Shown: positions 1-37,869 of the stretch, piece by piece
How positions within the stretch are numbered: the first letter of the stretch is position 1
Layout of the letters: every line of letters starts with the position of its first letter
NCBI GenBank assembly: GCA_946186215.1
Contig: CAMHMM010000002.1
Location: 1 to 37,869 of the forward strand
Length of the DNA stretch: 37,869 nucleotides
Origin: an uncultured Ruminococcus sp.
Lineage (GTDB): Bacteria; Bacillota; Clostridia; Oscillospirales; Ruminococcaceae
Direction of reading: 5' to 3'
Notes under the pieces: generated by a model
What the model saw: the letters and a program-made list of their open reading frames with translations, nothing else
Told to the model about the DNA's origin: nothing
The model's database searches: none
Program-made: the position numbers and the translations under genes

Positions 1-1134
1 GAGACCGTATTCTATGATGATGCTATCAATTCTCTGGTTCCCACCGTTATCGCACCCGCTGTTGAGGAGACAGGCCTTGAGCTCGTTGCTCAGCCCGAGA
101 TCGATGTTACATCCATCTCCAAGGAAAACGGCGTTGCATTCACAGTAAAGTGCATCGTAAAGCCCGAGATCACCGTTACAAACTACAAGGGCATCGAAGC
201 TCCCAAGTTCACAGGCTCCGTTACCGACGAGGATGTTGACAAGGCACTCGAGGAGCAGAGAAAGAAGCACGCAAGAATCGTTTCTGTTGATGACCGCGCA
301 GCTGCAGAGGGCGATATCGCTGATATCGACTACGAGGGCTTTGTTGACGGTGAAGCTTTCGAGGGCGGCAAGGAAAAGGGCTATTCTCTCAAGCTCGGCT
401 CCAAGACCTTTATCCCCGGCTTTGAGGATCAGATCATCGGCCACAGCAAGGGCGATGAATTCTCCATAAATGTTACCTTCCCCGAAAACTACCAGATGGA
501 AGAGCTCGCAGGCAAAAATGCTGATTTCAACATCAGGCTCAATGCCGTACAGACCGAGGAGCTCCCCGATCTCGATGATGATTTCGCAGTGGATGTTTCC
601 GAATTCGATTCTCTCGATGAGCTCAAGGCTGACATCAGAAAGAATCTCGAGGAGCAGATGACTGCCCGCGTTGAGACCATCAACACCGACAGAGTTCTCA
701 CAAAGGTCATCGAGAATGTTGAAGGCGAGATCCCCGAGGTAATGTACGAGAACAAGATCGACAGACTCGTTGAGGATTTCAAGAGACGCATCGAGTCCCA
801 GGGCATCAGCCTTGATATGTACTGCGCATTCTCCGGCACAGATGAAAAGGCATTCAGAGAAACATACAGAGATCACGCTGTTAAGTCCGTTAAGGTAGAG
901 CTCGCTCTCGAGTACATCGCAAAGACTGAGAACCTTGCTGTTGATCAGTCCGAGATCGACGCTGAGATGGAGAAGATCGCAAAGAGCGTCGGCGTTTCCG
1001 TTGAGCAGGTAAAGGCAAGCGTTTCCGCTGACCTTATCAAGGAAGACCTCCTCAAGGACAAGGCTCAGAAATTCGTTGTTGAGAATGCCGTATTCACCGA
1101 GGAAGCTCCTGCTGAGGAGAAGTCCGAGGGCTGA
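1..1134 (+). CDS. tig: Trigger factor (peptidyl-prolyl isomerase/chaperone), 5' end cut by the window edge
   Basis: Frame 1 is open from base 1 (ETVFYDDAINSLVPTVIAPAVEETGLELVAQPEIDV...) and continues through the listed 496..1134 ORF. FKBP-like segment 'GDIADIDYEGFVDGEAFEGGKEKGYSLKLGSKTFIPGFEDQIIG'. Followed by clpP-clpX, the usual order. Confidence 0.95.
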   Translation, partial: ETVFYDDAINSLVPTVIAPAVEETGLELVAQPEIDVTSISKENGVAFTVKCIVKPEITVTNYKGIEAPKFTGSVTDEDVDKALEEQRKKHARIVSVDDRAAAEGDIADIDYEGFVDGEAFEGGKEKGYSLKLGSKTFIPGFEDQIIGHSKGDEFSINVTFPENYQMEELAGKNADFNIRLNAVQTEELPDLDDDFAVDVSEFDSLDELKADIRKNLEEQMTARVETINTDRVLTKVIENVEGEIPEVMYENKIDRLVEDFKRRIESQGISLDMYCAFSGTDEKAFRETYRDHAVKSVKVELALEYIAKTENLAVDQSEIDAEMEKIAKSVGVSVEQVKASVSADLIKEDLLKDKAQKFVVENAVFTEEAPAEEKSEG

Positions 1135-1291
1135 TAAGCCTGCGGCATGAAGCACAGACAGGCTGTGCCTGCTAAGTGTTTTTAAATAAGGATGCCCGTT
1201 CAGGTGTCCCATAAAATGATCATGTTCGTGAGGTGATGTGCGCATCGCCTCACTGTCCATACGATACCCCAAGCGAAAGGGCGGAAAAACA

Positions 1292-1882
1292 ATGAGCTTA
1301 GTTCCCTATGTTGTCGAACAGACAAACCGCGGCGAGCGCAGCATGGATATTTACTCCCGTCTGCTCACAGACAGGATAATCATTCTCTCCGAGGATGTAA
1401 ACCATGTGACTGCAAGCCTTATCGTGGCACAGATGCTCTTCCTTGAAGGGCAGGATCCCGACAAGGATATCGCATTCTATATCAATTCGCCCGGCGGATC
1501 CATCACAGACGGCATGGCTATCTACGACACCATGCAGTACATAAAGTGCGATGTATCCACCATCTGCCTCGGTATGGCAGCCTCTATGGGTGCATTTCTC
1601 CTTGCAGCGGGCACAAAGGGAAAGAGATTCGCTCTTCCCAATTCCGAGATCATGATACACCAGCCCCTTATCGGCGGCGGCGGGATCTCCGGCCAGTGTA
1701 CCGATATCAAGATCCATTCCGACCACCTTGTACGCACAAGGGATAAGATGAACAGGATACTTGCTGCAAACACAGGCAAGTCCATTGAGATAATCGCGCA
1801 GGATACAGAGCGCGACAACTACCTCACTGCCGAGGAAGCTCTTGAATACGGCCTTATCGACAAGGTCATAGAGCATCGCTGA
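1292..1882 (+). CDS. clpP: ATP-dependent Clp protease proteolytic subunit
   Basis: [36 protein letters not shown]..., catalytic '[14 protein letters not shown]' and 'MIHQPLIGG'. Start placed at 1292 (purine-rich RBS just upstream) rather than the ORF start at 1238. Confidence 0.96.
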
Positions 1883-1931
1883 GGCTTGATTCACCGCAGT
1901 TTACCCCACCCTAATCAGAAGGATTGATCAA

Positions 1932-3224
1932 ATGCCACCTGTTTTAAAACGCTGCGCATTCTGCGGACGCTCCGAAAAGGAAGTGCTCAGGCTGTTCACA
2001 GGCCCCGCAAATGCAAACATATGCGAAAACTGTATAGCATACTGCTACAGCAGACTTGTTGATGACAATATCGTGCCCGATCCCGATTTTCAGGACAGTG
2101 ACAAAAGGTCGGGAAAGCTGGGCGTAAAGGGCAGCGGCATGAAGCTCAAAAAGCCGGCTGAGATAAAGGAAGTCCTCGATCAGTATGTCATAGGGCAGGA
2201 CGATGCAAAACTCGCCCTTTCCGTTGCGGTGTACAATCACTACAAGAGGATAAACACTCTGGGCAAAAAGGATAACGAAGTAGAGATACAGAAATCCAAT
2301 GTATGCCTGCTCGGGCCTACAGGCGTGGGCAAGACGCTCATCGCCTCCACCCTTGCGAAGATACTTGATGTTCCCTTTGCCATCGCAGATGCCACAACTC
2401 TCACCGAGGCAGGATATGTCGGCGACGATGTTGAGAATGTGCTGCTCAGGCTCATACAGGCGGCTGATTTTGATATCAAGCGTGCTGAGCTCGGCATCAT
2501 CTACATCGACGAGATCGACAAGATCGCCCGCAAGTCGGAAAATGTCTCCATCACAAGAGATGTAAGCGGCGAGGGCGTACAGCAGGCGCTGCTGAAGATC
2601 ATCGAGGGAACGGTGGCAAATGTTCCTCCCCAGGGCGGAAGAAAGAACCCCTATCAGGAAACGATACAGATAAACACAAGAAACATCCTGTTTATCTGCG
2701 GCGGTGCGTTCGACGGTCTTGAAAAGATAATCAAGCGCCGCACGGAGTCCTCTTCACTGGGCTTCGGCGCAGATGTAAAAAGCAAATCCGAGGATGTTAA
2801 CATATTCAAGGGCGTGACACCGCACGATCTTGTAAAGTTCGGAATGGTACCCGAGATCGTGGGAAGACTCCCCGTTATCTCCGTTCTTGAAGAGCTCGAT
2901 GAGCCTGCGCTGATACGCATACTCACCGAACCGAAGAACTCCCTTGTAAAGCAGTATGAAAAGCTCTTTGAGATGGACGGGATAGAGCTTGAATTTGAAG
3001 ATGAAGCGCTTGAAGCCATCGCAAGAAAGGCGATAGATCAGAACACAGGTGCAAGAGGCCTGAGAGCCATCGTCGAAGGGCTCCTCCTCGAGACCATGTT
3101 CTCTGCGCCTTCAGATGAAAATATAGCAAAGGTCACTGTGACGAAAAGCTGTGTTACGGACGGTGAAGCCCCCGTTATCACAGAAGGCAGGAAAGATAAG
3201 AAGGAAGTAAGGAAGAAAGCATGA
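1932..3224 (+). CDS. clpX: ATP-dependent Clp protease ATP-binding subunit ClpX
   Basis: N-terminal zinc finger [10 protein letters not shown]...NICENCI, Walker A GPTGVGKT, Walker [20 protein letters not shown]. Confidence 0.97.
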
Positions 3225-3316
3225 GCCAACGGACAGGCAGCACCTATTAACACGGACTGATCGTCAGCGTGTATGCCGCCTGTGCGCCTTAAAGACAGAT
3301 AACAGGAGGGAGCACC

Positions 3317-3754
3317 ATGCCAAATTCTAACAATCAGAACCGTAATGCACCTTATCCTCCGCGCAGACAGGCTGCGGCAAGGCCCAATCTTGTAAACGCC
3401 CTTGCTGTCGTCATAGCCGCGCTGATACTGGGTATCTGCATCGTCATCACGGGAGTGACGGTAAGCGGTTCGGTCAAGAAGCTTACAGCGGCTGTACAGG
3501 GGCAGAATTTCTCCTCACAGTTCAGTGCGCCGTCAAATCTCACAGTCAACAGCAATGCTCCGAAACAGTATTTCACAGAGACCGAGGCTGCGGCATATCT
3601 CAACATGACCGCAGGCGAGATCGTTGAGGCCATCGACGACGGGGATATTCAGGATTATATCCGCACAAAGTCCGGTTATACGATCTCAAAGGCAACCCTT
3701 GATGCCTACTTTGAACAGAAGGCATATGACACAAGGGTGCAGAACAACAGCTGA
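3317..3754 (+). CDS. Single-pass membrane protein with C-terminal excisionase/MerR-like helix-turn-helix domain
   Basis: Pro/Arg-rich N-terminus, TM helix LVNALAVVIAALILGICIVITGV, C-terminal 'YFTETEAAAYLNMTAGEIVEAIDDGDIQDYIRTKSGYTISKATLDAYFEQ' resembling HTH_17 domains. Confidence 0.6.
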   Translation: MPNSNNQNRNAPYPPRRQAAARPNLVNALAVVIAALILGICIVITGVTVSGSVKKLTAAVQGQNFSSQFSAPSNLTVNSNAPKQYFTETEAAAYLNMTAGEIVEAIDDGDIQDYIRTKSGYTISKATLDAYFEQKAYDTRVQNNS

Positions 3755-3761
3755 TAAATTC

Positions 3762-3789
3762 AACCCGAAAGCGTTATGCTTTCGGGTTT
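3762..3789 (+). terminator. Rho-independent-like hairpin after the HTH membrane protein
   Basis: Perfect 11-bp inverted repeat AACCCGAAAGC-gttat-GCTTTCGGGTT followed by a short T-rich stretch. Confidence 0.7.
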
Positions 3790-3806
3790 GCCTTTATCAT
3801 ACAGCG

Positions 3807-4193
3807 TCAGCAAAGTGCGGGGATGAATTTTGCAAAAAGATACAGTCCATCGCTGCCTGCGGTAACAGAATGGGACGTTCCCTTTCTGAGTATCGTCATG
3901 ACTCCGCACTCATAGGGTATCTGCATACCTTCATTGATGCAAAAGCCGCTTCCCGCTATGACCTCGTGCGTTTCGAGCTGTGTGCTGTGTATATGCTCGC
4001 CGATGCTTTTGCCCGCAGCGATCCTTACAAGGTGATAACTGAATTCGCCGCCTGTGTCCGCAGCGGTCAGCAGATGCTTTAGTTCAACTCCCTCAAAAGT
4101 CGGGTGAGCGTTCCATCCGAGCTCTGCAAACGCCTTTTTGCCGTAGGGCGATACGAAAACGCCCTCATCGAACCTGTCAAACAATGCTTTCAT
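3807..4193 (-). CDS. Cupin-domain protein
   Basis: FSYHLVRIAAGKSIGEHIHSTQLETHEVIAGSGFCINEG...MTILRKGTSHSV (cupin motifs). Start at 4193 supported by CTAAGGAG upstream on the minus strand. Confidence 0.8.
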   Translation of the reverse strand: MKALFDRFDEGVFVSPYGKKAFAELGWNAHPTFEGVELKHLLTAADTGGEFSYHLVRIAAGKSIGEHIHSTQLETHEVIAGSGFCINEGMQIPYECGVMTILRKGTSHSVTAGSDGLYLFAKFIPALC

Positions 4194-4247
4194 GTAAACC
4201 ATCTCCTTAGTTTTGATAAGTATAGTATACATGAAAACCACAGGGCA

Positions 4248-5003
4248 TTATTGTAAAAAATTGCGCAATGAGTTTATGTACTCCTTCGGGGATACTCCCA
4301 CTATCCTTTTGAAATACTTGTTGAAATGGCTCTGGTCGTAAAAACCCGCATCAAGTGCGGCTTCAGCTATGGTATCACCGCTGCGCAGCATCCTCTGAGC
4401 CTTGCGTATACGGTTCTGTATGCGGAAACGGTTCGGAGTAAGACCTGCGACCTTTCTGAATTTTCTTATATAATGGAATTTGCTCATATATGAATCTTCG
4501 GCAAGGCTTTCGATATCCTCATCATCCTCGGGAAAATTCTCCATATCCTCCCTGCACCTGACAAGAGGCTCGTCATCATCCTGTGCTGTGCCGGTATATG
4601 TATCATATATCGCAGCTGCTGCATCGGTCATGCTATGCTGCAGCTGTGCATCGGGGATATTTTCCTGCTCCCATAAATATTTTACTGCCGATCTCACAAG
4701 CAGCAGGTATTCATCGCGCTCTGCACTGAACAGCTCCTTCTTTATGCACAAAGAGACCATATCAACAGGTGCATCGGATCTTATGGAGTGATTTTCATAG
4801 GGCAGCAGGAAAAACACCGTTCCGGCGCTGATATCCTGTTTTTCACCGCCTGCGGTAAGCTCTGCATTGCCGCGCACCACAGCGGATATGACCGTATGTG
4901 CGGCATGACTGTGTTCTTCAAACCGCAGTATGCCGTCTTTTATCACCACGAGCTCAATGCTTTCGGAAATGTAAAATGTTACCCTGTTCTTTTCAGATCT
5001 CAT
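4248..5003 (-). CDS. AraC-family transcriptional regulator with N-terminal cupin-like sensor
   Basis: C-terminal 'SKFHYIRKFRKVAGLTPNRFRIQNRIRKAQRMLRSGDTIAEAALDAGFYDQSHFNKYFKRIVGVSPKEYI' is a classic AraC double HTH. The start could be 5003 or 5024. Confidence 0.9.
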   Translation of the reverse strand: MRSEKNRVTFYISESIELVVIKDGILRFEEHSHAAHTVISAVVRGNAELTAGGEKQDISAGTVFFLLPYENHSIRSDAPVDMVSLCIKKELFSAERDEYLLLVRSAVKYLWEQENIPDAQLQHSMTDAAAAIYDTYTGTAQDDDEPLVRCREDMENFPEDDEDIESLAEDSYMSKFHYIRKFRKVAGLTPNRFRIQNRIRKAQRMLRSGDTIAEAALDAGFYDQSHFNKYFKRIVGVSPKEYINSLRNFLQ

Positions 5004-5038
5004 TTGTGCATTATCACCAATCAAGTGCTATAAATGCA

Positions 5039-5055
5039 GGGATAATTTGTATCCC
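5039..5055. promoter_or_regulatory. Candidate operator: perfect inverted repeat GGGATA-atttg-TATCCC upstream of the AraC gene
   Basis: Perfect 6-bp arms with a 5-nt spacer between the divergent AraC and 5134 genes. Confidence 0.35.
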
Positions 5056-5133
5056 AAAACATGATTTTTTCGACCGAAAATGAAATACATCGTCTCTCTC
5101 AGTTGTATTATATACAGAAAGGGAAGTGAGTTT

Positions 5134-5538
5134 ATGGAGCCTATCATAACACTTGTGACTATCGTCACAGCGGCCGTATCGCTGCTCACCACCGCAGATG
5201 TACCGTCCGCGGCCGGCAATGCGGTCACTGCGGACACATCCGTAATGTGCCCCATGCCCGCGGACGGTACTGCGAACGGTGATGTGTTCGCACTGCACAA
5301 GCCGCACGGCTTTTACAGTGCATCCTCCGATTACGGCAAGGTAGCCGAGGCAACCGAATGGGATGTATCCGACACGATATATTTCCGCGCACTGAAGCCC
5401 GGCAAGGACAACATCACCGTCACGGTCGTGAACGCAGACGGCACATTCGGCTACACCGAGTATGTCATCCAGATAGATGATGACCTGAAGATCAGCGTAA
5501 TAGACATCATCTCATCAAACCCGCCGATACTTTACTGA
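5134..5538 (+). CDS. Small exported/membrane protein with a degenerate Ig-like C-terminal part
   Basis: Hydrophobic N-terminus MEPIITLVTIVTAAVSLLTTA, then 'YFRALKPGKDNITVTVVNADGTFGYTEYVIQI', similar to the end of Ig-like (BIG_2-type) domains. RBS GGAAGTGAG before 5134. Confidence 0.55.
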   Translation: MEPIITLVTIVTAAVSLLTTADVPSAAGNAVTADTSVMCPMPADGTANGDVFALHKPHGFYSASSDYGKVAEATEWDVSDTIYFRALKPGKDNITVTVVNADGTFGYTEYVIQIDDDLKISVIDIISSNPPILY

Positions 5539-6713
5539 GAAAGAAGTGCGGCTGCAAATGCACTGCCCTTGGAGCGAAGCTTTTCAAGATCCTCCTCCGA
5601 GGGCTTAAAGCATACCCTGCAAAGCTCCTCATCCACTTTAAGGCCGAGTCCCTGTGCCCTTGCAGCAAGGTTCGCGCAGGCCTCACCCGACCATCCGTAG
5701 GAGCCGAATATCAGGGCAGGCTTGTTTCTGTCCGCAACAGCGCTGACACTGCCGAGCACCGACCAAACGGGCGGCAGAGCATCGCGGTTGAGCGTTGGTG
5801 AGCCGAACATATATGCGGCGGATGTACGCAGAGCCTCATCTATCTCAGCATCAGATGCGGCCGTTATCTCATACACACCGACCTCACAGCCCGCAGAACG
5901 CGCACCCTCAGCAAGAGCCTGCGCCATTGCAGCGGTGTAGCCGTAGCAGGAAACATAGAAGACGGATATTTTCCCGCTCTGCACCACAGGCTCCGACCAT
6001 TTGTCGTAGCAGCCGCAGACCTTCTCTATATCACGGCGAAGCACGGGGCCGTGGGATGTGCATACAAGCGCAGGAGAAAGGGATCGGATCAGGGAAAGAC
6101 CGTTCTTTACCGCCGCAGGGAACACGCCGAATATATACTTATAGTAGCGGGCAAGCTCCGTATCATATCCTGCGGTATCGCTGATATCTTCGTCAACGGT
6201 CTCGCCGCAGTAGTGGCAGCCGAGGAAATCGCAGGTAAATACCGCGCCCAGCTCTTTGCAGAAGGTAAAAATCGAATCCGGCCAGTGGAGATTCGGTGCC
6301 CAGATGAATTTCAGCGTATAGCCACCGATATCAAGCTCCGAGTTGTTCTTTGCCACGCACTTGTTGAAATCGCGGTTGAGGATATTGGAAAGGTTTTTGA
6401 GCGCTGCCGCTGAACCGTATACGGTCACATCGGGGTTAATATCAAGTATCTTATGGAGCGCCCCCGAATGGTCGGGCTCGGTGTGGTCGCACACTATTAT
6501 ATCTATATCCTCTGCGGGACATATCTCCCTGATATTCTCCAGAAGCTCATCGGCGAAATCATCATGCACCGTTTCAAAAAGAACGGTCTTTTCGCCCCTG
6601 AGAAGATAGGCATTGTAGGTCGTACCCGTTTCAGTGGGCACTATAACATCAAAGGTTTTAAGATCGGGATCCTTTACTCCCACATAGTACAGATCATTTG
6701 CAAGCTTTATCAT
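5532..6713 (-). CDS. FprA-type A flavoprotein (diiron MBL-fold plus flavodoxin domain)
   Basis: VCDHTEPDHSGALH (H-x-E-x-D metal ligands), FTCDFLGCHY, flavodoxin-like ISVFYVSCYGYTAAMAQALAEGA, 'FGSPTLNRDALPPVWSVL'. AAAGGA RBS fits a start at 6713. Confidence 0.9.
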   Translation of the reverse strand: MIKLANDLYYVGVKDPDLKTFDVIVPTETGTTYNAYLLRGEKTVLFETVHDDFADELLENIREICPAEDIDIIVCDHTEPDHSGALHKILDINPDVTVYGSAAALKNLSNILNRDFNKCVAKNNSELDIGGYTLKFIWAPNLHWPDSIFTFCKELGAVFTCDFLGCHYCGETVDEDISDTAGYDTELARYYKYIFGVFPAAVKNGLSLIRSLSPALVCTSHGPVLRRDIEKVCGCYDKWSEPVVQSGKISVFYVSCYGYTAAMAQALAEGARSAGCEVGVYEITAASDAEIDEALRTSAAYMFGSPTLNRDALPPVWSVLGSVSAVADRNKPALIFGSYGWSGEACANLAARAQGLGLKVDEELCRVCFKPSEEDLEKLRSKGSAFAAALLSQ

Positions 6714-6746
6714 TTTGCACATCCTTTCAGTTCAATGCACACCTTG

Positions 6747-7433
6747 TCAGCGATCATCCGCAGGATCGATTATCGTTATCCCCCCTGCTATGACTGCCTT
6801 TGCATAGTCCGCAGCACAGGTAAAGCGCTTCGGGCTGAGCACTCCGCCGCCGTAATAGCGGCTGGTGGTGTTGTGTGAATCCGAGCCGCCTGTTGCGGGC
6901 AGCCCGTACCACTGCGCATATGCCTTTGCCCTCTCATCAAAGCGGGGATCGCGGTGTGAAGCGTTTACCGTCTCCACTCCGTCCACAAGCAGCGGGCAGT
7001 GGAGCGTACCGTTGATATACGGTGCCTCGCGGAACGGGTGCGCCTGTATGATATATGCGCCGCAGGAGCGGGCAAGGATAAGGAACTGCTTCATATCCAG
7101 CTGCATGATATCGTCATGCTCCATATACCACTGCTTGTCAAGCCCGTAAACAAGAAAATCCGAGCAGCCGTCACCGTATTCTATCCCGAAGAATACATCC
7201 AGACCGATCTCGTCGCCTCTTGCCTTTGCGTGCTCATAGCCCAGGCAATACCCCGCGATCCACTCCTTCCACGGGAGCGAACGGTCAACGGCAGTGTTGC
7301 CGTTGTAGAAATGGTCTGTCACGATGATGCCGTCGTAACCCTCTGCCTTGTATTTTTCCGCCATCTCCGCCCCTGTGGAGTCGGAGCAGGCGCTGCCCTC
7401 TGCGGTGTGCAAATGCGTCTCATACCTGTACAT
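6747..7433 (-). CDS. PHP-domain metal-dependent phosphoesterase family protein
   Basis: YETHLHTAEGSACSDS, GYDGIIVTDHFYNG, IQAHPFR, GGSDSHN. Confidence 0.88.
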   Translation of the reverse strand: MYRYETHLHTAEGSACSDSTGAEMAEKYKAEGYDGIIVTDHFYNGNTAVDRSLPWKEWIAGYCLGYEHAKARGDEIGLDVFFGIEYGDGCSDFLVYGLDKQWYMEHDDIMQLDMKQFLILARSCGAYIIQAHPFREAPYINGTLHCPLLVDGVETVNASHRDPRFDERAKAYAQWYGLPATGGSDSHNTTSRYYGGGVLSPKRFTCAADYAKAVIAGGITIIDPADDR

Positions 7434-7556
7434 TACAGGTTCTCCTTTCTATAACGGTAACTGTTGCCAGCCCCGTTTTGTTACTGTTTTGTAATTTTTA
7501 TAGAAAAAATGGGATGTTTTCGCCCCTATTTTTTATAACATTATAACATTTTTCGC

Positions 7557-7585
7557 TTGACATTGCAAGCCAAAAATGTTAAAAT
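7557..7585 (+). promoter_or_regulatory. Sigma-A promoter TTGACA-N17-TAAAAT with extended -10 (TGt)
   Basis: TTGACA 7557-7562, 17-nt spacer, TAAAAT 7580-7585, TG at 7577-7578. Upstream of the 7828 CDS. Confidence 0.75.
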
Positions 7586-7591
7586 TTATAT

Positions 7592-7827
7592 TGTAGATGA
7601 CTGTTCGCTCATTTTATTTGTATGAGCTTATGGTTTTTTGGGGGTATCTGAGACCCTCCATGCAGGCATCCCGCACGGGAATGATCTGCACAGAACAGCG
7701 GGCTGCATCCACTGATGCACTATTGTAATGCGGGATTTGTTACGATCTTACCGCTCAGTTTTGCGCGGATCTCCGAAAAACTGCAGGAGATTCAGGCTTC
7801 CCTTAATCTAAGTAAGGAGGAATATCA
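7592..7827 (+). promoter_or_regulatory. Long (~235 nt) structured 5' leader of the Ig-like repeat protein
   Basis: Hairpins GCTCAT/ATGAGC (7607-7627) and CATCCCG/CGGGAATG (7667-7683), plus an alternative long-range pairing ATCCCGCA (7668-7675) with TGCGGGAT (7729-7736). Strong RBS AAGGAGGAA before 7828. Confidence 0.4.
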
Positions 7828-10077
7828 ATGACACAGACAAGAAAAGGTCTGAAAGCCGCTGCTGCGGTCATCATGGCTTTGCTTGTTTCGCTTCTTATGT
7901 TCATGGTGCCGGCGGACGCTTCTGCTCTTACTATGAACAAGTCAGGTGCTAAACTGGCAAAGGGCTACGCTATGCAGCTCAAAGTTTCGGGCACATCCTC
8001 TGCCGTATCCTGGTCAAGCTCCGACAAGAGCGTTGCAACAGTCAGCAGCAAGGGCAAGGTCGTAGGCAAGAAAAAGGGTACTGCTTATATCACCGCAAAG
8101 TCAGGCGGATCTTCCGTCAGCTGCGTAGTTGAAGTAGTAAACGGCAAGATCAGCGCTTCCACACCCAATGTATCGCTCAACGCAGGCGATCAGAGACTGG
8201 TCACCATAACCGCCAAGGGCTCTCATGCCCTCAAGGTAAAGAGCTCGAACAAGTCCGTTGTTACAGCAAAGTGGGCTTCCAGCGAGTTCACCAACGATAA
8301 GGCAAACCTGAGACTTACTGCATTAAGCGCAGGTACAGCCACCGTAAAGGTGTACATGACCAAGTACAACGATATCTATGTAAACCTTTATGTTACCGTT
8401 ATGGGCGGCAACACCACACTTTCCCAGAACGGCACAGGCACACTCAGAACAAATGTTACATCCCTTAATGTTAATGTAGACAACACTGCTACATTCACAC
8501 TGTACTCCGCAGACCAGAACCTGCCCACCGCTGCATTCAGCGACAATACCATCGCTACCCTCGGTGCGGGCACATGGACAAGCACCGGCAACGGCCAGTA
8601 CAGCATGGTCTGCACAGTAAGAGGCCTCAAGGCAGGTACTACATACCTGACACTCACCGACAGGAACAATGCCTCGAACTTTGTAAAGCTGACTATCACA
8701 GTCGGCGGCGCAGCTGCTGCAGGCAAGGGCACATACTACACCGTATATGACGATCAGAACACATCACGCTACATCACCAATACAGACAGATTCATATCCT
8801 TCTATGACAGCGTGAAGCGTGCAACAAGGTATGTTCTCGTTCCCGGCACAAACGCATATGATGTGGCTCAGTTCAATTCCGCAGTTGCAAAAGCAACAGG
8901 AAGCTACACCACATACACCGTATATGCGGATTATCCCAATGCCTACAACAGCTCCTACTACAACAATTCCTATTACAACACCACCTATTACAACAGCTAC
9001 AACGGCAGCAGCGTACAGACATTTACTGCTACAATACCCGATGTTCAGTACAACAACGGATATGTGAACACTGTGACCACCAATGTTACAAGATATATCC
9101 TTGTTCCTTCCAATTACGATTCCGCTCAGGTAAACTACATCGAGGCTTCCTACAGAAAAGTTTATGAGTACGGCGTTATCTACAGCTCCAATCCTCTCAA
9201 CTCCAACTTTACAAGAAAGTCCTCTAATGATAAGGTATACACATTTACCTGCACAAAGAACGGCCAGACCGTGACAAGATATCTCGTATATCCTTCGACT
9301 GTAACCAATCCTCAGGTACAGTATCAGTCCATCCTCAGCGCTTACGGCGTGACAACCACGGCCTCCACCACGCAGATGGGTGCTTACTACAGCGTATACA
9401 CCGCATACAACACTGCATGGGAGGCAAGACGCACCAACTCCGATATCGTACAGACTGTTACAATCGGCGGCAGAGCATACTATGTTCTTTGCCCGTACAA
9501 CTACGAGATCGCTGATGTGAACACCGCTGTTGCAAAGTACACCAAGACATATCAGTACAACACTATCTACGCAAACAACCCCACACTGCTCAACACCTAC
9601 ACAGACTGGCTGGTTACATGGACAAAGACCGTTAACGGCAAGACAGTTACACACTATGCTTTCTTCCCCGACAAGTCTGACACCTACCAGCAGATGAGCT
9701 ACAATCTCCAGGTTTCCGACGGCGTAGTTCCCAAGCCCACCTACAACTACTATGAGATACTCTCCTCCCGTCCCATCACAACAGGCGGCGATGTACTCAA
9801 GACATGGGTAAACACCAAGCTCGGAACACCCTGCTACATGGTAGTTCCTGCCAACTACGATCCTCTGAAGGTAAATGACATAAAGGTAGCAAACGGTTCT
9901 CAGTATGAGCTGTACCATGTTTACACCAATATGCCTTCCATTCCTTCCAGCGCAGGCTACACTGTAGTAGAAGGCTACTACACAGCCAACGGCGCATTTG
10001 TACACGCATACTGCTATGTTCCCGTAGGATATGAGGATTATCTCGTATCAAGAGCATTCGCAGGCTACGAGGTATGA
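7828..10077 (+). CDS. Secreted Ig-like (BIG_2) protein with C-terminal degenerate Tyr-rich repeat modules
   Basis: Signal peptide MTQTRKGLKAAAAVIMALLVSLLMFMVPADASA. BIG_2-like 'GYAMQLKVSGTSSAVSWSSSDKSVATVSSKGKVVGKKKGTAYITAKSG'. Seven C-terminal repeats around 'RYVLVPxNYDxxxVN'. Confidence 0.85.
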   Translation: MTQTRKGLKAAAAVIMALLVSLLMFMVPADASALTMNKSGAKLAKGYAMQLKVSGTSSAVSWSSSDKSVATVSSKGKVVGKKKGTAYITAKSGGSSVSCVVEVVNGKISASTPNVSLNAGDQRLVTITAKGSHALKVKSSNKSVVTAKWASSEFTNDKANLRLTALSAGTATVKVYMTKYNDIYVNLYVTVMGGNTTLSQNGTGTLRTNVTSLNVNVDNTATFTLYSADQNLPTAAFSDNTIATLGAGTWTSTGNGQYSMVCTVRGLKAGTTYLTLTDRNNASNFVKLTITVGGAAAAGKGTYYTVYDDQNTSRYITNTDRFISFYDSVKRATRYVLVPGTNAYDVAQFNSAVAKATGSYTTYTVYADYPNAYNSSYYNNSYYNTTYYNSYNGSSVQTFTATIPDVQYNNGYVNTVTTNVTRYILVPSNYDSAQVNYIEASYRKVYEYGVIYSSNPLNSNFTRKSSNDKVYTFTCTKNGQTVTRYLVYPSTVTNPQVQYQSILSAYGVTTTASTTQMGAYYSVYTAYNTAWEARRTNSDIVQTVTIGGRAYYVLCPYNYEIADVNTAVAKYTKTYQYNTIYANNPTLLNTYTDWLVTWTKTVNGKTVTHYAFFPDKSDTYQQMSYNLQVSDGVVPKPTYNYYEILSSRPITTGGDVLKTWVNTKLGTPCYMVVPANYDPLKVNDIKVANGSQYELYHVYTNMPSIPSSAGYTVVEGYYTANGAFVHAYCYVPVGYEDYLVSRAFAGYEV
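8728..10074 (+). repeat. Seven degenerate protein-level repeats (starts 8728, 8908, 9166, 9379, 9553, 9742, 9907)
   Basis: Aligned cores: YYTVYDDQN..RYVLVPGTNAYDVAQFNSAVAK; YTVYADYPN..RYILVPSNYDSAQVNYIEAS; YGVIYSSNP..RYLVYPSTVTNPQVQYQSI; YYSVYTAYN..AYYVLCPYNYEIADVNTAVAK; YNTIYANNP..HYAFFPDKSDTYQQMSYNL; YYEILSSRP..PCYMVVPANYDPLKVNDIKVA; YHVYTNMP..AYCYVPVGYEDYLVSRAF. Confidence 0.7.
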
Positions 10078-10103
10078 TCTCCCGAAAGGGTTTGATATGA
10101 CAT

Positions 10104-10145
10104 AAAACAGCGGCACGGTCGAAGGATCGTGCCGCTGTTTTATTG
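10104..10145 (+). terminator. Terminator of the Ig-like protein gene
   Basis: AAAACAGCGGCACG-gtcgaaggat-CGTGCCGCTGTTTT, 14-bp perfect stem with T-tract. Confidence 0.88.
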
Positions 10146-10183
10146 CTTTATGTGGGTGCCGTCCGGATGTCTTTCCGACATAA

Positions 10184-10220
10184 TAAATATCCCCTCTGCC
10201 GGAGACAGAGGGGATATTTA
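10184..10220 (-). terminator. Terminator of polA (minus strand)
   Basis: Perfect 15-bp inverted repeat TAAATATCCCCTCTG...CAGAGGGGATATTTA directly next to the polA stop codon. Confidence 0.8.
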
Positions 10221-12731
10221 TCAGTGTGTATCATACCAGCTTTCGCCTATATTCACATCCGTTGCGAGAGGAACGGAAAGCTCAGCCGCTCCCGGCATTT
10301 CCTCTGCAAGTATCTGTGCTGCCTTCTCGGCATCCTTTTCATCGGCCTCGATTATCAGCTCATCGTGTATCTGCAGTACAAGGTGCGCTTCGGGCAGTTC
10401 CTTTGCCAGCCTGTTATACACCCTTATCATGGCGATCTTGATTATATCCGCTGCGGTGCCCTGAACGGGAGCATTCATTGCGGCACGCTTGCCGAACTGG
10501 AAGATGTTGTTGTTTTTTGATGCAAGCTCGGGGATATATCTTCTCCTGCCGAACATCGTCTCGGAATAGCCCAGTTTCTTGGCGTTGTCCACCGCATTTT
10601 GCATAAAGTCACGCACGCCTGCGAAATTATCAAGATAATTCTTGATATATTTCTGCGCTTCCTTCTGGGATACATCTATATCCTTTGCAAGGGAGAATGC
10701 GCTGATGCCGTAGACGATACCGAAGTTTACCGCCTTTGCCGCCCGCCTCATCTGCGGAGTGACCATGGAAACAGGCAGGTCGAACACCTGCGCCGCAGTA
10801 GCCGCATGGATATCCACTCCGGAAAGGAAGCTGTTTCTCATATTCTCATCATTTGAAAGATGTGCAAGTATCCTGAGTTCGATCTGGCTGTAATCCGCAT
10901 CTATGAGCCGCCTGCCCTGCTGAGCCACGAAGAACTTGCGCATATTGCGCCCGAGCTCCGTCCTTACGGGGATATTCTGCAGATTTGGCTCGGTGGATGA
11001 GATCCTGCCCGTGCGCGTCTCGGTCTGCTTGAATACGGTATGTATCCTGCCGTCATCCTCGACCTGCTTTAAAAGCCCGTCCACATAGGTGGACATAAGC
11101 TTGGTGTACTGCCTGTACAGCAGCACATCTGCCACGATGGGATCCTTGTCCGCAAGCTCGTTTAGAACCTCTGCATTGGTGGAGTAACCGCTCTTTGTCT
11201 TCTTGCCCGAGGGCAGCCCCATTTCCTCAAAAAGCACCGCTGCAAGCTGCTTCGGTGAAGCGATATTGAATTCATGCCCTGCGCGGAAATAGATACGCTG
11301 CTCGATCTCCCCTATCTGCGCCTTGAGATCATCGCCGAATGTCCTGATGCCCTGCGAATCCACAGCAACACCGTAATGCTCCATGGAAGCCAGTACCTCT
11401 GTCAGCGGCAGCTCGATCTCCCTGTACAGCTTTTCCTGCCCTTCATCGGCCACTCTGCCGTCAAGAACGGTACACAGCTCTTCAAGCTGACACACCTCAG
11501 TGTACTTTTCCATATTTTCGTACTCATTGCATCCCATTTCGGATGTGAGCTGCCTTATGGTGTATTCCTTTTCGTTGGTATCCAGAAGATATGCGGCGAT
11601 CTGAGCATCCGAAACGATATTTTCAAGCCTTACGCCGTTTTTCATGCAGAAGCGGTATGCCCTCTTTGCGCCGAAGGTACGCTTTCTGAATGGCAGCGAA
11701 AGGATCTTCAGTATCGATTTTTCATCGTTTGTTTCATAGCATTTCCCGCCGCATACGGTGAGTATCTTCTTGCCGTTGAAGGCAAAGGTGAAATCTCCGT
11801 CGGGGATATCCTTCACAGGTGTGAATATCATCGGCTCAGCCGTCGCCTTTGCAGATATCCTGCGCGGAGTGGTGAGCTTCATCTTCTCGATGATCTTCAC
11901 CATCTCGAGCCTTGACAGCACTGCAGCCAGTGCGTCTGTGTCCATAGGCTTGTATCTGTATGCGTAGATGTTCTTCTCGACAGGCACATCCTTGACGATC
12001 TCCGCCAGAAATCTGCTCATGCGTGCGCTTTCGCGGCCGTCAGCCAGCTTTGACATGACGGATTTTGTTCCCACTATATTCCCTTCGTCGAGATTATCAT
12101 AGAGATTTTCGATGGTGCCGAAATTCTTTATAAGCCCGAGAGCTGTCTTCTGGCCGATGCCTCTTACGCCCGAGATATTGTCTGAGGAGTCGCCCATGAG
12201 CCCCTTGAGCTCCACGAGCTGAGGCGGCTTTAACCCCTCATATTCCTGCGAGAAACGGTCGGGAGTGAAGTTTATCAGCTCTCTTGTGGTGTGGAGCATT
12301 ACCGTGACATTTTCATTCACAAGCTGCAGACTGTCCCTGTCACCGGTGAGGATATAGCAGTGGTCGTTCCCCTGTGCCAGTGTGGAGAGAGTGCCAAGTA
12401 TATCATCCGCTTCAAAGCCCGGCACTTCAAGGACGGTAACGCCCATATATCCCAGTATCTCCTTGATATACGGCATCTGCATGGCAAGCTCATCATCCAT
12501 TCCGTGACGGTTTGCCTTGTAGGTGTCACACGCCTTGTGGCGGAAGGTGGGCTCCCTGAGATCGAATGCCACAGCGCACGCCTCGGGGGACAGCTCGCCC
12601 TTCACCCTGAAATAGATATTCATAAAGCCCTGTATGGCATTGGTAAATATCCCGTCACTGGTGGAAAGCTGCTTTATGCCGTAATATGCTCTGTTCATAA
12701 TGCTGTTTCCGTCTATGGCAAGTAATTTCAT
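10221..12731 (-). CDS. polA: DNA polymerase I (5' nuclease and polymerase domains; central 3'-5' exo-like region degenerate)
   Basis: MKLLAIDGNSIMNRAYYG, GIRG/VRGIGQKTA, 'DADYSQIELRILAHLS', 'RRAAKAVNFGIVYGIS', 'QIHDELIIEA'. Confidence 0.97.
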   Translation of the reverse strand: MKLLAIDGNSIMNRAYYGIKQLSTSDGIFTNAIQGFMNIYFRVKGELSPEACAVAFDLREPTFRHKACDTYKANRHGMDDELAMQMPYIKEILGYMGVTVLEVPGFEADDILGTLSTLAQGNDHCYILTGDRDSLQLVNENVTVMLHTTRELINFTPDRFSQEYEGLKPPQLVELKGLMGDSSDNISGVRGIGQKTALGLIKNFGTIENLYDNLDEGNIVGTKSVMSKLADGRESARMSRFLAEIVKDVPVEKNIYAYRYKPMDTDALAAVLSRLEMVKIIEKMKLTTPRRISAKATAEPMIFTPVKDIPDGDFTFAFNGKKILTVCGGKCYETNDEKSILKILSLPFRKRTFGAKRAYRFCMKNGVRLENIVSDAQIAAYLLDTNEKEYTIRQLTSEMGCNEYENMEKYTEVCQLEELCTVLDGRVADEGQEKLYREIELPLTEVLASMEHYGVAVDSQGIRTFGDDLKAQIGEIEQRIYFRAGHEFNIASPKQLAAVLFEEMGLPSGKKTKSGYSTNAEVLNELADKDPIVADVLLYRQYTKLMSTYVDGLLKQVEDDGRIHTVFKQTETRTGRISSTEPNLQNIPVRTELGRNMRKFFVAQQGRRLIDADYSQIELRILAHLSNDENMRNSFLSGVDIHAATAAQVFDLPVSMVTPQMRRAAKAVNFGIVYGISAFSLAKDIDVSQKEAQKYIKNYLDNFAGVRDFMQNAVDNAKKLGYSETMFGRRRYIPELASKNNNIFQFGKRAAMNAPVQGTAADIIKIAMIRVYNRLAKELPEAHLVLQIHDELIIEADEKDAEKAAQILAEEMPGAAELSVPLATDVNIGESWYDTH

Positions 12732-12801
12732 AGGACAAACTCCCCTCCGATCTTAAAGGTATGCGGCGTACCGGTGCTGCACGCTGCAGATCAGCCGTGC
12801 A

Positions 12802-14202
12802 TCATATCGAGAACTCGAATTCCGTATACTCTCCTTCTTTGCTTCGCACAAGGATATTCCCGTCATGAAGCTTGATTATGGAGCGCACGATGGAAAGCCC
12901 GAGACCGACTCCCGTAGTGTCCTTGCCGCGGGATTCATCTGTTTTGTAAAAGCGGTCGAAGACCTTGTTCATTTCATTTTTGCGCAGACCGCCGCCGCTG
13001 TTTTTAATGGAAAGATGTGTCTTTCCCTCATCCGTAAAAAAGCTGTATTCGATATATCCGCCCTCATCCACGAACTTCACGGCATTCTCCGTAAGGTTGT
13101 AGATGACCTGCTGGATAAGGTCGGGATCGGCATTGACCGTGAAAACAGGCGCATCAAGCCCGCGGATATCCACCTTTTTGTCGTCGATGCGGTGCTCAAA
13201 GAGCAGCACCGTCTTTATGGTAAGGGTGGTAAGGTCAAATTCCTTCCTGACAAGAGCTATCTCGCCGGATTCATACTTTGAGATATTGAGCATGGAGCGC
13301 ACAAGGCGTGAAAGTCTCTGCGTCTCCTCCGAGACAGTACGCAGATAGCGCCGCCTCTCCGATTCGGGTATAGTCCCGTCGAGGATGCCGTCCACAAAGC
13401 CGCCTATGGTGGTCATCGGTGTTTTCAGCTCGTGGGACACATTGGAAATAAAGCTTTTTCTTGTTTCCTCGATCTCCTCAAGGGATGCAGCCATCTCGTT
13501 GAGAGTGGAGGCAAGAAAGCCTATCTCGTTGTGGTCGGCTACCTCTACCTTTTCGGAAAAATCCCCCGCGCCGAATCTCTTTGCGGCAAGAGTCATTTTC
13601 TTCAAAGGCTCCGCATATCTCTTTACATGGAAGTTTATCAGCACTGCGGAAACGAAGAATATCACCGAAAACGCTATAACTGCTATAATGAGCATATAGC
13701 TGATATAAATATTGAAAAACTTCGCATCAAGGCTCGAAAGCACATAGAATGTGCCCTCATCCGTCTCTGTTCTGTATATCACGGAAACCCGCGTGGAATC
13801 GAAAAAGCCGTCGAGCACCGAAAAACTGCTCATATGGTCGTCGATGAGCTCGAGTGTGTGGGTGGAAAGCCGTCTTTCAGTTAACGGTGTTGCCTCGGAA
13901 CCAGCCAAAGCAACACCGTCTTCATCAAAAACTATGGTCTCTGCGTCCGTCCATTCCGCTCCCTTGCGGAGATTTTCGGTGATAAGCTCCAGCCCGTCAT
14001 CATCATCCGGATCATATGTGCGGAGCATATTGACAGCCTTTAAAGCTGCGGAGCCCACTTCGCGTTCAGCCTGAGCGCGCATGAAGCGCAGAGAAAAGCA
14101 ACCCACCACCGCCGCCATGAGTATCATAGCTGCGACGAGTACCGTGTAGAACAGTCTGCGATAATTCTGCAGACTACTGCGCATGTTCTTCCTCTGCTTC
14201 AA
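12802..14202 (-). CDS. Sensor histidine kinase (HAMP, HisKA, HATPase_c)
   Basis: FISNVSHELKTPMTTIGGFVDGILDGTI (H-box), NLTENAVKF (N-box), GVGLGLSIVRSIIKLHDG (G-box), two TM helices. Confidence 0.94.
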   Translation of the reverse strand: MKQRKNMRSSLQNYRRLFYTVLVAAMILMAAVVGCFSLRFMRAQAEREVGSAALKAVNMLRTYDPDDDDGLELITENLRKGAEWTDAETIVFDEDGVALAGSEATPLTERRLSTHTLELIDDHMSSFSVLDGFFDSTRVSVIYRTETDEGTFYVLSSLDAKFFNIYISYMLIIAVIAFSVIFFVSAVLINFHVKRYAEPLKKMTLAAKRFGAGDFSEKVEVADHNEIGFLASTLNEMAASLEEIEETRKSFISNVSHELKTPMTTIGGFVDGILDGTIPESERRRYLRTVSEETQRLSRLVRSMLNISKYESGEIALVRKEFDLTTLTIKTVLLFEHRIDDKKVDIRGLDAPVFTVNADPDLIQQVIYNLTENAVKFVDEGGYIEYSFFTDEGKTHLSIKNSGGGLRKNEMNKVFDRFYKTDESRGKDTTGVGLGLSIVRSIIKLHDGNILVRSKEGEYTEFEFSI

Positions 14203-14878
14203 ACTTGTAGCCTACGCCCCAGACTGTCTTGAGCGCCCACTTGTCGGAAACGCCCTCCAGCTTTTCGCGCAGTCTCTTGATGTGTACATCTATGGTTCTT
14301 GAATCGCCATAGTACTCAAAGCCCCATACCTCGTCGAGAAGCTGGTCTCTTGTGTACACTCTGTTGGGATTGGAAGCAAGATAGAACAGAAGCTCCAGCT
14401 CCTTGGGAGGAGTATCCAGCACCTTGCCGTCAACCCTGAGCTCATACCTTGTCATATTGACAACGAGCTTGTCATACTTGACCTCGCGCACCTCGGGCTC
14501 GGATGTAGTCTGTGCCACTCTTCTGGACACAGCCTTGATCCTTGCGATAACTTCCTTGGTGTCAAAGGGCTTTACAACATAGTCATCCGCACCGAGCTCC
14601 AGACCGAGCACCTTGTCGAAGGTCTCGCTCTTGGCGGTTATCATGATTATCGGAACATTTGATTTCTTTCTGATCTCCCTGCATACCTGCCAGCCGTCAA
14701 GACCGGGGAGCATGATATCGAGAAGAACGATGTCGGGGCGCAGCGCGTTGAACTTAACGACTGCCTCCTCACCGTCATGGGATACAACGACACTGTAGCC
14801 GTCTTTTTCGAGATAAAGCTTGAGTAATTCGCAGATGTTGTTATCATCATCAACAACAAGAACCTTGCCTAATGACAT
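14174..14878 (-). CDS. OmpR/PhoB-family response regulator
   Basis: VLVVDDDNNICELLKLYL, DIVLLDIMLPGLDGW, PIIMITAK, C-terminal winged helix 'DSRTIDVHIKRLREKLE...VWGVGYKFE'. Overlaps the kinase start. Confidence 0.95.
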   Translation of the reverse strand: MSLGKVLVVDDDNNICELLKLYLEKDGYSVVVSHDGEEAVVKFNALRPDIVLLDIMLPGLDGWQVCREIRKKSNVPIIMITAKSETFDKVLGLELGADDYVVKPFDTKEVIARIKAVSRRVAQTTSEPEVREVKYDKLVVNMTRYELRVDGKVLDTPPKELELLFYLASNPNRVYTRDQLLDEVWGFEYYGDSRTIDVHIKRLREKLEGVSDKWALKTVWGVGYKFEAEEEHAQ

Positions 14879-15109
14879 AGCACTTCCTCCTGTTTTTCAT
14901 AAAGACCGCCGGCGTATAATGCCCGCAGCCGATTAAATGTCAATGCTTATGCGCACAAATCTATACATTGTAATTATATAATATTTTGGGGCTTATAATG
15001 TTATTATTCTATCAATTTAATGTGTCTAATCTGTAAATTTAACACTTTTTTTGCTTTGCTGTTATAATGGAGCTAAAAAAAATTCATTTTCGCAAGCCGT
15101 CACATTTGC

Positions 15110-16012
15110 TCACAAAATGCCGGAAAGGTCGAACAGAGGCGTATATACAGCCTGCGCGGAGCTTCTCTCCTGCTCATAGCCCTGAAAGCCGATATCTGCG
15201 GCAGCACTGCGCACCTTTTCATATTCATATGTAAACACACGGCGGGAAAGCTCCTTATGTTCATATGCCCTGAAGCATGGCGTATACTGGCACATGAGGC
15301 TGAGCATGATATCATTCTTATACTCCGACAGCATATCCAGTATTTTCAGAGAATCCCTGTAATGCCCCGGCAGGACAAGATGCCGCACGATAACGCCGCT
15401 CTGCATCAGACCGTTTTCATCAAAACGAAGGCTGCCCGCAATGGCGATCATTTTTTCGATGGCTCTGATACAATACTCAGCATACCCGGGAGCAGAGGAA
15501 TATTTCACTGCCGCCTCGTCCGAGCAATACTTGAAATCGGGCATGAACACAGAACAGTATCCCCTGAGCAGTTCTATCGTTTCCGTTCTCTCGTAGCCGC
15601 CGCAGTTGAAGGCCACAGGTATATTGAGCCTGTCCCCGCAGCTGTCCAGCGCATTTATGATATTCGGGACGAAGTGGGTACCCGTAACAAGATTGATATT
15701 ATGCGCTCCCTGTGTCTGAAGCTCAAGAAATATCTCGCCGAGCCTTTCATCGGTGATCGGTGCGCCCTTCCCCGCTGAGGATATCTCATGATTCTGGCAG
15801 AAGCAGCACCGAAGCGGGCAGCCCGTGAAAAACACCGTACCCGAGCCGTTTGTGCCGGAGATGCAGGGCTCCTCCCATTTATGCAGATATGCCTTGGCCG
15901 CACGCACCATGCTGCCCTCGCCGCAGAAACCGTGCCTTGTTGTTCTGTCCGCCCTGCACATTCTCGGACAGAGCGTGCATGAGCGCATTATATCATCATT
16001 CATCCCCGTCAC
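15110..16012 (-). CDS. Radical SAM protein, PflX/pyruvate-formate-lyase-activase-like
   Basis: CX3CX2C motif GCPLRCCFCQNHEIS, N-terminal Cys cluster CTLCPRMCRADR, 'NINLVTGTHFVPNIINAL'. Confidence 0.85.
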   Translation of the reverse strand: MTGMNDDIMRSCTLCPRMCRADRTTRHGFCGEGSMVRAAKAYLHKWEEPCISGTNGSGTVFFTGCPLRCCFCQNHEISSAGKGAPITDERLGEIFLELQTQGAHNINLVTGTHFVPNIINALDSCGDRLNIPVAFNCGGYERTETIELLRGYCSVFMPDFKYCSDEAAVKYSSAPGYAEYCIRAIEKMIAIAGSLRFDENGLMQSGVIVRHLVLPGHYRDSLKILDMLSEYKNDIMLSLMCQYTPCFRAYEHKELSRRVFTYEYEKVRSAAADIGFQGYEQERSSAQAVYTPLFDLSGIL

Positions 16013-16090
16013 CTCATTTTTATGTTTGCAGGAAATCTGCGGACAGATGGTATTAAGAGATCACCGAATAAACAGATCATATCCATACAT

Positions 16091-16666
16091 TTACATATGA
16101 AACAGATCCTTTATCTTACCGAGTATTCCTTTTTTATCTTTACCGGCTTTATCCTCATTGTTTACGGTTTGCTTTCCGTAAATAAGCTCATTCTGTTTCT
16201 CTTCAAAGTCTTTTACATTATCATATATCCCGGGGATGAACTGCTCATACAGTGCGACACCGTATTTTTCCTTCAGACGCTCATACTCTTCATGTGAGAG
16301 ACACAGCAGCCCCCACCCATCTGCACCTCTGTATCGTGCATATTCCATCAATACATATTCAGGTCTGAGCACTTCATCAAGCTTTTTCAGCACTTCCCAC
16401 TGATAGTAACAGTCCTTCGGAAAAGGTATGGGATAAGCCGCATCACCTTTATAGATCGTTATCTGCGGTTCTTCATCTGCATTATCCTCCGATGTGTAAC
16501 GGAACCTCCCGTCTTCGGGCAGTATCAGACCGCATATCTCTTCCAGTTCTTCCTTCCAGTCAATGTAGATAAGAGCCGCTTCCTCAAAAGCTTCACAGTC
16601 ATCATCTGTCTTTTCGCTGTCAAGAAAGCCACACAGCTTTTCATATGTATCTGTCACTATAGCCAT
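16091..16666 (-). CDS. Hypothetical protein (soluble, acidic)
   Basis: 191-aa ORF with plausible codon content. A GTG start at ~16657 fits the AAAGGG RBS better than the ATG at 16666. Confidence 0.55.
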   Translation of the reverse strand: MAIVTDTYEKLCGFLDSEKTDDDCEAFEEAALIYIDWKEELEEICGLILPEDGRFRYTSEDNADEEPQITIYKGDAAYPIPFPKDCYYQWEVLKKLDEVLRPEYVLMEYARYRGADGWGLLCLSHEEYERLKEKYGVALYEQFIPGIYDNVKDFEEKQNELIYGKQTVNNEDKAGKDKKGILGKIKDLFHM

Positions 16667-16712
16667 ACCCTTTCAGTTATTCATTTCTTTTCCGCTTACA
16701 TTGCCAGCAATA

Positions 16713-17213
16713 TTATCGGTTTTCACTTAAACGGTCATATAAACTGCTGTACTTTTCATACAGGTCTTTTTCCATCGAGGTATCGACAGAATCCGTATAT
16801 ACAATATAGTAGCGCCTGTCTGTGCGGAATTCGCTGGTAGTTTCATTAAATGCCTTGTGCCCGGGATTTGCGGCATAAAAGCCTTCGTAATCCTCAACGC
16901 CGCCGATCTCCGTCTTATAGACGATCAAGCCGTTATCCTGACCATTGATGCCAACACCGTATTCGTATGAAAAAGAATATACATACGCTTTTTTCTCATT
17001 ATCGGGTATTATCAAACCGAAAGCATCAAGTATTTCTGTTTGTTCCCCGGGAGTAAAGTCACAGAGCATATTCTCAGGTTCCCCGTGAAAATGGTGCTGG
17101 GTAAGCCCCCAGAAAAAGAAATAAATGCCAACGGCTGCCATTATCAGAAGTATGATACTGCCAATAATGAGCCTTACAATAAAAACTTTTCTTGATATTT
17201 CTCTTAATTTCAT
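16713..17213 (-). CDS. Hypothetical membrane-anchored protein
   Basis: N-terminal TM helix FIVRLIIGSIILLIMAAVGIYFFFWGL. Start overlaps the stop of the upstream gene (ATGA, 17210-17213). Confidence 0.6.
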   Translation of the reverse strand: MKLREISRKVFIVRLIIGSIILLIMAAVGIYFFFWGLTQHHFHGEPENMLCDFTPGEQTEILDAFGLIIPDNEKKAYVYSFSYEYGVGINGQDNGLIVYKTEIGGVEDYEGFYAANPGHKAFNETTSEFRTDRRYYIVYTDSVDTSMEKDLYEKYSSLYDRLSENR

Positions 17214-17887
17214 TCAGGGCAACACTTATTTCCTTTATTTTTCTTTACTATCTTATCAAAAACACTGTTATACACTTTGATGATATTACCGACAGCAAGA
17301 GCAGCTATGATGCTTCCCTCACGCACACCTTTCAGACTGCCTATAAATACAAAACATATAACAGCAGATACCACGATGTAAAATATATCAAAGAAAATCT
17401 TGATATTCTCATATCGTTTTCCGGTGACTGTACTTATCGCTCTGTTCATTGCCTCGCCGGGGAGCATTGCAACACCGCCCCTGACCTGTATCCATATCCC
17501 CAATGCAAGTATGATACAGCCCAGCAGCATAAATATAAACTGCATCGGATAATTTGCAACGGTAATATCTTTTATAAGCCAGCATGAAAAATTGGTAAGA
17601 TAACCGTATACAAAGGCAAGTACAGTCTGTACAGCTATCTCGGCATAATTGCATTTTCCCTTCTGGACAGCGATCTGTACAAGTATCTGCAATACACTCA
17701 TAAGGTTCAGCCACCCGCCGAATGTGAGCAGCTGATTTATCAGTGAGATCGAATACGGCACCGACGCAACAGGTGATGTTCCCAGCCCCGCCTTTGTGGA
17801 AAAAGCTACTCCCATAGAAGCGATGAACAAGCCTGTCAGAAAAAGAATATAGTTTTTTACGACCGTTTTGCTTATCTTCTTATCCAT
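17210..17887 (-). CDS. YczE/YitT-like integral membrane protein
   Basis: NYILFLTGLFIASMGVAFSTKAGLGTSPVASVPYSIS...'RGGVAMLPGEAMNRAIS', multi-TM. Confidence 0.75.
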   Translation of the reverse strand: MDKKISKTVVKNYILFLTGLFIASMGVAFSTKAGLGTSPVASVPYSISLINQLLTFGGWLNLMSVLQILVQIAVQKGKCNYAEIAVQTVLAFVYGYLTNFSCWLIKDITVANYPMQFIFMLLGCIILALGIWIQVRGGVAMLPGEAMNRAISTVTGKRYENIKIFFDIFYIVVSAVICFVFIGSLKGVREGSIIAALAVGNIIKVYNSVFDKIVKKNKGNKCCPE

Positions 17888-17894
17888 TATTGGT

Positions 17895-18548
17895 TTACGC
17901 TGAATCCTTTATATATTTATGTGCAAATATCATCGTTCCTGCCGAAAAGATATATGGCACGATCTCGTGCAGGATAAAGCAGGGAACGGAGTCTATATTA
18001 AAGATAAGGACAGCCTTGATAAAATCCTCGGCAATGTGTATAAGCACAGCATAGAGCAGAAATTTTCTGCTGTCCCGATAGTGTACCGAGATATACACAA
18101 GCATGGTCAGCGCGATGTGAGACACCATTGAATTTGCGGCACCAACTATTTCCGGAATGCTGCCCGGAGCCGCCTCACCGCTCAGGATCCCGTTTATCAT
18201 GATCGCGGCATTGGCAAGGATAAGCTCGCTGCCGCCATGCCCTATACCATAGGACACAGAATCCTCATGTCTATCATAGCTGTTTATAATATATTTCATT
18301 ATCAGGAATTTTCCGCATTCCTCGGTTATCCCCGACAGCACTGCATTCGACATGGCTCCTGCAGGTACGAACAGCCAGAAAAACGCACGCACGAAGGATA
18401 TGAACATATATCCGATGAAGCCGCACACCGCAGGAAATATCCGCCCGTTTCGCTTCCGTCGGAGTATATATAACATTGCAGCAGGGAGTGCGAATAAATA
18501 TATCAGCTCCAGAACGGCTGCAAATGTGCTGAGTGAAGTCTTGTCCAT
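17895..18548 (-). CDS. YhfC-family putative intramembrane glutamic-type protease-like protein
   Basis: NAVLSGITEECGKFLIMKYI, 'SVSYGIGHGGSELILANAAIMING', multi-TM. Confidence 0.7.
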   Translation of the reverse strand: MDKTSLSTFAAVLELIYLFALPAAMLYILRRKRNGRIFPAVCGFIGYMFISFVRAFFWLFVPAGAMSNAVLSGITEECGKFLIMKYIINSYDRHEDSVSYGIGHGGSELILANAAIMINGILSGEAAPGSIPEIVGAANSMVSHIALTMLVYISVHYRDSRKFLLYAVLIHIAEDFIKAVLIFNIDSVPCFILHEIVPYIFSAGTMIFAHKYIKDSA

Positions 18549-18760
18549 ACGGTCGCCGCCTCAGAGACGGGGGACATACGCTGCGGTCATATGCAGATTT
18601 TGCTTTTCGGGCATTTCTCCCCCAAAAGCAAAACCACACGCTCAGATACGCCCCGAAAATTTTTTTGCATTTTAACCGATTTTTGTTGTCCTTTTTTCAG
18701 ACTTCGTCGGTTAAACATACAGAGACAAATAATACAGAAAAATCTTTGGAGGAAATATCT

Positions 18761-19318
18761 ATGAGACACACAGTTAAAGCAATGGCTGCCGCATTTATGG
18801 CAGTTATATCGATAAGCACGATACCGGCCGCAGTAAGCGCTGATGCCTTTTCCGACGAACCCGCCGGCGGCATATATTCCTACACCGATGATTTTTACGG
18901 CGATGTATTTTACAGTGCAGACTGCGGATATTATTATATCAATGCAGACGGCAGGGCTGTACTTATAGTTCCCGATGCCGCACTGGCAGCCGAAACACCC
19001 TCTTACAGGATCGACGGCTACTACAACACCGAAAACACTACTGTCGATGACATCAGTGTGATGAAATACACATCAGACAGCGGCAACGCCCTGTATATCC
19101 GCACGGGCGACGGCTGCTATGATGTAAGCGGCGATCACACGGCCTACGATATTGAAGAGGCTGCCAACATCAACGGTGCGGCAGTCACCTTCAAAGGCTT
19201 CACCGGCGAGGGATATCACCTCGCAGTCTGGACAAAGGGCGGCAGATCATTCTCCGTCAAGTCCAGAAAAGCGCTGACATTCGCTGAGCTTCAGAACATA
19301 GTTTTTGCCGTGATCTGA
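18761..19318 (+). CDS. Small secreted protein, unknown function
   Basis: Signal peptide MRHTVKAMAAAFMAVISISTIPAAVSADA. RBS TTTGGAGGAAAT before 18761 (the ORF call from 18533 is over-extended). Confidence 0.65.
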   Translation: MRHTVKAMAAAFMAVISISTIPAAVSADAFSDEPAGGIYSYTDDFYGDVFYSADCGYYYINADGRAVLIVPDAALAAETPSYRIDGYYNTENTTVDDISVMKYTSDSGNALYIRTGDGCYDVSGDHTAYDIEEAANINGAAVTFKGFTGEGYHLAVWTKGGRSFSVKSRKALTFAELQNIVFAVI

Positions 19319-19456
19319 GCTTATGCGGACACCGCAAAGCCATGATACCGACTGCTGTCCGCCCGCTTTCGGCAGACGGCAGAGTATCGCAGAGAATACC
19401 GGCTCTGTGCGCTTTGCCTGATATATGTCCTCCAAATTGATTGCTTTTATATATTT

Positions 19457-19489
19457 GCACTGCCCGTTCCCGGACAGTGCGCTTTTTTT
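19457..19489 (+). terminator. Terminator downstream of the secreted-protein gene
   Basis: GCACTGcCCG/CGGaCAGTGC stem with one mismatch followed by GCTTTTTTTG. Confidence 0.7.
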
Positions 19490-19505
19490 GCTTTAAATCC
19501 CCCGG

Positions 19506-21308
19506 TCATTTCTTCTCGAACAGCGGGATAAGCATATTCTCTTCAAATTCATCGTCGGGAAGCGGCGGATTCATATACTCGAGCGGAAGCGACTCCATCT
19601 GCCCGTCCGAACGCTTGTATGATACCTGCTTGGGGAACGCGGTAAGCCCGATGGGAGTCATTACCTCGCATATTACCGGCTCGTCACACCCGAGAACATC
19701 AGCGACCTTCCGGCTGAGCTCATCATTGCTGCAGATCTTTTCCGTCCTGATACCGTAAGCTGCTGCCACAGCGGAGATATCGGGAAGCGAAAGCTCAGAT
19801 TCCTGTGTGCAGGCCACCAGATGCCCTGCGAAAAGATTGGTCTGTGTAGCTCTTATAGCACCGTATCCCCTGTTGGAAAGCACGAATATTTTTATCGGCA
19901 GTTTCAGCCGGCGTATTGTTTCAAGCTCCTGTATATTCATTACAAAACCGCCGTCGCCATTCACACCGACAGTTCTTCGCCTTCCGCCCGCAAGGCAGGC
20001 ACCTATGGCTGAGGGCAGTCCGTAGCCCATTGAGGCAAGCCCCTTCGTGCAGAATACTCTTTGACCTTTTCTTACCTTGAAGCCCTGCATCGATATATCT
20101 ATACAGCTTCCCGAGCTGCCCGAAACATAAATATCATTTTCCGTCATCTGAGAGGATATCTCATCTATCAGGCAGTATGTGTTCACAAGCTCCTTCTGCT
20201 GGCGGTATTCAGGCAGAATAATAGGATATCTGCTCTTCACCCTATCCGCATAGGCAAACCATGCAGACCTGTCAGGATGCTTTATGCGGTCTTTTTCCTC
20301 GAGCATAACAGAGATAAATCTTCCCGCATCCGCACATATCGTCATATCAGGGCGTACATTGATCTTTGCAAGCTCGTTTTTATCGATATCCACCATGATC
20401 TTGTATGCCGCTCTTGCAAAGCCGTTGAAATTATACCCCGTCTGAAGAAGATTCATCCTTGCACCGACAGTCAGGAAAAAGTCGGAATTCTGCTGGATAA
20501 AATTGGCATATCTGTGCCCGAGACCGCCCGGTCGGCCGTAATACAGCGGGTCATCTTCTGTAATAAGATCTATCCCGTTCCATGTGGTGAGCACCGGAAT
20601 CCCGAGTTCGCGGACAAGCTGTGAAAACTCCTCTGCAGCACCTGCAAGTCTTATCCCGTTTCCTGCAAGGATAACAGGGCGTTCGGAACAGTTCAGCCTG
20701 TCTATAGTCTCTGTTACCTTCTGGCGCAGATAGACCTCATCCTCGGGAATCTCAAAGGGTGTGTACCCGATAAGGTTCTCTTCATTGATCATGCTTGCCT
20801 GAACATCAAGCGGGATGTCGAGCCAGACAGGACCTTTTCTGCCGTGAGTAGCTTCATACAGAGCCTTCTCCATATGATATCTTATCATGGAAGGATCATC
20901 CACGACAGCGGCATATTTAGTGATGGACTTCACAACGGATATTATATCAAGCTCCTGCATACCCTGCTGGCGGATGCCCTGCCCGTTTATCATATCAAGA
21001 CGCTTTACCTGTCCTGATACGACAAACATCGGGGTGGATTCGATATAAGCTCCTGCAACTCCGGTAAGCGCATTTGTTCCGCCGGGGCCTGTTGTGACCA
21101 TCAAAAGTCCTATCCTGTTATTCACTCTTGCATATGCTTCGGCAGCGATAGCCGCTCCCTGCTCATGCTGGCAGCAGACAAATTTTATATCCTTGCTGTT
21201 TCCCAGTGAATCATTGAGGTGCATTGCACCGCCGCCCGGCAGCATGAACATATGCTTCGCACCGGTCTGTTCAAGTTTTTTTATCACATAGTCGGAAAGT
21301 TTGATCAT
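19506..21308 (-). CDS. Thiamine-diphosphate-dependent enzyme, acetolactate synthase large subunit-like
   Basis: FVCCQHEQGAAIAAEAYAR (catalytic Glu region), TTGPGGTNALTGVAGAYIES, ThDP motif 'VNGDGGFVMNIQELETIRRLKLPIKIFVLSNRGYG'. No adjacent ilvN or ilvC. Confidence 0.85.
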   Translation of the reverse strand: MIKLSDYVIKKLEQTGAKHMFMLPGGGAMHLNDSLGNSKDIKFVCCQHEQGAAIAAEAYARVNNRIGLLMVTTGPGGTNALTGVAGAYIESTPMFVVSGQVKRLDMINGQGIRQQGMQELDIISVVKSITKYAAVVDDPSMIRYHMEKALYEATHGRKGPVWLDIPLDVQASMINEENLIGYTPFEIPEDEVYLRQKVTETIDRLNCSERPVILAGNGIRLAGAAEEFSQLVRELGIPVLTTWNGIDLITEDDPLYYGRPGGLGHRYANFIQQNSDFFLTVGARMNLLQTGYNFNGFARAAYKIMVDIDKNELAKINVRPDMTICADAGRFISVMLEEKDRIKHPDRSAWFAYADRVKSRYPIILPEYRQQKELVNTYCLIDEISSQMTENDIYVSGSSGSCIDISMQGFKVRKGQRVFCTKGLASMGYGLPSAIGACLAGGRRRTVGVNGDGGFVMNIQELETIRRLKLPIKIFVLSNRGYGAIRATQTNLFAGHLVACTQESELSLPDISAVAAAYGIRTEKICSNDELSRKVADVLGCDEPVICEVMTPIGLTAFPKQVSYKRSDGQMESLPLEYMNPPLPDDEFEENMLIPLFEKK

Positions 21309-21323
21309 AGCCTGTCACCCGGA

Positions 21324-22964
21324 TCAGTTTTCACTGTAATTTTCATCGAATATACTCGGAGTTATAAACCTGATATCAATATCCCTGCCGATACTGCGGC
21401 GGTAGGACATATACATATCCTTTATCTCCTCATTGAGCTCATCCCACTTGTTTTCGGGATTGAGCGTAGGCAGATTGACATCACCATAGCTCTCATTGTA
21501 CTGTGTCTTGAAGCCGTCAAAGCCTGCGATAAGTATCTCCTTCGCCTCTATCATGCTCATAAGCCGCAGAGCTGTGATCATAGCGTTGTCGAAATGCGGC
21601 CATTTATGGGACGGCGAGCCTCTGTTTATCACTCTGTCGAAATTGACGACATATTCATCGCCGCTTCCTGCGGTGATATTTGAAAGAATGACCTTCTTTA
21701 CAGCTGAGAACACATCTGTGTAAACATCCTTTGCGTACACGAATCTTGCTTCATTGGTAAAGAAAAGGTAATCGTAGGCGTAGCCCGGGATAACTGCATT
21801 TACTGCGAATACAACAGGTTTTTCCTGCGCTGTCACATTCTTTATGCTCTCCGCCTGTGTAACGGATGATCTGCCCGGGGCAATAAGCATGACTTTTCTG
21901 CCCGAAACAGCCTTCCTGAGATCAGACAGTGCCTGTTCATCATCCACATGACGGCTCTGGTTGAGAAGATATTTTTCCTCGAGAAGATCATAATCATACT
22001 TAGTGCGATCCTCGGGAGAAAGGGATTCGATAATATTTTTCATATCCTTTGCACCTGTACGGTGGTTCTGGGTGAGATATGCAATATTATTTACATGACA
22101 GCAGTACATTCCCGCGATCATATAGCGGGTGGAATAGCCCCATGTATACTTCTCCCTGAAATATTCCATATACAGATCTATGGCATCCATGATCATGTTC
22201 ATATCATATCTGCCGTTGTGACTGCGGTCAAGGAAGCTTGCCACCAGCTCGGTAGTGGCATTTCCTGCGCCGCGCCCCATACCGCAGAGACTGCTGTCGA
22301 GCACGATATCTCTCTGACTGTCGGCAAGTATATCCACAAAATGCTTGCAGAGAGCAAAGGCAAGCTGCTGGTTGTTATGGGAATGAAAGCCGAGCTTTAT
22401 CTGCGGAGCCACTGTCCTGTCAAGAACACTGACGATCCTTTCAAGATCCTCCTCATACATCGCACCGAATGTATCCACCACAGAAATGCTTACCGGATCC
22501 AGTTCATTAATGTATTCTGCAGCCTCGATAAGGTCTTCATCCGAATATGAAAGGGTGTTGGCCAGCTGCAGATACACCTGATATCCTTTGTCCTTTATCT
22601 TCTTTGCAACAGCCGTGCCGCCCTCTATCTTCCCGTGGGGGAATACTACTCTGACCGCATCGATGGAATCATGAGTACAGGGGGGCAGTGTATCAAGATC
22701 ATACCTGTCCCAGTCGATCATCACAACATAGGTGATACCGGGCTTTTTATCCTGCAGGAATTCTTTCAGATCATCGGGCACATGAAAATAAGTAGTGCCC
22801 TCCTCATAGGCCGGATTCTTGAGCCATCCGCATTCGATGATATCGGCATTTGCCTCACCCAGTTTTTTGATCAGTCCCTTTATGGCGGGCACACCGAATT
22901 TCCCTCCGGTTATATATGCGCCATCCCTGAGTGTGCAGTCAAGAAGCTGTATTTTTTTTGCCAT
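21324..22964 (-). CDS. DRE-TIM (HMGL/4-hydroxy-2-oxovalerate aldolase-like) aldolase fused to an uncharacterised C-terminal domain
   Basis: N-terminus LLDCTLRDGAYITGGKFG, GFHSHNNQQLAFA, 'DSSLCGMGRGAGNATTE'. C-terminal ~200 aa with 'KVMLIAPGRSSVTQAESI...ILIAGFDGFKTQYNESYGDV'. Confidence 0.8.
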   Translation of the reverse strand: MAKKIQLLDCTLRDGAYITGGKFGVPAIKGLIKKLGEANADIIECGWLKNPAYEEGTTYFHVPDDLKEFLQDKKPGITYVVMIDWDRYDLDTLPPCTHDSIDAVRVVFPHGKIEGGTAVAKKIKDKGYQVYLQLANTLSYSDEDLIEAAEYINELDPVSISVVDTFGAMYEEDLERIVSVLDRTVAPQIKLGFHSHNNQQLAFALCKHFVDILADSQRDIVLDSSLCGMGRGAGNATTELVASFLDRSHNGRYDMNMIMDAIDLYMEYFREKYTWGYSTRYMIAGMYCCHVNNIAYLTQNHRTGAKDMKNIIESLSPEDRTKYDYDLLEEKYLLNQSRHVDDEQALSDLRKAVSGRKVMLIAPGRSSVTQAESIKNVTAQEKPVVFAVNAVIPGYAYDYLFFTNEARFVYAKDVYTDVFSAVKKVILSNITAGSGDEYVVNFDRVINRGSPSHKWPHFDNAMITALRLMSMIEAKEILIAGFDGFKTQYNESYGDVNLPTLNPENKWDELNEEIKDMYMSYRRSIGRDIDIRFITPSIFDENYSEN

Positions 22965-23053
22965 TTCCGTTCACCTCTGTTTGGTTTTAAGGAAAGCACC
23001 GGATAAACGCTTTTCCTGTGCGCTTTTCAAGTGTCTTTCCCTGTCTTTGGCGG

Positions 23054-23077
23054 GGCAGATAACCTGTTCTATCTGCC
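23054..23077. promoter_or_regulatory. Perfect inverted repeat GGCAGATA-acctgttc-TATCTGCC upstream of the aldolase/ThDP gene pair
   Basis: 8-bp perfect arms, 8-nt spacer, in the 136-bp gap between the RluA-like gene and the aldolase. Confidence 0.4.
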
Positions 23078-23100
23078 TGTTGTATGATACTGCGCATCAG

Positions 23101-24063
23101 TCATGATGCGATATCCGCAAATTTCTGTTTTACGCGCTGTACCGTGCGTTCGGCGGTAAATTCCCGCCCGTCCAGATATGAAAGCGTGCAGCCGCTGTCA
23201 AAATGAAATCTCAGCCTGCAGGAAAAAAGCTGCTGCATTTTCGTTCCCGTGCTGCGGTTGATACGGTTGTCGCCGTATTTTCCGTCACCCAGCACAGGAC
23301 AGCCGATGTGCGCCATATGCGCCCTTATCTGGTGTGTCCTGCCTGTGAGCAGGTCTATCTCCAGCAGTGAAAATCCCTCTTTGCTTTCCAGCACCCTGTA
23401 CCCCGTGCGTATCTCCTTGTTGGCAGGCGTGCTTTTGTCCTGCACATATACGCGGTTGAGCTTTTCATCCTTGTAGAGATATGCCGTGAGTATGCCGCTG
23501 TCATGGGGCGGTCTCCCCGAAACGATGCACATATATGTCTTATCCGTGCGCCGTTCCTTCACAGCAAGGTTCATCTCCCGCAGTGCCGCGGCATTCTTTG
23601 CCGCTATCACGATGCCGCCCGTATTTCTGTCAAGGCGGTTGCACAAAGCGGGGGCAAAGGAGTTCTCCCTTTCGGGATCATACTCGCCCTTCTCACAAAG
23701 ATAAGCCTTGAGCCTGTTTGCAAGGGTGTCTGCGGTGTGTATGTCATCCTCATGCACCACAAGTCCCTGCGGCTTGTCTATGAGGATTATGTTCTCATCC
23801 TCATAAATGATATCTATATGAGAGGAAACGGCTCTGAATGTATCCTCTGTCACCGTGCCCAGCATATCATCGGGAAGATATATCTCCAGCACATCCCCTT
23901 CACAGAGCATTGTGCTGATCTCGCAGCGCTTCCGGTTGAGCTTGATGTTCTTTGTGCGTATGCCCTTGTAAAGCGCTGACTGAGGCATCGCGGGGCAGGC
24001 CTTGGTGATGAATTTATCCACACGCTGTCCCGCATCATTGGGATTGATCACAAATCTTTTCAT
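23101..24063 (-). CDS. RluA-family pseudouridine synthase
   Basis: S4-like N-terminus, 'NRLDRNTGGIVIAAKNAAALREM', 'LLTGRTHQIRAHMAHIGCPVLGDGKYG'. Confidence 0.93.
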   Translation of the reverse strand: MKRFVINPNDAGQRVDKFITKACPAMPQSALYKGIRTKNIKLNRKRCEISTMLCEGDVLEIYLPDDMLGTVTEDTFRAVSSHIDIIYEDENIILIDKPQGLVVHEDDIHTADTLANRLKAYLCEKGEYDPERENSFAPALCNRLDRNTGGIVIAAKNAAALREMNLAVKERRTDKTYMCIVSGRPPHDSGILTAYLYKDEKLNRVYVQDKSTPANKEIRTGYRVLESKEGFSLLEIDLLTGRTHQIRAHMAHIGCPVLGDGKYGDNRINRSTGTKMQQLFSCRLRFHFDSGCTLSYLDGREFTAERTVQRVKQKFADIAS

Positions 24064-24099
24064 ATAATACGCCGGCGGTCGCTTTTATCCGGCATTTCC

Positions 24100-25335
24100 T
24101 CAGAATTTCTTGATGACCTGCTTGCTCTCGTTGCCGTCGATATCCATAAATACACCGACGAGCTGTTTATCCTTTACATACATTCCCGAGATAACATTGT
24201 CCGACTTCTGATTGGAGAACACCTGAGTGGTCTTGCCGGTCTTGGGATCGTATCTCTGGATGCTGTGCGCCTTGTTGTAGTAAATATAGCTGCCGTAGGA
24301 TGCCATCTGCATCATGGGCTTTTCCCATGTTACCCAGTGCTCGGCCTGTGTGTCTCTCCAGCGTATCTCCCAGTCATTATCTATGGAAAGCAGCTTGCTC
24401 GATTTGCCTGTGGAGGTATCGTATGCGCTGATGGTATCGGATGTACCGTAGATAAGCGATTTGCCGTAGAAGAAGAACGGACTGGTGGAACCCCAGCTCA
24501 GCTTGTCAAACTTGGTGGACTTTGCAAGTCCCTTGGGCTTGAAATCGCCGTGCTCCTTGAGTGCGGCATCGCTTTTGAGGAAGTATTCATGATAAACATT
24601 GTGCTTTATCTCAACGCCGTTTATAAAGCTGTCGTCATAGGTGCAGTCCACATGGTACCAGCTCTTGCCGAGCTTTACAAGGTTCCAGCCGTGATCGTCG
24701 TTCATGGCGATCTTACTCTCTATGCCCACTCTTTTCAGAAGCACACAATAGGCTCTTGCGTAGCCCGAGCAGGTGGCCTTTTTCTTTACAAGTGCCGCAT
24801 AGGGTGTGGATGTGTTTCTCGTACCGTTGTCCACATAGGATGTGCTGAGCACGAGCTTGTCGTGAAGATATGCCACTTTCTGGACATCCGTCCATTCCTT
24901 TTTAACGCCTGTGAGCATATCCTTTACAGCCTTGTCGAATTTTGTCTTGTACTGGCTGAGCTTTGACTTGGATGTGGTGTATTTTACCTTCATGGTAACA
25001 TACAGCCTTGTTGCATCAGCCTTTGCACTGAGGTTGAGCTCCTCCTCAACATAGAAATACTTTTCCTGTGCAAGGAGCTTATAGAGCACATCGGAGATCT
25101 CGTCATAGAATGCATCGGCCTCTGCCTGTCCCGCATTTTTTACGGATTTTGTAAAGTTGATCTGTGAATCAAAATTATCAAAGCCCTTTTTCATCTGGCT
25201 CTCAATGGATGATGTTGACGAAGAGGAGGCAGATGTAGCCGCATAGACGGTCTGGTTTGAAATGGCGGGCATCCCTGTGACCGAAAAGAACATCACAAGG
25301 GAAAGCAGCAGAGAAACGATCTTTTTATTGTTCAT
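24100..25335 (-). CDS. Secreted transglutaminase-like protein
   Basis: Signal peptide MNNKKIVSLLLSLVMFFSVTGMPA. Cys/His/Asp triad context 'KKATCSGYARAYCVLLKRVGI...DDHGWNLVKLGKSWYHVDCTYDD'. Confidence 0.85.
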   Translation of the reverse strand: MNNKKIVSLLLSLVMFFSVTGMPAISNQTVYAATSASSSSTSSIESQMKKGFDNFDSQINFTKSVKNAGQAEADAFYDEISDVLYKLLAQEKYFYVEEELNLSAKADATRLYVTMKVKYTTSKSKLSQYKTKFDKAVKDMLTGVKKEWTDVQKVAYLHDKLVLSTSYVDNGTRNTSTPYAALVKKKATCSGYARAYCVLLKRVGIESKIAMNDDHGWNLVKLGKSWYHVDCTYDDSFINGVEIKHNVYHEYFLKSDAALKEHGDFKPKGLAKSTKFDKLSWGSTSPFFFYGKSLIYGTSDTISAYDTSTGKSSKLLSIDNDWEIRWRDTQAEHWVTWEKPMMQMASYGSYIYYNKAHSIQRYDPKTGKTTQVFSNQKSDNVISGMYVKDKQLVGVFMDIDGNESKQVIKKF

Positions 25336-25425
25336 AGCGATAACATCCTTTTCAAGGCTCATATCCGTGAAGCACCGTCCGTGTCATATAAGCCCTTTTT
25401 ATGTGTGTTTCTGGTATATTCCTGA

Positions 25426-26724
25426 TCAGTAAAGCCTTAATTCGCCCTTTTCATACATTTCCTGAAGGGCGCAGAGGATCCCCAGTCTGCCCGATGCATA
25501 TGTAAGGCCGCCCTGTACATATGCCGCATAGGGCTCGCGGAGAGGGCCGTCGGCTGAAAGCTCTATCGAAGCGCCGTTGTTGAATGCGCCTGCGGCCATG
25601 ATGACCTGTGAATCATACCCGGGCATATCCCAGGGCTCGGGAGAAACAAAGCTGTCGATAGGTGAACCCTTCTGTATTCCGCGGCAGAAGGCGGTCAGCG
25701 CCTTGGGATCGCCGAGTATCACAGATGTGATTATATCGCCCCTTGGCTCGTCGGGCTGCGGGTAGCACTTGTAGCCCAGCTGTGTCATGAGCCTTGTGGT
25801 GAATACCGCCGTCTTCATAGCCGCAGCAGTCACCTCGGGAGCCATGAAGATGCCCTGATAAAGGCTCCTGTTCTCGTCGAAGGAAGCTCCTGCCTCACGC
25901 CCTACTCCGGGACAGGTGAGACGGTACGAGCAAAGCTCCACCAGTTCCTTCTTTCCTGCGATATATCCGCCGGAATGTGCCAGTCCGCCGCCGGGGTTCT
26001 TGATGAGCGATCCTGCGATAAGGTCTGCGCCCACCTGAGTAGGCTCGGTCTTTTCCACAAATTCGCCGTAGCAGTTGTCCACCATTACGATGACCGACGG
26101 CTCAGCGCCCTTTGCGGCCTTAATTATCTCAGCCACGGCGTTCACCGTCAGCGACGGGCGCAGGGAATACCCTCTCGAGCGCTGGATATATGCGATCTTA
26201 GCGCCCTTTACCTTCTGGAATATCTCTGCCACATTGGGCTTTCCGTCTGCGGTGAGCTCCACCTGATCGTATACCACGCCCATATCCGCAAGGGAACCCA
26301 TTCCCTTGCCGCGTATGCCTATGACCTCTTCGAGGGTGTCATAGGGCTTGCCCGTGAGTGAAACTATCTTGTCTCCCGGTCTGAGCACACCGAAAAGCGC
26401 TGTGGAAAGCGCCGCTGTGCCGGATGCTATGGTAGCCCTTACGAGTGCATCCTCAGTCCTGAATATCTCGGCAAAAACGCTGTCGAGCGTGTCTCTGCCA
26501 ATATCTCCGTAGCCGTAGCCCGTGCTTCCGCTCAGACAGGCTGCCGATACCTTGTTATTGATGAAAGCGCGCAGCACCTTTTCGCCGTTTGCACGCGCTG
26601 TGCGCTCGATCTCCTTGAATTCGGCCTCGCAGGCTTCCTCTGCCCTTGCTGCGGCCTTTGCTATTCTTTCCTCAAATTCAAAGCCGGGCACTGTGACCGG
26701 CTTAGGATCATATATCTCTGCCAT
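25426..26724 (-). CDS. PLP-dependent aluminium-resistance / methionine gamma-lyase-family protein
   Basis: GYGYGDIGRDTLDSVFAEIF, 'IASGTAALSTALFGVLRPGD', 'VMVDNCYGEFVE...GADLIAGSLIKNPGGGLAHSGGYIAG'. Confidence 0.9.
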   Translation of the reverse strand: MAEIYDPKPVTVPGFEFEERIAKAAARAEEACEAEFKEIERTARANGEKVLRAFINNKVSAACLSGSTGYGYGDIGRDTLDSVFAEIFRTEDALVRATIASGTAALSTALFGVLRPGDKIVSLTGKPYDTLEEVIGIRGKGMGSLADMGVVYDQVELTADGKPNVAEIFQKVKGAKIAYIQRSRGYSLRPSLTVNAVAEIIKAAKGAEPSVIVMVDNCYGEFVEKTEPTQVGADLIAGSLIKNPGGGLAHSGGYIAGKKELVELCSYRLTCPGVGREAGASFDENRSLYQGIFMAPEVTAAAMKTAVFTTRLMTQLGYKCYPQPDEPRGDIITSVILGDPKALTAFCRGIQKGSPIDSFVSPEPWDMPGYDSQVIMAAGAFNNGASIELSADGPLREPYAAYVQGGLTYASGRLGILCALQEMYEKGELRLY

Positions 26725-26787
26725 TTTGATCTCCCCGTAAAAAGTCAGACTATTCTGTATTATCAGTCATTCAGAACAGACCTGGTG

Positions 26788-27453
26788 TCAGCTGCTGCGC
26801 ACTGCATAACAGCACTGCGCGGCTGTTTCAAAACCGAGATGGAGATAAAATCCCATCATACTTTCTTCTGCCATTACCGAAAGGCATTTTTCCGTGCGTA
26901 TCCCGTCAAGCAGGGCACGCATATTTCCTCTTTTTCTGTGAGCCGGAGCTGTGGAAACTGCCGAGAGGAACAATTCCCTCTGAGTTTCCATATCCGCTGC
27001 GGCAAATGAGCTGCCGTATAAAAATCCCTGTGATACACCATGGCGGATGCGGTGGCTCAGATCGCAGTACCACGCGGAAAAATCCATTTCCGCAAAGGAT
27101 GCGCCAACGATGCCCCGCAGCCTGTCCGCACTGATATCATCAAATATTATATCGGCGCTGTTTGCCTGCCGCCTTGTCATATGATACACCGTGTGCACAG
27201 AAAAGCCCGCAATATCACGGGGCTTTTGCATTTCCGCCGTTGCAGCACCCGACATTCCTATAAAGCAGGCAGTCTCATCATCACATTCCCCGCAGACTAC
27301 CGCATTGGAATTGAATATCATGATATACGCGCTTTGCGAGCGATAAAAGCGGCAGAAATCATAGCCCGTGCCGTAAGCCCTGAAATATGTGCAGAGCTTG
27401 GCGCTGTGATAATCCTCTGCCTGCAGAGGCAGCTCGGTGATCTGCCCGATCAT
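26788..27453 (-). CDS. Putative GNAT-like N-acetyltransferase
   Basis: 'FLSAVSTAPAHRKRGNMRALLDGIRTE...SMMGFYLHLGFETAAQ' resembles the acetyl-CoA loop and C-terminal GNAT motif. Overlaps the M42 stop codon. Confidence 0.55.
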   Translation of the reverse strand: MIGQITELPLQAEDYHSAKLCTYFRAYGTGYDFCRFYRSQSAYIMIFNSNAVVCGECDDETACFIGMSGAATAEMQKPRDIAGFSVHTVYHMTRRQANSADIIFDDISADRLRGIVGASFAEMDFSAWYCDLSHRIRHGVSQGFLYGSSFAAADMETQRELFLSAVSTAPAHRKRGNMRALLDGIRTEKCLSVMAEESMMGFYLHLGFETAAQCCYAVRSS

Positions 27454-28484
27454 TGAGCCGAAAGCGTGTCGGCCATGAGCCGTGCCAGCTCGGCACAGTC
27501 ATGAAAATCCTCAAGCCGTGCAAGGCACGAGGGCGTGTGCAGGTAGCGGCACGGTACGGATATTGCAGTTGTCCGCACGCCGTCTCCCGAAATATTGATG
27601 GCTCCGCTGTCGTTCCCGCCAGCCACAACGGTCTTTGTCTGCCATTTTATGCCGTTTTCCTCAGCGATACGCCTCGACATCTCAAAAAGCTCACGGTCGT
27701 ATATGGTGGATCTGTCCATGAAGGAAACGACCGCTCCCTTACCCAGCTCGCAGCACCTTGCAGCGCCCTCGGAAAGAGGGATATCCGCCGCAGTGGTGGC
27801 TTCGAGCACAATTGCGAAGTCGGGCTCGGTGATGTATGCCGCAGTCCTCGCACCCCGCAGACCTACCTCCTCCTGTGTCACAAAGGTAAAGGTAGTATCG
27901 TATTCAAGGGCGTTTTCAAGGATGAGCGCCAGCATTACAGCGCATCCCGCCCTGTCGTCTATGGCCTTTGAGATGATGCCCCCGTCCGCAGTGACCGTAT
28001 AGCCGTCACGGAAGTAAAGCACATCCCCGGAGCGTATGTATCTGAGCGCATCCTCTCTGTCTGCCGCACCTATATCCGCATAGAGCTTGTCAAAGGAAGC
28101 AGGCGTTTTCTTTTCCTCGTCGCTCAGGTTATGTACCGCCTTTGAGCCCACCGCTGCGGTAAGGCCGCTTTCGGTCACCACCGTCCTGCCGATGACCGCA
28201 TCCGCACTGACACCGCCTACGCAGTCCAGTGCGATCGTGCCGTCCTCGTTTATATATGTGGCGATAAGCCCCACTTCATCCATATGCGCTGATATGATAA
28301 GCTTTTTCGAGGGAGTCCTGCGCCCCTTGTAGCGGACGATCAGACAACCCAGAGGCGTGACCTCGTATTCGCATTTATCCGCTATCTTTGAGATTATGTA
28401 TTCTCTGACCTTTTCCTCTCTGCCCGAGGTGCCGTTTATCCTGCAGAGCTCTTCGAGAAGACTGTCAAGCAGTGCATTATTCAT
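27450..28484 (-). CDS. M42-family glutamyl aminopeptidase-like metallopeptidase (paralog 1)
   Basis: LIISAHMDEVGLIATYI, 'SKAIDDRAGCAVMLALI', 'FVTQEEVGLRGARTAAY', 'GGNDSGAINISGDGVRTTAISVPCRYLHTP'. RBS GGGGAGGTG before 28484. Confidence 0.9.
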   Translation of the reverse strand: MNNALLDSLLEELCRINGTSGREEKVREYIISKIADKCEYEVTPLGCLIVRYKGRRTPSKKLIISAHMDEVGLIATYINEDGTIALDCVGGVSADAVIGRTVVTESGLTAAVGSKAVHNLSDEEKKTPASFDKLYADIGAADREDALRYIRSGDVLYFRDGYTVTADGGIISKAIDDRAGCAVMLALILENALEYDTTFTFVTQEEVGLRGARTAAYITEPDFAIVLEATTAADIPLSEGAARCCELGKGAVVSFMDRSTIYDRELFEMSRRIAEENGIKWQTKTVVAGGNDSGAINISGDGVRTTAISVPCRYLHTPSCLARLEDFHDCAELARLMADTLSAQ

Positions 28485-29502
28485 CAGTGCCGCACCTCCC
28501 CGCAAAAGCCGCAGCGAGCTCGGTTATATTCATAAGGTCGGAAATATCAACGATCTCCGCAGGCGTGTGCATATACCGCAGCGGTATGGCAGCATATGCT
28601 GTTCTCACACCCGACCTGCTTATCGTGAAATAGTCCGCATTGGTGCCTGTGGTACCGTGCATCACTTCTGTCTGGTACGGAAGCGAAAGCTCCTGTGCGA
28701 TCCCCATGAGCCTGTCGGAAAGGGCTCTGTCGAGAGTCGGCGAAATGCCTATCATCGCACCGCCGCCGAGTTTGCCGCACTTTTCGGGCTTCTCGCCGCC
28801 GCACAGCGCAAAGCTTACATCCACCTCTAATGCGATATCGGGATCGATATGGTAAGCGCCCACTCTTGCACCTCTGCAGGTGACCTCCTCCTGTGTGGAG
28901 AGCATCACCGTCACCGAGCAGGGAAGCTCGCTTTCCTGCGAAAGCTTTTCAGCGACTGCGATCATCACAGCCGCGCCCGCTCTGTCGTCAAGGCCTGCAC
29001 CGCATATCCTGCCGCCAAGTATCTCCTCACAGGGGCTGTCAAAGGATACGGGATCGCCCTGCGTTATCCTGTCAGCGGCATCTGCAAGACCTGTGTCTAC
29101 CCACAGCTCATCGGGCTCCATGACCTTCTTTTCCTTTGCAAGATGCGGCGGCAGAGTGCAGACCGTCCCGCAGACATCGCCGTTCCTGCCGTGTATGATC
29201 ACTCTCTGTGCGGGCAGTATGCGTCGGTCAAGACCGCCTACCTGAGACACCTTTGCAAAGCCGCCGTCTACAGCACACACGATCATGCCGACACGGTCTA
29301 TGTGTGCATCAAGGAGCAGATGCAGCTTATCCGGCTTTCTTTCGCCGATATTTGCGATAACATTGCCTGCCTTTATATACACATCATCAGTGTATTTTCT
29401 GAGCTCTGCCGCACAGAACTCAGCTGCGGGGCTCTCGCTCCCGCTCACCGCATTTATTGATGCAAGCCTGCAGACGAGGCTTATAAATTCACTTTTTTCC
29501 AT
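28477..29502 (-). CDS. M42-family metallopeptidase (paralog 2)
   Basis: LLLDAHIDRVGMIVCAV, 'GAGLDDRAGAAVMIAVAEK', 'MLSTQEEVTCRGARVGAY', 'TGTNADYFTISRSGVRTAYAAIPLRYMHTP'. Confidence 0.88.
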   Translation of the reverse strand: MEKSEFISLVCRLASINAVSGSESPAAEFCAAELRKYTDDVYIKAGNVIANIGERKPDKLHLLLDAHIDRVGMIVCAVDGGFAKVSQVGGLDRRILPAQRVIIHGRNGDVCGTVCTLPPHLAKEKKVMEPDELWVDTGLADAADRITQGDPVSFDSPCEEILGGRICGAGLDDRAGAAVMIAVAEKLSQESELPCSVTVMLSTQEEVTCRGARVGAYHIDPDIALEVDVSFALCGGEKPEKCGKLGGGAMIGISPTLDRALSDRLMGIAQELSLPYQTEVMHGTTGTNADYFTISRSGVRTAYAAIPLRYMHTPAEIVDISDLMNITELAAAFAGRCGTDE

Positions 29503-29524
29503 TTTGACCTTTCTAAGAAAGCCC

Positions 29525-29896
29525 TCATATGTTGCTTTCCGCGTGTGTTTCACCAAGCCGGGCACGCCTGTAGGCATTCAGCGGGATGCGTATGCATTCA
29601 AAACGCTTTTTATCCGTTATGCCAAGCTTTTCCGCCAGCTCCTCGCAGGTGATGCTGTCGGCAGTCTCCCTGTCCGCTCCCGTGATCATCTGCGAAAAAA
29701 GGGATGCCGCGGCAACAGCCACCGAGCAGCCGTATATCTCATAGCCTGCCTGCTTTATCACGCCGTCTTCCTCTGCTATATCAAAGGTGATCATATCCCC
29801 GCAGAAGGGCGATGAATACTCCGCAGAACAGGATGGCGCATCAAGCCGCGCCGAATTGACGGGATGCAGGAAATTTTTTCTGAATAACTCGTTCAT
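29525..29896 (-). CDS. IscU/NifU-like iron-sulfur scaffold protein
   Basis: 'YSSPFCGDMITFDIAEEDGVIKQAGYEIYGCSVAVAAASLFSQMITG...KKRFECIRIPLNA' retains three Cys positions. Confidence 0.78.
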   Translation of the reverse strand: MNELFRKNFLHPVNSARLDAPSCSAEYSSPFCGDMITFDIAEEDGVIKQAGYEIYGCSVAVAAASLFSQMITGADRETADSITCEELAEKLGITDKKRFECIRIPLNAYRRARLGETHAESNI

Positions 29897-29908
29897 CCGA
29901 AAGCCCGC

Positions 29909-30397
29909 TTAATTTCTTGAAATATCTACCACATTGAGGAGTATCCCCGCAGGAGAGATATCCACCACGCCGTATGAGGGCGGGTTGCCGTCATGGGACA
30001 TGGATACAGAGCCCGGGTTGAAAAAGTAAAAGCCTTCCTCATAGCGCTCGAGCCGTGCATGAGTGTGGCCGAACATCGCTATCGTGCAGCCGCACATCTC
30101 CGCCAGCTCCCGCAGATGCCCCAGACCGCCCTTTACTCCCTGTATATGGCCGTGACAGAGATATATTTTCACATCTCCTGCCTCGACGACCTTTGTGGAA
30201 GGGAGCATGGATGAACGGTCGCAGTTGCCCGCAACCTGCTCTATGGGCAGATCGGGGTATTTCTCACGGACTATATCCATGTCGCTTTCACCGTCACCCA
30301 GATGGATGACCATGTCGCAGCTGTCGTGCATCTTGTCGAGCACCTTTTCCACAACGCGCCTGTTCCCGTGGGAATCAGACAATACAAGTATCTTCAT
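29909..30397 (-). CDS. YfcE/MJ0936-type metallophosphoesterase
   Basis: MKILVLSDSHGNRRVVEKVL, VIHLGDGESD, 'VAGNCDR', 'LCHGH', 'MFGHTHARLE...FNPGSVSM'. Confidence 0.92.
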   Translation of the reverse strand: MKILVLSDSHGNRRVVEKVLDKMHDSCDMVIHLGDGESDMDIVREKYPDLPIEQVAGNCDRSSMLPSTKVVEAGDVKIYLCHGHIQGVKGGLGHLRELAEMCGCTIAMFGHTHARLERYEEGFYFFNPGSVSMSHDGNPPSYGVVDISPAGILLNVVDISRN

Positions 30398-30414
30398 TTG
30401 CTCTCCCCCGCACA

Positions 30415-31821
30415 TCAGAACCGTCTGTCACGGCGGACACGGCGTATGCGCTGCTTGCGCTTCTTATTTGCGGTTATCACTATGGCGATATAGCATATCA
30501 CCAGCGCCAGCGCTATTACCACTGCCGCTATGAACCATCCCGAGGTCAGAAAGCTCTTCGCCTTGTCCACATTGTAGCTCACCGACGAAAGCGTGACTGA
30601 GCGCTGTGCCACAAGATCCACCGTACAGATGGTCTCGCTCCGCGTTCCGCGGCCGTCGCTCACCTCATAGAAAAGCGAGTAGGAGCCGAATTTATCCCCC
30701 TCGTTTATAGGCGCATTGGCTGTGCCGTCGCTGTTGAGGCTTTCCTCGTCAAGCTCGATCTTGCTGAGTATCTTGTCGGGATCTATCTGATCCGACCATA
30801 TGCAGCTGTATTCCTCGCCGGTCACCAGACGGACGAAGTCGCTGTTGCCGCCGAAGCGCACCTGAAGCTCGCTGAGCTCCTTGCCCCGCTCTACTATCTG
30901 CTTGTAGCTCAGGTGCTCGAAGGCCCATTCATACAGCTTCTTGTGATCCTTATAATGATTGTATACGGTGTCGCCGTCCTCATCGGTCTGGGGCGAGCCC
31001 AGTGTGACAAGCAGGTAATGATTGCCGTCCTTTTCGCCGAGAGTGGCAAGATTTCTTCCGCATTCATCCAGAGTACCCGTCTTGAAGCCCTTTACATAGG
31101 GGTAATACTCATAGCTGTCGGGGTTTATCATGGAATTGGTGTGGTAGATATGCGCCCAGCCCTCGCCGTGGACATTGGTAGGCTGCATCTGGTAATCAAC
31201 GGTGCAGGCTATCTCCACAAGCTTAGGATAATAGTCAAGGGCATACTTTACGATCTTCGCCATGTCGTGGGCGTTGGTGAACTGGTTTTTGTCGAAAAGG
31301 CCGTGGGCGTTGGTGAAATGGGTGCCCGTGCAGCCTATCTCCTTTGCCTTGTTGTTCATCATCGCAACGAAATTCTGTGTGCTCTGGCCACCCACATTGT
31401 AGGCCAGCACCCCTGCGGATTCACAGGCGGATTTGAGCAGCAGCGAGTAAAGAAGATCCTTTACGGAGGTTATCTCTCCCCTTGTCAGGCCGACTGCGGA
31501 AGCGCCCGTGCCGTAAAGCTCGTCGAATACCGAGAGCGGTGCTTCATACATGGTAGTGTCGAGAGCATCCTCGGGGACATTGTCGAGCACCACCATAGCG
31601 GTAACGATCTTTGTGAGGGATGCGGGGTACATCTTTCTGTCCGCATCCTTTTCATAGACGATCACATCTTTGTCTGTATTCATCATAACTGCCGATTTGC
31701 TCGTTATCGCAAAATCGGGCGTGTAGGTCATGGCGCTTACTGCGGGGACACACTGCAAAAAAAAGAAAAAAGCCGTGACCATACATATCATGCCGGCAGT
31801 TATGCGGTTTATCATGTGCAT
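30415..31821 (-). CDS. D-alanyl-D-alanine carboxypeptidase (DacF/PBP5-like, S11)
   Basis: SLTKIVTAMVVL (SxxK), 'SLLLKSACESAGVLA' (at the SxN position), 'VKGFKTGTLDECG' (KTG), signal peptide and C-terminal TM. Confidence 0.9.
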   Translation of the reverse strand: MHMINRITAGMICMVTAFFFFLQCVPAVSAMTYTPDFAITSKSAVMMNTDKDVIVYEKDADRKMYPASLTKIVTAMVVLDNVPEDALDTTMYEAPLSVFDELYGTGASAVGLTRGEITSVKDLLYSLLLKSACESAGVLAYNVGGQSTQNFVAMMNNKAKEIGCTGTHFTNAHGLFDKNQFTNAHDMAKIVKYALDYYPKLVEIACTVDYQMQPTNVHGEGWAHIYHTNSMINPDSYEYYPYVKGFKTGTLDECGRNLATLGEKDGNHYLLVTLGSPQTDEDGDTVYNHYKDHKKLYEWAFEHLSYKQIVERGKELSELQVRFGGNSDFVRLVTGEEYSCIWSDQIDPDKILSKIELDEESLNSDGTANAPINEGDKFGSYSLFYEVSDGRGTRSETICTVDLVAQRSVTLSSVSYNVDKAKSFLTSGWFIAAVVIALALVICYIAIVITANKKRKQRIRRVRRDRRF

Positions 31822-31849
31822 AATGTTCTCCCCTTGCCGGTCTGTACGG

Positions 31850-32512
31850 CTATTTTTTCATACGGGCGGTGAGAGCCTTGATCTTCTTGCCCTCATTCGC
31901 AAAAAGCCGTTCATGCTCGGTAATGAGATTGTCCTCATCATCCTCTGCATGAAGATCGCGGGTGATATAGCATATATCAAAGCCCGATTCCTCAAAATAT
32001 ACGACGGAATCTTCAAAAAGCTCATCATCATCTGTCTTGAAGCGGATCTCTCCGTCGGGGGAGAGAAATTCTTTGTACTGCATCAGCTGGCGGGGATGGG
32101 TGAGTCTGCGCTTGTTGTGCTTTCCCCTGTTCCACGGGTTGCAGAAGTTGATGTAGATACGATCGATCCTGTCCTCGGGGGCAAAGACCTTTTCGATAAG
32201 TGACGCGTTCATCCGCAGAAGCATAACATTGTCGTGAGTTTTGTTCACTGCTGAAAACATCTGCTCGATATTGCGCCTTGCAACGCCCAGCATATCCGCC
32301 TTGATATCCGCTGCGATGATATTCGCATCCGGATATTTGAGTGCGTGCTGTGCGGCAAAGATCCCCTTTCCGCAGCCTATCTCCAGATAAAGGGGACGGT
32401 CGGTCACAGAAAATGCGCCGTGCCATCTGCCGCGCATCTCCTCGCCGTTTTCTATGTAATAGGGGCATACCTCCAGCTCGGGGCGTGCCCATTTCTTTCT
32501 TCTTATTCGCAT
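31850..32512 (-). CDS. trmB: tRNA (guanine-N7-)-methyltransferase
   Basis: LYLEIGCGKGIFAAQHA, 'DRIYINFCNPWNRGKHNKRRLTHPRQL', 'GEIRFKTDDDELFEDS'. Confidence 0.93.
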   Translation of the reverse strand: MRIRRKKWARPELEVCPYYIENGEEMRGRWHGAFSVTDRPLYLEIGCGKGIFAAQHALKYPDANIIAADIKADMLGVARRNIEQMFSAVNKTHDNVMLLRMNASLIEKVFAPEDRIDRIYINFCNPWNRGKHNKRRLTHPRQLMQYKEFLSPDGEIRFKTDDDELFEDSVVYFEESGFDICYITRDLHAEDDEDNLITEHERLFANEGKKIKALTARMKK

Positions 32513-32555
32513 TGGTTTTTCCTGAAATCTGTAATTTTATGTGTAATGAATTGCT

Positions 32556-32577
32556 CTCCCCCTGTTGCGAGGGGGAG
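32556..32577. repeat. Hairpin CTCCCCCT-gttgcg-AGGGGGAG 3' of the 32592 gene
   Basis: Perfect 8-bp stem, no T-tract on the minus strand, resembles the core of the 34.2-34.5 kb repeats. Confidence 0.4.
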
Positions 32578-32591
32578 GGTAGATGTCAAGG

Positions 32592-33188
32592 TCAGGCCTT
32601 GTTTTTCTGTATATTTCCGGCGCTGTCCTTCTTTACCGCCTTCTTGCCGAAATAGGTCGGTCTGAACCACTCCACATATATCTCCTCGATAGCCTCTATT
32701 GTATAGTCGTAGAGGAAGAAGATAAAGCTCACGAACACAAGCACGCCTATAGTGATGTATTTCCCGAGGAAGGAGAAGTTGGCAAAGAAATCGTAGATGC
32801 CGAAAAGGAATATGGTCACTCTGTACCAGATATATATCGCCGTCATGAACAGGCCGAATTTAACGGCAAGCTGCAGCGGCTTCGGGCGTATCTTCTGCAG
32901 AAACGGCAGAAGTATCGGGTAATAGCCGAAGAAAAATATAAATATGGTGGATGACTGCTTATCCGGAGTGAGGAAAAGCGACAGCAGCGAGACTGCAAAA
33001 TACGCCGCCCCTGCCCATGCCGGATCGACCTCGTGCGCCACGATTATCATCAGCGCACCCGCATATATGGGAATGGCAAAGCTCAGCAGCGGAAAAACGC
33101 CTGTAAAGAACATCAGTGTCAGGCTCAGTGAACAGACGATCCCGCCGATGGCCACCTTGTAGCTTTTGGTTTTATTGGACATATTCAA
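32592..33188 (-). CDS. Multi-pass integral membrane protein (possibly ECF S-component-like)
   Basis: 'KVAIGGIVCSLSLTLMFFTGVFPLLSFAIPIYAGALMIIVAHEVDPAWAGAAYFAVSLLSLFL', several TM helices. Confidence 0.6.
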   Translation of the reverse strand: MNMSNKTKSYKVAIGGIVCSLSLTLMFFTGVFPLLSFAIPIYAGALMIIVAHEVDPAWAGAAYFAVSLLSLFLTPDKQSSTIFIFFFGYYPILLPFLQKIRPKPLQLAVKFGLFMTAIYIWYRVTIFLFGIYDFFANFSFLGKYITIGVLVFVSFIFFLYDYTIEAIEEIYVEWFRPTYFGKKAVKKDSAGNIQKNKA

Positions 33189-33232
33189 CCCCTGGTAATG
33201 AATGCGCAGGATGTGCCGTGCATAACGAAAGT

Positions 33233-33374
33233 CCGGCCGCTATGCAAAGGGTGCATCCGGAGCCTGATGTATACAGGCAGTCGTGAGCTGTGCGCTCACC
33301 TTATCCGGCAGGCGGTGCGGCAAACGCCGCGCCGCCCCTCGCCGGACATTGCCCCATGACGGGGAATGCTTTTT
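33233..33374 (+). other. Hairpin cluster ending in a terminator-like stem plus T5; candidate structured RNA or repeat remnant
   Basis: CCGG..ATGCA/TGCAT..CCGG (33233-33260); GTGAGC/GCTCAC (33283-33299); TCCGGC[GGCGGTGCGGC-AAAC-GCCGCGCCGCC]GCCGGA (33304-33346); CATTgCCCC/GGGGAATG plus TTTTT (33347-33374). Confidence 0.4.
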
Positions 33375-33376
33375 AA

Positions 33377-34045
33377 TTATCTCTTCTTTGTGCGCACGCT
33401 TATGTAGTCGGAGCCCTCAACGGTGGTCCAGCTTCCTGCGATATATGCCTTTACGCAGAACTTGTAGCGGGTGTCGGGCTTGAGGCCTGTTACCTTGTAG
33501 GTGTGCTTGGTGGTCTCCTTGAGCTTCTTGAGCTTGCCCTTGCCGTCTACCTGATATACGGCATACTTCTTTGCAGCAGAGATATTGGTCCAGTCGAGGG
33601 TGATGCTCTTTGCCTCGCAGGCAGCCGTAACAACGGGCTTCATAACGGTGAGCATACCGTCGGTCTTTGCGGAAACATCAGCTACCTGACCGTCTATAAC
33701 GGGACGGATCATGAACTTGTAGGTAGTGCCCATTTTAAGGCCGGGGATGGAGATGGATGTGGACTTGGTGGTCTTGTACTTGGTATATTCGCCGTTTTTA
33801 TAGATATAGACTACATAGCCCTCTGCATTGGGAACGGTGTCCCACTTGAGAGTCATCTTGGTGCCGTTGGAGCCCGACTGAACCTTGAAATCATTGAGAG
33901 CAATGGTAAGAAAATCCTCATCGGTATAGCCTACATCGCCGTCATTCATATAGTACTCAGCTTCGAGTGCATAAACTGAAGGGGATGCCAGCATCCCGAC
34001 TGCAAGAAGTGCGGCCATAACTGCTGCTTTTCTGTTGACTGCCAT
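33377..34045 (-). CDS. Secreted protein with two fibronectin type III-like domains
   Basis: Signal peptide MAVNRKAAVMAALLAVGMLASPSVYALE. FN3-like 'MTLKWDTVPNAEGYVVYIYKNGEYTKYKTTKSTSISIPGLKMGTTYKFMIRPVI' and 'ITLDWTNISAAKKYAVYQVDGKGKLKKLKETTKHTYKVTGLKPDTRYKFCVKAY'. Confidence 0.8.
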   Translation of the reverse strand: MAVNRKAAVMAALLAVGMLASPSVYALEAEYYMNDGDVGYTDEDFLTIALNDFKVQSGSNGTKMTLKWDTVPNAEGYVVYIYKNGEYTKYKTTKSTSISIPGLKMGTTYKFMIRPVIDGQVADVSAKTDGMLTVMKPVVTAACEAKSITLDWTNISAAKKYAVYQVDGKGKLKKLKETTKHTYKVTGLKPDTRYKFCVKAYIAGSWTTVEGSDYISVRTKKR

Positions 34046-34100
34046 AATTATCACCTTTCTTTGTAAAACGGTCAAAAAGACGATCATAATACTATTAACA

Positions 34101-34129
34101 ATTATAATATATACGCCTGTAAATGTCAA
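34101..34129 (-). promoter_or_regulatory. Perfect-consensus sigma-A promoter TTGACA-N17-TATAAT for the FN3 gene
   Basis: Minus strand: TTGACA (34129-34124), 17-nt spacer, TATAAT (34106-34101). Confidence 0.85.
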
Positions 34130-34146
34130 GTTATTTAGAAAAATTG

Positions 34147-34629
34147 GCGGCGAAACGCCGCTGTTACCCGCGCTCTCATTTGAACTGTGACGCTCATTTG
34201 CAGCCCGAAACTTTAAAATGTTAAACGGTAACAGTAAGTTTGTCCGTTACCCCCTCCGCCTCGCTGCGCTCGGCACCTCCCCTTTCAGGGGCGGCAAGGC
34301 AGGCAGAGCCTGCACCCACCAGTACTTTCATTTGTCATTAAACGAACTTTTGATACTCGGAACTTTTAGTTAAAGCGCAGTTTCAGGCGTGACCACACTA
34401 ATAATGACTTGCCTCCCTTGAAAAGGGAGGGGGACCGTCGCCTTCAGGCGGTGGTGGTGGGATTCATTAACGAACCGAGCCCCTGATGAGCGTTCCCTTT
34501 CAAAATAGCATACGGGCAGCTGTCGGCCTTGCCGACTAAGTGTAAAATAATAATTGGCATAAAAGTTCCGGGCTGCAAATAAGCGTTACCTTTCAAATAA
34601 AAGTGCGGGTAACTGCAGGCTTTGCCTGC
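34147..34629. repeat. Composite inverted-repeat (MITE/REP-like) element, no ORF
   Basis: Arms 34163-34214 and 34562-34613 are inverted 52-mers, 44/52 identical. Each is followed 1 nt later by a 6-bp-stem/3-nt-loop hairpin (34147-34161; 34615-34629). Internal third half-copy with hairpin 34522-34536. Inner inverted pair ~34251-34298 / 34409-34462. Confidence 0.75.
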
Positions 34630-34632
34630 CGC

Positions 34633-34661
34633 TTGACATTTTCCGCGGTGTCTGCTATAAT
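34633..34661 (+). promoter_or_regulatory. Perfect-consensus sigma-A promoter TTGACA-N17-TATAAT for the ComM-like gene
   Basis: TTGACA 34633-34638, 17-nt spacer, TATAAT 34656-34661. Confidence 0.85.
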
Positions 34662-34745
34662 TTTTACATTACGGGATAACAGGGCAGCAGCGGCCGACGG
34701 CGCAATGACAGAGTTCATCTCCCGTGTAATGATCGGAGAAATAAG

Positions 34746-36272
34746 ATGTTCGCAAAAATCAACAGTCTTGGACTTTTCGGGCTCAATGCCTTTGTGGTCG
34801 ATGTGGAGACGGAGATCAGCAGAGGTACGCCCTGCTTTGATATAGTAGGCCTTGCGGATGTTTCCGTAAAGGAGAGCCGCGACAGGATAAAAGCGGCCTT
34901 CCGCAGCTTCGGCGGCCAGTTTCCCGTTGCCCGCGTGGTGGTCAATCTTGCGCCCGCGGATACCCGCAAGGCGGGCAGTATGTTCGACCTTGCCATTCTT
35001 GTAGCTGTGCTCAGAGCACAGGGACTGCTCAATGCCGATCTTTCGGAAACGGCCTTTATCGGTGAGGTCTCCCTCAACGGCGATATAAGGGCAGTGTCAG
35101 GCGTGCTGCCGATGGTGCTGTGCGCACAGAAGGCGGGGATAACCGAGGTTTTCGTTCCGGCGGACAATGCCTATGAAGCAAGCGTCGCAGAGGGCGTTAA
35201 GGTCTACGGCGCGGCAAATGTAAAGGATATCCTCGATCATTTCAACGGCACGCGGCCTATCGCTCCCGCACCGCCATATGTGCCAAAGGCCGCGGAATAT
35301 TTCGAGCATATAGACTATGCGGAGGTAAAAGGGCAGCGCCTTGCAAAAAAAGCCCTTGAATATGCGGCAGCAGGCGGCCATAACCTGCTCATGATAGGCA
35401 CCCCGGGCAGCGGCAAATCAATGCTTGCAAAGCGGCTGCCTACCATACTCCCGCAGATGTCCTTCCGCGAATCCATCGAGACTACCAATGTTCATTCCGT
35501 AAGCGGGCTTGTGGATAAGGATAATCCGCTGGTGGTAAAGCGCCCCTTCTATTCGCCTCACCATATAATCTCAGGCGCAGGGCTCTGCGGCGGCGGCACA
35601 ACTCCCCGCCCGGGACAGATAAGCCTTGCCCATAACGGCGTGCTGTTTCTCGATGAACTGCCCGAATTTGCAAGGCCGACACTCGAAATGCTGCGCCAGC
35701 CCTTAGAGGACAGACAGGTGACCATATCAAGAGCATCGGGCTCGGTGACCTATCCCTGTTCATTTATGCTCATCGCGGCGATGAATCCCTGCCCCTGCGG
35801 ATATATGGGGCACCCCACAAAGAAATGCACCTGCTCCCGCCAGAAGGCAAAGGAGTATATCAACCGCATAAGCGGACCGCTCCTCGACCGCTTCGATATC
35901 CATGTAGAGGTAGGCCCTGTGGATTTCAAGGCGCTTTCCTCCACAGCAAAGGAAGAAAGCAGCGCGGCGATCAGGGAAAGAGTGCAGGCCGCACGGGAAA
36001 TACAGCAGCGGCGCTTCGCAGGCACGGATATCACCTGCAACGCCCGCATAACAGCGGATCTTTTCCATGAGGTGTGCCCCGTCACAAAAGAAGGCACCGA
36101 GCTTCTCGAGCAGGTATTTGAGAAAATGGGGCTTTCCGCCCGCGCATACGACAGGATCGTAAAGGTAGCCCGCACGATCGCGGATACGGAAAATTCGGAA
36201 ATGATAGATAAGAAGCATATTGCTCAGGCGGTACAATTCCGCACACTTGACAGAAAATACTGGAATGACTGA
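34746..36272 (+). CDS. YifB/ComM-family Mg-chelatase-like AAA ATPase
   Basis: KINSLGLFGLNAFVVDVETEISRGTPCFDIVGLADVSVKESRDRIKAAF, Walker A GTPGSGKSMLAKRLPTILP, 'GVLFLDELPEF', 'AAMNPCPCGYMGHPTKKCTCS'. Confidence 0.95.
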   Translation: MFAKINSLGLFGLNAFVVDVETEISRGTPCFDIVGLADVSVKESRDRIKAAFRSFGGQFPVARVVVNLAPADTRKAGSMFDLAILVAVLRAQGLLNADLSETAFIGEVSLNGDIRAVSGVLPMVLCAQKAGITEVFVPADNAYEASVAEGVKVYGAANVKDILDHFNGTRPIAPAPPYVPKAAEYFEHIDYAEVKGQRLAKKALEYAAAGGHNLLMIGTPGSGKSMLAKRLPTILPQMSFRESIETTNVHSVSGLVDKDNPLVVKRPFYSPHHIISGAGLCGGGTTPRPGQISLAHNGVLFLDELPEFARPTLEMLRQPLEDRQVTISRASGSVTYPCSFMLIAAMNPCPCGYMGHPTKKCTCSRQKAKEYINRISGPLLDRFDIHVEVGPVDFKALSSTAKEESSAAIRERVQAAREIQQRRFAGTDITCNARITADLFHEVCPVTKEGTELLEQVFEKMGLSARAYDRIVKVARTIADTENSEMIDKKHIAQAVQFRTLDRKYWND

Positions 36273-37851
36273 TATGGACAGAAAATACTTTGACAGAGAT
36301 CCGTCACATCTGAAAAGCACCCCCTTCGGAATATTCACCGATCAGGCAGGGTATGAACCGGCCGCTCGCAAGCTGGCCGTTATGCCCTTTGAATGCGAGA
36401 CCTTTTCGGCAGTGGATGCGGACGGAAATACGGTCTATACAGGGAAAGCCTCCCATCACGGCTTTGATGCGGCCTCGGGCGATGATGTTTACACCGCCGA
36501 CCTTTCCGCGCTTTCCCGCGAAGGAAAATACCGCGTGTGCGCAGGCGGCAGAGCTTCCGCTCCCTTTGAGATACGGCACGGTGTCTATGAACCAGTGCTC
36601 GATGCTGTGCTCAAAGCGTTTTATTTCCTGCGCTGCGGCTGCGGACTCGATGAGCGCTATGCAGGTGTGTATGCCCACGGCAGGTGCCACACGGAAAACG
36701 CAGTGCTGTGGGATGACCACAGTGTTTCCCTTGATGTAACGGGCGGCTGGCACGATGCAGGGGACTACGGCAGATATGTCACCGCGGGAGCGTGTGCGGC
36801 GGCGCATCTGCTCTATGCATACAGGATGTTCCCCAAGGTGTTCGGGCAGCAGGATATCAGCATCCCCAAGGAGGATATGCCCGATATACTAACGGAATGC
36901 AAATATGAGCTTGCGTGGCTGATGAAGATGCAGAGAGAAGACGGCGCTGTGTACCACAAGGCGACCACAGCCATGCACGCGCCCTTTGTGATGCCCGAGG
37001 ATGACAGGGAGCAGCTTTATGTTTTCCCTGTATCCACGATCGCAACAGCTGATCTTGCTGCGGTCTGCGCCCTTGCCGCCATAGTTTACCGCGAATTTGA
37101 CAGTGAGCTTGCAGATAAGCTCTCTGCTGCTGCACTGCGCTCGGCAGACTGGCTGGACGGGCATCCGGAATTTATAAACTTTACCAATCCCGAGGGCTGC
37201 AATACAGGCAGCTACGGTGAGCGCGACGATATTTCCAACCGCTTCTGGGCGTATTCGGAGCTGTTTGCGCTTACAGGCAGGCAATGCTATTATGATAAGG
37301 CTCTCACCCTTGCAGATAAGGTTGTCTCACTTTCTGCTCTGGGCTACAGCGAGCTGGGCGGTCTGGCTTCTCTTGCGCTGATAATGAGCGGAAAATGCGG
37401 CGACGAGCTTGAAAGCAGGATCAAATCGGCGTTTGCACAAAGAGCCGCCGACCTACGCGCACTTTCTGACAGCAGCGGTTATTCCGTTGCGATGCATGAT
37501 ACGGAATACTGCTGGGGCAGCAACATGAACCTGATGAAAAACGGGATGATATTCATCATCGACGAATACTTAAATGGCACAGACAGCTTTGAATACGCCG
37601 CAGGACAGCTCCATTACCTTCTCGGAGTGAATGCCCCGGGCATCAGCTATGTGACGGGTATCGGCGAATTCTGCTGCAACTATCCGCACCTGCGCCCTGC
37701 CCACGCCGACGGTATCGAGAAATGTATCCCCGGCATGGTATCGGGAGGTGCCAACAGCCGCCCCGCCGATCCATATGCGATGGAAGTGATCCCGAAGGGC
37801 ACGCCGCCGATCTGCCCGGAAGCGGAACCCCAGTACCAGGTATTGTCATAG
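36265..37851 (+). CDS. GH9-family glycoside hydrolase with N-terminal Ig-like (CelD_N) domain, no signal peptide; C-terminus atypical or truncated near the window edge
   Basis: 'FGIFTDQAGYEPAARKLAVMP' (CelD_N-like), 'DVTGGWHDAGDYGRYVTAGACAAAHLL' (GH9 DAGD), 'GINEFCCNYPHLRPAHADG'-like segment 'GIGEFCCNYPHLRPAHADG', then unexpected 'ICPEAEPQYQVLS*'. Confidence 0.8.
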   Translation: MTDMDRKYFDRDPSHLKSTPFGIFTDQAGYEPAARKLAVMPFECETFSAVDADGNTVYTGKASHHGFDAASGDDVYTADLSALSREGKYRVCAGGRASAPFEIRHGVYEPVLDAVLKAFYFLRCGCGLDERYAGVYAHGRCHTENAVLWDDHSVSLDVTGGWHDAGDYGRYVTAGACAAAHLLYAYRMFPKVFGQQDISIPKEDMPDILTECKYELAWLMKMQREDGAVYHKATTAMHAPFVMPEDDREQLYVFPVSTIATADLAAVCALAAIVYREFDSELADKLSAAALRSADWLDGHPEFINFTNPEGCNTGSYGERDDISNRFWAYSELFALTGRQCYYDKALTLADKVVSLSALGYSELGGLASLALIMSGKCGDELESRIKSAFAQRAADLRALSDSSGYSVAMHDTEYCWGSNMNLMKNGMIFIIDEYLNGTDSFEYAAGQLHYLLGVNAPGISYVTGIGEFCCNYPHLRPAHADGIEKCIPGMVSGGANSRPADPYAMEVIPKGTPPICPEAEPQYQVLS

Positions 37852-37869
37852 GTCCAGACGCCGCGGCCC

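Follow-up and report, generated by a model that had tools for sequence, protein, structure and literature searches.

The region described here occupies positions 34147-34629 of the window, by which we mean the whole 37,869-nt stretch of contig CAMHMM010000002.1 (assembly GCA_946186215.1) from an uncultured Ruminococcus sp., and lies between two divergent genes, one for a fibronectin type III-domain protein and the other for a YifB/ComM-type Mg-chelatase-like AAA protein (Table 1). It is built of four alpha units of about 69 nt (ordered minus, minus, plus, plus), two two-hairpin beta units of about 50 nt and spacers, and it holds no ORF of note, as the first-pass annotation had already stated. 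That annotation viewed the interval as a composite element bounded by 52-bp inverted arms. The gapless match was reproduced exactly, the reverse complement of 34163-34214 being identical to 34562-34613 at 44 of 52 positions; extended to 34147-34215 and 34561-34629, the arms agree at 53 of 69, a repeat search places them at 34146-34214 and 34562-34630 (69 nt, 78% complementary), and BLASTN within the host genome recovers the pair with E = 1e-9. The inner GC-rich inverted pair that it noted is also real and corresponds to the two beta modules, and what it had overlooked are two more copies of the arm, here alpha 2 and alpha 3, and a perfect sigma70 promoter just beyond each end of the interval. 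Folded as single-stranded DNA, the interval is far more stable than its own dinucleotide shuffles (z = -7.9). A known structured RNA was ruled out, there being no Rfam match: the covariance models gave nothing in the window at the gathering score, and chance-level hits only at E up to 10. The sequence at the island centre is related to material upstream of several other beta copies.

Table 1. Features in and around the interval, in window coordinates
Feature	Position	Strand	Details
Fibronectin type III-domain protein gene, flanking	33377..34045	-	PF00041, 3.6e-16
Promoter of fn3-protein gene	34101..34129	-	-35 TTGACA 34129-34124, 17-nt spacer, -10 TATAAT 34106-34101
Alpha 1 (left arm)	34147..34215	-	body 34171-34215; R1 match 77 bits
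Alpha 1 cassette t1	34147-34170	-	CGGGTAACA + GCGGCG-TTT-CGCCGC
Beta, subtype CTTGCCGCCCCTGAAAGGGGAGGTGCCGAGCGCAGCGAGGCGGAGGGGGT	34249..34298	-	abuts t2 hairpin of alpha 2
Alpha 2, cassette t2	34299..34368	-	hairpin GCAGGC-TCT-GCCTGC at 34299-34313
Island centre	34369..34407		polarity changes from - to + here
Beta, subtype CTTGCCTCCCTTGAAAAGGGAGGGGGACCGTCGCCTTCAGGCGGTGGTGGT	34408..34458	+	two stable hairpins, z = -3.3
Alpha 3	34468..34536	+	R1 model match 74.9 bits
Alpha 3 cassette t3	34513-34536	+	CGGGCAGCT + GTCGGC-CTT-GCCGAC
AT-rich spacer/leader between tandem alphas	34537..34560	+	TAAGTGTAAAATAAT...GGCA
Alpha 4 (right arm)	34561..34629	+	R1 match 87 bits
Alpha 4 cassette	34606-34629	+	CGGGTAACT + GCAGGC-TTT-GCCTGC
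yifB promoter	34633..34661	+	-35 TTGACA 34633-34638, 17-nt spacer, -10 TATAAT 34656-34661
YifB/ComM-type Mg-chelatase-like AAA protein gene, flanking	34746..36272	+	PF01078 8e-92, PF13541, PF13335

The multiple copies anticipated by the first reading are abundant. When the interval was searched by BLASTN in the host genome (G000, a draft of 365 contigs that is 82% complete), 145 matches appeared, spread over dozens of contigs and almost without exception partial and with the modules in varied order. Model R1 matched all 150 of the candidates scored, so that the genome has at least 150 alpha units. The alpha unit was defined from an alignment of 46 diverse copies and a covariance model; 103 units were found in 228 kb of sequence, and nearly all copies sit in gaps between called genes, in regions that were largely chosen for containing matches and with gene calls that are simple ORF picks. 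Each unit has a single orientation and begins with a body of about 45 nt (AAAGTTCCGAGCCNCAAATGAGCGTTNCC...CAAATGAGAGTA); CGGG comes next, then a linker of 5 nt and a hairpin whose six-pair stem closes a 3-base loop. The linker and the 15-nt hairpin together form an exchangeable cassette of about 20 nt. Most copies carry one of four hairpin types, namely t1 (GCGGCG-TTT-CGCCGC), t2 (GCAGGC-TCT-GCCTGC), t3 (GTCGGC-CTT-GCCGAC) and t4 (GCGGGC-TTT-GCCCGC), and the linkers are CGGGTAACA, CGGGAGGGT, CGGGYAGCT and CGGGTAACT. The hairpin is maintained by compensatory changes: 94% of its cells are paired, five of the six pairs have changes on both sides, and covariation is 0.53 against 0.145 in shuffled alignments, a signal that is abolished by sliding the pairing. 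A putative stem within the body (GTTACC/GGTAAC) was rejected, since no covariation was found for it.

Alpha units, alone or with other modules, make up islands, of which 76 were found in 307 kb of the host genome, with one to nine modules each. All 61 multi-module islands have every minus module to the left of every plus module, with hairpins pointing outward, whereas random strands yielded 28 outward-type islands on average and 40 at most in 2000 draws. At its outer end an island invariably has the hairpin of an alpha unit or of a cassette, which may belong to any of the four types, and there is no distinct second end module. A MITE, here a non-autonomous DNA transposon that is bounded by terminal inverted repeats of 52 bp and mobilised by a DDE transposase, would agree with the gapless inverted arms at both ends of the interval and with a multi-copy family, and bacterial MITEs (reviewed in PMC10969869) are likewise small, non-coding and repeated, with inverted repeats like those at the ends of this particular island. 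However, the facing arms of islands are no more alike than random units (identity of 0.639, against 0.658 for random unit pairs), and therefore they are not the paired terminal repeats of one element; both arms of the window find better partners at other loci, the left one with a best match of 0.91 and its facing arm in 12th place, the right one with a best match of 0.97 and its facing arm in 8th. Moreover, half or more of the islands are one-sided or tandem, most are one-sided or asymmetric, and there is no defined unit length: the best counterpart of the full interval elsewhere reaches 71% identity, and the matches are for the most part single modules in varied order, which means that the interval of about 480 bp is not itself a repeated unit. 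The arm comparison leads us to reject a MITE with terminal repeats, a reading that we hold to be extremely improbable, and the supposed 52-bp terminal arms of a composite element turn out to be two independent copies of a directional unit of about 69 nt.

Hairpin type says almost nothing about the alpha body to which it is joined. The two members of a unit pair have the same type in 25, 24, 29 and 28% of cases in successive bins of body identity up to 90%, which equals chance, and sharing climbs to 48% above 90%. After removal of same-locus duplicates, the association of each alignment column with hairpin type stays at background over the body and CGGG, bar a few columns (the strongest exception being column -13, V = 0.38), and leaps to V values of 0.54-0.95 from the base after CGGG onward, which places the switch point directly after the invariant CGGG. 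The right arm of the window illustrates this point, its body being about 98% identical to that of a unit on a different contig whose hairpin is t1, not t2. Cassettes are also chained in tandem, one to three in a row (25 doublets and two triplets), and only 1 of 29 adjacent pairs is of the same type, against 7.4 expected. From this indirect evidence we infer that cassettes are added at CGGG and that palindromes are lost by slippage between CGGG repeats. A bolder and fairly unlikely possibility is that what moves is the CGGG-linker-hairpin cassette of about 24 nt. It would be a minimal single-strand hairpin element, added after CGGG by a protein outside the Y1/RAYT group, with unlike tips swapped or stacked on existing bodies; directional addition at hairpin ends would then make the outward polarity of islands a by-product.

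In about half of the cases, neighbouring units on the same strand share 75-100% identity, compared with a median of 65% for random pairs, and the rest are as unlike as random pairs; the near-identical neighbours appear to be tandem copies, pointing to growth by duplication. Contig C241 has a 93-bp tandem array, and the leader found between alpha 3 and alpha 4 also occurs in 93-bp tandem arrays at other sites. Nearly identical arrays of about 93 bp, each repeat an alpha with its AT-rich leader, are present at L059:851-1189 and L058:1098-1351; these probably arose by recent duplication and could serve as variable-number typing loci. Tandem duplication explains the same-strand runs but not the lack of hairpin-to-hairpin junctions in two-sided islands; in the only places where two islands meet hairpin to hairpin, a gamma element (described below) stands between them. 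Several contigs of the host assembly start in or beside alpha/beta islands (C138:1, C204:56, C20:1, C299:54 and C120:2), which suggests that the repeats cause assembly breaks and that copy number is probably underestimated.

The gain of an island was seen between trkH and trkA on contig C9. A one-sided island of about 510 bp fills the 513-nt gap between these genes in the host genome, with a t3 hairpin directly after the trkH stop codon (L061:3601) and the trkA ATG at L061:4115, whereas in three sister species the two genes lie closer together, with 8 nt (G018), 9 nt (G014) and about 50 nt (G011) between them; the island is therefore a lineage-specific gain. Its left border is exact, at the stop codon TAG; where the island ends on the right could not be fixed, nor could a target duplication be located. 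This is the only clean empty site found, of the kind by which the first-pass annotation had proposed that a mobile family could be recognised. At the yifB locus the upstream gene order is kept in no sister species, and at two further loci compared for empty sites, a clpB-like gene and L022, the neighbour genes differ. The trkH-trkA case bears on passive growth, in which slippage, unequal recombination and gene conversion would have enlarged old intergenic seeds with no transposition at all. The many near-identical tandem neighbours and the C241 array agree with such a process, but about half of the adjacent units resemble each other no more than random pairs do, chained cassettes are unlike, and two relatives with 8-9 nt between trkH and trkA have no room for a seed, making passive growth alone quite unlikely.

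Islands often stop at functional borders of genes. In the window, the outer hairpins of alpha 1 and alpha 4 end 17 nt and 3 nt, respectively, before the -35 boxes of the two divergent promoters. Among hairpin ends that face gene starts, 24 of 50 have a near-consensus promoter (at most two mismatches) within 45 nt, compared with 11% of controls, which were matched positions in upstream regions without repeats, and of the 27 hairpin ends facing the 3' end of a gene, about 11 are no more than 12 nt from the stop codon. Orientation is less uniform: of the one-sided islands that lie between genes of like orientation, 13 face the gene start and 2 do not in the host genome, but the split is 6 to 6 in the other species sampled. 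A promoter-directed orientation was thus not upheld as a general rule, and we read the islands as filling dispensable space up to functional borders rather than as proven promoter targeting; the promoter preference may be a by-product. The island in the window most likely has no essential role; it separates two divergent promoters. The units might instead be selected cis-elements, neither neutral nor selfish, acting as insulators at promoter borders or as hairpins at stop codons that tune translation or mRNA ends. Such roles would be in keeping with hairpin ends that abut -35 boxes and stop codons, with the strict polarity, and with a report, cited in a passage of PMC12306157, that E. coli REPs at most 15 nt from a stop codon reduce translation. 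They accord poorly with a copy number that ranges from none detected to at least 150 among species of one genus, with a trkH-trkA operon that works without the island in three sister species, with mixed orientation to genes outside the host genome, and with an alpha body that is poorly conserved between species; we regard selection for such functions as decidedly improbable.

The repeat family is lineage-restricted. Any R1 match was found in 20 of 398 genomes of the bacterial family, with at least 12 units in G014, 10 in G009 and 4 in G015, and up to at least 12 in members of another genus (G127, G322 and G400), whose named records are uncultured Clostridia/Oscillospiraceae MAGs. The layout is retained in other species (GTTACCGAG... 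body, CGG... linker, hairpin and a tandem period of about 93-95), and the body sequence differs. Spread by plasmids, phages or viruses was rejected, because the plasmids and phages searched gave only short chance-level pieces and the exact t3 cassette was absent from the viral contigs, as it was from the other genome contigs searched. In about 100 kb of G014 (L069-L074), blocks like AACAAGCCGCAAATGCTTGAATATA and GAGGCTTGGAGATCGTCTATACATCGAGG occur 10-13 times; these are possibly coding repeats.

The closest known relatives in anatomy are the REP/BIME repeats (PMC3733652; RAYT-linked REPs, PMC2817692). Like them, alpha is a short extragenic palindrome that carries an unpaired tag on its 5' side and is present in hundreds of copies and in clusters, with stem subtypes kept by compensatory change and some hairpins near stop codons. 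Unlike them, it joins a body of about 45 nt to the hairpin, its four types swap after the invariant CGGG, its islands are mainly tandem and strictly outward, and no Y1/RAYT gene accompanies it. A conserved GTAG/CGTC tag was sought among the linkers and is absent, GTAG occurring in part of t3 only; GTAG repeats have been reported from Proteobacteria, Cyanobacteria, Chloroflexi and the PVC group, with Firmicutes unmentioned (PMC3733652). The REPINs (PMC3116915) are similarly extragenic and hairpin-forming, with tandem clusters of near-identical units, but a REPIN is an inverted REP doublet that replicates as one unit with matched ends, and the opposite arms of alpha islands are unrelated beyond the family level. 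What remains of the earlier designation as a MITE/REP-type family is a non-coding, multi-copy, lineage-restricted repeat family of REP-like anatomy; the MITE is not supported, and the GTAG tag and the RAYT transposase, hallmarks of the classical REP group, are absent.

IS200/IS605-kind Y1 enzymes produce a sharp joint after a fixed tetranucleotide. The joint after CGGG would therefore suit a classical REP or REPIN mobilised by a RAYT, a Y1 HUH transposase, the gene for which has been lost or is missing from the drafts. The unpaired tag, the clusters and the covarying stem subtypes of a high-copy extragenic palindrome, features described for REP families (PMC3733652), would suit it too. Nevertheless, the Y1_Tnp domain (PF01797) was found neither in the host genome, at 82% completeness, nor in eight other alpha-bearing genomes that are each at least 93% complete (G014, G009, G015, G002, G007, G127, G322 and G400), although the same search detected it in control genomes and in some relatives, and the 1.9-3.4 kb around the relatives' Y1 genes contain no alpha or gamma match. 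RAYT/IS200-type mobilisation was rejected on these two grounds. The lack of a conserved GTAG tag, and units of about 69 nt that are mostly tandem or outward instead of inverted doublets making one hairpin, also tell against a lost or missing RAYT, which we consider unlikely. No transposase or other mobilising protein was identified for alpha.

In their modular construction, the islands resemble the pneumococcal BOX elements (boxA-boxB-boxC, PMC3049150), which are also structured, non-coding repeats of Firmicutes found near genes, with a variable number of internal modules and no transposase of their own. BOX elements nonetheless have other sequences, fixed A and C ends around the B modules and related terminal repeats that they share with an IS, whereas alpha islands, variable in their number of modules, lack both a fixed outer pair and 5' and 3' end modules that are constant and distinct, and their hairpin tips are exchangeable. 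The other modules are of two kinds. Beta, with 42 copies listed, has two subtypes that share the first hairpin (CCTCCCCTGAAAGGGGAGG) and differ in the second, a further sign of mix-and-match modules. Gamma is a separate non-coding repeat of about 350 nt, seen at L063:9655-10010, L049 8328-8671, L017 1582-1928 and other places; besides the short cross-match of the query, it has 26 matches in the host genome, mostly 80-90% identical, and it carries a long conserved hairpin (GGGGATGAAACACCAGAGGGACGG / CCGTCCCTCTTCGTTTCTCCCC), usually begins directly after an outward alpha hairpin, has no Rfam match and has a homologue of about 70% in G018.

Taken together, we favour, with a probability of roughly 0.72, the reading that the interval represents a single island belonging to a modular family of extragenic repeats, non-coding, high in copy number and similar to REP/BIME and to BOX, which has spread by a trans-acting activity together with duplication and slippage. 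A putative trans-acting protein would recognise the hairpin end as single-stranded DNA and would deposit units or cassettes beside CGGG or at gene borders; islands would then enlarge by tandem duplication, and cassettes could be lost when slippage occurs between the CGGG repeats on either side of a palindrome, leaving shuffled pairs of body and hairpin. Purifying selection would presumably halt this growth at promoters and coding ends, with the islands filling the dispensable gap.

The suggestion that the family is possibly undescribed in this lineage stands, given that no account of such repeats was found in the literature searched, which does not by itself prove that none exists, and the repeats are apparently an unusual, undescribed cousin of the bacterial REP and BOX repeats. 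If our reading is right, a genus of anaerobic Firmicutes has REP-like repeats without RAYTs, with a combinatorial architecture of body and hairpin and a strict polarity rule. The spread of REP-like repeats without an evident transposase is thereby made testable, now that the CGGG joint, the four types of hairpin and the species rich in alpha have been defined. In addition to being a likely cause of assembly breaks and potential markers for strain typing, the islands, placed as they are at promoters and stop codons, could alter gene expression.
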